Below are positions 1 to 64,000 of a DNA stretch of 64,000 nucleotides, piece by piece. The notes below the pieces were generated by a model. It was not told the origin of the DNA and did not search any database. It saw only the letters and a program-made list of their open reading frames with translations. This DNA is from Prosopocoilus inquinatus (lineage: Eukaryota > Arthropoda > Insecta > Coleoptera > Lucanidae), in assembly GCA_036172665.1 (NCBI GenBank), contig CM069872.1, forward strand, positions 21,989,001 to 22,053,000, given 5' to 3'. A program made the translations under genes and the position numbers. Each line of letters opens with the position of its first letter. The first letter of the stretch is position 1.

Positions 1-77
1 AAATTTACATTTATGTTACATTTAATTACTCTCCCCATTCATCGGAACTACTTTTATCACTTAAAAAGTCTTCTGAA

Positions 78-1524
78 CTATGCGATAAAGGTAGTAGAGA
101 AAGAAAGAACCTCCGGCGTTATAATCTCTTTTCTCCTTTTGGGAATATGTCGTAAACTGTCTAGCAGTGGATCTGATGATATTAATAGTCTATGAAGGTC
201 TGCATTTGTGTCCACTCGTGAAGTTTTTCTTGTAAAAAGTTCCCTATATTTTCTGTTGTCTTTGTTCCTTGCTTCTTGTGCTTGTTCTGAAAATTGGCCA
301 ATCGGGAGGATACAAAAAGCAATAACAAGTTTACCGTGGTGAAGTATTTTATGTACACTACTTGGTGGATAATACCAGGAATAATTTTTTAAGTATAAAT
401 TCGTAGTATTACGTGCATACGTGTCAAAAGCGTCTGCATCTACAGAAAATCCACAGTTTAATATTTCTAAAATAATGTAGAAACGTTTTATTAATTCTGC
501 ATCAATGCCTGTTATTTCAGGAGATTTTTCGGCATTTCTAAAAAATTGGCGCGCTGTATTTCCGTCATTAGTAATACTTGCTACTTGCGAAGGAATATCC
601 ACCAAAAGACCTAATTCATTTTTAAATCTGTCTTGAATATATTTTTTTCTTTCATTGACAATATTTCTATTTTCAGTTCCTTTCACTTGCCAAACCTTTA
701 CAGGTAGCCGATATGCAATATGAAGTATACATTCCATGAACCTAATCCATGAATGCAATGGAGATAAACCAAACCTCAAAGCCTTTTCATTAATTTGTGT
801 TTTGTTTTCAAGAATGTTCATTCTATTCATCTCTTTTGGTGTGGCCCCGCACAAAAAGTAGGTTTGAGATGAAGAATACGAGAATAATGCCGAACAAACT
901 TTGCCATCGATCATACTTAGAATTAACAAGGGCTTCACACAGAAATTCTTTTAGCTAACAGTTACCCGAGTTGAAACAAAATCTTCTACTTGTTCAATTT
1001 TGCTCACTTCTGCGCAAATTAATTCTGGCGTTTCTTTGGCAAACATAAATTTAATCGGCCGACAGTACCTTGCAGAAGAAGCGGGATTTTGCCAGATAAT
1101 TTTCTTGGTTTCACTAACAACGTTACAATATAATTGAATAGGAACTAAAGAAATACTAAATAAATTTTCATCCGATTCTCCTTCACTCGTAAATTTTTGT
1201 TTATATCGGTTTTGTTGTGAGCCATCACATACCCACTTCACAATAAAGATATATACTTTGAAATACCTCCTCTTGAGCTTCACATAATCTTTGAACTGTA
1301 TGGTCAATTAATGATTGTAATGTAATTGTTGCAGAAGTCTCTGTTACGGCGATATCTAAAGGATAGCAGTCCTTTTTCGCTTGTTTAATCGCTTTGTAAC
1401 TTAGATACAAATTAGCGATAATTTGATTAGCTTGCTCTCTGATTATTTTGTACTGGTGCGTGGAAAGATTAGCATCAATAATCATGGCAAGTGCTTTGCT
1501 ACCTACCTGCTTAGGTATCTGCAA
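78..1524 (-). pseudogene. RAG1/Transib-like recombinase core, broken
   Basis: Three minus-strand reading blocks (1225-1524, 951-1307, 78-938) follow one another as parts of one protein. By eye they line up with the catalytic core of vertebrate RAG1: a CDG motif (Asp codon 1224-1226) like the first catalytic Asp, a LHSW...ERKKYIQDRF...NDGNTAR block like RAG1 LHCD...NGNFARK, paired histidines in HKILHH like the RAG1 zinc ligands, and SEQAQEARNK (Glu codon 273-275) at the third acidic residue. The second Asp position reads Lys in FAKET (1035-1037). Lesions seen: a frameshift near 1245-1260, and one in-frame TAA at 951-953 joining two blocks that are otherwise in the same frame. Closely similar proteins are, as I recall, common in arthropod and cnidarian genomes. 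The RAG1 relationship is my inference from motif order; the coding nature is clear. Confidence 0.6.
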
Positions 1525-2721
1525 GTGATCGCCGTGACAGACGTTTCGGCGTCGCTGGCCAGCCTAATTTTTTTGGCTATCGGGAACCGCGGGAAAATGA
1601 AAAAAACGCGACTCATCCAAAATATATAAATAAAAACACTTTTAGTTTATTTAAGACAAGCAAAATAGACCACACAAACAATACATTACATGAATGAAGG
1701 ATTAGCAACGTGCAAAAAATTCAAAACAAAAATTAACTTATGCAGTTAACAGCGGATACATTAAATGAACTCAAATTTTCGGACCGGAAAAATCACGCCG
1801 CACACAGTCCAAACAACTGTCTACAATTTCTTCTTAAACAATTAAGTTACAATTAAAACGTCGTGCCGCGCAAAGACGTACTCATTGGGCAACCAAATTA
1901 AATTAAATTACACTGCGTGTAATCTCGCTTCTCACGAGGAAAAATAATAAAAATTTTGTGCGACCTGAATAGCCGAAATCGTCCTCCACCAGTGGATCAC
2001 GCATCGTGCTTCCCGGCGGGGAGGGGAAGAGACCTGGGGCACGTCGTCGGTCAGGGCGGTCGAGAGTGTCCAAGCCTCGGGGAAACCGGTTGGCGTAAAA
2101 GGCGCCGAAGAAGGTGTCCCCGAAAATGCGGCAATAACAGCCGGAACAAAAAGGATCCACAGAAGTTACGTGAATCGATACGTAAATGTAAATGGAGATA
2201 CAAATGTAAACATAAACGTAAATATAAAGCCTGTTCACAAAGCTTCTTGGTGGAACAGACGTAGAAAATACGAACACATTCATAAACCTCGAACAGCGTA
2301 TTAATCCAACAGAATGCTGCAGTTGAACTCCCCAACACAAATTTTGGGCGAAAACACGCACTTAAACTCACAAATACTAAACGTGCTGTTACGTCGAGGG
2401 ATACAGGGGAAAATTAGTTCTGAAATCGCTCCGAACTAGCGGATGAAAAAGAGACGGGGTAAGAGAAGAGAAGAGGTGAAATGCGAACACCAACCGCTAC
2501 AGAATCTTACGTCAACAACAACCAATGGGTTTAAATACCTATATACAATTTCTGTACGGCCTCCGTGAGAACGAAGACGTTGAAGTCGAAATGTTTTGCC
2601 AGTTTGCACAACTCTAAAAAATGCTAAATAAAGAATCAATTCGACTGAAAACTAACTTACAAATCCTAGTTTTTCCTTATCCTAATTTTTACAGGAAAAT
2701 ATATAACACTGGGGAATCACT
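1524..2721. other. Intron or LTR-like insertion splitting the RAG1-like gene
   Basis: About 1.2 kb separates the N-terminal and core blocks. The ends are inverted copies of AGTGAT (1524-1529 and 2716-2721), as in some Gypsy solo LTRs, but I see no target-site duplication. Read on the minus strand the stretch also starts with a GT donor after TTTCAAA and ends in AG acceptors, one of which would keep the frame. The 1550-1620 end is weakly similar to 29940-30060 (shared GGGAAC-GCGGGAAAAT), which suggests a dispersed repeat. No coding capacity is recognised. Confidence 0.4.
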
Positions 2722-3395
2722 TTGAAAGCAAATCGGCGAAACGCAAAGAGTTCGCTGGGGCGGGTCTGCGAAAATATTCCACGGGAAACAATATACAGGG
2801 TGTTTCGGGGTCGGGCAGAAATTGAACGGTAACAGCTTGGTCTACAGTTATGTATTTTTTTTGCGTTTCGTAAGCTTCTCTAGCCTTCTTCACTGTGGTA
2901 CCTCGCTTAGGTGACGCTTGAGACAATTCCTTCACGATTGCAGTAGAGTCTTTCTTTCCCAGGTCACGCAATTTCATTTCAGCAACCACAGCTATTTCTT
3001 CTGAACTTGTTGAATGTACAAATTTCTTTAGTTTCCTCCGTTTAGTTTTTTCACAGCATTCACTAAACTCTTTTGAGGGTCTCCAAGGTGAAAAAGGGAT
3101 GGAACCCGTTGAAGCTGATGGTAAAGATTCAATAACAACTTCTGGAAAACTAACGGTTCCTTCAAGCCATTTTCCATTATTTTTAATGAAGCGAATACGG
3201 TTACGAGAACATTTTTGCCATCTCAACTCAATTTGCTGACATAGACTCCTCAAAATATCTTTGATTTGTTTGATGACGTTGTCAAACACCCTCATATTGA
3301 TTTGAAATGAAAGAAAAAACTGCGTCAAATCGGTCCGTTATAGTGTTCAAATACCAGATATCAAATAATTTACTTCTAGAAATGGGAGTAGCCAT
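2717..3395 (-). pseudogene. N-terminal block of the RAG1-like gene
   Basis: The minus-strand frame 3328-2717 encodes a basic, Cys/Trp-containing segment with RWQKCSRNR, NNGKWLEG, RPSKEFSECCEKTKRRKLKK and LRDLGKKD motifs. As I recall, these occur ahead of the RAG1-like core in the same arthropod protein family. A better N-terminus, starting MATPISRSKLFD, can be read from an ATG at 3395 in another frame, so a frameshift near 3300 is likely. The block ends at 2717 at the junction with the 1.2-kb interruption. Function is unknown; a DNA-binding role is only a guess from charge and position. Confidence 0.45.
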
Positions 3396-3739
3396 TTTAA
3401 AAACAACACACAAAAGCTAAAAAAATTGTAACAAATTTGAAATAAAATACTTTACATAACTCACCTTAAAAGAGTTGGAGAGTCACTAAAATAAAGAAAA
3501 TCACAAAAACAATTCAGAAACACACGTTGGTAATGGACTAATTATCACTAAAAACTGAAGCGCGTTTAAATGCTAGAAACCGTATACCTGGAACCTGAGA
3601 TTAGAATATTATATTTGTTTGTGTAAATGCAGTTTAAACTGAAACAGAGGGGGTATTTTGGGTCATACAGATATTTTCTTTAAATAAATAGTATTTAAGA
3701 ATGTCCTTGAAACTTTTCATTTTCGGGATTAAATCCCTC
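3396..3739. other. No gene seen; upstream flank
   Basis: AT-rich sequence upstream of the minus-strand RAG1-like start and before the Gypsy RT fragment. I see no supported promoter, repeat or RNA. Confidence 0.4.
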
Positions 3740-4019
3740 TAGATTAGCGAAATCGCACACTGTGCGACGTGGGGGGAGCGAGTCCAGTTACAAGTAGGCC
3801 ATATCGCGTTTTACACCGGGAACGAGAAATTATTAGTCAGCAAGTAAAAGAAGTGCTAACTCATAAAATTATAAGACCAAGCCAATCACACTGGGCTTCT
3901 CCGGTAGTACTAGTTAAAAAACCTAATAACACTTACCGACTTTGTGTAGATTACCGAAAAGTGAATAGCGTAACACGTCAAAAAAATCTCTATCCGTTAC
4001 CTTTAATTGAAGATTTGTG
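3740..4019 (+). pseudogene. Ty3/Gypsy reverse transcriptase N-terminal fragment
   Basis: The frame encodes the start of a Gypsy RT domain: SRPYRV, then [25 protein letters not shown] and [11 protein letters not shown], followed by YPLP. These are the first conserved blocks of Ty3/Gypsy RT (template grip and fingers). The frame ends at a TGA at 4018-4020, where the catalytic YxDD palm should follow, and unrelated sequence begins. No protease, RNase H or LTR is attached, so it is an isolated relic. Confidence 0.85.
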
Positions 4020-4125
4020 AATACATAAGTTAACATGCCGTCATGTAGGGTTTGTCTATAGATCAAATTTTTCAGAAACAGCCTTTAGAATTGTAATCAA
4101 TTTATCTCTTACATAAAATTATCCA

Positions 4126-4459
4126 CAGATAAAATAGCGACATCTTACTATCGCTTTTTGACCTGACATTGCAGTAGGATAGACAAATTGAAGCGGGATT
4201 TGCTCCTAATAAGTCCCCCATGCAAGGCGGCCATGCTTGCTGTCAAAGCATAATGAAAAGCGATAGTAAGATGTCGCTATTTTATCTGTTCATCATTCTT
4301 ACATCGCAATTGCGAATAAATTGGGCAAGTCGTTTTTGGTCTGCAGTGGGAATGTCGAGCTACGTCTCTGCTGAGGAAGCCCCAAGCAGGGCTGAAACAG
4401 CTGTCCAAAGGCTGCTCGAGGTTTTCACTGCAATCAAAAACGATTTGCACAAAATTTTT
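4126..4459 (+). mobile_element. Hammerhead-ribozyme retroposon (retrozyme-like), copy A
   Basis: A 334-bp insertion bounded by a perfect 13-bp direct repeat, ATAAAATTATCCA (4113-4125 and 4460-4472). The left ~130 bp is an inverted partial copy of the 313-bp unit found in tandem at 56925-57975; it is followed by a sense partial copy running through the ribozyme to an AAAATTTTT end. The inverted-plus-sense layout with a long TSD suits retroposition of RNA rather than DNA transposition. The open frame through it is not conserved across unit junctions and is unlikely to be coding. Confidence 0.75.
4355..4419 (+). ncRNA. Type I hammerhead ribozyme (copy A)
   Basis: Stem I outer helix TCGAGC (4355-4360)/GCTCGA (4414-4419) and an inner helix; core CTGAGGA (4371-4377, fits CUGANGA); stem II AGCCCC...GGGCT; GAAA (4394-4397); palindromic stem III ACAGCTGT (4397-4404); C17 at 4405. 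Predicted cleavage is after 4405. The inner stem I has one C-A mismatch relative to the array units, so activity may be reduced. All core positions are present. Confidence 0.8.
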
Positions 4460-4472
4460 ATAAAATTATCCA

Positions 4473-4826
4473 TTCAGAAACCGGGTATGAGTCTACTCCT
4501 TTGTGTTTCAGTTAGTTCAAACGTATTATAGTTCTTAAGTGCCTTATCCGCGATCACATAAAATAAAATATCTGTTTTTCTATCTTCTATTTTGTGTCCA
4601 GAGCAGTATCTTTTAAATAGAATGCCTTCAAATGAACTTTGATGTGGATGATTTCATTCCATCTATATCTGAACTGTCACTTATTTCGGCTAAACAAATC
4701 TGGTGGTTCTATATCTTGATTATACTGGTCAATAAAATTTACACTTTATTTGTAACTTTTGTAAAATTAAGTTTTTCCTCTTGGCTCAATATTTGCAACG
4801 AAGAGCATTAGTCTTGTAACTGAGTT
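4473..4826. other. No gene seen between retroposon and Pao relic
   Basis: AT-rich sequence with stops in all frames. It contains no recognisable upstream part of the Pao polyprotein, which therefore begins abruptly near 4827. Confidence 0.4.
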
Positions 4827-5515
4827 ATGACACTTTGATGGTCGGTCCAAAATTACAGCAGGACTTGTTCGAAATCGTTTCCCGATTCAGGACATACAGG
4901 ATTGTTTTGACTGCTGACATTGCAAAAATGTACCGCCAAGTGCTACTAAATCCAGATGAAACCAACCTTCAGCGGATATTATGGCGAGAGAATTCCACAG
5001 ATGAAATCGATACTTACGAGTTGACCACTGTAACATATGCTACTGCCTCGGCCTCCTACCTGGCAATAAAATCATTATGTCGATTGGCCATCGAGGAGCA
5101 AGATAAATATCCAATAGGAGCAAATGTCATCTTAAGAGACTTCTACGTTGATGACCTGCTGACAGGAGCCGACTCTCTGAAGGAAACCATAACTATCAAG
5201 AAGGAAGTTGTCTTCATTCTTACCAAGGGAGGTTTCGAACTGAGGAAATGGTCGTCTAATCAGAAGTCCGTATTAGGAGAAGCTTCCGATTATTCTCACA
5301 ACCCCTTTGATGTTGTTAAATTGGATAAATATGAAGGTATCAGTACTTTGGGTCTACAATGGATTCCTGATAGCGATATTCTTCAATACCGTATTCAATT
5401 GCGTAAGTCAACCAAGAGAATCACCAAAAGATCAGTGCTCTCCGCCATATCCCAAATCTTTGATTCACTAGGACTCGTTGCACCTGTGATCATAACGACC
5501 AAAATATTTATGTAA
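4827..5515 (+). pseudogene. BEL/Pao reverse transcriptase, 5'-truncated
   Basis: The frame begins LMVGPKLQQDLFEIV, the typical BEL/Pao RT block, continues with ADIAKMYRQVL and the catalytic FYVDDLLTGA palm, and runs to SQIFDSLGLVAPV, the conserved link into the Pao peptidase A17/RNase H region. Everything upstream (gag, protease, RT fingers) is missing. A TAA stops the frame at TKIFM, where an intact element would read on, so this is a relic. The remaining pol modules lie downstream on the same strand, with two later insertions. Confidence 0.92.
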
Positions 5516-6357
5516 ACCTTGTGGGAGCTGAAGTTAAACTGGGAAGAGTCCCTTCCTATCGAACAAGACACGTTTTGGCTCCAGTATGAAAGTAATCTTC
5601 AAGATTTAAATAAAATTTAAATTCCTCGATGTGTGATTGGCGCTGGAAAGACAGAAATGATCGAACTTCATGGTTTCTGTGATGCCAGTGAAAAGGCGTA
5701 CGGAGCTTGCATCTATATACGCGTAATAGACAAAAAATGGCAAGATAACATGTAACCTGTTATGTTCCAAATCACGAGTAGCTCCTCTAAAGATCATATC
5801 TTTACCCAGATTAGAATTATGTGGAGCCCTTCTTCGGGCCCAACTCACAAACAAATTGAAAGACTCTTTAAACCTCTCTTTCAATAGAATCTTTTATTGG
5901 ACTGACTCTAGTGTGGTATTAGCGTGGCTTAAGCAACCTTCCAAGACTTGGAAGACATTTGTCGCAAATCGAGTTAGGGAAATTCAAGATTTGTCAAATG
6001 CTGTTGACTGGTATCATGTGGGTACTAGTGACAATCCAGCTGATATGTTATCACGTGGTAGTAGTCCTACATCATTGCAAGAATCTGCGTTATGGTGGGC
6101 GGGACCTCAATGGTTGCAAACAGATAATTCAAAATGGCTAAATAAATTGGAAAATTCTACTGAAGACAAAGAAGTATTAGAAAAAAGGGGTGTCCATATC
6201 ACTACTACTACTACAAGTACAACTATCATCATCGATTGGTTCGCTAAGTATTCAGATTTGTCACGCATGATTAGGGTCATTGCCTACTGCCAAATATTTC
6301 GAAATAATTTACTCGTCCGACGATCTGGTGACGAAACAAGGAAAGAAATCGGATCTC
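5516..6357 (+). pseudogene. BEL/Pao RNase H region
   Basis: Continuation of Pao pol with several stops between 5516 and 5880: ELHGFCDASEKAYGACIY is the RNase H first Asp block. From 5856 an open frame gives FYWTDSSVVLAWLKQPS, the RNase H Asp block, then NRVREIQDL, WYHVGTSDNPADMLSRG and LWWAGPQWL, all characteristic of BEL/Pao. The frame then enters the MITE inserted at 6361. Premature stops make it non-functional. Confidence 0.9.
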
Positions 6358-6360
6358 TAA

Positions 6361-7239
6361 AGGTGCGTTTACATTTGAGCACGAACGAGCTGAGCATACG
6401 CGCACGGCATTCGTTCGCGCTCACCAGCATTTATTTTCTGGCGCATGGGCTGATCCAGTTGTTCGCGCACACAACGGACGACAAAATAGCAGCGGCTGTA
6501 TAATTGTGATTCATATTTTAATAAAAAAAAAGAAATTCGAACCAGACATCGACATTCGTGGCAAACGCCTAATTTTTATAAGAGATAAAATAAATTACTC
6601 TACTTATTATTTAGTGTCAGAGAGTTGTCATAAGTAATTCAAAAATTTTACTACAATGACTAAAATCGCCCCAAGAAACATTTTATCTTTTTTTGTGCTT
6701 CCGCACTGTCTAAATTTTCAATACTTAATTTGTTCACAAGCTCCTGGTAGGTCATTTTTTTAAAATAATATTTTGCGTGCTTCACATTCCATAAAATAGG
6801 CAGTTTTTCATAATCTTGCAAAACAACGAAGCTGTTTCATTGGTCCATTCCATGGCTAACTGAAAATTCAGAAACCTTTTCTGCGAGGACTGTGTCACGT
6901 GGCTTTCAATATGCGACTTTTTTCTCGTTCAAACTACGCATTCATGCGTGAAGCAATTAATTCCTTTGAGCACGTACCCGAGACCGACATCAAGCGGCTC
7001 GCTCTGCCAGCCATTCGCGCATGATGTGCGTGCGCGCATAGCCGTTTACACTTGAGCATTCGCGGTGGATCAGTGCGTGCGTGCTCGTCTAAATGCACCA
7101 AAGGGAATCATATTTACGGCTATTCGAGCTCGCGGCTGATCGCGCACAGGAAAACACAACGTGAGCGTGCGCGCATAGCCGTTTACACTTGAGCGTTCGC
7201 GGAGGATCAGTGCGTGCGTGCTCAAATCTAAACGCACCT
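6361..7239. mobile_element. Harbinger-type MITE inserted in Pao pol
   Basis: An 879-bp element with terminal inverted repeats AGGTGCGTTTA (left) and TAAACGCACCT (right), flanked by TAA target-site duplications (6358-6360, 7240-7242). Removing it with one TSD restores the Pao reading frame (GSL-TCENL). The ends resemble those of the autonomous Harbinger at 16355-21270 (GGGTGCGTTTC). The interior has no transposase. The right end is internally duplicated: near 7026-7098 and 7162-7235 two ~74-bp copies with TAGCCGTTTACACTTGAGC lie in tandem. Confidence 0.88.
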
Positions 7240-7242
7240 TAA

Positions 7243-7903
7243 CATGCGAAAACTTAAACGTAGCTACCAAAACCATAATAAAAATAGTTCAAACTCAAGT
7301 CTTTTCTGAAGATTTGCATAATCTTAAGAAGTACGGTCATGTAAATCAGAAAAGTAAATTGCCTCAGTTAAATCCTTTTATTGATGAAGAAGGTAAGAGT
7401 GGTAGGACGCTTACTATACTCGAATTTACCTTACTACACAAAACATCCAATACTCCTCCCATCGAAACATGCATTTACGGAGATGGTAATAAAACGAGAG
7501 CATATCAAACAATTGCACGCTGGAGTGCAAACGACACTCGCAATTATTAGAAATAAATATTGGATTTTGTCAAGCCGTAATTCCGTTAAGGCTGTAATCC
7601 GAAAATGTATGGTGTGCTTCAAGGCCAAGCCTCCTGTTACCCTGCTGCCAATGGGCGATTTGCCTGTCCATCGAGTTTCGCCCGCTCGTCCATTCGAGAA
7701 TGTGGCCATCGACTATTTTGGTCCCCTGCAGTTAAAAGAAGGTAGACGAAAAAACAGTCCCAAGGTCAAGGCTTACGGCGCAATCTTCGTCTGTTTTGCC
7801 ACCAAGGCCGTGCATTTGGAATTAGTGGGTAATTTATCAACGGAATGTTTTCTTTCTGCCCTAAAACGTTTCATTTCGCGCCGTGGAAAACCAACAACCA
7901 TAT
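7243..7903 (+). pseudogene. BEL/Pao integrase, N-terminal and first catalytic part
   Basis: After the MITE the Pao polyprotein resumes. A frameshift near 7380-7440 changes frame, then REHIKQLHAGVQTTLAIIRNKYW and KCMVCFKAKP give the integrase HHCC zinc domain, and NVAIDYFGPL gives the first catalytic Asp. VCFATKAVHLELVGNLST follows. The frame breaks at RRGKPTTI, where a 952-bp insert begins, just before the expected second Asp block. Confidence 0.9.
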
Positions 7904-8855
7904 TGTTTAGGATCATACATTTATAAAATATTTAGTTTAATCACCATAAAATATTTACGCATTTTTCACATCGTCGGACAGTCCTTCCGAGTAAATCTCG
8001 TTTGGAATTTTTGGCTTTACCTTTCTGCGTATCACTTAAGATTAATCTAACACATAAAAATCTATTATTTTTTATCCGAATACTCTGAACATCAAATCAC
8101 TTAAGTGCAACAACTTAAGTTCCAGATTTTCTACGAACAAATATGACCTATCTGGTGTCTGATTCCTCGTAGTTTAAATCTTATCCATTTTTTGGCTTAT
8201 ACCCTTGTTAGAACGCAGGTTGCTTATTAATCTCATACCTCTTAATTTCTCCGTATTAGATAATACACGTACGACACGCATAAAACGTCCCACACCTGCA
8301 TCGAAGGATTAGAGTACCATGTTTTTACCTTCGCGGAAGACACTCGCTCATTTAGTTTCACGAGCATTCAAGTGCATTATCAAATCCATTAAGCTTCCTT
8401 CGACCACCTTGTGAACTTCTTCGAATTATTCACGGTTAGAAATCACCCATGTTCCTGATTTTATTAATTTCCGTGAATCACTTTAGTTGTTCTTTATGTT
8501 CCCCTTTCTTTGTAGAGTATATATTCTGTAACACACACAACACATCATCATTTCTTGATCATTGTTGATCATCGCATCATTTCGCAACGTTTGATCATAA
8601 GTAGATCGTACACACACAAAGTTATGTAACGCAACATATAACGTTACATAACACAATCTTTATAACATATCAAGTCGCGTTCGGTTATTTTACATTACTT
8701 TAGTTTTACTTTGCTTGGTATATATTACTGTCGTAGGAGATCTAGTGCAGTGTTAATTTGCCTTTTATTTGTGTAATAAATAGTAATTTTAAGACTGCGT
8801 GATTTTCATTAAAACTGTCACCAAATAATTAAAAGTAAACCTATACGGCCTTACA
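7904..8855. repeat. LTR-like insert (solo LTR candidate)
   Basis: A 952-bp non-coding segment interrupts the Pao integrase. Its ends are TGTTTAGG and CCTTACA, an imperfect TG...CA inverted pair as in LTRs. I cannot find a 4-6 bp TSD, and the flanking integrase residues partly repeat on the two sides (RRGKPTTI versus EGRHRHI). A recombination between two Pao fragments around an LTR is an alternative to simple insertion. Confidence 0.4.
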
Positions 8856-8863
8856 ACCCGTGG

Positions 8864-9614
8864 GTGGTGAAACAGTGCCGACATCTCCAAGCAAGAGAAG
8901 GTCGTCACCGACACATATATTCGGATAATGGAACCCAATTCGTTGGTGTCAAGAGGGAATTAAATGAACTGTCAAGACTGGTTAATTCTCAAGATTCCCA
9001 GGTCAAAATTCAGAATGTTGTGTCCCAAGAAAACATTAACTGGAACTTCAGTCCCCCAAGAGCTCCACATTTGGGAGGCCTTTGGGAGGCAGCGGTTAAA
9101 TCTACGAAACATCATTTGTTTGCGCGTTTTGGGTACTACTTCTTTAAATTACGAGGAAATGCACACTTTACTGGTGCAAATAGAAGCCAAATTAAATTCC
9201 CGTCCTTTGACCGCAATTTCAAATGACCCTAATGATTTAACCTTCCTTACACCATCCCATTTCTTGATTGGAGACTCTGTTAAGGCCATACCTGAGCCAA
9301 AACTTTGTGATGTAAAATCTAACACCTTGTCTCGTTGGCAATACATCCAACAGGTTCGAGAACATTTCTGATCCAAGGAATATATCCACCAGCTACAAAC
9401 TAGACATTGATGGAATGTTCCTACTGGTCGTCAATTGGGGCCTGGTGATTTGGTCCTGATTCGAGAAGACAACGTTCCACCCCTACAGTGGCCTATCGGT
9501 AAAATTCTATAAGTCTTCCCAGGAGAAGATGGAATTGTACGCGTGGCTTTTGTGAAGACCGCAAGAGGAGTTTTCCGACGAGCAACGGTCAAATTGTGTC
9601 GCCTTCCCTTAAAC
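8864..9614 (+). pseudogene. BEL/Pao integrase, C-terminal part
   Basis: RHIYSDNGTQFVG supplies the second catalytic Asp and GGLWEAAVKS the catalytic Glu of the Pao integrase. In a shifted frame LNSRPLTAISNDPNDLTFLTPSHFLIGD follows, then, through stops, WNVPTGRQLGPGDLVLIRED and VRVAFVKTARGVFRRATVKLCRLP, the C-terminal integrase (DUF5641-like) domain. At least two frameshifts and several stops are visible, so it is dead. It ends ~70 bp before the polypurine tract. Confidence 0.9.
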
Positions 9615-9668
9615 TAACTCTTGATATTAGTGAGTGAAGTGACGTGATAATTGAAAGCCTATGCTTTC

Positions 9669-9882
9669 AAGGTGGGCGGAATGTTAAGACTTCTATTTTT
9701 TTTTTTATTTTATAATAGTAGAACTTTAAAAATAAAAAATAATAAAAAAGTTATTAAAATTTATAGTATTTAACGCATTTTAAGAACAGCCATAAAGCCA
9801 CAACTTTCAGTTTCAAAAAATAGCTTAACTACAACAATTTGAAAACATAACCCGGTCAAAATGACTGGTCTGGCGGTTCTAG
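9669..9882 (+). repeat. Pao polypurine tract and start of 3' LTR, AT-rich
   Basis: AAGGTGGGCGGA (9669-9680) directly precedes TGTTAAGAC, which fits a BEL/Pao polypurine tract followed by the LTR start at 9682. The LTR appears truncated. The following ~190 bp is A/T-rich with homopolymer runs, up to the pogo relic. Confidence 0.55.
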
Positions 9883-11024
9883 TGTTAAACGATGCCTTGA
9901 CAAATATGCAGATGGCAGTAGAATATTCAATTTAGATGAGACAGCAACAACAACTGTTCAGAGACCAAGGAAGATTGTGACCCTAAAAGGCACTAAACAA
10001 GTTAATAAAGCTACAAGCGGAGAAAGAGGAACACTCGTTACCACATGCTGCATTATCAGTGCATCCGGAAATACCATAGCACCAGTGATGGTATTCCCCA
10101 GAAAAAAGTTTCAGCCTCGTATGCTTAAAAATGCAATACCCGAGACTTTAGGACTATTATGTCCCAATGGATGGATGACTGCAATTCTTTTCAGCGAAGT
10201 AATGCAACTTTTATTAGACATACGAATTCTTCAATAGATAATCCAAGTCTTCTCATTCTCGATAATCACGAGAGTCATTTATCACTTGCTGCTGTTAACT
10301 TGGCTAAAACTAATGGTGTCACGTTGCTAACTCTGCCTCCTCACAGTAGCCACAAATTACAACCGCTTGATGTTAGATCTCTTTCAAGTCCTTTTACAAT
10401 AGTGCTGCCGATTCGTGGTTATTGAGGAACCCAGGGCTATCAGTTTCTATATATGAAGTAGCTGAATTTGTGGCTGCAGCTCATGAAAAATTTATGACAC
10501 CCAAGAACATTAAATTGGGATTTAAGAAGACTGGCATTTATCCATTCGACAAAAATACATTCATTGAAGAGGATTTTTTAACTAGTTATGTTACTGATCG
10601 ACCAATACCAGAGAGCATACCTAGTGTTGCGGATAATGCTACAACATCCGCGAACACATCGATAGCATTCCCATTAGGTAATGACGAAGTTCTACATGAC
10701 AGAATTGAAAATGAAATTGTAAGGGTATCCAGCGCATCTACATCAAATCTATCCAATAAGAGCTTTATTATACCAGAAGATTTTAAAGGCTATCCAAAGG
10801 CAACCGATAGAAAAAATACAGGAAAAGGAAGAAGAAGAAGAGGAAAAAGCATGACACGCCTGAAAAGAATGAATTAGAAAAAAAGAAAAGGAGAAAAAAA
10901 TCAAGCAACAAAAAAAAGAGAATTAGAAAACAGATTTTATTAGACAGAGGCAGTAGCAGTGAAGCAAGCAATTCCAATAATGAAAGTGTCTCCCTAGATG
11001 ATAGTCTGCCTGATATTATGTAAT
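9883..11024 (+). pseudogene. pogo/Tigger-like DDE transposase, 5'-truncated
   Basis: DDE_1/pogo motifs appear in order: FNLDETATTTVQ (first Asp), ERGTLVTTCC, then after a frameshift near 10160-10240 LLILDNHESHLSL (second Asp) and LPPHSSHKLQPLDV (third Asp block). After another shift come ITPKN-like MTPKNIKLGFKKTGIYPFD, then a C-terminal DTPEKNE segment with a very basic Lys/Arg stretch and an acidic Ser-rich tail ending at TAA near 11022. The N-terminal HTH/CENP-B domain is missing and at least three frameshifts are present. No terminal repeats are evident. It is related to, but distinct from, the pogo element at 35000-44207. Confidence 0.88.
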
Positions 11025-11227
11025 ATAGGACATGGCAGCTGTTACTGATCCAGTAAAATGCGACTTCGTGCTAACTAAGTTTCACACCTGTTCTAAAAAC
11101 TGGAGTACTTGCCAATCAAATGACAAAATGTGTCTCACTGTGGACCACCCTCGCCTAGTACTAAAACATCACGAATAGTGCTACAGTAGTTCTGCAATTA
11201 TCTTTATTTTATTTTAAGGTCTTTTAA

Positions 11228-11522
11228 ATCGCACATGCTTTATCTGCTCTCTGGCTCATTTAACATTGAAAATCTGCCCTAAAAATTTCACCTCTGATTT
11301 CTTATATTATAGTTTATTCGGGTTAAACTTTATATTCAATATTTTAGCCTTTTCCATTATGGCTTTTGCAAGTTCATTATATTTTTCTTCGGTCTTTGTG
11401 GATTTTGAAATATCATCAAAGTATATTACAATATCATTATTGTCGATGTAGGCAGAAAATATAAAGCGGTGTCTATTTCTCCATGTCCTATAAATTTTAG
11501 GAAAAACAGCCTCGCAATGGTG
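11228..11522 (-). pseudogene. Gypsy-type reverse transcriptase fragment
   Basis: On the minus strand the sequence reads IVIYFDDIS (the catalytic FDD palm), then KYNELAKAIMEKAKILNIKFNPNKL, a stop, and KSEVKFLGQIFNVK. This is the block order of Ty3/Gypsy RT palm and thumb (YxDD ... NPxK ... VxFLGxIF). Two in-frame stops are visible and the rest of pol is absent. The plus-strand open frame over the same bases is a shadow. Confidence 0.8.
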
Positions 11523-12239
11523 TCTTAGTATGGCTTACCGAATTAGAAATAAGGAAAAAACAACTTTTACAACCTTATAAAAAAGAGTCTTATTTCGAAA
11601 AATAACGAGGATTATCAAAAGCAAGGGATATCCTGAAGTTGGAAAACTTGCGAGAGAAAATGGAGAAGTCTCGAAACTGTATATAAACAGATTATTAATA
11701 AGGAAATATTACTGCAAAAGACCTTGCTCATAATCCACTAACAGCAGCAGGGGCACGATCTTACACAACAACAACTAAAGAATTAAATGCAGTAAACGAA
11801 AGATTAGCCGGACAGGGCAATCAAAATATGGAACATCGAGCAGATAAGAATATCTCAGTAAAAAGGAAGAAAGAAGAAACTCATGCCTGGATGGAAGAAA
11901 AATTAAAAAAAAAATATCAAGAATAATAATTTGGACGAACATTAATTACATTAATTGTTATTTTCTACGGTTTTGCAACATTCTCTACAATATTAGCACA
12001 TAACAATTATATATTTTCGTTTCTGAAGTGCTGTTTTTGTTACTAGTTCATGGGCTGTATATAAATTATTGCCACTTGTTTATGTTGCAGATGTAAAGAA
12101 CATATCATTCATATCATCATTGATAATCCTGAAAATACTTCGCATTATAATTGTCTGCTTAGAACTAATTTCCTGTAAGTTAATCGTAAAACTAAAGAAC
12201 CTTATAATGGCTAATATTTAATATTCACTACACGTAAAC
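11523..12239. other. No gene seen
   Basis: Purine-rich 11530-11930 followed by AT-rich sequence up to the MITE. Short open stretches carry no motif I recognise. Confidence 0.4.
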
Positions 12240-12242
12240 TAA

Positions 12243-13129
12243 GTGCCCATTCACAATGGACGCGCACAAATAAGATACAATATTTAAATACGCAGCAAAC
12301 AAAATCATTATGTTTTAGATACTCATTGAACAAAAAATGTTTTACATGCCAATGAAAATGTTAATGATCTGCTCGCTAACTCTTACTATAACGTACTGTC
12401 CTCCTTTCATTTTCTTTGCTTCTTTTGCTTATCAGTGCGTTTCGTTCGCACGGTATTCCCCGGCATGTTTTCACACTCATTTGTCAAGACATCGGTAAAT
12501 CATCGATAAAGAATTTGAAAATATAACGTGGCGCCGACATATTTGAAGATAATTACTCCAGTTTGATGTTATTTTTAAGCGTTGAGGTTAACAAAGGTAA
12601 GCAAGCATCAAAATGACGACATCCACACATTTGCCGAAAATTAGAATGTGAGTTCTTCCTACTCTATTTCTCTGGACCATACGCAATAGTGCAAGCAAGC
12701 GCGTTTATTTGTCACACTGATATAATGATTGCGTTTGTTTGTTCGGTGCAACGCTTTCCGAACTACTCCGAATTTTTTTCCATTTTGTTGCTGGAAGTTT
12801 GAGGTACGAACAAGAAAGTGCAATTTACCCTAACCTAAAACCTCGTTTTTCATCTGAATTGTTGATAATGCTTTGTTGATAGGTTAGCAAACTCATACCA
12901 CCGTCACTTGCTTAGCAGCATTACCACTAGAAAAACAACAAATTTACTAGGCCTTTTTGCGTAAAACGTAAACGTTTTCGTTCGTCTTACTGGAAGCTGT
13001 AAATTAAACGTAAACGTAATGTTTACGGTTAGTCATTGTTGACATATTTATTTAGATGTCTACATTTAACTTTACGGTTTACGGGTGTTTTACATATTTC
13101 TTACGCTGATGTCCATTGTGAATAGGCAC
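12243..13129. mobile_element. Harbinger-type MITE
   Basis: An 887-bp element with TIRs GTGCCCATTCACAATGGAC and GTCCATTGTGAATAGGCAC, flanked by TAA TSDs (12240-12242, 13130-13132). The TIR core TTCACAATGGAC is shared with the transposase-bearing element 52750-55398 (TTCACAATGAGC/TTCACAATGGAC), a plausible parent. It has no transposase. Confidence 0.88.
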
Positions 13130-13132
13130 TAA

Positions 13133-13542
13133 TGTACTGTATATTACTGTACTGTCACCATGGGAGTTTTCCGTAAAAAATAACAAAAAGAAATTATTAA
13201 AGCACGGACTTGTGAAATCGAGGGTAATTTCAACAGTGTCGGAATGTAATAATAATGAACCCGATATAACACAATAAAACATCAGCAGAATCGTGGCAAC
13301 TGGGGCAAGCGATTACATCAAGTGAGTAAGAGAACACAGAACAAACAAACATTGCGTATAAATAGTGCGGGTAAATATTTGGACAGCAGTCGAGCGCAGC
13401 TTGACTCTGGTGGGAATTAGTGCCAGCCAACTCGAAGAAGGGGAGCCGTCCAGGACCTTCCTAGCTACCAAGGACACTGTTCCCGAGATCACCATATCCG
13501 GAGACCGATTGTAGGACGCCTCTCTCGTATTTGTTTACTACA
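13133..13542. other. No gene seen
   Basis: Short reading frames in both strands lack recognisable motifs. This spacer separates the MITE from the next inverted-repeat element. Confidence 0.35.
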
Positions 13543-14089
13543 CGTTTATTCTCGATCGATTGACTGTTTCATGTGACACATATTACCGTGAAGTCTGTGA
13601 GAAATAGATTTATTTTTCAATTAAAATGACTTAATAAGTCTGTTCGTAGAGAGTTTCTGGCTGGTCAAGCTTATTGGCTCATGGGAATCGTTCAGGAAAT
13701 ATTTTATTAAGAAATTTCACAGTAAAATGTGATGGAGCACCATCTTGTTAAATACCAAGCATCGAGTTGATACCAGGGGTTTTTAAATTTGCTGTATTTG
13801 AGGATCTATTGAGTTATCGAGAAGATTTAAATAATAAAGAATTGACCAATAAGTGTGTTATTTATTCCAGACGTTTACTTTTTCTCTTGAACTGCATGTG
13901 AGTGCAATTTAGTAAATGCACGTTTTCTTGTCCTCACTATCTTAAAAAAAGTATTAAACATGAAGTAATCTTAAAATTTGTAACGAAAGTTTTATTTCAA
14001 TTTTAATTAAAAAAAAATTCTATTTCTCACAGACTTCACGGTAATATGTGTCACATGAAACAGTCAATATGACAGATTGAGAATAAACG
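13543..14089. mobile_element. 547-bp long-inverted-repeat element (unclassified)
   Basis: The ends CGTTTATTCTC (13543) and GAGAATAAACG (to 14089) open inverted arms of roughly 90 bp that share TTGACTGTTTCATGTGACAC, CCGTGAAGTCTGTGAGAAAT and more. The ~360-bp centre is non-coding. I see no clear TSD, so the superfamily is undetermined. It could fold as a long hairpin RNA if transcribed. Confidence 0.65.
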
Positions 14090-15573
14090 CGGAGCATAGA
14101 TAAAAGATATATTAGATGTCAAACCCAACGTTGTATATGTGGAGCAACAAAATGCGCACCTCACGCGGCCTGGGGCTAATTAAAATAAAAAAGGCGCGTA
14201 ATTTAAAAATATTTCTGCGTTAACAGTTTAAGTATTGTTCAGGAAATTAAATAATCTAATACATTGTGCTGCATTCTTGCCCAAGATACTAGTTTAGGGC
14301 TATTCCAGAAGAATAAACGGACAATTTGTGATTTTCTTTCTATAAATTACGACCACTTTTGCTCGGATCGTTTTCCGCTTAATAAGGCCGCGCGGCCGTG
14401 ATAGCCGAAAAAGTGCACTTTTCGCTTATCGTTCTCTCTTACTTTATTTTATATTGTCCTGTTCGTTCGCCTGGGATGGCCGCAAACGAAATTTAAACGT
14501 TTAATTAAAGAAGAAATCGAATTAATATTTCGGCTTCAATAACCATGGTAACTTAAAAATATGCTAAGGATTACAGATTACTGTAAATAGAGTGTCATCA
14601 CTGCCATCCCAGCGACCAAATTATTCCAGGTTTCTTCTTGTTGAACTAAATACCACAGCAAAATGGTCTACGTATAAATACATTATACTTTTTTTTCTAA
14701 AAGATTAACAATGTTAATCAATGTCGATGATATGCGAGACATATTATTGTCGATACTCTGCAATACGGTTTGCACTTCACTATTCATGTCTGTGAACAAG
14801 TCGTTTAATTTTTTTTGCTAGCTGTGCTAATTTTCTTGCTTTTTGAGTATATTACAGAGGATTTATTTTCTCTCGACCGCTGTTTTAATGGAATCATCTT
14901 ATTTAATGGTACACACACCTTTTTTAAAGGAGGCGCACCATCATTACACGGCCTTCTTAATTCTATTAACACGTTCTTGGGTATATGCATGTGTAAATCC
15001 TCCAACATAAATACATTATATGTAAGTTTTATATAAATAACATTAAGTTTAACTCACTGCAGAATTTCAGTGTGCAGAATTTCCAGCAGAAATATTTTTT
15101 TGTACAACTCAAAACTTCCTTTGAACTGCTCGGAATGCAGGGCTAAAATAAAGAATTACTTTTTATCTAGGTATGTATTGTAGTGTTTAGCGAGCTTCGA
15201 GCTTGATGTGAAAGTTTCTCTTTTAAAATCTTTGATATTATACGTCTTTCGTGTCCTATGTCTTATGAATGTCCTATGAATCAAATTTCTTATTAACACG
15301 GATAATTTCCTATCTACCAGAGCTGACGCTCACGCACATTCATATAGTAATAGTAACAAAAGTAGTAATAAAAACTTACTTATTTAGAAAGCGTCTCTAA
15401 TCGTTCAGAATTTTACCACGCACTTACAACACTGAGAAAATCAGTTGTCATTACCCTCAAGGTAACGCTTTACCCCACATTCTCCATTTATGAACGCATT
15501 TCAGCTAGCTTTCAGGCCGGCTGTAGCAATCTCACAGTACATTTAAAATATTGATGTCTTAACATAACTAGAC
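14090..15573. other. No gene supported
   Basis: Overlapping short frames near 14805-15036 on both strands have no recognisable domain. The rest is AT-rich. Direct flank of the Gypsy insertion; its TSD GGAG lies at 15574-15577. Confidence 0.35.
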
Positions 15574-16684
15574 GGAGTATTACCTCCAAATGTCACACAA
15601 ATGCAACCCAGCAAGGTAATAAAAGGTTTGGGAAAAGATGTTACAGAAAAGGTTAATCGAGGGTGGCCAATATGTTGGCAGTTGACAGTTACACTCTAAT
15701 AATTTAGGCCCTTGTCCTAACTTACCCGATGGTCTTGGAGGCCTGCAAATATTCCCCAGCTCGTCTAGCTCAGTGAAGGAGGTCGGAGTCCCTCGAAGCG
15801 GGAAAAATGATGTACATAATAATACCCGAATGCGCCACCCTGTACAGGCAGTCAAGCGTTTTCCTCCAAAGGTCATACAAAACTACAGGGAGTCTGACCA
15901 GATCGGTAGATGTGTCAAGGTCAATGATCCACGCCAATGAATGTGACAAATAAAAGAACAAACGTGGTGGTAGAGGCTCAAATTTATTGTGCTGGTTGGG
16001 TAGGTTAGAATCGTATAACGTATTGACTTTAATCGCCCCAATAATAATGAAAAGTCACAGACAGAACAATTGACAAGTGTGATAATATGATTCGTTAAGG
16101 CCGACACTAAAATATTCATAAAAATATACTGACATGTAACGTTACTACCCGATCGCCTTTCGTATCAAGTTCTATGGCCACAGAAAAGTAGAAATGCGTA
16201 TGTCGCGAAATATTATTTAAATAAATTTGCGGACGGACAATAAGCAAAATCAAAATCGGTACGGCTGTCACGTCACAATGATCTCGCATATAAATTGGGC
16301 GTACGTAACCAATAAATTTACACAGCATAAATGTATTTGATACTTGACGTTTAAGGGTGCGTTTCATTTGCGCGCTTATACGCTTTGAGCGCTTGTAAGC
16401 GTTGCTTAACCTGTTCCTTTTGGCTTTGCAAATGCTCACGAAGCGCTATCAAATTCAACGGCAACGTCATTGTGACGTCATTGATTTCGCTCACAATCGC
16501 TTATTCCATCGAGGTAGGGCAGCAAAAGCGTAAGCGCTTAAAAACGCCACGTTCCAAACGGAACGCAACAAGCGTAACATACGAAGAAATCAGCTGATCA
16601 TAGGGTAACGCAACATTTAAGTACACAAAACAGAAACCGGTACAGCTGTGTTTAGGTTGATTTGTTATATTCTATAAATAGAAA

Positions 16685-19319
16685 ATGAATTCAAAAGAAA
16701 AAGTACTTCTACAAGATGCCGAAACTAATAGGCTCTACAGTGTATATGTGACTGCAGAAGAAATGATACGTTTAGAAACAGGTAAATGTTTTAAAAATTA
16801 CTCCTATTCTAAAACCTTTCATGTTAAATGTTGTCCTCTTGTGCCAATAATTGCTCTTTTTTCCAGATCTTGTGTTTGCAACTGAAAAATTATTAGAAGC
16901 GCAAAAGAATTATCTGTCCCTAGAATGTTTATTAGACGTTAATTTTCAGTTTGTTTTGAATTTTAACTTGTGTAATGACTGTACTAACTCTTAAGTCGGG
17001 AAATAATTTTAATTACTTTGACAAAAATGAAATATATGATTAAAGTATTAAATTAATAGTTTATAGTTCAAAGCAGTTTTTGATTTCGTTAAAGGTGCAA
17101 AAACTAAAAAAGTGTAGTTTACTTTATGTTGATTTTGCTGTATATAGTCCTACTAACAACAAAAATATTTATTTATTTTTCATGATAGATAATAATGGAA
17201 GTAGTGCTGCTAAAGATGTGAATGTGAGTACAACAAATATTACAAGTATTGATGATAATATTGATCAAGGAGAGGATATTTGTGCGACGAATAACAGAAG
17301 TAGTGACGATAATACCAATTAAGAAGAGGATATGAGTACCACAAATAATAGAAATGAAGAAGTTGGAGGTAAATACAAATTTGTTAAACCTACTTATTGT
17401 AGCATGTATTTTTGCATTAAACATATTACAGGTATTTTCAAATGGCCTCATGCAGCTACTCTTTTACTAATTGAAGAATACACTTGCAAGCAACATGATT
17501 TTAGTACTGGAAAGCAGTCACAGAAAAAAATATGGTCCTTAATAGCTTCTCAAATGGTGAAACATGGTCACAATGTCACTGGGCCACAATGCCAGTCTAA
17601 ACTATCAGGCTTAAAAAGAACGTACAAAGCAATTAAAGATAACAATAACAAGAGTGGGAATGGTGCACGCACTTGGCCATATTTTGAGGTAAATTATTAA
17701 AAACAGGAATATATAAGGAGTATTGTGACTGGTTGGAATTACAGCAAAAAGTAAAGTGTTTCAAGGTATTCAATCAGAGAGACGGATATAAAAACCTTTT
17801 TTCAGTAGCACCAAAAAAAGGTTTTAGATTAAATACCCTAAAACATTTTACTTTTTGCCATAATAGGTTCATTCCTTTTACCAGAATTTCAAATTCTGAA
17901 TCGTTCAAATTTGTACTGAGCAAGCATAATGCACGAATCTAGGTATAATTTCAATACTGCATTTAGATAGTTCAGAACTTGAAGTTCTAGTAAAAGACAT
18001 GTTCTTAAGCAAAATGTATTTTTCCCATACATTACATACATTAGGGATACAAAATGGAATTGCAGTCGTTCCAGTTCCACCAAAACCTATTAGAAAGTAA
18101 GGCCAGCAGTTTGGAGTGGAGAGCAGTTCAATCTCATCCTCATATTGAATATTGAGATTCAGCTGCTCCACACTCCAAAACACGCTCTATTCTTGGTATA
18201 TAGTGTTGGAACTGCTCCAGTTAAATTTTGCATCCCTGATTTAAATGCACTAATAATAGGACTAGAGAAATAATAATAGATTTTAATTTAAATAAATTCA
18301 CTCTATAAATAGGAAAACAAACGTATTCTTTTTTTAAAGTAACTTTAAATTTAAAAGGACTTCTGTAAGTAAAAAAAATAAAGTTTAATTTTAAAGTTTG
18401 TATTATGAGGATGAAAGCTTGGTGTTTTTGTCATATCGTAGGTCTAAAGGTTGTGAAAGGTGTGCGTAATTTATTTTTGTTTATGCATATAATGGTTGGT
18501 TCACTGGGTTCCTCGCTGGATAATTGCATGTTTTTTTTAGCATATGGACAATTTACTGCATTCCAAACCTTTTATGGCACCAGTAAAAACATTATCATCA
18601 ACTGGTGCTTCTACCAACTCATTTACAGACACTGAACTTTCTAGAGAATCTACATCTGAAGATGACAAACCAGTGCAAAGTAAGTTTAGTTATTTGATAA
18701 TATCTATACTAGGTGTCTCATAACGTACAGAGGAGATTAAAAGGAGCACACATTAAAGCTTTTTTCTTAATAAACTTTTGGTAAAAAATAAAAAACTTAA
18801 ATGTTACACGAGATTAAAGTTAAATTAATTAATACCTGCAATAATATCTTACGTTTTAGTCACGTAAATGTTAAGGCTATTTCACTTCTTTTTTTTTTGA
18901 TAAATTTAGAGTTCATTTAACAATAAAGTTGTAGTTTGTGAAATAAGTTTTATTAATTATGAAGATATAGGTGAAGAAGTTAAGAAAGTTAAGCTACTGT
19001 AACTTTATTATTGGGTTTTGGTCAAAAGTTTATTAAGAAAAAAAAAACTTTATTTTGATCTCCCTAAAACTGCCCTTTCAATCTGCTCTGTGCGTTACGA
19101 AATACCCACTATAATTAGAATAATGTAGGACATAATGCAATCTCTTAATTAGAGAAAGCCCGACAAATGTCAACTCTTGAAAAAGCATTGGAGAATTTAA
19201 GTGAAGAAAGACGTAAATCCGAAGCAGCCATGGAAAGACGTCATAAGGAAAATATAGAATTTAAGCAGCAGTTATTAAATACTTTTAATGAAATGATAAA
19301 GATTATTGAAAAAAAATAA
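16685..19319 (+). CDS. Myb/SANT-like accessory protein of Harbinger (possible premature stop)
   Basis: A multi-exon gene. Exon 1 (16685-16781, MNSKEKVLL...RLET) ends at a GT donor; exon 2 starts at 16867 after TTTTTTCCAG; an acidic exon (about 17187-17368) follows; exon 17432-17688 encodes the DNA-binding domain (IFKWPHAATLLLIEEY ... FSTGKQSQKKIW ... VTGPQCQSKLSGLKRTYKAIKD ... TWPYFE); exon 18541-18679 is Ser/Thr-rich; exon 19153-19319 encodes a charged coiled coil ending IIEKK-stop. Phases match at the junctions I checked. Harbinger elements are known to need a Myb-like partner that binds the ends and imports the transposase; that role is inferred here. One TAA lies in frame in the acidic exon (about 17320), so the full product may be interrupted unless translation starts at the following Met (17332). 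Confidence 0.75.
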
Positions 19320-19530
19320 TTAGAAAACATTTTTTGTTTTTGAATAGAATACTCCTTTTAGTATATTATTGAAAAAACTGTTAAGTTTATTATATCTTAA
19401 TTAAATCTATTTCATGTTCTAAAGAGAAATAATTTTGTTATTTATTTATTATAGTGATGTTACAAAAGTTCTTTAAGACTGAGAAATGTGCCTTTATTTT
19501 TGTAAAAAGTGTACATATACGTGTACATAC

Positions 19531-21173
19531 TTAAATATTACGTATAATTAAACTATTACAAATTCTATCTCTTTTATTAGCTCCGGCATTGTGTCCTCTT
19601 TGGGGATGTATTACTTGGTTCTCATGGTTTACCAAATCTACATGTAAATCTATATTTTGCAATTCATCATTACGTAGTAAACAAATATTATGCAGTACAC
19701 AGCAAGCCATGACGAATTCAGGTATTAAATCAACACGTTCCATATCGAGAACAGACAGCAAACTTCTAAACCTTCCTTTAAGTAATGCAAATGCACGTTC
19801 AATAACCATTCGTGCAGAAGAATGACAAAAATTATAATTCTTTTGTCTATTTGATAAATGACCATTGTCCCGAAATGGTACCATTAAATGCTCATGGACA
19901 CTGTAAGCTGCATCCCCAATTATATGGCTACCATTAGGAAATTTTTCTGCATTGTCTAAGTAACTATTCACTTCTGATAAGCGAAATATTCTCTGGTCAT
20001 GTACTGAGCCCACGTGCCCAGTGAAACAATGAATAAATTTCCGCTCATGGTCACACACAGCCTGTTAATAAAATCCCTTATTGACAAATCATGAATGAAA
20101 TACAGACAAAAGTTACCTGTAATTGTATGCTATGATGTCCCTTCCTATTGACATATGATTCAGGGTTTGTATGTGGTGCTTTTATGTTTATGTGAGTGCC
20201 GTCAATTGCACCTATTACTTTTGGGAATCCACTAATTGCTGCGAATCCAAGCATAATTTGTTCAGCTTTGTCTTTATGTGGCCATGTAATAAATATAGCA
20301 GACAATTTTACAAGTGCTTTTGTTACTCGTTTTACTGCTCTTAATGCAGTACTTCTTCCGACATTAAACTTTTCACAAATGGACCTATATACAGCATTTA
20401 GTGAAAAAGAAGATAAAAACAGAAAAAATTTCAATTAGAAATAGATAACACACCGGTAGGAATCTGGAGTCGCCATTTTCCAAAGAGCAATCATGAATTG
20501 TTTTTCAGCAGATATAGTTTTATGTCCAGGAATTTGCCTTAATAGTGAAGGTTTTATCAGATGCAAAATATACAAAAATGTTGCTCTCTTCATTCTAAAA
20601 AACAATAAAAAATAATACATTGCTTATACCAAGGACCAAGATATTTTTGTAAATATTTTTACATGAAAATAATTAAAGATGAATAGTTGTTAAACTTAAA
20701 AGGACAGTATTTAAAATTCGAAGTAGCATTCAACGTTTCACTCCTGACAAAGCTATCAGTTGATAGTGAAACATTGAGTGCTACTTCTAACTTTAAATAT
20801 TTCCGTTAAAGTTTAAAAACCATTTATTTACAATTTTCATCAGACGAGAGTTCACTTCACTTATGAAAATAAACTAATACCTGAAATGTGATTGGAATTC
20901 TTCATCATTATATGATGGTATTATTTTTTCTACGTAATTTTGTAGACGCAATTTTGGCTTCATGATGCATTTTTGAAAATATGTTTTTATATGTTCAAAG
21001 TCATCGATATTTTCCTCTTCATCGTCAAAAACAAATTCTAATAACGCTAATACTTTAAAGCACAATAAGCCGATTATTTCATCTCTCTCCATTATTATCA
21101 TTGATTTTGATTCGTAACCTAACAAACGCAATTCATTACGCACACAACGGCCAAAAGAAACACTTTTGCTCAT
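19531..21173 (-). CDS. HARBI1-like DDE transposase, four exons, apparently intact
   Basis: Exons on the minus strand: 21173-20881, 20594-20454, 20384-20117, 20061-19531, joined by GT-AG introns in consistent phase; together 1233 nt, 410 residues. DDE_4 nuclease motifs in order: GAIDGTHINI (Asp ~206), IIGDAAYSV (Asp ~284), MVIERAFALLKGRFR (Glu ~322). An HTH region with FNVGRSTALRAVKRV lies upstream near residue 150, and MATPDSYR before it is a typical Harbinger signature. The start was chosen at MSKSVSF; a later Met (MERDEI) is possible. It would cut at the element's TIRs with TAA target preference. I found no stop or frameshift. It could also be read as a host HARBI1, but the TIRs and TSD around it make it a transposon gene. 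Confidence 0.9.
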
Positions 21174-21907
21174 ATCGCGTGATGCGACTAAATGCCAAAG
21201 AAAACAACAGAAAACAGCGCTTAAAAGCGTAAGCGCTTGAAGCGAATGAGCGCGCAAACGAAACGCACCCTAAATAATAATATTTCGGATTAACTCAAAT
21301 GAAAAGAGATAAAATTTGGAGTCACTTATCTGGCCTCAGATCTTGTTATCTTGATTAAAGTTGACAGCTGATTGTTGACATCCAAGACGACCTCTTGTGT
21401 GCAGAAACGAAAACCAATCGACGACGTCACAGGGTTTGCGTCATAAGTACGTCACGTCTGCGCGATAACGTCGAGCAGTAAGCAATGAAAATGGCGTCGA
21501 ACGAAATGGGCAATATAAATTTTCAATCAACGATTCAACTGGTACCCTCACAAAAATCGTCTCGGTGAAATTCGAGACGATTTTCCAAATCGAACTTCGT
21601 GAACGTGTGCAAGCAAACAAACTGACTATAGTTCCGTATAAAACGATTTCTGGTGTAGCCTTCCAAAATAACTAACGGCTAACAACCATTTCCAGCATAA
21701 CTAGACAAGTGAATCCAGCTCTCAAGCCGTAATACGATTAATAAACCCAAAGGTCTTCCAAAATCCACGCCTATTCAGCTCAGATGTTGCTTGCACGAAA
21801 TTCGAGGACACAAAGGGAAGAGATTAATGCGACGCACGCACACGTTAAACAGTGCGGCGGTGCCATATCAACGTAAATATCGCCTTCGATCAAATGACAG
21901 CGTTACA

Positions 21908-23282
21908 ATTCCCCCTTTTGTTACAGAAAGGAAAATTCCCAAAAATTTTCCGCTTCGAAAACCGTCTTGGGTAATCGAGAGGAACTAGAAGTTACAAAAT
22001 TTCCAAAGAACAATTCCGAAAGACAAATACTAAATTACGACGGATAATACCAAAAAAAAAGAATAAAATCAACCAAACCATCGCCTCTCATGACTCTGGA
22101 AAGAAGGATTCCCAATACTCAAACATTCCAACATTCTTGCAAAAGTCATACGAGTAACAGACATCAAGCCTTGACACTCCACAAAGGCTTCTTCAGCAGT
22201 CAGCTGGCCTAGGAAAAAGGAATAAGGATATGGGAAAAGGTTAGGTAAAGATGTCGTCACTCACATTCATACAAGATTCAATAGGAAATCTTCATTCCCT
22301 AGTCATAAGAAAACGAAACGCCCCTTAATTTAAGAGCAAAAAGTTGTTTCCGGCGGCGACCCGTATCACAACCAAAACAAAAAAATTAAACAAAAAGGTC
22401 ACGTCCCAAACCGGAGCAAAAAAAAACACAAAATGACGACGTAAAAGGGATTATAAGGATGCCGGCGACCATCCTAAAGATAGAAAGTCCTGATCTGTCA
22501 GTCAACTTGGTAGGGATCCACGAAAATCGAACATCCTTATCATATAGGTCATGCGGGTACTCTCCCAACAGATGCAGTACTCACTTCTTTCTAAAAGTCA
22601 CAGTCAAGAATGGCAGATGTGAAACAACAAATCCAGAGTACTCCCGTGGCTAATTGCAGAGAGAGAGCCATTTCACGATCGAACACACTAGCGAACCCTA
22701 CAATCTCCTAAACACCACGCAAGAATCCCGGACATACATCACACAATGTTAATACTCTATCACATCGCCTTTGACAAAGAAAAGATCGTCTCTAGAAAAG
22801 AGAAAACAAGATCGAAATAGAAATAGGTCAAATCCAGGTTAAATACAAATCAGGATGTGTACTCGTTCGAAGCCAATGATAATCGAACTTAGACCACCAC
22901 TCAGTTATCAAGAAAAGTAGAAAGAAAAGAGAACAGAGGGTTGGGAAATGTGTATCATCAAACTGGATTGCCATTGGGATCTGAAAATCCAATACCAAGC
23001 GCGTTATACATACCAAAGAAAAATAAGACAAACCAGAAGCTTAGTTACACATAACCGAAAAAGACTTCAGAAAAGTGATTCGAGAAGAGTAGAGTAAAAT
23101 GAAGTACAGAAAATAAATTATATCCTTCCTTTGTTAACAGTTTATCAAGACTACAGGCGGTATGGGTCTCTACAGGATAATCTACTAATAATTCACCCAC
23201 AGTATCAGAAAACCAAAACCCAACAAGTCTTATTAACAAAAACAGAAGGACCTTCATACAGATGACGTTTGGAAGTCAAGGG
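21908..23282 (-). other. Gypsy 3' non-coding region with polypurine tract
   Basis: About 1.4 kb between the pol stop and the 3' LTR. The purine-rich tract AAAAGGGGGAAT (minus strand, 21908-21919) abuts the LTR start TGTAAC, as expected for plus-strand priming. Short frames in this stretch have no env-like features. Confidence 0.7.
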
Positions 23283-26200
23283 TCAACATAAGTCGCCTTT
23301 TACGACATGCAGTGACAAGAGCAACAGCAGAATTCTAAGAAGCCCTAACTGTAGGCTGAGATAACAGACTAAATCAGTCCGACAAATCTGAAAACTGACT
23401 GGTTTCAAATCTTGAACATGCCAATTTCCCACAGAGTTTCCGTCATCATCTACTAGCTCATAGGTACAAGTGCCTAATTTTTTCCGTACTTTAAATGGAC
23501 CAACAAATTTAGGTAGAAATTTGGAAGTTATAAATTTTGAAGCGTCCGACATAGCTTTGTTTCGCCTCCAAACTTCTTGGCCAATATAATACTGAACTGG
23601 TATACGCCGAAGATTATAAACTTTGCGATGCCTTTCTTGTGCACGACTTAAATTATTTTTAACTTGAGTGAATAGTTTACGAAATCCTGTGAAACGCTTT
23701 TCTAAATCAGATTCTTGCTGAATACCTGGGTCCTGTAAAAGAAGATCATATTCATTCCCCGAATACATATAGTCACGACCAAAATTAACATAAAATGGTG
23801 AATAGCCTGTCGTTTCGCTCTTTGCCGTTCGAATAGCACAAGCTATCGAAGATAAGTTCTCATCCCAAAGTCGATGATTCTGTTTAATGTACGAAGAAAT
23901 CATGGTCTTAACAACTCGATTCACTCTTTCAGCTGGATCTGCTCTAGGATAATATAAAGCAGTGTACAGGATTCGAGTCTGATAACGCTGACAGAGTCCT
24001 TGAAATTCTTTACTCTTCATTTGAACACCGTTATCACAAAGAATATATTGGGGTACACCGTAAACTAGGAAAATGTTTTCTTCGATTAATTTCGTCAACG
24101 TTTTTGCATTCGCAGAATGAACAGGAAACAAACAGACATATTTACTGAAATAGTCGCTAACAACTAGAAGTTGCGTATTACCATGACTACTGCGCGGTAA
24201 AGGACCAATAAAATCGAGACTAATCATTTGCCAAGGTTTCGAAATATTCGGTCGGGAACCCATAAGTCCAGCAGGACACTTCTGTTCAGGCTTTTGTTCA
24301 GCACAGACAACACAAGATTTCACATAACGAGATACATCAGCGCACATCTTAGGCCAAGTGTATTTAGAATGTAGCTTCCAATAGACTTTGAAAATACCTA
24401 CATGTCCAGATCTAGTATCGTCATGATAAAATTTTAAAAGTATTTTTCTTTTATCCTTTGGCACAACAATTTTCCAATTGTCCGAGTCTGAAGATAACTC
24501 AGGAATTTTGCAGCGGACATATTTGTAAATGAGACCATCTTGAACCCTAAATTGAGAATATTTGACAGGAAATTCTTCGATTTTTTTCCGTAAATTCAAA
24601 TACCACTGGTCATGTGTATCCTCAAAATTTTCAACAGATGATACAGTCACAGTATCGATATGAACAGGGACAGAGCGAGAAAGAAAATCTGGTACAACAT
24701 TTTCTTTACCTTTCCTATGCACAATAGTAAAATCAAAAGGTTGCAGACGAACTGCCCATCGAGCCAAACGACCCGTTGGATCTTTAAGACGATTCAACCA
24801 CACCAAAGATGCATGATCGGTAACGACAGTGAAAGTAGTACCTTCTAGGTAATGACGTAGTTTCTCTACAGCCCAAATAACGCTTAGACATTCCCTTTCA
24901 GTTGTCGAAAAATTCTGTTCTGCACGCGTTAACGTGCGCGAAAGATAGCAAATAACCTTCTCTCCTTCCTCGAAATTTTGAGTTAAAACTGCTCCGATAC
25001 CATAAGCCGAAGCATCCGTTTGAAGAATGAAAGGTTTTTCGAAATCAGGACAAGTGAGTATGGGGGCAATAACTAAACGTTCTTTGATGGTTTTAAAAGA
25101 ATCTTCACATTCTGCTGACCAAATAAACTTTGCATTTTTCCGAATCAGTCGCGTTAGAGGCGCAATAATCGTGGAATAATTCTCAATGAAACGTCTATAC
25201 CAACTAGTAATGCCAATCAATCGACGAACATCACTGACATTTTGCGGTGTAGGTATATTAAGAATTGCTTCGACCTTTTCCGGATCTACGCGAAGTCCAT
25301 GTTTGTCTACAACGTAGCCTAAATATTTAAGTTGCGGTCTACAAAATTGACATTTTTCTTTACTAACAGTTAGACCAGCAGATTGTAATCTATCGAATAC
25401 TTGAGACAGAACTCTTAAATGAGTATCGAAATCTGGAGATATTACAATAATATCATCTAGATACACTAACACGTAAGGTTCTAAATCCACACCCAAAACT
25501 TTATCGATAAGCCTTTGCCAAGTAGCGGGAGCGTTGCTTAAACCCATAGGCATTTTCTTAAATTGGTAAAGTCCTCGACCAGGAACGGTAAATGCTGTTA
25601 ATTCACGACACGATTCTTTAACAGGTACCTGCCAATAGGCAGATTTAATATCCAAGGAACTTAAATATGTGGCTCCCCGGAGACGATCTAAGATAGCGGA
25701 AACGTAAGGCAAAGGATATGCGTCCTTTTTGGTAACCTTGTTTAGTTGTCGATAATCAGTGCACAATCTATAGCTTCCGTCTTTCTTAGGAACTAATAAA
25801 ACTGGTGAAGACCAACCCGAAACAGATGGTTCGATGACATCTTGAGCTAAAAGTTTACCAATTTCTTCATCCAATATACGTTGTTTAAATGGAGAAACAG
25901 GATAGTATCTCTGCTTAATAGGAGAAGAATCTGTAATGATTTCATGCTCAATAACGGAAGTGCATCCCAATGAGTTACCCATAACTTTAAATTTCTCCTG
26001 CAATACCTGGTTCAATTGCTGTTGTTGAAGATCAGTCAGATTTTCCCTAGCCTGAATGCTATTCAAAGAAATACTTTCTGAATCAGGACTAAAATGCCAA
26101 ACATTTTCTTTCAAATTGGGTACGATTCCCATAGCTATCCAAAAATCCATGCCTAAAATTAACGTATGTGGCAAGTTAGGAACGACTAGAATATCTAATA

Positions 26201-26564
26201 AACAAAACTTTCCCATAAGTGTAATTGGAGTCTTAATAATGCCCACAGCTGAACAAGATTGACCATTTGCAACGATACAATTTTTTTGAAGACTATGTTC
26301 CAACTTCAAACCTAACTGCAACAAAATTTTGCATCCAGCCTTCCCTACGAAAGTATGACTAGCCCCTGAATCTAGTAAACCCAACAAAGAAATCCCTAAA
26401 ATGGAAACCTCTAAATATGGTCGTTGGTCATTTGTGGCATGCGAAATAATAAAGTCGAGCAAGATTTTCTTAGGACAACAAGTGGTCGATATCATGGACT
26501 CAGAAGAAGCTTGACGACCTAACAAGTTCTTCGTGATTCGTTTCCCGAAATCTGACCTCTGCAT
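23283..26564 (-). CDS. pol: Gypsy Pol polyprotein (protease-RT-RNase H-integrase)
   Basis: A single uninterrupted frame of 1093 residues. Protease: LLDSGASH with Asp65. RT: WSSPVLLVPKKDGSYRLCTDYRQLN, then YLDDIIV (368-371). RNase H: LQTDASAYGIG and VTDHASLVWL. Integrase: HDDTRSGHVG...CVVCAEQK zinc domain, SLDFIGPLPRS (first Asp), LCDNGVQMKS (second Asp), DPAERVNRVVK (Glu); the tail has the GPFKV-x-KKLG-x-YELVDDDG module. Its frame is -1 relative to gag, with an overlap of 26519-26564. All catalytic residues are present, so the protein may be functional. The Met at 26564 is preceded directly by TAA in frame, so expression probably relies on frameshifting from gag. Confidence 0.97.
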   Translation of the reverse strand: MQRSDFGKRITKNLLGRQASSESMISTTCCPKKILLDFIISHATNDQRPYLEVSILGISLLGLLDSGASHTFVGKAGCKILLQLGLKLEHSLQKNCIVANGQSCSAVGIIKTPITLMGKFCLLDILVVPNLPHTLILGMDFWIAMGIVPNLKENVWHFSPDSESISLNSIQARENLTDLQQQQLNQVLQEKFKVMGNSLGCTSVIEHEIITDSSPIKQRYYPVSPFKQRILDEEIGKLLAQDVIEPSVSGWSSPVLLVPKKDGSYRLCTDYRQLNKVTKKDAYPLPYVSAILDRLRGATYLSSLDIKSAYWQVPVKESCRELTAFTVPGRGLYQFKKMPMGLSNAPATWQRLIDKVLGVDLEPYVLVYLDDIIVISPDFDTHLRVLSQVFDRLQSAGLTVSKEKCQFCRPQLKYLGYVVDKHGLRVDPEKVEAILNIPTPQNVSDVRRLIGITSWYRRFIENYSTIIAPLTRLIRKNAKFIWSAECEDSFKTIKERLVIAPILTCPDFEKPFILQTDASAYGIGAVLTQNFEEGEKVICYLSRTLTRAEQNFSTTERECLSVIWAVEKLRHYLEGTTFTVVTDHASLVWLNRLKDPTGRLARWAVRLQPFDFTIVHRKGKENVVPDFLSRSVPVHIDTVTVSSVENFEDTHDQWYLNLRKKIEEFPVKYSQFRVQDGLIYKYVRCKIPELSSDSDNWKIVVPKDKRKILLKFYHDDTRSGHVGIFKVYWKLHSKYTWPKMCADVSRYVKSCVVCAEQKPEQKCPAGLMGSRPNISKPWQMISLDFIGPLPRSSHGNTQLLVVSDYFSKYVCLFPVHSANAKTLTKLIEENIFLVYGVPQYILCDNGVQMKSKEFQGLCQRYQTRILYTALYYPRADPAERVNRVVKTMISSYIKQNHRLWDENLSSIACAIRTAKSETTGYSPFYVNFGRDYMYSGNEYDLLLQDPGIQQESDLEKRFTGFRKLFTQVKNNLSRAQERHRKVYNLRRIPVQYYIGQEVWRRNKAMSDASKFITSKFLPKFVGPFKVRKKLGTCTYELVDDDGNSVGNWHVQDLKPVSFQICRTDLVCYLSLQLGLLRILLLLLSLHVVKGDLC

Positions 26565-27855
26565 TTAGGACAAGTTTTAAGAGTGACATTAGGAGTTTTG
26601 CACCTGTAACAATGTTTGTTCTTAGGAGCAAGACAATCCTTAACTACATGACCGACTTGATCACAATTAAAACATTTAACTGATGACTTTACTTTCCGTT
26701 TTCCCGTAGAAATTGATTGGTTAGAAGCAGTAGACAAAGATGATAAGCTTGGAGACAAGCAAGCTAATTCTGGTTCAACATAAATAAAACCCTTTTTATG
26801 AGGCGCTCTATAATGTTCAGCCCTATATTTCTTCACTTCTAAACGCATACATTCATGTTCTAATTCGTCTAGAGAATTTACTTCAGGAAGTTGCATCGTG
26901 TAGAATGGAGCTAAATTTTTTGAAACGATATCAAGTTTTAGATCACGAGTTAACCCACCATATCTATTGAACATAACATTCATACAAGCTAAATATTCAA
27001 CAATTGTTTCATTTGGACCCTGAGTACGATCTAAAATCTCTTGGAAAAGCCTGCTTCGGTAATCCGGAGGTAAGTAATCTCTTTTTAACAACGTTGCCAA
27101 ATCTTCCCAAGTGTGACACTTTTAATTGCAGCACGGTGCCACAATAAAGCCTTGCCTTCAAATAAATCTAAAGATGAAGCAAATAGTTCCTGTTTGGATA
27201 AATTCCGAGCAACTCTAAGTTCTTCAACTCGTTCTAGAAATTGGACAACGGATAAAGCTTTAACATCCCCACTAAATTTTAAATTCCACTTATGTACTGG
27301 TTGAAATCTAGAAGTAGAAGCAATAGACGTTAAGTGTTGACTTTGACACCTACTAGGTCCTTGATCGAAATCCGATTCATCTGACGAAGTCTCTGAGTTC
27401 GCATTACTCCCAACATTCTTCGGAGTTGAATTTCTGAATGATTTATGTTTACCCGAGTCTAAGTGTGTCATAAGAGCCGAAATTTGTGCAATAATTTTAC
27501 TACGAAACAATAAAATATCTGCATCCCCTTCAGTAGGAATTCGATTAGCTCTACTTAATAAATGCAACAACCGGGAATAATATTTATAATATAATGAAGG
27601 ATCTTGATTAGAAAAGTCTGAAATCACTGCGTTCAATTCTGTATACTTGGCTTCAATTCCTTTCATTTCATCTCTTTGAAAAACATACTTAGGATATTTT
27701 ACTGAACGATCATCTTTTTCGAGATTAATCAAAGATTTTAAACTGGCGCGCATGGCAGCAAAAGTCATATCCTTACAATCAAAACCACGAGCTTGTAATT
27801 CAATTTCAAGTTCATCCTTCTTTAAATGCCTAATGTTCATATTCGGAAGCGTCAT
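26519..27855 (-). pseudogene. gag: Gypsy Gag with one frameshift
   Basis: The frame 27855-27085 starts MTLPNMNIRHLKKDELEIEL (SAP-like start), with FSGDVKALSVVQFLERVEEL and FEGKALLWHR typical of Gypsy capsid. A one-base indel in the A-run near 27118-27124 shifts frame: the continuing frame reads KCHTWEDLATLLKRDYLPPDYRSRL, then two zinc knuckles, CFNCDQVGHVVKDC and CYRCKTPNVTLKTC, ending at 26519. Apart from this indel the protein is complete. Pol in the same element is intact, so the gag lesion alone would make this copy non-autonomous. Confidence 0.92.
26540..26546 (-). promoter_or_regulatory. Candidate -1 ribosomal frameshift heptamer GGGAAAC
   Basis: In the gag/pol overlap the minus strand reads G-GGA-AAC in the gag frame, the canonical X-XXY-YYZ form, and pol is in the -1 frame. 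A stimulatory structure downstream was not evaluated. Confidence 0.65.
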
Positions 27856-28105
27856 AATGAATACTGAGAATGAGGAAAATTAAATTCACAAAACACTTTA
27901 AAATATTCAAATATAACAAATAACCACGTAATGACATATATCCTCACCCTTCCAAAAAAATTGTGCGACAGCAAATGAGAGAAAGAAAAAAAAAATCCAA
28001 AATAATTTTGTTTATCAAAACCGAATTTTAAATAAACTACCAGCATCAATATTGTTAAATACCAACCCACGTTGTAATATTGTTTTGAAAGCAACCAAAA
28101 AAAAA

Positions 28106-28117
28106 CGTTGGGCGCCA
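28106..28117 (-). other. Gypsy primer-binding site
   Basis: TGGCGCCCAACG on the minus strand, 5 nt after the 5' LTR end. The TGGCGCC start complements tRNA 3' ends ending GGCGCCA, as in tRNA-Lys-primed elements; the exact tRNA is inferred. Confidence 0.75.
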
Positions 28118-28122
28118 ATTTT

Positions 28123-29533
28123 TATTACCTCCAAATGTCACACAAATGCAACCCAGCAAGGTAATAAAAGGTTTGGGAAAAGATGTTACAGAAAAGGTTA
28201 ATCGAGGGTGGCCAATATGTTGGCAGTTGACAGTTACACTCTAATAATTTAGGCCCTTGTCCTAACTTACCCGATGGTCTTGGAGGCCTGCAAATATTCC
28301 CCAGCTCGTCTAGCTCAGTGAAGGAGGTCGGAGTCCCTCGAAGCGGGAAAAATGATGTACATAATAATACCCGAATGCGCCACCCTGTACAGGCAGTCAA
28401 GCGTTTTCCTCCAAAGGTCATACAAAACTACAGGGAGTCTGACCAGATCGGTAGATGTGTCAAGGTCAATGATCCACGCCAATGAATGTGACAAATAAAA
28501 GAACAAACGTGGTGGTAGAGGCTCAAATTTATTGTGCTGGTTGGGTAGGTTAGAATCGTATAACGTATTGACTTTAATCGCCCCAATAATAATGAAAAGT
28601 CACAGACAGAACAATTGACAAGTGTGATAATATGATTCGTTAAGGCCGACACTAAAATATTCATAAAAATATACTGACATGTAACGTTACTACCCGATCG
28701 CCTTTCGTATCAAGTTCTATGGCCACAGAAAAGTAGAAATGCGTATGTCGCGAAATATTATTTAAATAAATTTGCGGACGGACAATAAGCAAAATCAAAA
28801 TCGGTACGGCTGTCACGTCACAATGATCTCGCATATAAATTGGGCGTACGTAACCAATAAATTTACACAGCGTAAATGTATTTGATACTTGACGTTTAAA
28901 TAATAATATTTCGGATTAACTCAAATGAAAAGAGATAAAATTTGGAGTCATTTATCTGGCCTCAGATCTTGTTATCTTGATTAAAGTTGACAGCTGATTG
29001 TTGACATCCAAGACGACCTCTTGTGTGCAGAAACGAAAACCAATCGACGACGTCACAGGGTTTGCGTCATAAGTACGTCACGTCTACGCGATAACGTCGA
29101 GCAGTAAGCAATGAAAATGGCGTCGAACGAAATGGGCAATATAAATTTTCAATCAACGATTCAACTGGTACCCTCACAAAAATCGTCTCGGTGAAATTCG
29201 AGACGATTTTCCAAATCGAACTTCGTGAACGTGTGCAAGCAAACAAACTGACTATAGTTCCGTATAAAAAGATTTCTGGTGTAGCCTTCCAAAATAACTA
29301 ACGGCTAACAACCATTTCCAGCATAACTAGACAAGTGAATCCAGCTCTCAAGCCGTAATACGATTAATAAACCCAAAGGTCTTCCAAAATCCACGCCTAT
29401 TCAGCTCAGATGTTGCTTGCACGAAATTCGAGGACACAAAGGGAAGAGATTAATGCGACGCACGCACACGTTAAATAGTGCGGCGGTGCCATATCAACGT
29501 AAATATCGCCTTCGATCAAATGACAGCGTTACA
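28123..29533 (-). repeat. 5' LTR of Gypsy element, with empty Harbinger target
   Basis: A 1411-bp LTR. Its uninterrupted GTTTAAATAAT site near 28898-28908 corresponds to the Harbinger target in the other LTR. The minus-strand start TGTAAC is at 29533. It should hold the promoter and poly(A) signals; I did not identify them with confidence. Confidence 0.95.
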
Positions 29534-29537
29534 GGAG

Positions 29538-31489
29538 TATGTTCTATGTTTTACATTTCAATCAAGCGTGCCGTCCAGCTCCCAATCTTTTCCCTCTGAA
29601 ACTTTAATTTAATTTAATTAAACAGTAAATTTCGCTTACTAAGACGTCTAAGATTCGCACGTTTTTGCGCAACCTTCCATTAAACTTTAAAATTTTTTTA
29701 CCAACAATTTAGATTTCAACTCCTCAGAGTTGAGACTATCCGGTAATAGTTTGTAGTTTGTATTCCATGTTAAAGTATAACATATTCTAACACAATAGGT
29801 ATCTTGGACGTAATAAATTTGTAACAACAAAACGCAACAAAAACAACACGAAGCCCCACGCATTTGGACGCCAAAAACTTTGCAACCTACCTTTTGAGGG
29901 TAATTAGCAAAGGTTCACAACGAAACGTTTGACTTCGGTGTTGCCAGCAGCTGCAATGGGACGGGTCGGAATTCTTATTAAACCAATGCAATAATTAAGC
30001 CAAGAGGGCGCTACTCTATTTTTTTTGGGAACGCGGGAAAATTAAGAAAAACGCAATATGTCCGAAATATCTCAAACAAATTTATTACACAAAAGGATTA
30101 ACAAACACAATGATTACAAAATAAATCGCATTCAGGGCGAAAGGGTTTCAGAAAACGTTTAAATAACACCCAAAAGGACCCCCTAATTGTCCAGTTCAAA
30201 CTACGGTGATATGATCCGAAGAACTACTGTACAGTTAAACTGAAGCAATCTAATCAAAATCACCGCCTAAAAAAGGGGGTTTTGAAGGGATTAACGTATT
30301 ATTTGAAACAAATCCGACTAAACAGGTCGCGCAAAATGTTGCTTAATTCTGTGAGATACTACTGCACCACATAATTCTTAGCAATCGTAACAAAGTTCAC
30401 GGAAAGTCAGGTGTTAATGGGGGAAACAAATAAATAGATTCGATCTTATAAAAGGTGAGCGTCACGTCAACATCGGCGGTAGGCAGTGATCTCTGCGCCG
30501 AGAATTCAGCTGGCTGCTCTCCGGGTCCAACTCGATCAGAAAGAAGAAGTTCTAAACGAACGTCGCTCTTCCTCTTGAAATCGTTCGAAAAAAAAAGAAC
30601 TAAGCAACGCAGTCGATTATCCCACAGCGAAGAACTAAGCAACGCAGCCGATTATCCCACAGCGCAGAACTAAGCAACGCAGCCGATTATCCCACAGCGA
30701 AACATTCGCTCGACAAAACTGTAATCGGTAGAAAGAGTCCGGGGCAAAAGCTTAATTTTACAGCACCATCAAATTAGCCGAAAAGGAAGAAATAAAGAAG
30801 GAATGCGTTAGCAGCAGACTGATAAACCTCACCTGGAGAAATCTTTTCTGCCAAGCTTACAAAAGCGTGTGTGAACACGGCTTTATTCAAAGCAAACCTT
30901 CAAATCCGGCCCAAGGCCGTGAATTTCATTTCATTCTCCCCGGAGGAGATAATTATTGAACACTAAAACGGTTCACACTCAACAAACACAAGTGGTTTAC
31001 CCGAATAATAAATGAAAAGTGAATCTATTGCTAATTCGATTCGGAGAGTGATAGAAATCAGCGAGGAAAAGAGATCGAACAAAATTAGCCAATCCGGTGA
31101 AATGTGACATAAGCATCTTCGTATCAAATTTAAATGTCAGGGGTCATGGGAGCGATCTCAAATAAACGAGATAAGTGGTAACACGCTTGGAACGAGCGAC
31201 AAAAAATAAACCCTCACTGACTGGGGTCTCCCGGTATAACCAAAATGCAATAAAATGCGCTTCTATTTTATGAAGATAAAACAAGCGTATTTTTGACTCG
31301 AAGAATCACGCGAAGAAACCTATAAAGAAGAAAGCTAGATGAATAAAGTTCCGGGAAATTACAATTTTAATTGAGTGCGTTTCCAGCTCGAGACGGTAGT
31401 AAAAAAACTCGTTTCGGTAGTAAAAAAAAAACTCGTTTCGACTATAAAAGGAAGATTCGACTCCGGTAAATACGCTACATAGGCCGTCC
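29538..31489. other. No gene; repeat-derived flank
   Basis: About 2 kb without a recognised gene. 29940-30060 weakly resembles 1540-1620 at the edge of the interruption in the RAG1-like gene. A 35-bp tandem repeat lies at 30597-30701. Near 31385-31445 a ~25-bp motif with ACTCGTTTCG occurs twice. Confidence 0.4.
30597..30701 (+). repeat. 35-bp tandem repeat, three copies
   Basis: Three near-identical units each starting GAACTAAGCAACGCAG and including GATTATCCCACAGCG, spaced exactly 35 bp apart. Confidence 0.9.
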
Positions 31490-31835
31490 CAAAGTAACAG
31501 ATGAATTTGAAACTGTACCAATATCTGCCGTTTCATCGGCCAAAAGACATTTTACATTTTTTTACATCTGGAGCAATCTTCTTTTTGATAGTCATACCAT
31601 GAACGTCAATAATTTGATTTTTGTTGTTCCAACTTATATATGTAGCGTTTCGACCACATATTTGGAGTTGTTCTTTTAATACGGAATCTCCAGGGTCAAC
31701 AACAAATCTTAACATTGCCCTAAAATTGCGTTCATTTTCTTGGGATTCAGAATCTAAATTAAATTGTCCATAATCCTTATGTCCTCTTAAAAGCGTTCCC
31801 TGTCGTCCACATAAAATGATTATTTTAATTATAGG
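31490..31835 (-). pseudogene. hAT-like/DUF4371 transposase fragment
   Basis: The minus strand reads IILCGRQGTLLRGHKDYG, ENERNFRAMLRFVVDPGD, GRNATYISWNNKNQIIDV and, after a one-base shift, LLADETADIG. These are the conserved blocks of hAT-superfamily transposases of the ZMYM1/TTF-zinc-finger (DUF4371) type, the last holding the first catalytic Asp. The N-terminal zinc finger and the C-terminal dimerisation domain are absent, and downstream sequence is unrelated. A relic only. Confidence 0.75.
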
Positions 31836-32354
31836 TTTTATTTTTCTCTATTTTGGTCAGCTTGTTTGTTTTTTTGCTTTGTCGAGAGATTTATCAACCA
31901 TCAATTATGATTTCCCCGATATTACTTAAAAAAAAAACATTTCAAAGAGGCATTCTTATGATATTGACACTCTTGATGACCGTTCAAACGCTCTAGGCTT
32001 TTTTTGCAATAATTAAGTGCGACAGTAACTAATTGGCCAGTTGACTGTTAAGACGTCATTCCATTTTGATTGGAAGCGAACAAAACACATATTTTACAGT
32101 AAGCCGAATCTTCTAATGTTGAGTAAGTCATCATCATATTTCGATAACCAGGAATGTAAAAATTTTCGATTTTGTTTTCCGTGTGCCCGGGTAGGAAAAT
32201 TAAAATTTTCAATTAAAATAAAAACACTCGGTACTGTTTCACTTATAGCCGTTTGCACCGTGTCTAGTTAAAAATTAAACCAAGTTTAACAGTAAAACTG
32301 GACATTTATATTTAATTGCGGATTATGCATTTTTCAACCGTGTCGTGAATTATT

Positions 32355-33241
32355 GTGAGAGTGGCAGAAGCGTTTGCAACTTGGTATCAACATGTTATAA
32401 TAGCTTTTCCAAATACTGTTGATAAGAAAAGGAAATGCCAACAAGATTTCTTCGATATTGTATCATTTCCCAAAGTCTTGGGAGCCATTAACTGCACACA
32501 AGTCAAAATTGTGTGTCCAGGTATTACATATATGCAATAAAATTATGCAATAGCTTTACGCATGATAATATTTTTAGATCGTAACGAAGGTGAAATATAC
32601 AGAAACAGGAAAGGGTACTTTTCTGAAAATACGCAAATGATATGCGCGGCTGACTTAAAAATTTGTAACGTTGTGGCCCGGTGGCCTGGATCGGCACATG
32701 ACATGCAACCATATTGAACAACAGCAGCATAAAAACAGAGTTTGAGCAAGGTGCTCATCCAAATTGTGTGCTACTAGGTAACTCTTCACTAAACATTAAT
32801 AACTCGTGCAGTTATAATAAAATAAGTTTTACAGGTGACAGTGGTTATCCAAATAGCAACTACTTACTCACACCTCTCTTACATCCCGATACACCAGCTG
32901 AACAATTGTATAACGAAAGTCATATAAGAAACAGAAATGTTATTGAACGATGCTTCGGGGTGCCAAAAAGTCGATTTCCTATTTTGGCTTATGGAAGTCG
33001 TTTAAAATTAACTACTACATTAACCATCATAGTAGCAATAAGTGTGTTACATAACATTGCAGCTGACATGGGCGACAATGAACCCCCACCAACTCCCGAA
33101 GAATTGGATGGGCATGTATTACATCAATTAATTATAAATGGTGACATACCAGTAATTCATGGGCAAGCCGAAAACCAACATAATGCAGCAAGAATGTTAA
33201 GAAGACAACTCATTAATAACTATTTCAATAAAATAGAATAG
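32355..33241 (+). pseudogene. HARBI1-like transposase, broken
   Basis: The N-terminal part is short. FFDIVSFPKVLGAINCTQVKIVCPG corresponds to the first DDE block, but the expected Asp is Asn. After a frameshift YRNRKGYFSENTQMICAADLK and VARWPGSAHDMQ follow, then a further shift to NNSSIKTEFEQG. After an intron-like gap come GDSGYPNSNYLLTPLL (second Asp), NVIERCFGVPKSRFP (Glu) and a normal C-terminus ending NNYFNKIE. At least two frameshifts plus the D-to-N change make it inactive. Confidence 0.88.
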
Positions 33242-33320
33242 AAGAACAATGAAATTATTTGAAATAAAGCACAGATACAAAATAAATAATTTTTTATTTA
33301 ATTTTAAGACATATTACTAA

Positions 33321-34280
33321 CTATTTAAATGCTGTAGAGCTTCCAAATGAGCTTTTTTTTATTTTTATATCCAGCTCTAAACGTTTTGCTTTTCTACTGG
33401 TTCTTTTTCTGTTCTGCTCAAACTGTACGATTTCGAAATCTATTTTTCTACTTTCATGTTTGTTGGATTTTTCCAACATATCCAGTTGCAACTTAGCAAT
33501 TTTAAGTTTATAAGTTGCTAAATCTTCGTACTGCTTGACAAGACTTCCTGTCGTACTATTAACTTGTGGACGCCATCTTTGTCTCCAATTGCTTGTCTTG
33601 ATTCTCCCTTATTTCCTTATCTGCCTCGTGAGTTCGCTGAGAATAATATAGCAATTTAATTTCAAAGAGCATTTTTATTAAAATAATACTTACTGTTGGG
33701 TTAACATTAGGTTTTAATTTCTTAGGCACAGGTGTTGATAAGTGGCTGGATTTAAAATCTCCCCAATCTAAATCACTTGAATAATCTAAAAGTTCTTTAT
33801 CTAATTGGAAATTTTCAGCTTCTTGCTAAAATACATAATTTGAAACAATTTTCTAATTACACTGGAAAGCTTACCTAATCCGTAGTAACTGCCTTAGAGC
33901 AAGAAGATGCTGTTTGCAGGCAGGAAGATGTCCGTCCGTCCAGCATCTGAATCAAATTGATTCTCCAAACCTGTCATAGTCTTCTTATTAATTATTTCCA
34001 TAGTTACATTTAATACTGGATCCAATTTAACCAAATTTTCTCCCCCACCAGTAGCTTGACTTTGAAATTTTCTTCTGGTCAATTTTTTTTGATTATTATA
34101 AAATAATTTAATGCTGTCTACTGTTCGCTTTCCCGACTGTGAACACGCATTAAATTCATTAACAACTGTATGCCATGCCGAATCTTTCTCCCGTTTGGAT
34201 ACGCCGTCACATTTTTTATTTTCTATAATGTGTTTATACTTTTTCACTATGCTTAGTAATAGAATCTTCTCATCGGTCAT
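33321..34280 (-). CDS. zeste-like Myb/SANT accessory protein of Harbinger
   Basis: Exon 1 (34280 to about 33870) encodes MTDEKILLLSIVKKYKHIIENKKCDGVSK...AWHTVVNEFNACSQSG...LKLFYNN-type Myb_DNA-bind_5 domain, followed by a TGGG linker typical of the family. Exon 2 (about 33826-33699) reads EAENFQLDKELLDYSSDLDWGDF...VPKKLKP. Exon 3 (about 33560-33321) encodes a long basic coiled coil (YEDLATYKLKIAKLQLDMLEKS). Exon 1 meets a TAA near 33894 just before a good GT donor, so either a small splice variant or a late lesion exists. The putative role is to bind the element's ends and help the transposase; this is inferred from family and position. Confidence 0.65.
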
Positions 34281-34620
34281 CAGGTTTTAGTTAAAATAAT
34301 GCAAAACAGAAAAACTGAGTGTACCTAACTATTGTTATAAATATAAATTCAACTTGTATCTACTTACGGAATAGGAATGCTAATTAAATTAGTCAATATT
34401 AACATTTACGTTTCCAATAGCTGTGATAAATGAACACAACACCGATCAGCTGAGCAAGTCGAACAGGGTTGCCACTGCATTCTTTTTAGCGAATTTTGTT
34501 AGTTCTTGGTTTAGTTAACTTTCCTATTGTGCAAAGGAATGCAAATTTTAACCAGAGTTTAAGCTAACATTAGGTTGCTTAAACCCCAACTCTAATCGAA
34601 GGTGGTGCAAACGGTCATTA

Positions 34621-34999
34621 ATATATTTAGTACTCAATGTACATTTCGGCTGTTATGCCATCGTCAGGAGTTATATTAAAAAACTAAATTAAAACCGACT
34701 GTGCGAACTCTTAAATATATTTCGCAAAACAACGTAACGTAACATCACAGCACAACACTCAACATCAAAACAATAAATGCTTACGAACCATTCTGTTGTG
34801 CTGGTACCGCAATTTGCTCCGAATATAATAATTTTTGAAGCAAAACTGTCAACTGCCCTTGCTTTGCTGCATGTTGAAAGAAAGGAATTTTAGTAAAAGC
34901 ATTTGCAAAATCGCAACTGGACATACCACACATCGACACAAGCAAGGTTATAGTCAGAGGTCCAGAATGTCACCCGCAAATTTAACATGACTGAACATG
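34621..34999. other. Spacer between Harbinger and pogo elements
   Basis: No coding or RNA signal recognised. Confidence 0.35.
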
Positions 35000-35285
35000 G
35001 GGGAGGGCGGTGACGGTTGTAACAAAAATTACATTTGATTTTTTTTATCCGCTTGATGATATGTCCTAGTTGAATGATTGTGTTTTTAGGAATGTTGTAT
35101 AATTTTGTAAGTAGCTTATTATTTTTAAATTTGTTAAAATATATATGATTTATTTCTACACATTAAAAGGTAAATTTGTGACAAATGTTACAATCGACAC
35201 CTAACGGGTGTCGGTTATAACAAGTATAATATCAGCAGGAAATACAAATGAAACCTCTAGATCATGAACAGCGTTTATTAAATAG

Positions 35286-37301
35286 TTAAAACAAACTAGT
35301 AAGAATCGGCGGAATTACAATTCTGCAAATATACAGATGATTATTCTTAGCACATTTAGAATGTGCCCATTCTTTACATTGTCTACACTGTAACCAGTCT
35401 TCGGAGCTGGTTTTGTACGAATCACAACACACTAAGCACACCGTATCCTCTTCGTCAGATGTTGATGATTCACTCTCCTTCTTCATTCGTTTTTTCGTAC
35501 GCTTGCCTTTAGACAAATTAATCAAAATCAGTACCGAGACTTGTACAACAACGATACTGAATATACTTGTATAAACACATACGCATACATCATTACAAAC
35601 TCCTTTTAGTTAATTTTCATTCAACGTACATATATAAATTCCAAACCATAACTGAATTTGTTGCCAGAACTTTCCTTTTGGTAGAATCCGTATTTCTCTT
35701 ATTAAGACGTTCTTCTATTAATAGCTTCTCGGAAGTGTCAGTGAGTATGGCAGTTTTTCCTTTTTGTCTTCCAATACTTTTTGGTTTACTGAAATCGGCT
35801 TTTGGTAAGGGTCTTATTTGTTCAGGAGTATTTTTTTTTCCTACTAAGAGATAAGACACTTGTTTTAGATTTTGGAGAAGATGGTGGAGTAAACTGATCC
35901 ACAATTCCTGAGGATGAAGGCATTGAAAGGGAAAGACATGTAGGATGGATTGTTTGTTTTGAAATAGACGGCATTGAGGATGGCGGGGAGGATACCTGAC
36001 GGTCCGCGGAGTTTCACGTTGAACACTGATTTGTATTTGGGTCTTTCAGAGAATGATTAATAAGGTCAGTAGAATCATTTTGTTCAAAAGGTCTGTCTGT
36101 CACGGTGCTAGGGGCAAATTCAACTTCAGAAAAGATTTCCCTATTAAACGGCCATATTCCTGTGCATGAAAAACCCGACGTTATATTCTTAGGGGTTATG
36201 GCGTGGGCTGAAGCATTTCGGATTATGCCTGGAATGTTATAAATAGTCATTCGCTTTCCAGGGTTATTTCTCATCCAGTTGTCACACTCATTATTGTAAA
36301 ATCTTTTGAACAGCCCAAATACTCTGCGATCAAGTGGTTGTAGCTTATGGGAAGTGTGGGGAGGGAAAAAAAGAAGAGTTATGAAATTATCTGGACAAAA
36401 ATCAATTACGGGAAGGGATAAGTGGGAAGAGTGGTTGTCTAAAATAAGTAGCACCTTATTGCTTTCGGCAGGCTTTGCATAATTCGCAAAATGTTTAATA
36501 TACACCAAAAAATCATCTTCTTTCATCCAGCCGCTCTTGTTAGCTGTTCCTTGGCATCCAGGCGGTCCATCCTTGACGAAGTGGTCATGATATCTAGCTA
36601 AGGGAAATACTAACATCGGGGGGACGCTATTTCCTATCGCATTAACAGCTAGGCACACAGTAATCAAAATGCCCCTTTCTTGGGAAGTTATGGAGCCAAC
36701 TTGCTTTTTCGTAGCGAGGAACTTAGTAGGCTTCTGTACAGTAGTGCAACCTGTTTCGTCCACATTATAAATATTTTGTGGCTCAAAATGGTGCCGGTCG
36801 AACACGCCAGCAAGATTGTCAAAAAATTTCCCAACATTCTCTTTATTAAAATTCATACATCGGGCCAAGCTTGTAGATTCTGCCGTTCTAATAGACAAAT
36901 AAGCATTTCTTTTAAGAAATGCTGTAAGCCAATCTTTACTGGCCATTTGAGATGTGTTCCAGGTTTTTGGATACTTCAACTTATTTGCCGAAGCGAACTG
37001 ATAAGGGAGTTTCCGCATTTCTTTAGTGGAAAGACCGAAGTACAAATTGGCTGAATTTTGCACGTACCTGCCTAGTTCTTCTTCTTGCTGCACAGAAAAT
37101 ACTTTGTTATGGGCCCAGTATCCAACGTGTGGCTGCAAATTATTTGTTAAAGACTTAATATAACGATGCAAGGAAACAAATTTCATATTGCCTTGAAGCT
37201 GCTCTTATAGATGTATTATGGTTCATAACCATATTTGCAGCTTCCTCGTAAACTTCTTGAGGAATATTACCTCTATTAGTTTTTCTCTGTCTTGGCTTCA
37301 T
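35286..37301 (-). pseudogene. pogo-like transposase with C-terminal PHD finger
   Basis: A psq-type HTH starts at the ATG at 37301 (MKPRQRKTNRGNIPQEVYEEA...RAASRQYE). A small indel near 37185-37195 shifts frame into 37186-36014, which holds the HTH_Tnp_Tc5 region and the DDE_1 catalytic domain: YNVDETGCTTVQ (Asp), LLILDNHSSHLSL (Asp), FPPHTSHKLQPLDR (Asp block), then ITPKNITSGFSCTGIWPFN. Further frames give TPEQIRPLPKADFSKPK and TAILTDTSEK (35617-35904), and a PHD finger CLVCCDSYK...WLQCRQCKEWAHSKC (35286-35525). PHD tails on insect pogo-like transposases are known, as I recall. Catalytic residues are intact but the frame is broken. Confidence 0.88.
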
Positions 37302-37554
37302 TATTTACAAATGATCTAAAACAATAAAATGTGTAAAAATTCATAAAGAATTTTTCGATGGTGTCGGTTGTAACATGTTACAAACGCCACCTCTATTTTT
37401 GTTACAACCGACACCAATCCACACTCATACTATATCTGCATCAGTAGACTATCTAACCTTAAACTTTAAGCGTTCTAATTACTGTATGTTCTAGTCAAAA
37501 TTGCGCTGATTTTAATGGTTTCATTTAACTATACGTAAAATAGATGCTCGAGGA

Positions 37555-38238
37555 TGTAACGGTCGGGTCTTTCCGGCGTTCTCGATGCCTTCTGTAGACG
37601 TCAATCAGGAGTCCGGGTCTGCTCGTCGATGTCCAGGTTCAGCAAAGTGAAAGACATTCAAATGTTTCAACTCCACTTTTATTCACACAACTTACTTATG
37701 TCTATATTTACAATTCCATAAAATATACTATCTCTGGACTCGGTACGGACGGTACAGTTCGGGTCGTAAAACGGTCTGGTCGGACGGATTGAATGAGACA
37801 CCCAGTCAAAGACATGTACACGAGACATCCGTGTCAGGTAAGAATGAATAGCACAGCTGTTCCGGGACAGGTACACGGGACACCCGTGTCAGGTAAGAAT
37901 GAATAGCACAGCTGTTCCGGGACAGGTACACGGGACACCCGTGTCAGGTAAGAACGAATGAGACCCCACTCAAAGACAGGTACACGAGACACCCGTGTCA
38001 GGTAAGCACTAGCGAGATAGGAGCTCGATTCACGGCGCGCGTTCGAGTCATTCACTGGCGAAATGAAAGTCTCGAGGCGTCCATGCGGGCATTTATATAG
38101 GCACGGGAGTGGAAGGGGATCCCCTACTCTAATGGCAATCCCCACCGTAACTTAAACTTTATTTGGTTTTCTAACTATTTACATTTTTAAATTAAAATAA
38201 TTCTAATACGTAACAAATAACAGTGTTACTTTGTTACA
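37555..38238 (-). repeat. 3' LTR (684 bp)
   Basis: Identical to 43348-43976 except for a few bases and one additional 55-bp repeat unit. Confidence 0.95.
37814..38008 (-). repeat. ~55-bp tandem repeats inside LTR
   Basis: Units beginning GTACACGRGACAYCCGTGTC follow one another four times here and three times in the other LTR; the length difference between the LTRs equals one unit. Each unit has a short inverted motif ACGGGACACCCGT. Confidence 0.85.
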
Positions 38239-41200
38239 CTCCCCTCATTCTTCGGCTCGTTGAGATCCCTGGTGGTGCGAAGTCGTCCTCGCGCGTCAAA
38301 ACGGAGAAGCCAGTGTTGCCCATCGAACCGAAGTTTGTACTTCCGGTAGCGTACAGCGGCTAGTTCGGGGATCTCGCCTAGTTGTTGTGTCGGGAGCTGC
38401 ACCCATATTGTCGTTTCTCCGGGACGGCGTTGGCTCAACCTGATTGGGGGAAGATCCGGCTTCTGATCTGGCAAGGGGAGTGTTTCTTTAGGCTCGGTCG
38501 TGATAGGGGGCACAGTCGTGGACTCTGGCTGCGCTTCGAGCCCCAATGCTTCCGCGAAGTCCATTTCCCATTCCTCCATGCTGACCCACGTGGGATGCGC
38601 TGGTGTTGGTTGGGGAGGAAGGATGGTTACTGGACCGGCGTTGGCTACTTGACTCCTGGTCGTGTTCCGACTTGTCGCTGCAACTGTCGTATATCCCGTT
38701 TGGTATGAATCGTTTACTCGACCTTGAGTTGCAGTTATCGGGGCCTCTGGAGCAGTGGTGTATCCCTTTCCCCTGTTCGCCAAGGTGTGAGGGGGATGAG
38801 TCCCGACGGAGTGTCCTGATGAGAAGGCTTGTTTTCTTTGAGCAGCTTCCCTTTTGGCTGAGGCGAGCAATCGGGGAGGTCCTTTTCTTTTGTGTTGTGG
38901 GTCGGGGGGCTTCTCTAATAATCGCTTGCCGCTTTCCGGTGATAATTTTTGGACGGGTTGGTTTCCTGGTGCTGGCTGTTGCACATGCGCAATCTAAACT
39001 GGTCTTCTTCTCTTTCGGTATCTCCATTCTTGCCGAAGGACTGGGTTGACTCCTATCTGGAACAATGCGCCGGGCTTTTATAGGTGCGAGGGATCGTTGT
39101 GGAAGGGTCAAGGCGTGCGCCTTTGTATTGAGAGGGGATGGCTTAAGGTGTTGAATATGTATGTGACGGACCCATCGGCCGTTTTTATCTTTCAAATCGA
39201 AAATTACAGGGGAGATGATCTTGCCTACGGTGTACGGCCCGGTAAACTTTGGAGCTAACTTGGCATTTATTTGAGCACTTTTTTTAGATAAGACATGCTC
39301 TCTTTTCCAAACTATTTCCCCTATTTTTGGCTTCCAATTGCGATGACGAAGGTTATAATGCGTTTCTTGACGCTGGAACGCCTTCGCGAGATTAATGCGC
39401 ACAAGTTTAACGGCATCGTCTAAGTCTTGTTGTCTTTTTTCTGGGTTACGGACGTCTCGATTTCTCATGTTATGATGTGGTGTCTGGAGTTCGCGTCCGT
39501 TGTTCAGGTATGCCGGGGTGTAGCCACTTGCTTCATGACGGGCGGTGTTGAATGCGAAACGTATTTCGTAGATTCGCTCATCCCAATTGCGTTGATTTCT
39601 CTGTGTAAACTGCGCAATCATGGTTTTAACTACTCGGTTAACTCTCTCTACAGGGTTGCAGTGAGGCGCATAGGGTGGAGTGCGACGGTGATTGATGCCG
39701 TATGTGGCTAACATCTGTGTGAACTGTTGGCTGATGAATTGTTTGCCATTATCGGATATTATAGTTGCTGGACATGCGTGTCTTAAAACAACCTCCTCTC
39801 TTACGATTCCGGCAACTGCTTCTCCCGTAGCTTTTCGGAGCGGTTTTAGTTCAATCCATTTGGTAAACAGATCTTGCATGACGAGAAGCCAGGTGTGACC
39901 CTTGCGAGAACGAGGTAATGGACCAACCAAATCCACTGATACCGTGTGCCATGGATCGTTAGAAGCGTTTGGATGTAGGAATCCGCCTGTTCGTTGCTGG
40001 GATACTTTGTAGCGGTTACAAACATCACAATTTCGGACATAGGTGGCGGTTTCCTTGAACATTCCTGGCCAGTAGAATTTCTGCGCTAAACGGACTATTG
40101 TTTTTGCGATCCCGAGATGACCTGCCGTCGGATCATCATGGAATTGGCGGAGCAACTCTCTTCGTTCGTTGATAGGAATGCATCGTTTCCACTCGTCTCC
40201 TGGCACATGCTCATTGTAGTTCATTGTGCTCATGACGTGCCGGTATAACTTGCCATTGCGAATACAGTAGTCCGGGTTTTCGGTAGGGTCTGCCCTTACT
40301 TTCTGGAAGTTTTTAGAATACCAGGAGCATCTTGGTCGGCGTTGAATAACACAGATAACTTCGTCTGATTCGGCGGGTAAAGGTTGTCTGGAGAGTGCAT
40401 CAGGTACGGTATTTAAGATTCCACGACGATATTGTACGTCGAAATCAAATTGCTGGAGTTCCAGGGCCCATCTTGCAAGTCTTCCGGTCGGGTTGTCAAT
40501 GGTTTGTAGCCATTTCAGAGACTGGTGATCGGTAATTACCGTAAATGAATAACCTTCTAAATAGGCCTTCATCTTCCGAACTCCCCATAATACGGCTAGA
40601 CACTCTTTTTCTGTTGCGCTATAGTTGCGCTCTGTCTTGCTAAATGTGTGGCTAGCATAGGCAATTACACGTTCCTTCAGTTCAAGGTTCTGTGATAGGA
40701 CTACTCCTATTCCGATATCGCTGGCATCAGTTTGTAAAAAGAATCTTTGCGAGAAATCTGGACAGGTTAGTATTGGGGACTCGGTTAGTTTCGTTTTTAT
40801 TGTCTGAAAGGCATTTTCTTCTTCCGGGCCCCATGTCCATTTTGCGTGTTTTTGGGTGAGTTTTGTCAACGGTTTTACGAATAAAACGACGGTACCACGA
40901 AGCCATGCCGTGAAATCGCCGAATCTCTTTAACGTTTTTCGGTGGTGACATAGTAGTTATAGCGGATACTTTCTCTGGATCAGTCCGAATCCCGTCTTGA
41001 TCCACGATATGGCCAAGATAGCGTAAGCTATCAACACAGAACTTACACTTGTCTGGATTGATTTTTAGCCTAGCTTCGCGAAGACGGCGGAAGACTTCTT
41101 GTAAGTGTTGGATGTGTTCTTTCAAGGTTTTGCTGACTACAATTATATCGTCCAGATAGACAAACGCATGTGGTTCTAATTCCGGGCCTATCACGTGATC

Positions 41201-42238
41201 AAGCAATCTCTGGAAAGTAGCGGGTGTGGAATGCAATCCAAAAGGCATTACCTTGAACTGCATAAGGCCCTTTCCTGGTACGGTAAAAGCAGTGATTGGT
41301 TTGCTTTCTGGAGAAAGGGGAACTTGCCAGTAGCCGTTTTTCAAATCCAAAGTAGAAAGAAACTTGGCACCTCTTAACTTGTCTAGAGTGGCTTGAACTT
41401 GCGGTAACGGGTAAGCATCTTTTTCTGTTTTCCCATTGACTTTTCTGAAGTCAACGCAGAAACGGGGTTTACCATCCCTTTTTGGGATAATAACAATTGG
41501 AGAGCTCCACGGACTTTGTGCTGCCTCAATTACGCCTTCCTTTTCCATCTTCTCTACTTCGGTATTTATAATGGCTTGCATGGCTGGATTACGAGGTCGG
41601 TAACGCTGTTTTATCGGAGTGGCATTAATAAGTTTTATGTGGTGCTGAATGTAATGTGTTGGTCCGGTGACGTTATCAAACTTTTCCAGTTCTTCTTTGA
41701 TGAAATTTTTGAATTCCTTTTTCTGGCTCAAAATATTGGGATCTGTGTGATTGAATATCATATGACAGTTATTATTTCTGGGTAGCTTCGGGGAAGGAGG
41801 TAGTATGGTAAGTTGAAGTTTGCTAATTAGATCCATGCCAAACAGTAGCGGTACTTGTAAGCGTGTTATTACAGAGAAGTTATGCCGGTATATTTCGCCT
41901 ATTAATTTAAATGTCACGGGTAGGGTTCCTTGTATCGGGATTTCTCTTCCATCAGCTAGACGTACCGATTCTTCTGTAGCTTCACGACTTTGACCATTTC
42001 TTCTGCAAAGTTTAATTACTTTGCCACTAATATATGATCTTTCAGATCCGGTATCTAGTAATGCCGAAAATATTTTGTCGGCAATTTTAATTTCAATAAA
42101 CGGACGGGGTTTGAAGAGGATTTTTATTTTCGGGGCCGGTCCTGGTTTCTTTGCTGGCCGGCCCCGTTGCCGTTTTCCGAACGTCTCTGGCATACACAAT
42201 CTTTTGTAAGGGTACCATCGCGTCCACAGTAAGAGCAA
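38226..42238 (-). pseudogene. pol: Gypsy Pol with two frameshifts
   Basis: The first frame (42238-40727) has a protease SALLDTGSERS, RT blocks KPRFCVDFRKVN and FVYLDDIIV, and ends after SWYRRFIR where a one-base shift occurs (~40880). The second frame (40869-38488) continues with RNase H (LQTDASDIGIG, VITDHQSLKWL) and integrase (HDDPTAGHLG...CDVCNRYK; SVDLVGPLPRS; IISDNGKQF; NPVERVNRVVK). A second shift near 38990 moves to a C-terminal tail, 38984-38226, ending in DLNEPKNEG. The -1 overlap with gag is 42124-42238. Catalytic residues are all present; only the two shifts disable it. Confidence 0.94.
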
Positions 42239-43173
42239 AATTTCTTGAACGGCCCTCTACAGTTCATGCGTGTATGGCCCCTTTGTTTGCATCGCCAACA
42301 ATGGGTATTTCGGTCCCATGTTGAAACCATGCTTGTTACGCTTGAGTTGTTGATTTTTCGTTCGCTTTTTACGAGAGACGGTGTGGTTTCTTGATTCAGC
42401 TTAAGAATATGTTCGTACTCTCTGGCTCGGTCTATTAGGTCATTGATCGACGTCAAATCTCTCCGCTGTATGTACAGCATATATTTCGGGAGCATGTTTT
42501 TATATGTTCGATTAAGCTGCTCTTCGGCTGTAAAACTTCCGGATCTTCGCATCAATGTAAGTACGTCCGTTGCATATCTTAAAAACGTTTCATTTTCTTT
42601 TTGCAATCGGTCTCGTATCTGTTGTTCAAGCTGCTCCTGTAGAACTCGTGGCACGTAATATTGCTTAAGACATTTGACAAAATCTTGCCAGTTGGACCAC
42701 GAAGCTTTGTTATTACGGTACCATAAAAGTGGTTCTCCCCGAAGAAGTTCAGGCAGTCCTCGTAAGACTTGAGTTTCGGTGAGTTGATAGCTCTCTCTTA
42801 GTTCTTCAACTCTTTCCAAGAAAGATAGCGGATCTTTCCCATCAAAATGACAACCCCATTTACGGATCTGGTTGATTGCTTTTGTAAAATCCATGTTTTC
42901 CGGATTATGTTCGGCAACTGGTGGTGGTTGTTCTGCGGTCTGGGCGGGATTCATTTCTAATTGTTGAGTAACATAAACTTCTGCGTTTCCTTGCAAGGCT
43001 TTTCCTAGTCTTCGTCTAAGTTCCTCAACAGTTCCAGTCGTATCCAAATTGTTAGATTTTAACTCTTCTACAAGTTGTTCTCTTCTTAGGCCGTGTATCC
43101 ACCGTTTCATATTAGCTCGGACACTTCTTTTAAAGTTAATGCTTTTCCGCAAATAGTTCACGAGCGTACACAA
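42124..43173 (-). CDS. gag: Gypsy Gag (349 aa)
   Basis: An uninterrupted frame with a SAP-like start (LRREQLVEELKSNNLDTTGTVEELRRRL), the capsid block FDGKDPLSFLERVEELRESYQL, LLRGEPLLWYRNNK and QDFVKCLKQYYVPR, then zinc knuckles CWRCKQRGHTRMNC and CSYCGRDGTLTKDC. It overlaps pol by 115 bp in the frame expected for -1 frameshifting; I did not find a canonical slippery heptamer. It would form the virus-like particle shell and bind the genomic RNA. Confidence 0.94.
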   Translation of the reverse strand: MCTLVNYLRKSINFKRSVRANMKRWIHGLRREQLVEELKSNNLDTTGTVEELRRRLGKALQGNAEVYVTQQLEMNPAQTAEQPPPVAEHNPENMDFTKAINQIRKWGCHFDGKDPLSFLERVEELRESYQLTETQVLRGLPELLRGEPLLWYRNNKASWSNWQDFVKCLKQYYVPRVLQEQLEQQIRDRLQKENETFLRYATDVLTLMRRSGSFTAEEQLNRTYKNMLPKYMLYIQRRDLTSINDLIDRAREYEHILKLNQETTPSLVKSERKINNSSVTSMVSTWDRNTHCWRCKQRGHTRMNCRGPFKKFCSYCGRDGTLTKDCVCQRRSENGNGAGQQRNQDRPRK

Positions 43174-43257
43174 TTATAGATACTCGGTTAAAGCTTTTCA
43201 AAGCGTTCCATAAGACGAACACTCGTTTAAAGTTCGCGTTCACTGTTAAGGACACTT

Positions 43258-43306
43258 TGTTTTGTTTTTTTTTTTTTTTCTTTTTCTTTTTTTTTTTTTT
43301 TTTTTA
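43258..43306. repeat. Poly-T low-complexity tract
   Basis: Nearly pure T with scattered C in the leader between PBS and gag (A-rich on the element's sense strand). Confidence 0.95.
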
Positions 43307-43329
43307 ACCGGTCACTTGTTGTAGAGTCG

Positions 43330-43347
43330 GTCCCTGCTCGGGCGCCA
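43330..43347 (-). other. Primer-binding site, tRNA-Lys type
   Basis: TGGCGCCCGAGCAGGGAC on the minus strand directly abuts the 5' LTR. It is an 18-nt match type expected for tRNA-Lys priming. Confidence 0.9.
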
Positions 43348-43976
43348 TGTAACGGTCGGGTCTTTCCGGCGTTCTCGATGCCTTCTGTAGACGTCAATTA
43401 GGAGTCCGGGTCTGCTCGTCGGTGTCCAGGTTCAGCAAAGTGAAAGACATTCAAATGTTTTAACTCCACTTTTATTCACACAACTTACTTATGTCTATAT
43501 TTACAATTCCATAAAATATACTATCTCTGGACTCGGTACGGACGGTACAGTTCGGGTCGTAAAACGGTCTGGTCGGACGGATTGAATGAGACACCCAGTC
43601 AAAGACATGTACACGAGACACCCGTGTCAGGTAAGAATGAATAGCACAGCTGTTCCGGGACAGGTACACGGGACACCCGTGTCAGGTAAGAACGAATGAG
43701 ACCCCACTCAAAGACAGGTACACGAGACACCCGTGTCAGGTAAGCACTAGCGAGATAGGAGCTCGATTCACGGCGCGCGTTCGAGTCATTCACTGGCGAA
43801 ATGAAAGTCTCGAGGCGTCCATGCGGGCATTTATATAGGCACGGGAGTGGAAGGGGATCCCCTACTCTAATGGCAATCCCCACCGTAACTTAAACTTTAT
43901 TTGGTTTTCTAACTACTTACATTTTTAAATTAAAATAATTCTAATACGTAACAAATAACAGTGTTACTTTGTTACA
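43348..43976 (-). repeat. 5' LTR (629 bp)
   Basis: Begins TGTAACGG and ends GTTACA on the plus strand. It has three ~55-bp repeat units instead of four. Confidence 0.95.
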
Positions 43977-44207
43977 AGGAAATATTTGTAAAAGAAAATA
44001 AAACTTAAAACTTGCTTTGTTTGGTCAAAACTATGTTTTTGCTTGTGACGAACGTGCACTTTGAAGATTCATAAACATTTGGTGTTCAACACGGCGGGTG
44101 GATTAAAGTATATCACGTGTACATGTTATTCGCGCATAACTACAGAGATGGCGTTGGTAGGTCGAATGTTACAACCGACACCCGTTACAGCAGTCACCGC
44201 TCTCCCC

Positions 44208-44772
44208 TACTCCGTCTAGATATGATAGAAATCAATGATTTAAAATGAATTAAAATCCAAGAACGCGAGAAACCTCTTATACGAATAATGAATTTCTGAT
44301 GGAATTTGTTAAAATAAAAAATGAACCTAGGGCCTATAATTTTAGTAGTAAGTGTGAGGTTTTACGTACAGCTACGAGGTATTAGATGTCGCAAACATAA
44401 GTACTTAATAAAGGAAACTAAAGTGTTTATTACAATGGATAATGAGGTTTAAATGTAATCATTAGTGATACCAATAAGCTTATCAGACCGGTTAGTAAAA
44501 TTCAAATTCATTTTCAATCAAATTTATTTCACACAGTAATACCAACATATAATTATGTTCAACACTCCACGAAAACACTTTTTAAAAATTTATTTTTAAG
44601 GAAAGCGTTTACAGAGTATATTGACTAAGAATACACAAGCCTAGTGCTAATATGAACTCTTAATGTCTACGAAAGGGACGAGTTCCCTTTATATAGGTCG
44701 TCTTTGCGACGTTTTCTAAGTTTTCTAGAAACGGAATGTCCTGCCAATGTCGCCAAGTTTTCTAATGAGCTT
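44208..44772 (-). repeat. Possible LTR of the env-bearing relic
   Basis: A non-coding stretch downstream of the env-like gene on the minus strand. A TATATAAAGGGAACTCG motif (about 44683-44699, minus) resembles a promoter TATA box as in an LTR. The second LTR is not in the window, so this remains a guess. Confidence 0.35.
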
Positions 44773-44862
44773 TCTATCATTAGGAACTTATGTTCCTAAT
44801 GATAGACGTTCTATCCTAAAGGAGGAAGGAATTATTTCCTTCCTCCTTTAGGATAGAACGTC
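44773..44862. repeat. Twin perfect hairpins at env 3' end
   Basis: Hairpin 1: arms 44773-44787 and 44792-44806 (15 bp perfect, 4-nt loop). Hairpin 2: arms 44805-44831 and 44836-44862 (27 bp perfect, 4-nt loop). The arm of hairpin 2 contains the env stop codon and a purine tract AAAGGAGGAAGGAA that looks like the polypurine tract. Confidence 0.95.
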
Positions 44863-46095
44863 CTCGTTTGGTAGCATACGATTGACACCTTGTAGTGGAA
44901 CTTCTTCTACCTGGCGATCTTCTGTCTTGCTTTTAATGCTAGCTAATATATTCTTACATAAATATAGCGTGATACAAACATTCAATGTGATGATTATTAA
45001 GGCGGTGGCGGAGAAATGGGTTACATTCAATATATGGTATAGAGGCACGTTGTCATCTAAGGATGCGGCTTCTTGTTTTAGATTTTCTATATCATCTAAA
45101 TGTTTTAATTGTAATTTTACAGTTTTTCTGGGTGTATAATAAGTCACTTTTATAGGAGAAAATGTGAAATTATTAACAATGTTTTCAAATGTTTGTTCTT
45201 CTGATGATTGACTTACAATTATTTTCCGAAGAAAAAAGGACATTGTTCCTAACCTTAGTATAATTAATTTTATGCGAACATTCCTCAACGATTTCTATGC
45301 TACATTTACACGACACTAACACTTTTCCGCCTCTTAATTGCGTATATAATTTGTAGTTATTATTAATCGAGGCAAACGTGCAATTGTCACTAGTTATAAG
45401 GGAATATTCACTTGCTTGAAGTTTATCAGAACAAATAGTTTGTTTCTCGATCACTTTACAATCTTCGTTGGTCCATAATTCTCTACGAGCGTTGTTCACG
45501 TGATACTTCATTGGTGGAAGGAGAACATTATCCTCAGCGTTTGGTATGGGATAGATTCTCGAGTATTGGTATAGGGAAGGGTTTAATATGGGTATGTACA
45601 GAATACACGTTACGGTGTCTTTTACCGAAACTACTTGGAATTTAGAAAATTCTAACACTTTAAGAATGTGAATGGAATCTAAATCTGGTAGTTCGTTTCG
45701 ATTATAAATTAATTTTAAGTGGTTGATAATTTCGATCAATTCGGAAATGGCTATAGTTTCTAAATTTGTAATTTCTGAAGATGCTAGCAAGATTGTTCTT
45801 TCAATACTGTGGAGGATATCGAGAAGTTTCATGCTTAGATAATTATTATATTGAATCGCGATATTTACTTCAAGAACATCACTCATTTCCTCTAAGGCCT
45901 GGACTGATGTTTTTAAATTCTCTTGAATTTTTGATAAATCTTTCTAATACCTTTCTGTAATATGATTCGCAAAGGAAGTGTGCTTACTTATCTGTTTGAC
46001 TATGTTTTCCTTGTTTTGATACAGGAGTTTTATGTTGTCGTTGATTTCGTTCAGGTCATCATTGTCGGGTTTACCTGTTATGTATTTTATTATAG

Positions 46096-46507
46096 AAAAA
46101 TTTTGTGCAAATCGTTTTTGATTGCAGTGAAAACCTCGAGCAGCCTCTGGACAGCTGTTTCAGCCCTGCTTGGGGCTTCTTCGGCAGAAACGTAGCTCGA
46201 CATTCCCACTGCAGACCAAAAACGACTTGCCCAATTTATTCGCATTTGCGATGTAAGAATGATGAACAGATAAAATAGCGACATCTTACTATCGCTTTTT
46301 GACCTGACATTGCAGTAGGAGGTTTTCACTGCAATCAAAAACGATTTGCACAAAATTTTTCTAAATCTTTCATTAATGCTTTGACAGCAAGCATGGCCGC
46401 CTTGCATGGAGGATTTATTAGGAGCAAATCCCGCTTCAATTTGTCTATCCTACTGCAATGTCAGGTCAAAAAGCGATAGTAAGATGTCGCTATTTTGTCT
46501 GTTCATC
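46096..46507 (-). mobile_element. Hammerhead-ribozyme retroposon (retrozyme-like), copy B
   Basis: A 412-bp insertion in the env relic, flanked by the 12-bp direct repeat ATTTTATTATAG (46084-46095, 46508-46519). It starts with an inverted copy of the 313-bp family (46096-46321) and continues with a sense copy ending TGTTCATC (46322-46507). The flanking env codons continue across the insertion once it and one repeat are ignored, which confirms the target-site duplication. Confidence 0.85.
46136..46200 (-). ncRNA. Hammerhead ribozyme, core-mutated (copy B)
   Basis: All hammerhead elements are present on the minus strand, but the core reads CCGAAGA (46184-46178) instead of CUGANGA. The U4-to-C change at an invariant position should abolish or strongly reduce cleavage. 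Confidence 0.75.
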
Positions 46508-46929
46508 ATTTTATTATAGTTCCTAAAATGTTTACTAGAGCACGCTTGGAACGGTATTTGAATTTCGCTAATTGACTTTCAATTTCGTTACAATTTCCTC
46601 TTAGAACATCAACCAACTGTTCGTTTGTAGTATTAACGCTTTTTGAATCTAAGATGACTAGGTTATTTAATATCTTAAAGTAACTTATCTCTATCATACT
46701 AATATTAAAATAAAAATAAAACTTATGCGAGTGATCGTATAGTTTCGTGGTCCCAAGACTTTGGGTATAATAGCCATTAGTCCTAATTGTTTCTACGCGA
46801 AGGCCCTGGCTGTGGCTCGTCAGGATCCACCTGTAAAGAAAAACTTTTCTTGACGCGTTTTATTTTTCTTTTATGAGTATTTGCGTGTCTGTTCGAGCTT
46901 TCCCTTATACCCTCAATTTTATTTTTGTT

Positions 46930-48960
46930 AATAGTTATGATGTTACGTTGACCTTGTCATAATACGGGTCGGTTTTTCTTATCCTTTGCCTAGTGAAGTA
47001 GACTATTGGTTCTTTAACTTCGACATCTAAATCTTTGTCTTTGTTTCTTTTATTAAATATTTCATTTCCTCTCCTTAATTGCTTGTGGTATAATTGTTCA
47101 TAGAAGGGTAATAGTTACTCTTTTCGTCTTTCATTATAGCTTTCGTAAACTGTTTTTTCTAGATCGATTTCGTGGGCGTTTAGGTTTTCATAAGGTCCAT
47201 AAAGTAAGGAAAAAGGGGTATATCCGGTAGCAGAATGGATTGATTGATTGTATATTAATGTGGCTCTTATCATTAAGTTTTGCGCCGTTTCTTGTTTATG
47301 GCTTTGGCAATACTGTATTTTTACAATAGAGTAGAGTGAATTCTCTCTATAGGCGAATTAGAGTTGCTATTATAATTAGTAGTATAGTGTAGCTCGATTT
47401 TGAATAATGCGCAGTGCTCTTTAAAAACATTGTTTTTAAATTCCTTGCCTTCGTCACATACAATTTTCTTCGGGTAACCATGGTGGGCAAAGTAATGGCG
47501 TAACTTGTTTAGTACGGTTATGCCGGTGGTGTCTTTGACAAAGTAGGCCTGGGTATAGCGGGTAAATAAGTCAATTATGGTTAAGAATTTATTATTTTCG
47601 AAACTGAACGTATCGATGTGGATTACATCAAAGGGTCTCTTTGCTAACATGGGTCCTGAAAACTGGATCTTATAGGGATTTCTGTCATATTTGTTTATGA
47701 GCCACGTTTCGCATTCATTAATAACTTTATTGATTTTCGTTTTCATATCCGGCCAATAATATTTTTGTTTTGGGTGATTATAGGTTTCTGAGATTCCATT
47801 ATGATTGTTACCGTGATATTCTTCAATTGTCTTTGTTTGATCATCAGATTTTTCTAAATCTATAGCGAGTGTATTACACTTTATAATTTGCACGTTACTA
47901 TTAAAAGTATTTTGAGCCGTCCTTCTAAAAATGTCTTCTAGCTCTTTATCTTTAAAATAGATACCGTACATAATTTTTGGATCTACAATTTCTCTTATTG
48001 CGCGCGTAATGTTTTTTCCTCGTCACCGTGTCTTATTGAAATTTCATAGTTATGTTTCGAGAAGGGTCTTTTGTATTCGGTTTTATATTGATTTCCCAAT
48101 TTCAATATCAAACGATTCATAAACTGGTTGATCGGTTTATCAGATATTGCCGTTGTAAACACGGGTTCTTCTATTGCAGTGTGTTGCATGTTGTCGGTGT
48201 CTTCAGCTCTTTCTATCTCGTTTGTTACATCATTGTTCAATATTTCGTCACACTCTTCAAGGGTTAATTCTTACGGCTGGTCAATATTAGGAAGGATTGA
48301 GAGGTCAAGATCGGGTTCTTCAACTACTGTTTCATTTGTATTGATTTCAATCCGTGATAACGCGTCTGCTACAGAGTTCTATTTACCTTTTTTATATTGT
48401 ATTTTTAATCGAACTCTTCAAGTCTTAATCTCCATTTGATTAGTCTCGAATTTGGGTCTTTGAGTGAAAGTAACCATACTAATGGTTTATGGTCCGTTTC
48501 TATGACGAATTGTTTACCATAGATCTAGGGACGGAAATGTTTCGTCGTTTCTACGATAGCTAGTAATTCGCGTTCAATGGTTGAATTGTTTCGCTCTGCG
48601 CTATTTACTGTTCTCGAATAGAACGCAATCGGTTTAGCGGTTTGTGACAGTACACCACTTATGGCAACATTGAACGCGCCGGTTGTTACATGAAATGTTT
48701 TTTCAAAGTCCGGGTATGCTAATATGGGGGCGTTAGTTAATAATTCTTTACATAATTGAAAGCATTGCACATAATCGTGATTGTTCGTGTCGATTTTCAT
48801 ACCTTTCTTTAGACATTTCGTAAAGGGTGCACTACTTTTGCGAAGTTTTTTATGAAACGTCGGTAATATCCGATTAATCCAAGAAACACTTTGATTTCCT
48901 TCGTACTCCTGGGGAGCGGGTATTTTCTTACAGCTTCTATTTTCGCAGGGTTCGATTTTA
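46930..48960 (-). pseudogene. pol: Errantivirus-like Gypsy Pol remnants (RNase H and integrase)
   Basis: From right to left: an RT thumb/connection block [17 protein letters not shown] (~48850-48900); RNase H with PILAYPDFEKTFHVTTGAFNVAISGVLSQ (48525-48800; the first Asp of TDAS-type motifs is replaced by GAF) and ETDHKPLVWLLSLKD (~48440-48520); a linker (47995-48240); integrase 47321-47971 with YWPDMKTKINKVINECETW (second zinc Cys lost), VIHIDTFSF (Asp), CDEGKEFKNN (Asp) and [10 protein letters not shown] (Glu); and an integrase tail [17 protein letters not shown] (~47160-47260). Gag, protease and RT palm are missing. Stops and shifts are frequent. Confidence 0.88.
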
Positions 48961-48961
48961 T

Positions 48962-49375
48962 TTATTTATTATTATTATTTTTTATGTCATTGCGTTCTTC
49001 TGCTCTTTGTTTTTGTCCTATGACACGATGTTCTATTGTTGCACGTAATAGGTCATGTTTTTTTGAACCCACATTTTTGGAAGCTTGTGATACAGGATTT
49101 TGTATTTGCTCTTGCTCTGCCCCTTCCTCGTGCTCTACTCTGCTCTGTATATCATTTTCTTCATCAATTAGATTTTCAGATAAAGGCGAATTGGTACCGT
49201 AATTTCTGAGATTTTCATCATTTTCTTCTATCGTATTTTCTACGTTTCCTGTTGTGCCTCTATTACTACCCATATACGGTAGAAGAAGTTCCATCTGTTT
49301 TTGGTATGTCCATAACTTTATTTTATTTTTTTGCTGCATCTCCACTTTTCTTTTTTCCTTGTCGTCGCAAGGCAT
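48962..49375 (-). pseudogene. MADF/BESS-like accessory protein C-terminal fragment
   Basis: The frame MPCDDKEKRKVEMQQK...WTYQKQMELLLPYMGSNRGTTGNV resembles the region after a MADF DNA-binding domain, with an acidic linker and a basic charged tail (SKNVGSKKHDLLRATIEHR...). This pattern occurs in the accessory gene of PIF/Harbinger elements, and a MADF first exon lies at about 52455-52615. No terminal repeats tie it to an element. Low certainty. Confidence 0.4.
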
Positions 49376-49499
49376 CGAGATGGCAGTCTCTTAATTTACG
49401 CTAAATGTCTTTCACTTCTTGAAATAAATGAAAATATTAAATTGTTGTCCAAAATTGCCAATTAAAACAAAAAGTTTCATATAAAAGTTTTATATTTAA

Positions 49500-51651
49500 C
49501 TAGGCGCGCCCGATTTTTTGATATAAAGAGGCGCGTGGTGTATTTTATACTCCAGCATTAATATGCAAGTTTTTATTTATCTAAATTATCTTTACATAAA
49601 AAAAAATATTCAAATACAGTTAACAATAAAGGGAAGAGTAAAAAAAATTGTTATCTATATATTTTTGCAAAAAAAAACACAACAAACTTGAAAAGTAGAA
49701 GAAAATAAAAATATGTTGCCACAGATACATTAATCATTACTGCAATCCTTGCATATTACAACCTTTGTTACATGTTTTTTGCACGCCAACCTATGACACT
49801 TACTGCGGTACGGTCTTCTTGTATGGGAGTTTTGAATTTTGCGAATATTTGCTGTTGTCGGTTGGCAAAGTCTTAATATGTGCCCTTTCTATAAGATGTG
49901 GTTTCATTAATGACATTGCAAGGCTTTTCAAGAAATTTCTTCTAAATTTGCAAGGAGCCATAGTATTTTTGCAATTATATATAAATTTGGCTATTAATTC
50001 CCGTTATATTTAGTAATTGGAAAAATACATACAGAGGGCATCTACGTATTCTTCTGGATACTGAATAGGTACCGCACATTTGATCCACGGTATCCACGCC
50101 TCCTTTAGTACTGTTATAAAAATGTATAATTTCCGGTTTCTGCGTCTCACGGTTTATTTCTGCATCGCTATGCATAGTAGAAATCAATACAACAGATTAG
50201 TTCTTTGGAACGTATGACACTATAGATACATCTTTTTGAAATCCAAAGAGGGATGATTTTATCGGCCTCTGTTTATTTGGAAGAAATTCACCCGGTAGCT
50301 CTCGTTTGTTCTTTTTCATTGTCCCAACCATTGTTATCTTGTCTGTCAACAGGGACTGGGAGAGTGGATAACTGGAATACCAATTGTCCCAAGTTAAATT
50401 TCTATTACTTCCTTTATATGGTCCAATTAGTCTATGAACAATATCTGTAGGCGTATTAGAATACTTATATGGTCCTTCAGGTTGCTGGCCGGCCGCAGTA
50501 TAGTTCCAAATCGGATACATAATATGTCTTAAAATCGCACAAAACAAACATTTTTAGGCCATATTTTGCTGGCTTATTTGGCATGTATTGAATGAATCCA
50601 CATCTTCCTCGAAAAGGGACCAACATTTCATCTATTGTCAACTAGGGCCCTACACAATAATTCTTCTTGAAATTTTCAACGACCGAGTCAAATGTATACC
50701 ATATTGCGGCCAGTTTATCAGTTATCTTTCTCACTTCTCTTGTACGAATGTCATCAAATCTGATCGCAGAAAGCAAAAACAAGAACCTTTTGTAGTTATT
50801 GTTTTGTAGTTAGTACTCATGCATGCTCTAAAAATCTCAATTCCTGTGCCATCATTTGTCCATAATTCAATAAAATTAGTTTAATTAATTAGGTCTTTCA
50901 TAAAGTTCCTGTCTTCTTTCAATTACAATATTTGTACAAAAGATAACATATTCAACAAGGTCAACAAGAAAATGTTTGTGGAAAGCTGTAAGTTCGTCAG
51001 TTATATCACGTGCATTTTGTTTTAGTCCAGGCAAAAATGTGGTGATGTGGTATTTTTTCTACTGGTTTTGCTAAATTTTTTTGGTTTTTGCTCCATAATG
51101 TCACTTTATCTTTGCCGACAAATTTTTCTCGTCCGCTAAATGAGGAATCATCTGACAATTGGTTTTCATCATCCCTTCCTTCGAGTTCGGATTCAGAATC
51201 ATGGTCACGTTTCTCTACAATCTCTTCCTCAGATTCATTTTCTGTTCCACCTACATCATCTTCAGATTCATCATTCATGATTACCGCAGCCATAAGTTGT
51301 AGTTCTGCATCAGTCAATTTTTTAGAATTTCTTACTTCCACGCGGTCCCTGTAATGTAACATTTTTCATTATTTACATAATAGTTGTAAAGTTATACTTT
51401 GTTTTTGGGGATAATAGTAAGATAAAAAATACTTACATGTCTAGGCGCACGGAATATTGTATGCACCTTGATGTGTTGTGAAACTAATATCATCCAAAAT
51501 TTCAACAGTCTGTCGTAACCACACTAAGCAAAAGATAAAACTGCGATGATAAGTTAGGTAATGTGAAATGAGTGGATGTAGCGTTAGAACAAAATTATAG
51601 TTATTTCAAGAGAATTGGTGTACAAAATACACCAACGCGCCTAGTTGAGGG
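49500..51651 (-). mobile_element. piggyBac-type transposon
   Basis: 2152 bp flanked by TTAA (49496-49499, 51652-51655). The right end is CCCTCAACTAGGCGCG (reverse complement); the left shares CTAGGCGCG, and both ends then have GGTGTATTTT followed by TATACTCC or GTACACC, an inverted internal pair. It carries a broken piggyBac transposase on the minus strand. Confidence 0.88.
49730..51362 (-). pseudogene. piggyBac transposase, broken
   Basis: The acidic N-terminus MLHYRDRVEVRNSKKLTD...KWSK-like VTLWSKNQKN (51362-51006) is followed, through stops, by [54 protein letters not shown] (first Asp), TWDNWYSSYPL (second Asp), DKITMVGTMKKNKRELP, and STKGGVDTVDQMCGTYS (third Asp). A Cys/His-rich tail (KCHRLACKKHVTKVVICKDC) ends at 49730. 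A stop before LTIDEM and several shifts in 50550-51000 disable it, although the three catalytic Asp positions remain. Confidence 0.92.
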
Positions 51652-51654
51652 TTA

Positions 51655-52370
51655 AGCAGTGTAATTGATTGTAGGTATTTAACGACAGGAGATACATTCC
51701 GAACAATAGGATTCTCTTACCGAATGGGAGAAAGAACAGTATAAAAAATAGTGAATGAAGTTTGTAAGTCCATTTGGAAAAGTTTACAACCGCTGTTTAT
51801 ACCAAACCGACAGCAGATATAATGGACACAAGTCGCGTTAGAATTTGAAAGGAATTGGCAATTTTATAATTGTTTCGGTTTTATCGATGGAAAGTATATA
51901 ACGGTAAGAAAACCGCCCCGCAGTGGCTCTTCATTTTTTCATTATAAACAATATTGTTTAATTGTCCTAATGGCTACTGTGGATGCGAATTATAAGTTTA
52001 CTACCATTGATGTAGGTTCCACGGGTCGTTTCAGTGATGGAAACGTATTTTCAAACAGCGGCTTAGGAAGAAAACTAAACAATGGGTCGCTGGATTTAAC
52101 AGCACCAAAGCATTTACCTACTTAGGAATCTATTGTAACTGCAACTACAGGTAAATGATTAAAGCAAGTGTTAACTCTTACTTAATTTGTACTGTTATCA
52201 TTAGGTTGTCTCGAGCACGGCAAACTGTGGAATGCGCGTATGGCGTACTGGCAGCTCGATATCGAGTATATCGGCGGCCATTTGAATGCAAATTGGAAAC
52301 CGTAGATGATATTGTAAAAGCAACATGCGTTCTTCACAATTATTACGCATTATTAAAGAGTTGCTTTTAA
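51655..52370 (+). pseudogene. PIF/Harbinger (DDE_4) transposase relic
   Basis: YLTTGDTFRTIGFSYRMG, then CFGFIDGKYITVRKPPRSGSSFFHYKQYC (first Asp), IVLMATVDANYKFTTIDVGSTGRFSDGNVF, and LSRARQTVECAYGVLAARYRVYRRPF (Glu) with VKATCVLHNYY at the end. The second Asp block is missing and several stops interrupt it. This subtype (GKYITVRKP...GSTGRFSD) differs from the HARBI1-like copies elsewhere in the window. It abuts the piggyBac insertion. Confidence 0.85.
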
Positions 52371-52454
52371 AAACATTCCCGCATTTTATTTTTAGATGTT
52401 TCATTGATTTATTAACTTATATTTATATGTAAATTTAGAATAACAATATTTATT

Positions 52455-52615
52455 TACCATTAGTATAGCTAAGTTCCGTTGCAATTTTGTTCCATATGTG
52501 GTCCTTATATTTTATTCTCATAAAGTCTTTATCACTGGTATCATACAGAACTTTATTTTCTCTTACATATTCTGTTAACAGCTCAATTTCTTGGTCTTAC
52601 GGCACACAATTTATT
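52455..52615 (-). pseudogene. MADF-domain first exon remnant
   Basis: The minus strand reads EIELLTEYVRENKVLYDTSDKDFMRIKYKDHIWNKIATEL, the N-terminal half of a MADF domain, then reaches a GTAAAT donor. No following exon is found nearby. It is convergent with the PIF transposase relic, the arrangement of Harbinger accessory genes. Confidence 0.7.
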
Positions 52616-52643
52616 TGTTGGTAAAACCTACCTACTATACTGG

Positions 52644-52671
52644 GTGTATCAGAAATACGTGTGTTAATTTT
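52644..52671 (+). repeat. 28-bp sequence repeated inverted at 61292-61319
   Basis: Exact 28-bp inverted match 8.6 kb apart (starts GTGTATCAGAAATACG). Neither copy coincides with a called TIR. Confidence 0.85.
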
Positions 52672-52955
52672 AACACGGAGTGCAGTTAGCTAAAAGAAAT
52701 ATTTTTTCTATTTGACAATTTTTATTTAAAACTTTCTAAACTGATTTAAGTCCTTGTTCACAATGAGCGTAAGACATAAGACAAACATAAACGTAAGATT
52801 CACATAAGACATAAGATTTTGTTCCTATTCACAATGACCGTAAAACAACGCATATTTTGAATATACGCAAGCGCAATAGTAAATATATGTATTTGACAGG
52901 TTCACTTGTAAGTTTGGTTAAATCAAATAATAAAATTCTTAATCAAGATTATATC

Positions 52956-53635
52956 ATGGATGATACTCTTACAACACAGTTATTACTCCTATTATTACTA
53001 AAAAGACGTGTAGCACAAAGAAAGTGTTCAAGAGAAAGAAAGGCAAGACGTTGGTGGGTCAGACCTGTCAATTTAAAAAGGGAGAGACGGTTTCAAAGTA
53101 ATTCACTACCAATTCCAATGGAGGTAGCTTTACCGGGAACTGACACGAAGATGTCTCATTTTTTTTTGTTGGTGATGCTGCATTTCCACTATCTAAAAAT
53201 TTAATGAGGCCTTTCTCTGGAAATAAGTTAAATTTATTGCAAGCAGTATATAATTACCGCATCTCAAGAGCTCGCAGGGTGATTGAAAATACATTTGGCA
53301 TATTAGTAGCTAGGTGGAGAATTTTCCACAGAGCAATCTGTGCATCCCCAGAGAATGTGGAGAATATTACAGCTACTATATGTCTACATAATTTTATCAA
53401 ATCTTTCCAGCCAGCCAAGGAACATTATTGCCCAAATAATTTCACTGATGATGATGATGATGTTTTGGGCAAATGGAGGCAAGAAGTTGAAGGCACAATA
53501 CTAAATGGATGCGGTAGACTAGGATCGAATAATGCTGCATGTGTAGCTACCAACATGCGAAACACGTTAGCAAATTATTTTCTTACTCCAGCAGGCTTTA
53601 AAGAAGGCCAAATAGAGTATGTGAAAAGGACATGA
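52956..53635 (+). pseudogene. Harbinger transposase with internal deletion
   Basis: The N-terminus ends in RKARRWWVRPVNLKRERR, the usual Harbinger HTH-side motif, and then jumps directly to LPGTDTKMSHFF; the region that should carry the first catalytic Asp is deleted. A frameshift in a T-run (~53160) precedes VGDAAFPLSKNLMRPFSG (second Asp) and SRARRVIENTFGILVARWRIF (Glu). The C-terminal NITATICLHNFIK block is normal. It cannot be active. Confidence 0.88.
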
Positions 53636-53738
53636 GTTAATCAATACAAAAAAAAATTTATATATCTTCAATATCAAATTTTTTTATTTATGTACATATA
53701 TGTATATAGGTAATCTACTAAAAATACAATATTTTTTA

Positions 53739-54853
53739 TTAGTCACTATATAATATTTTCATTATTTCTAACTTCTTCATTTTTCTTTCACTCACATCAA
53801 CAATTTTACTTATTTCAAATGCTACCAAATTTCCAAAATCTTTTTCGTCCACCTTTGAATTGTGGATAGCATTTAAAGTATTTAAAATAGCATCGTCGAT
53901 AGACTCCTCCACATTACCCCTTTTCTTCTGTAAAACCTCTGTCTTCCTTTTCTTTGCAGGGGTTTCTGCATCTGTAATGCCAAATTCTTAATATGTTTTC
54001 AAGCTGTAACAAGTTTCTTTACCTTTCAATGATCCTGAGGTGCTAGGAGTGGCACGAATATTTAGCACTTCCTCTGCTTGTAATCTAGCCTGCTCCTCAT
54101 TACTTTTCTTTACAGTGGTTTCTACATCTATTAATGTGAGTTTTAATATGTTTTCAAGCCATAACAACTTCCTTTACCTTTCAATAATCCTGAGATGCTA
54201 GGAGTGGCACGAATGTTTAGCATTTCCTCCACTTGTGGTCCTCCCTGCTCATCATTTAATAGCATGCTATCTATAAATACGAATTATTTAACACATATAT
54301 ATATGTATGCATATTTAATATTACCATCCAAGGAAAATGACATTTGAGAACACATATCACTTTCTTCGGTGAAAGGGTGCTCCGAATTTTCTAACTGAAG
54401 CACAGAATATGTCAATTTTTCTTTAGTTGGAATTCGCCTGAAACAAGAGTTTTCGTAAATTGTATATATTAATTTTCCACATGCAATATTTTTTTTATAC
54501 CTTCTTTGTTGTAGAAAATCATCCAGAAACCTTAAGTCGTTGAACCAAGCCCATGTACTTATATCAAAATCACCTGATCCTTATTTATGATTTTCTTTCT
54601 TTCCCTCATATACTTATCCCTTAAATTTTTCCACACCTTCTCACATAGTTCACCTGAAAACACAATATACGTAATGTTTATTGTTTTAATTAGTTTTAAC
54701 AATCAAATTACCTGTTGAATTTAAGCTTCCTCCTATTTCACACCAAATATTTGTTTTTCGAACTACATCTTTGTAATTCTTATCAGCCCTATTGAAAAGG
54801 CATGGTTTTAATTTCACTAATTGGATTAAGGTTTCTATATTGATATTTTCCAT
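53739..54853 (-). pseudogene. MADF-BESS accessory gene of Harbinger
   Basis: Exon 1 (54853-54712) encodes MENINIETLIQLVKLKPCLFN...KDVVRKTNIWCEIGGSLNST; exon 2 starts at 54653 (GELCEKVWKNLRDKYMRERKK), has a one-base shift, then FDISTWAWFNDLRFLDDFLQQRR. Later exons are acidic (YSVLQLENSEHPFTEESD), two near-duplicate exons end in LNIRATPS-S-SG-LK, and the last exon (to 53739) has KKRKTEV and a BESS-like helix (DEKDFGNLVAFEISKI...MKKLEIMKIL). MADF domains bind DNA and BESS domains mediate protein contacts; a role in Harbinger transposition is inferred. The frameshift in exon 2 probably inactivates it. Confidence 0.75.
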
Positions 54854-55541
54854 CACCTTGCTGTAGATTACAGTAAAAGTTACCCGTCACCACTACAATA
54901 ATATACATGATTCTTACCTATAGATAAATTATTTTGTAAATGTAAAAACGACTGGTGTTGCGTTGCTGTGCCCAAGCAGGAGCAACTTCTTTCTAGTTAA
55001 ATAAACTCACTGAATTCCTACTTTTGAATTAATATTTACACTTAAACTATGCTAATGAATTGATACGATACTATCTACACTTATTTTAAAATACAACAAT
55101 TGTCGTATTAGACAAACTTCTAAATTAATTGAGGTTAGCTGCGTTTGTATTTCTGCCAACTCAGAAACATTAAAACATTAAAAGTTACTAGTTTTTACAT
55201 AGCGCGTGCATAAGAAATACATAAAGTTGAATTATTCTCAACTTTACGTATTTTTTACGTTTACACATAACACATCCATAAGATATAAGATTTCTTGCGG
55301 TCACTGTGAACGGTTACACTGCTTTCCCATTATTCAACTTTACGTATTGTGTGTATCTTATGTCTTTCTTATGTGTTACGTCCATTGTGAACAAGCACTA
55401 AGAATTGAAACGTATTACGTATTAAAATCTATACCCGCCTCTGGTTAAGGCCGGGAAATTCTGTTGTCATAGAAACGAAAAAAGTCACAAAAAGCCAATT
55501 GTTAAAATGTCATATTTACTAAATTTGAACAAAAATTGCAT

Positions 55542-55975
55542 TTATAATTTGTCGGAAACAAATAATTGTTCATTATTGTAGGTTTCCATAATCCTTAAAA
55601 ACAGCGAAGGAAAGTTGTAATTGCACATAACTATTGCACTTTTAAAATTTGCCAAACTGTCACGTGCGATACACCTTGCTGAAGTGCATATCTTCGGGTA
55701 ATTGTACCAGCAACATTTAGAATATCCAAAATGTTTTCTCCAACATTCAGTACGAGGTCTGCTATGGTCTTGGGCTAGAAGTTGAAATGAGCCATGATCC
55801 TGGAGAATTTGGACAGTTAATTGAAATGTATGGCTTTTTGGTAAAATACGATTAGGAAACGAACTACAGTCTTCAGAATGGAAGCATTCTGCATTTCCAC
55901 AAGCTCTACGATACACCACGAGAGTATCTGTTAATTCTTGATCAGAAAAGTTTTGTACGTTTATAAAAATGACAA
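55542..55975 (-). pseudogene. DUF4817-like helix-turn-helix fragment
   Basis: The minus strand reads FSDQELTDTLVVYRRACGNA, then SSFPNRILPKSHTFQLTVQILQDHGSFQ and QDHSRPRT, the pattern of the insect DUF4817 HTH domain. After a one-base shift it gives ENILDILNVAGTITRRYALQQGVSHVTVWQILK, a second HTH. These domains are common in transposon-associated insect proteins. No catalytic domain follows. Confidence 0.6.
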
Positions 55976-56924
55976 CTGTTTTGACACATTATACATAATA
56001 GCAAAGACAAAGAATCTAGGAACATGTGACACTTAATAAAATAAAAATGGAACGAAACTTAGTTCGAAAAAGTGGCTCCACCTGGATTTTGGACACAGCA
56101 AAGGCGGGAGTTTTAAACTTTAATGTTTCAAATAAATACTTATTTCAAAAGTTATAAAGCAATAATATGCGTTTTAAATATTCGCAGTTTATTTTAATTG
56201 ACAGATACAAAAACGAGAAGCACATTTCCTTTAAAAATACCAATAACTCACTGCATAAATCAGGTTCAATAATTATTCTGTGATTTTTGGGAGGATTCGC
56301 CTTGATAATCACCCTTTAAACGATTCCTTGTCTTTTATATTTGTTGTTGCTGCAACAATCACTGAACAGCGAAGTTGGACCTGGATTTTATATACAGCTA
56401 TAAGGTCAATCAGAATATCGGCCGGTATCTTTGAATTGTCATTAATTTTTCACCATTGTCTCCATTTACAATAAAACGTATTGTTTTCTCTGTTCCTTTC
56501 CCTTTTTTTAAAAGTATTACAGTTACGGTGTACGTTTTAATAGAAGTAAAATATTTTTACCTGAGTCCGGGCACGTTGACAGTTTTTCGGTGCAGTAAGT
56601 GGGAGTCAAATTTTGTCCATGCAGCGATACCCGATACAAATTTTATGAATTTCACTAACAGTTGCATAGCAAATTATGAAAACAAACTAAACACGAAATG
56701 CACTAAAAGCATTTATACAAATGCATTTCAAAAACGGTGGGAATATTCAGACTACATTAAACATAAGTTATGACATAAACATAAATGTCATTAAATTTTT
56801 TCGTACTTTTGTTTCAGTCAGACATGGAATTATTCGATTGGTTGTTAGTAAAACACGAGGAGAAATGAATTCGGTACAATGTTCCTAGATTCAAGTGCCG
56901 AATCTTCTTAGATCCTTTATCTTT
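55976..56924. other. No gene supported
   Basis: Open stretches at 56456-56773 (+) show no domain. AT-rich, directly left of the retrozyme array. Confidence 0.35.
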
Positions 56925-57096
56925 GCCGCCTTGCATGGGGGACTCATTAGGAGCAAATCCCGCTTCAATTTGTCTATCCTACTGCAATGTCAGGTCAAAA
57001 AGCGATAGTAAGATGTCGCTATTTTATATGTTCATCATTCTTACATCGCATTTGCGAATAAATTGGGCAAGTCGTTTTTGGTCTGCAGTGGGAATG

Positions 57097-57161
57097 TCGA
57101 GCTACGTTTCTGCTGAAGAAGCCCCAAGCAGGGCTGAAACAGCTGTCCAGAGGCTGCTCGA
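57097..57161 (+). ncRNA. Type I hammerhead ribozyme, unit 1
   Basis: Stem I outer helix TCGAGC (57097-57102)/GCTCGA (57156-57161), inner helix TTTCTG (57107-57112)/CAGAGG (57148-57153); core CTGAAGA (57113-57119); stem II AGCCC (57120-57124)/GGGCT (57131-57135) with a 6-nt loop; GAAA (57136-57139); stem III palindrome ACAGCTGT (57139-57146); C17 at 57147. Cleavage predicted between 57147 and 57148. The internal loop in stem I (57103-57106, 57154-57155) is placed for the usual loop-loop contact with loop II. Confidence 0.9.
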
Positions 57162-57409
57162 GGTTCTCACTGCAATCAAAAACGATTTGCACAAAATTTT
57201 TTCTAAAATCTTTCATTATGCTTTGACAGCAAGCATGGCCGCCTTGCATGGGGGACTCATTAGGAGCAAATCCCGCTTCAATTTGTCTATCCTACTGCAA
57301 TGTTAGGTCAAAAAGCGATAGTAAGATGTCGCTATTTTATATGTTCATCATTCTTACATCGCATTTGCGAATAAATTGGGCAAGTCGTTTTTGGTCTGCA
57401 GTGGGAATG

Positions 57410-57474
57410 TCGAGCTACGTTTCTGCTGAAGAAGCCCCAAGCAGGGCTGAAACAGCTGTCCAGAGGCTGCTCGA
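57410..57474 (+). ncRNA. Type I hammerhead ribozyme, unit 2
   Basis: Same sequence 313 bp on: core 57426-57432, cleavage after 57460. Confidence 0.9.
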
Positions 57475-57722
57475 GGTTCTCACTGCAATCAAAAACGATT
57501 TGCACAAAAATTTTTCTAAAATCTTTCATTATGCTTTGACAGCAAGCATGGCCGCCTTGCATGGGGGACTCATTAGGAGCAAATCCCGCTTCAATTTGTC
57601 TATCCTACTGCAATGTTAGGTCAAAAAGCGATAATAAGATGTCGCTATTTTATATGTTCATCATTCTTACATCGCATTTGCGAATAAATTGGGCAAGTCG
57701 TTTTTGGTCTGCAGTGGGAATG

Positions 57723-57787
57723 TCTAGCTACGTTTCTGCTGAAGAAGCCCCAAGCAGGGCTGAAACAGCTGTCCAGAGGCTGCTCGA
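57723..57787 (+). ncRNA. Type I hammerhead ribozyme, unit 3
   Basis: Same structure: core 57739-57745, cleavage after 57773. One G-to-T change in the outer stem I (TCTAGC) costs a pair. Confidence 0.88.
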
Positions 57788-58324
57788 GGTTCTCACTGCA
57801 ATCAAAAACGATTTGCACAAAAATTTTTCTAAAATCTTTCATTATGCTTTGACAGCAAGCATGGCCGCCTTGCATGGGGGACTCATTAGGAGCAAATCCC
57901 GCTTCAATTTGTCTATCCTACTGCAATGTCAGGTCAAAAAGCGATAGTAAGATGTCGCTATTTTATATGTTCATCATAATAGTATGATAATAATTGTATC
58001 CGCTAAGGTTGCCATGGTTTCTCGAAAGATGGTTCAGTTCAAACATTAAACGACTTATGCCCGTTTGCACCGTTTGTGAATTAAGAAATGCTTATATAAG
58101 AATTACTTAAAGTTAAGAAATGTTTAAGTATCTGTCCTATTGCACCGCACATGATCTCACCAATACTTTACAAAGCTATTCTTTAGCTCGGCATGCATTT
58201 GGGAACATCGCACAATTTAGTAATTTTATACACTTGTATTGGTACTGGTTGGTGAACTAACAGTTTATGTGCATTTTGTTCAATTTTGTTTTTCGTATTT
58301 GTTGTGTTAACCTTAATTATAGAA

Positions 58325-59582
58325 TGGATACGCCGGTAAGTAAAAAAAATAAACGAAATATGAAGGTCGCTCATCTTATTCTTTTATATGTATTTGTAGC
58401 ATTTGAATAAAAAAGCACGGACGGCCAATTTTTCATCAAACGAAAAACAAGTTTTATTTAGTTTGATAAATAAATATAAAGGCATTGTTGAAAATAAAAA
58501 AAACAGACGGCGTAAGCAATGACCAGAAAAGGCAAGCTTGGGAATTAATTACTCAAGAGTTTAATTTCTATTGTCCTGATTCAAGGCACAAACCGCAACA
58601 TTCATTACAGAAATTATATAATAACAAAAAAAAGTTATTAGGAAAGTTGTGGCTGAGGAGAAGAAGCAATTGTTTTTGACTGGTTAGTAACAATTTTTAT
58701 AATTAACATATGCCATAATAAAACAAGCCTTTAAGGAGGAGGTAAAAGCAAAGCCACTGAAAATGATATCGACAAGGAGTTGCTTTTATCGATCATGAAT
58801 AATAAAAGTGTGTAAAATATAACATTAGAAGAAGATGATGCAGAAATATTATCGGAAACAATAACTTTTGAATTGCATGATGATACAACCACCAATTCAG
58901 ATAATGTAAATATGCAGAATTAAAAAAAAGTTTTGTACAAATTTTAATAAATATCTTACAGGCTTCCATGCCATTTTATTCCAAGAGTCAAGTAATATCT
59001 AATCCATGTGCTCCACTTAAGATGATACGGTAGTCGAATAATACTTTTTTTTCATTTTGTAGTAATACATTATTTTGTGGGTAAAATTAAATTCATGTGA
59101 GAAACAATCTACAGTTATAGATAAATCTGCAGAAATTTCATCTGAAGTGCAAACATCTGCAATAAATGTTGAAACACATGATGTAAGTATTAAGAAAAAA
59201 AAATTGTTTGTTGTATTAAGATTTTAAATAATATTTTACAGGTATTATCTGTCATCATGTTCTAATTGGGGACACCCAAATCCAACAATGTTGTCTAATG
59301 TGTCATGCACACCAGTAAAGTTTTTTACATTTTTTTGTATTATTCGTACATTTTTTGTAGGAAAAATTAAACACTTCTCGAAGACGGCAAACGTTAGTAA
59401 AAGCACTGACATCATCAGCAGTAGCTGAAAGGTATGAAATGTTACTTCAGAAAAGGCTCCTAATAGCTGATATGGAACTGAAGCAAAGAGAAAATGAATT
59501 AAAATGGCAGGAACAGTAGCGTGCTTGGCAGAGAGAGGCAATGTTATTGGATATTGAAATTAAAAAAGAAAAATTAAAATAA
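58325..59582 (+). pseudogene. zeste-like Myb/SANT accessory gene of Harbinger
   Basis: A tiny first exon, MDTP, then an intron; the next exon gives ARTANFSSNEKQVLFSLINKYKGIVENKKTDGVSN...AWELITQEFNFYCPDSR...LQKLYNNKKK, a Myb_DNA-bind_5 domain. A shift in the A-run near 58628 leads to VVAEEKKQLFLT before a donor. The next exon (GGKSKATENDIDKELLLSIMNNKSV) has an in-frame TAA. The last exon (59360-59582) encodes a coiled coil with one TAG. Three lesions make it a pseudogene. Confidence 0.78.
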
Positions 59583-59697
59583 ATTCAGTGTTGTAATAAT
59601 AAATAAATACTTGTTTGTTATTCTTTTTTTTTATATTGCCTTTATCCTTACATTAATATGAAACACATTTCATTTAAATGTAACATTTATTTTACAA

Positions 59698-60872
59698 TTA
59701 CAAATTTTGAAAATAATTATTAATTAAATTATTCCGTAAATGGATATTTTCATGTTGTACATGCGGAACTTCTGGTATGTGTCTGTTCTCAATTAGAAGT
59801 TGAAGTTCTTGCTCCTCCATTTCTTCTGGTACTGGTAAATGGTCTTCATGCATTTGTCTTGCAATATTTTGCAGTATAGCAGTAGCAACAATAACTGAGA
59901 GAACTGTTTCCATTTTTTATCTTATTTCGTAAGCCAGTACAGGAAAACATCGTTTCCAGTTTCCAAAAAGACGCTCCACAGTATTACGAGTTCTTTTGTG
60001 AGCTTCATTGTACAGTTGTTCTGATCTAGTAGGAGGATTTGCCAGTGGTGTTAAAAAATACTGTCTCAATGGATATGCACTATCACCTAAAGCAAAAATC
60101 TGATTAAAAAAAAAAGTTCTACATAACATGTATTTACCTAATAATATATTATCTGGGAATTCTCTGTTGTCCATACGTGCTCGAAGATGGCTATTATTAA
60201 ATATTGTTGGCCTGGCCACCGTGCAACTAAATCAATTATTACCAAATTTGCTTACACACAGCTTGCACGTTAATAGAAAAGTACCCTTTACGATTTCTAA
60301 ATTTTCAGGATCCTCTCCTCCAGGTGATTGAATTTTTATATGTGTCCCATCAATGGCACCTATAATTCTTGGAAAAGCAGCTATTTCAAAAAACTGATTT
60401 TTGGGTATGGACTACATCAGCAGCTGTTTCCGGCACATGTATAAAATGTCGCCTTAATGCGGCCAATGCATGAGATACTCGGACAATGATTCTAGATGCA
60501 GTAGCAGTATGTATTCCACTAAAATCTGCTACTGCTGTTACATGTCCAGCTGATGCATAAAACCGAAGAGCTGTTAGCAGTTGATTCATAGGTGAAACAC
60601 TGTCATTACTGTTAAACAAACAGATTAATTTTAGTACACATTGATTTCCTTTTAGTGTTTACTTACAAATTGTTAGGAAATTCCAAACTTTCTTCTATCA
60701 GAGCTAGCACATTTAAACAAGTGCGTTTCGTCAAACGAAAACGTCTATAAAAATTAAATTCATCCATTTCATGAAAATGTTGCGATCTGGTATAATTGAG
60801 CCTTGGAAATCCAAAATCTAATATTTCTAGAATATCCAGGTCATCTTCAAATATATCATCCATTCTATCCAT
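59698..60872 (-). pseudogene. HARBI1-like transposase, broken
   Basis: Exons in order: MDRMDDIFEDDLDILEILDFGFPRLNYTR... (60872-60663); SPMNQLLTALRFYASAGHVTAVADFSGIHTATASRII (60619-60386); after a shift FFEIAAFPRIIGAIDGTHIKIQSPGGEDPE (first Asp); a second shift and stops in the FRNRKGYFSINVQ block; FNNSHLRARMDNREFPDNILLG, an intron, GDSAYPLRQYFLTPLA (second Asp), NTVERLFGNWKRCFPVLAY (Glu); and an ordinary C-terminus ending NNYFQNL. All three catalytic residues persist, but at least three frame lesions exist. Confidence 0.88.
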
Positions 60873-61424
60873 TTCTATAATAAAAATTTATTTGATTTCA
60901 AAATACGTGCAATAAACGACCGTAACAACAATTAATACAAATACTTACTTGTATTTTTGTGGCAAACGCACGAAAAAATTATAAGGTTAGGTTCATTAAT
61001 AGCTGATGGTTCACTCCCGATTGACAAACGCGCATTAAGAATAACTTAAGTACGCCGTTTCTAGGGCTTAAATATAAGAACTGCTTAACACATTTAAGAA
61101 TGACTTATACAACGGTGCAACAGAAAAAGCAGTATTAAACAAAACTTAAATTTAAGTGGTTCTTATTTAGTTCGGTGCAAACGGGCATTATTTGCTCAAA
61201 AATAGGGGTAAAAAAATTACGAAAAAATTGACGATATTTTCAAAATGCCATAAAATAAAATTGTTCAGCTTGGCGAGTTCTTCTATGATTTAAAATTAAC
61301 ACACGTATTTCTGATACACACATTATACTGCATGCAGAGGCCGAGGAAAACTGTATGTTTCACAAAGCGGGCAGCCGAGACAGAACAAGTGCCTCTGCTG
61401 CTCTCGGCTGTGCTACGCTAGCCT

Positions 61425-61680
61425 GTGCTGCCCTGGATGTGCGGGATGTGCGGCCGGTCTAAATCTGGGCTTTCGGGAGTGTTCGTTTTAGCATACATGG
61501 ACGATATTATAGTGCTTTCCGCAACATTCATGAAACATTTAGCGGACTTGCGCGTAGTATTCGATAGGCTTAGAGTGTTCAACTTGAACGCTAATAGGAA
61601 AAAGTGCGTTTTTTGCTTGCTCTGAGGTAAAGTTTATCCGGCACGTTATTAAGGGAGGAAGAATCTATCCAGCGGCCGGA
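61425..61680 (+). pseudogene. Gypsy reverse transcriptase palm fragment
   Basis: VFVLAYMDDIIVLSATFMKHLADLRVVFDRLRVFNLNANRKKC includes the YMDD catalytic palm; after a one-base shift EVKFIRHVI continues the thumb. No other pol part is nearby. Confidence 0.85.
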
Positions 61681-62024
61681 TTCAGAACTTATATCGAATC
61701 GAATGTCGAATCGACTCGAGGATTCACGGTGATCAGAGACTGCAAACGACGTCAGCAATTCAGATGTACTGTCGAATGTGAACCACAAGAAAACTTGGCA
61801 ACAACGGATATTGCCAACTATTCACAGTGAATTATTACAATTTTTTTGGTTACTGGCAATTACTTCGTGTGTGTTTCTTTGTCATTCGATTTATTATTTT
61901 GTGTGTTATTTTATATTAAGTCGTTAAATAATCCCAGCGTACTTGTTTTTATAGCCGGTAGTGTTTCTACCCTACAAAGTATGTAATTATAAATATAATA
62001 AAAAATGTAAATAATAATTAACAA
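61681..62024. other. No gene seen
   Basis: AT-rich spacer leading to the last Harbinger transposase. I looked for terminal repeats of that element here and could not find a partner because its right end lies beyond the window. Confidence 0.35.
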
Positions 62025-63096
62025 ATGTTACAGATGCTCCCAATAATTCATCATGAGCTTGCAAATCTTGAAGCAGCTGAAAGAGCTGAACAAAATGAGC
62101 AATTCCGATTGCAAAGAAGAATAAGGGAAAGTAGTGAACCGTTTAATATGCCTGAGGAACGATTCAAGGAGCTGTTTCGTTTAAAAATTCCGGTCACTAA
62201 TAATTTGATTGAATTGTTAAGACCACATTTACATGGTGCATGACATAGTACTGCAGTGAGTTTAGAATTAAGAGTATTAGCAACCCTGCGTTTTTTTTTA
62301 AGCTTCGGCCAAGATTTTTCATTTGGCATGAGACTAACATCGGTGCACAGAGCTATGCATGAAGTGACACTTGCTATTGACAACCATCTGTCGAACAATT
62401 TCATAAAATTTCCACAAGCTGGAAGAGAATGTGATGAAGTGAAAGTGGACTTTTCGAATAAATGGGGTATCGGAGGTGTGATTGGTGCTGTGGATTGTAC
62501 GCATATGGCCATTTTATGTTCTGCAGAAGGCCACAACTATATGAATAGGAAGGGTTTTCATTCGAAAAATGTTCGGCTAATATGCGATGTGAATTTAAAA
62601 ATACTTAATGTAAATGCCAATTTTCCCGGAAGTGTACATGATTCGTTTATTTGGCGTACTTCAGAAGTTCATAGATTTCTAAGGCAGAACTATGAGCAGG
62701 GAGAAAGAAATTCCTGGTTGCTAGGTGATTCTGGTTACCTTTTGCAGCCATTTCTGCTAGTTCCTTTCACTAATGTTCTGCGAAATTCACCAGAAGAGAT
62801 ACAACCATGCTCATACTTCTGCCAGAAATTGCATTGAGCTTTGTATTGGTTTGTTAAAATCAAGATTTAGGTGCGTACCAAAAGAAAGAAGTGCAACATA
62901 CAGTCCGGAATTTATGGGTATTGTTGTTAATGCTTGTTGCACTTTACATAATATGTGTTTAAATAACAATATACAAGTGAATGAGCAAAATATAGAAGAA
63001 CATATGCAGAATAATCATGGAAATGCAGTACAAAATGATTTACTAAATGCTGGGCGAATTGCTCGCAACGGTGTGGTAAACCGATATTTTCTGTAA
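62025..63096 (+). pseudogene. HARBI1-like transposase with one stop and one frameshift
   Basis: MLQMLPIIHHELANLEAAERAEQNEQ...FNMPEERFKELFRLKIPVTNNLIELLRPHLHGA, then an in-frame TGA (62241-62243), then STAVSLELRVLATLRFFLS, an HTH, GIGGVIGAVDCTHMAIL (first Asp), HNYMNRKGFHSKNVRLICDVNLK, NFPGSVHDSFIW, WLLGDSGYLLQPFLLVPF (second Asp). A one-base shift near 62800 moves to RYNHAHTSARNCIELCIGLLKSRFRCV (Glu) and a normal end, VNRYFL. The two lesions are minor, so the copy is fairly recent. A read-through or splicing alternative for the TGA cannot be excluded. Confidence 0.88.
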
Positions 63097-63549
63097 TATT
63101 AAAATGTAAATAGTAGTTTGTTAGTATATAACATTTTTCCATTACTATTTTATTAATAAATATTTTTTTACTTTGATTTAAGTGTTAGTTTACGTTGAAT
63201 TGTATCAGGAACATTAAGAACTTTTTTTTATAAACTTTGTTTACAAATTATTACTGTTTTGTCATTTAGTTTGAAGGGGCAAATGTTTCTGCAACATATA
63301 AATTGTTAATTTTAAGTATTTTTTTTTCAATGAATTTTAATTTTTGCACTTTAATAAGTCAATAAGAAACAGGATTAAAATATTCATAATTTTTATTTAT
63401 TTAAAGTTTTTTCTAGATTCTCTGTTAGTGTCTAGTGCATTGATCGACTGTGTCACACCGAAAAAACCACTTTTAAGTGTATTATTAATATCTTGGAGTA
63501 GCTCTATGGTTTCAACATAAAGGCATTCAACATGAGATGTTTCTTGCAT

Positions 63550-63911
63550 TTAAGCCGTTCTTCGCTTTTTGACTGGAGCAGTTGGGCCTACAGAAGGAAC
63601 TGGATTAGAGCTTGCGTCTTCAGCAGTCTCGATTACTTCAACTCTGCTGGTGCTTGGAATTTGTGTCTGTAGCTAATTGAAATGTAACACATATAACTGT
63701 GACATATTTTAAATCGGTTCTAATTTTAACAATTAATAACTAATTTAATACGTACACGTCGTTCAGGTGTTTTGGTTCTTTCAAAACTGCTGAACCCAAA
63801 TATCTGCAGAATTTTTTCTTCTAATTCTGACCGAACAGTTTGTGGTCCACCACCTGTTGCAGCGTTCTGCAATATTAATTCAGCTGCATGATGCCTTGCT
63901 TTAGATTTCAA
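63550..63911 (-). CDS. Myb/SANT-like accessory gene of Harbinger, partial
   Basis: The frame 63911-63726 encodes KSKARHHAAELILQNAATGGGPQTVRSELEEKILQIFGFSS, the segment that follows a Myb_DNA-bind_5 domain in zeste-like proteins. After a GT-AG intron the last exon (63672-63550) reads QTQIPSTSRVEVIETAEDASS...PVKKRRTA-stop, with a basic nuclear-localisation-like end. The upstream DNA-binding exon lies past the window edge. It is convergent with the transposase at 62025-63096, as in the other Harbinger elements here. Confidence 0.65.
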
Positions 63912-64000
63912 ATCTGTCCAAGCCTATACTGTAAAAATAAATTATGAATATCAATAAAAAAAACTCATATTACTTTTTCTTATAAAATTGCAGTACATAA

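Follow-up and report, generated by a model that had tools for sequence, protein, structure and literature searches.

Metazoan non-LTR retrozymes, as described by Cervera and de la Pena (2020, PMC7229834), consist of tandem units of 170-400 nt that carry a type I hammerhead ribozyme and lack LTRs, with target duplications of more than 4 bp and an RNA circle predicted to be self-paired. How these RNAs are primed and which enzyme copies them was considered open in that paper, with LINEs or Penelope-like elements (PLEs) as candidates, and the copying enzyme was still open, with the same candidates, in a 2024 review (PMC11722881). PLEs are themselves associated with hammerheads; they form head-to-head copies with short target duplications, start internally at two adjacent sites and may carry a "tail" at one end (PMC11167929; rotifer Penelope, PMC3846280). 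In rotifers the head-to-head copies have the tail on one arm and duplications of 8-10 bp, and in 2013 self-priming was thought to explain such copies best (PMC3846280). More recently, a purified Anolis PLE was described as cutting and extending both strands of an AT-rich target, starting internally at two adjacent sites (PMC11167929). Hammerheads are also known from satellites, such as pDo500 of Dolichopoda cave crickets (PMC2837043, PMC2808323) and those of newts and axolotl, in which a weak stem III, a palindromic loop (HHR_Amex1) and better cleavage as dimers are described (PMC7229834).

Judged by its sequence, the repeat described here looks like a retrozyme. It lies in the window, by which we mean the whole 64,000-nucleotide stretch of DNA analysed, and the first-pass annotation had read it as a type I hammerhead of an animal retrozyme. 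This is supported as the best reading of the unit: unit size, tandem copies, absence of LTRs and target duplications above 4 bp all fit, as does a two-pair stem III closed by a palindromic tetraloop. Two pairs and a tetraloop are also described for the axolotl HHR_Amex2 (PMC7229834). Compared by description, it resembles pDo500 in being a repeat family with a hammerhead in a probable insect genome, and the newt and axolotl satellites in its stem III, although amphibian units measure 330-350 bp rather than 312-313 bp. In contrast to the retrozymes of the 2020 paper, in whose main text the word "inverted" does not occur, most copies examined here are arranged head-to-head, start at two set sites and are flanked by duplications of about 12 bp.

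In the window, the repeat forms a head-to-tail array of 3.4 copies with a 99% match and, as annotated, a period of 313 bp; elsewhere the unit is mostly 312 bp long (60 of 76 distinct complete units). The array (locus label L001) is a one-armed insertion, and neither an inverted arm nor a target duplication was found when both were looked for at this locus. Its features are as follows, with unit positions (u) counted from u1 = 56925.

56925..57977, + strand: tandem array of 3.4 units of 313 bp (repeat detection, alignment)
57085..57173, + strand: type I hammerhead with extended stem I, unit 1 (descriptor, shuffles, fold)
57398-57486 and 57711-57799, + strand: hammerhead repeats of the later units
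57113..57119, + strand: core C3 U4 G5 A6 N7 G8 A9 = CTGAAGA
57120..57135, + strand: stem II AGCCC/GGGCT with loop CAAGCA; pair 10.1-11.1 is A-U
57139..57146, + strand: stem III palindrome ACAGCTGT, with two pairs and tetraloop AGCU in the monomer and eight pairs possible between two units
57147, + strand: C17, with cleavage predicted 3' of it

The annotated bases of the invariant hammerhead positions were confirmed throughout, namely CTGAAGA at 57113-57119, stem II at 57120-57124/57131-57135, GAAA at 57136-57139, T at 57146 and C at 57147, and recur at +313 and +626; each complete unit thus reads CTGAAGA (u189-195), AGCCC-CAAGCA-GGGCT (u196-211), GAAA (u212-215), CAGCTG (u216-221) and TC (u222-223). 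Stem I, annotated as a two-part helix of 12 pairs with an internal loop, does have two parts and a loop, with a slightly higher pair count: the fold gives seven pairs at the core and, beyond the internal loop, six more that run on into an 11-pair helix. Most hammerheads have G-C at pair 10.1-11.1, adjoining G12, so that the A-U of this unit is unusual. Open frames do run across the units (56869-57947, sense; 145, 130 and 135 aa from stop to stop), but as the frame shifts with the 313-bp length, we rejected the repeat as a protein gene and regard these frames as spurious. GC content is 0.379 within 56001-58000, i.e., under 50%. Elsewhere in the window, two arrays of a related 55-bp tandem repeat (37811-38006 and 43584-43744) flank gypsy-like ORFs (38226-43173) and may perhaps lie inside LTRs; the named matches of the gypsy ORF among the best 120 of 2,679 are all insects except one Trichinella, which indirectly favours an insect as host.

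Only three sites in the window, which are the three tandem units, satisfy a strict type I descriptor that demands a fixed core, a stem III and no fewer than four pairs in each of stems II and I; in 1,500 windows shuffled with dinucleotides preserved (96 Mb, both strands), three positions in all did so. With a looser pattern, the window had 12 matches against about four expected, a number reached by one of 100 shuffles. The covariance-model check put forward in the first-pass annotation counts against the motif, with no Rfam match in the window at the gathering threshold; under permissive settings, the best hammerhead was HH9 (RF02275) at 14.5 bits (E 3.4) against a cut-off of 52. The gathering score is a detection threshold, and our placement of the motif relies on its core and fold rather than on Rfam membership. 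This genome also contains hammerheads that are closer to the standard form: among the best candidates scored genome-wide, RF00163 (Hammerhead_1) gave eight listed matches, seven of them above the cut-off, with none of 14 control genomes matched, and RF02275 gave two, both below the cut-off. The eight Hammerhead_1 places may be candidates for further retrozyme families.

The family is abundant. In the 650-Mb assembly, a 31-mer that spans the 3' half of the hammerhead had 20,788 matches with at most two mismatches, and its reversed control had none. The core is intact in 161 of 168 hammerhead copies, taken from 37 sequence entries (36 loci and the window), and the other seven include one deletion. 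Across these 168 copies, the core shows 0.36 substitution types per position and its unpaired neighbours 0.39. Substitution types thus gave no signal of selection on the ribozyme core within the family, and selective constraint among copies was dropped as an argument, since the core varies no less than its unpaired neighbours. In stems, 13 of 42 changes kept the pair; the expectation is 34 of 180 if changes are random and 34 of 60 if they are transitions. One double change, in L042, preserves a stem I pair. The older array of L052 is marked within the hammerhead by changes in loop II, by U184-G228 to C-G, by C17 to A and by G-C to G-U. Hammerhead rules tolerate changes of these kinds, and their location at permitted places was counted in favour of the retrozyme reading. 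Within the same locus, L052:4494-5673 is a tandem of a short head-to-head copy with A at H17, and it has the appearance of a satellite arising through duplication of DNA; a rearranged circle was rejected as its source because, by eye, the units are joined by a copy of the target duplication, as in a local tandem duplication of DNA.

The absence of both an Rfam match at threshold and a selection signal is what would be expected if the repeat were functionless satellite DNA that happens to contain a hammerhead-like string. Classical satellites form long head-to-tail arrays without target duplications. The copies examined here are instead dispersed insertions with a median length of 974 bp (n = 49), most of them with target duplications, and together with the rarity of descriptor matches in shuffled windows and the presence of a hammerhead and head-to-head arms in a second family of different sequence (see below), this makes such an origin very unlikely.

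The loci come from 40 scored candidates (of 420 at first look), which are the best-scoring ones and lean to well-preserved copies, together with insertions in their surroundings and the window. L009, L012, L013, L015, L016, L019, L021, L025, L027, L028, L030 and L033, which are places covered by other or longer stretches, were left out of the count. Also omitted were L004 and L010, which reproduce the array of L002 together with its flanks on a different contig, and L054 was merged with L046. The insertion ends define two start sites, A and B, which together with the two further copies in the window are listed here.

57022..57032, + strand: start site A, u98-108, TTTTATATGTT (insertion ends)
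57335-57345, 57648-57658 and 57961-57971, + strand: further copies of site A, the last near the array end
57196..57211, + strand: start site B, u272-287, AATTTTTTCTAAAAT region (insertion ends, which vary within and around the site)
4117..4474: second copy, with head-to-head arms that end at A on the left and at B on the right; target duplication of 13 bp, ATAAAATTATCCA; N7 = G
46089..46510: third copy, with head-to-head arms that end at B on the left and at A on the right; target duplication of 12 bp, ATTTTATTATAG

Alignment of the unit to the loci gave 49 insertions, of which 42 have two arms in head-to-head orientation, each with its sense 3' end on the outside; the remaining seven, including the window array, are one-armed. 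No LTR structure was found in the 49. In 39 of the 42, one outer end falls within u95-125, the region of site A (typically u108), and the opposite one within u262-302, the region of site B (mostly near u277-289), a bias that differs strongly from equal and independent use of the two sites (39 of 41, p 4e-10). Both other copies in the window obey this rule, although neither matches the descriptor: 4117-4474 carries G226A in stem I, and 46089-46510 carries T190C, a mutation of core position 4. The three exceptions are L006 and L017, in which a target duplication was sought and not found, and C7:14477181-14487361 (L054 and L046), a 10.2-kb palindromic array. Its inverted flanks on both sides led us to reject a true A/A insertion and to read it as a palindromic duplication, flanks included, or an assembly artefact. 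A sample that was not selected by score gave a compatible picture, in that neighbours within 400 bp among the first 100 places of the 31-mer were arranged 17 times as -+, five times as -- and never as +- or ++.

Comparison of the two flanks of each insertion gave a longest common sequence of 11 bp or more in 31 of 46 cases, against 29 of 2,070 mismatched flank pairs, and of exactly 12 bp, the most common length, in 17 of 46 against six of 2,070; a few A/B copies, e.g., L002 and L008, were searched for a target duplication and have none. When 37 A/B insertions were re-aligned on the A-end motif, six lacked the motif, four lacked an adjoining duplication of at least 8 bp and 27 had both. Most of these 27 duplications are 12 bp (n = 12) or 13 bp (n = 7) long, followed by 10 bp (n = 4) and by 8, 9, 15 and 17 bp (one each), and 20 of them directly abut the A motif (three after a motif shorter by two bases). 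The target DNA is AT-rich; among the 27 insertions, position 2 after the motif is A in 20, position 3 is T in 18 and position 4 is again A in 20. A DNA transposon or foldback element moved by a transposase would likewise give inverted arms and duplicate the target over a nearly constant length. The two termini are, however, unlike in sequence rather than inverted repeats, and the ends vary by several bases; moreover, arm lengths in the 31 simple insertions range from 25 to 2,041 nt, with no difference between A and B arms (Wilcoxon p 0.21), and no clear clustering of the inversion points was evident (Rayleigh p 0.27, 0.07 and 0.12). We regard a transposase as the least probable of the agents considered, to the point of being scarcely credible. 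Self-priming on a palindrome was likewise rejected as the cause of the inversion, since only L002 and L020, of 31 simple insertions, have the same unit position on either side of the inversion point; in the other 29 the two positions differ.

Twin priming by a LINE yields head-to-head inversions with target duplications and has to be weighed as a source of this anatomy. In ordinary twin priming, which gives 5' inversions, one end lies at the 3' end of the RNA, usually poly(A), and the second start is scattered along the RNA. Here, 42 of 49 copies are inverted, both ends fall into two set internal regions in 39 of 42, and no poly(A) end was seen in the listed flanks. Since a resident PLE follows the same rule in 15 of 15 insertions, as described next, we consider a LINE a very improbable copier.

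A motif scan for a PLE endonuclease in 57 sequences (307,529 bases) found its coding sequence in L003 and L005; in L003, the retrozyme is inserted inside the reverse transcriptase frame of the PLE, with a shared flank of 14 bp. By Pfam, the resident PLE contains RVT_1 (reverse transcriptase) and GIY-YIG domains, neither enzyme being encoded by the 313-bp unit, which is too short to hold them. Of 2,232 GIY-YIG candidates genome-wide, 150 matches were scored, most with the same score, and among these, 46 of 47 endonuclease neighbour pairs less than 10 kb apart are -+, i.e., head-to-head, with one --. We examined the outer ends of 15 of the 46 pairs, five of them short (L061-L065) and ten taken roughly down the list (L066-L085). 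In all 15, one arm stops at ~...CACTATTTATT and the other runs 33-41 nt further to ~...TTTGTGATT, so that the PLE "tail" is present at exactly one end; shared flanks of 9-15 bp were seen in all 15 as well, the comparison with mismatched pairs having been made for the retrozyme flanks only. An exact 24-mer at the first PLE start site has 773 matches in the genome, and neighbours within 1 kb among its first 100 places are 21 -+, one ++ and one --. The family is young, and its hammerhead (L061) has the core CUGAAGA and the palindrome UACGUA.

The resident PLE thus obeys the same insertion rule as the retrozyme: its copies are head-to-head and end at two start sites, a different one on each side. 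This shared pattern makes the PLE machinery, priming both nicked strands on circular or multimeric RNA, the likely copier of the retrozyme. The first-pass annotation, whose reading of the repeat is otherwise supported, had overlooked that the repeat inserts head-to-head with ends at two sites and that the resident PLE shows the same pattern. A search for start-site sequence shared by the unit (A and B) and the PLE 3' regions gave only 9-base matches (E 3.3), and in contrast to the 33-41 nt of the PLE, sites A and B lie 136-144 nt apart.

A second, more diverged retrozyme family (L055, ~2298-2643, and L056, ~1621-2302) has a unit of about 307 bp with the core CTGATGAGGTCT..AGACCGAAAC. Its sequence differs from that of the 313-bp family and its hammerhead core is CUGAUGA, and yet its arms are also head-to-head, with one site used at each end and the two sites about 28 nt apart; L056 is flanked, by eye, by TTTACATTTAT on both sides. 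Counted from the predicted cleavage, the start sites lie 47 and 84 nt away in the PLE and ~51-58 and 78-86 nt away in the second family. In the 313-bp family, site B lies at 54-62 nt and site A at 198 nt, or at about 89 when counted along a loop of the fold. The predicted fold of the circle places A and B in one open loop with three hairpins between them, and with these hairpins looped out, the two sites are 27-35 steps apart, suggestively close to the 33-41 nt that separate the PLE start sites.

When the unit is folded as an RNA circle, its predicted minimum free energy is -112.3 kcal/mol; compared with 200 shuffles, this corresponds to a z of -7.35. In the most stable predicted fold of the hammerhead region (-48.2 kcal/mol), GCUG, which contains C3-U4-G5, pairs with CAGC of the stem III palindrome and blocks the core; the active monomer fold is predicted at -42.2, so that the blocked fold is favoured by 6 kcal/mol in the window unit. 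The core-blocked fold is also the predicted minimum in 57 of 60 distinct circles sampled from the 76. The palindrome ACAGCUGU is predicted at -11.1 when paired with a second copy and at +2.4 as a hairpin. Because the palindromes of two units can form eight pairs, we infer that units would cleave mainly as dimers within multimers, and because GCUG pairs with CAGC in the same molecule, a monomer circle would lock itself and thereby be protected from cleavage. In contrast, the 2020 paper predicts a free hammerhead in most metazoan circles and, for the animal circles it treats, expects blocking by means other than self-pairing (PMC7229834). For the 313-bp unit, self-pairing would suffice, and the self-locked fold offers a possible answer to the question of how a circle avoids cutting itself open.

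The template need not be a circle. According to the in vitro study of the Anolis PLE, mainly unprocessed RNA is used, hammerhead mutants insert normally, and start sites are alike on both strands (PMC11167929). These results imply that an uncleaved multimer could serve as template; the strict rule of one site per strand is not seen there. The arms of the 313-bp family cross the cleavage site, which a multimer permits as well as a circle does. A PLE could therefore mobilise the unit from uncleaved multimeric transcripts, with the hammerhead and the circle as by-products. The energy of the unit circle, far below that of shuffles, and the predicted block of the core in a lone unit, as expected of a circle that must persist, argue for the circle instead, and we hold the uncleaved multimer to be possible while leaning against it.

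What we observe directly is the motif, its copy number, the head-to-head arms, the A/B ends, the duplications of mostly 12-13 bp in AT-rich DNA and the matching pattern of the resident PLE. From these we propose, with good though not full confidence, that the unit is a retrozyme-type element whose predicted self-cut circular transcripts are copied by a PLE reverse transcriptase into both nicked target strands, each from its own RNA site. Transcripts of the unit are predicted to cleave themselves at the hammerhead and to close into circles. Two endonuclease cuts about 12 bp apart in the target would each supply a primer, with one cDNA presumably beginning at A and the other at B. Both cDNAs would then travel a variable distance round the template, past one unit where it is closed or repeated, and the joining of their ends would produce the head-to-head insert. 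Against this explanation stand the lack of an Rfam match at threshold, the A-U at 10.1-11.1, the missing selection signal, the stable monomer fold that blocks the core, the in vitro results with the Anolis PLE, the lack of clear sequence similarity of A and B to the PLE 3' regions, and the departure of L006 and L017 from the A/B rule.

A broader proposal, on which we are evenly divided, is that animal retrozymes are parasites of PLEs. The PLE enzyme, probably a dimer, would read one hammerhead-made circle from both nicked strands, each monomer starting ~50 or ~85 nt downstream of the ribozyme when counted through the fold. The PLE "tail" would then be the footprint of this two-site start, and the stem III palindrome would act as a switch that cuts multimers as dimers and locks the core in the finished circle.

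We found no report of head-to-head retrozymes in the literature searched, most subscription papers lying outside that search, and we claim no priority on this point. A two-site start is a simple reading of both the PLE "tail" and the head-to-head PLE copies. With this retrozyme and a young PLE following one strict and unusual rule of insertion within a single genome, the question of which enzyme copies animal retrozymes becomes directly testable.
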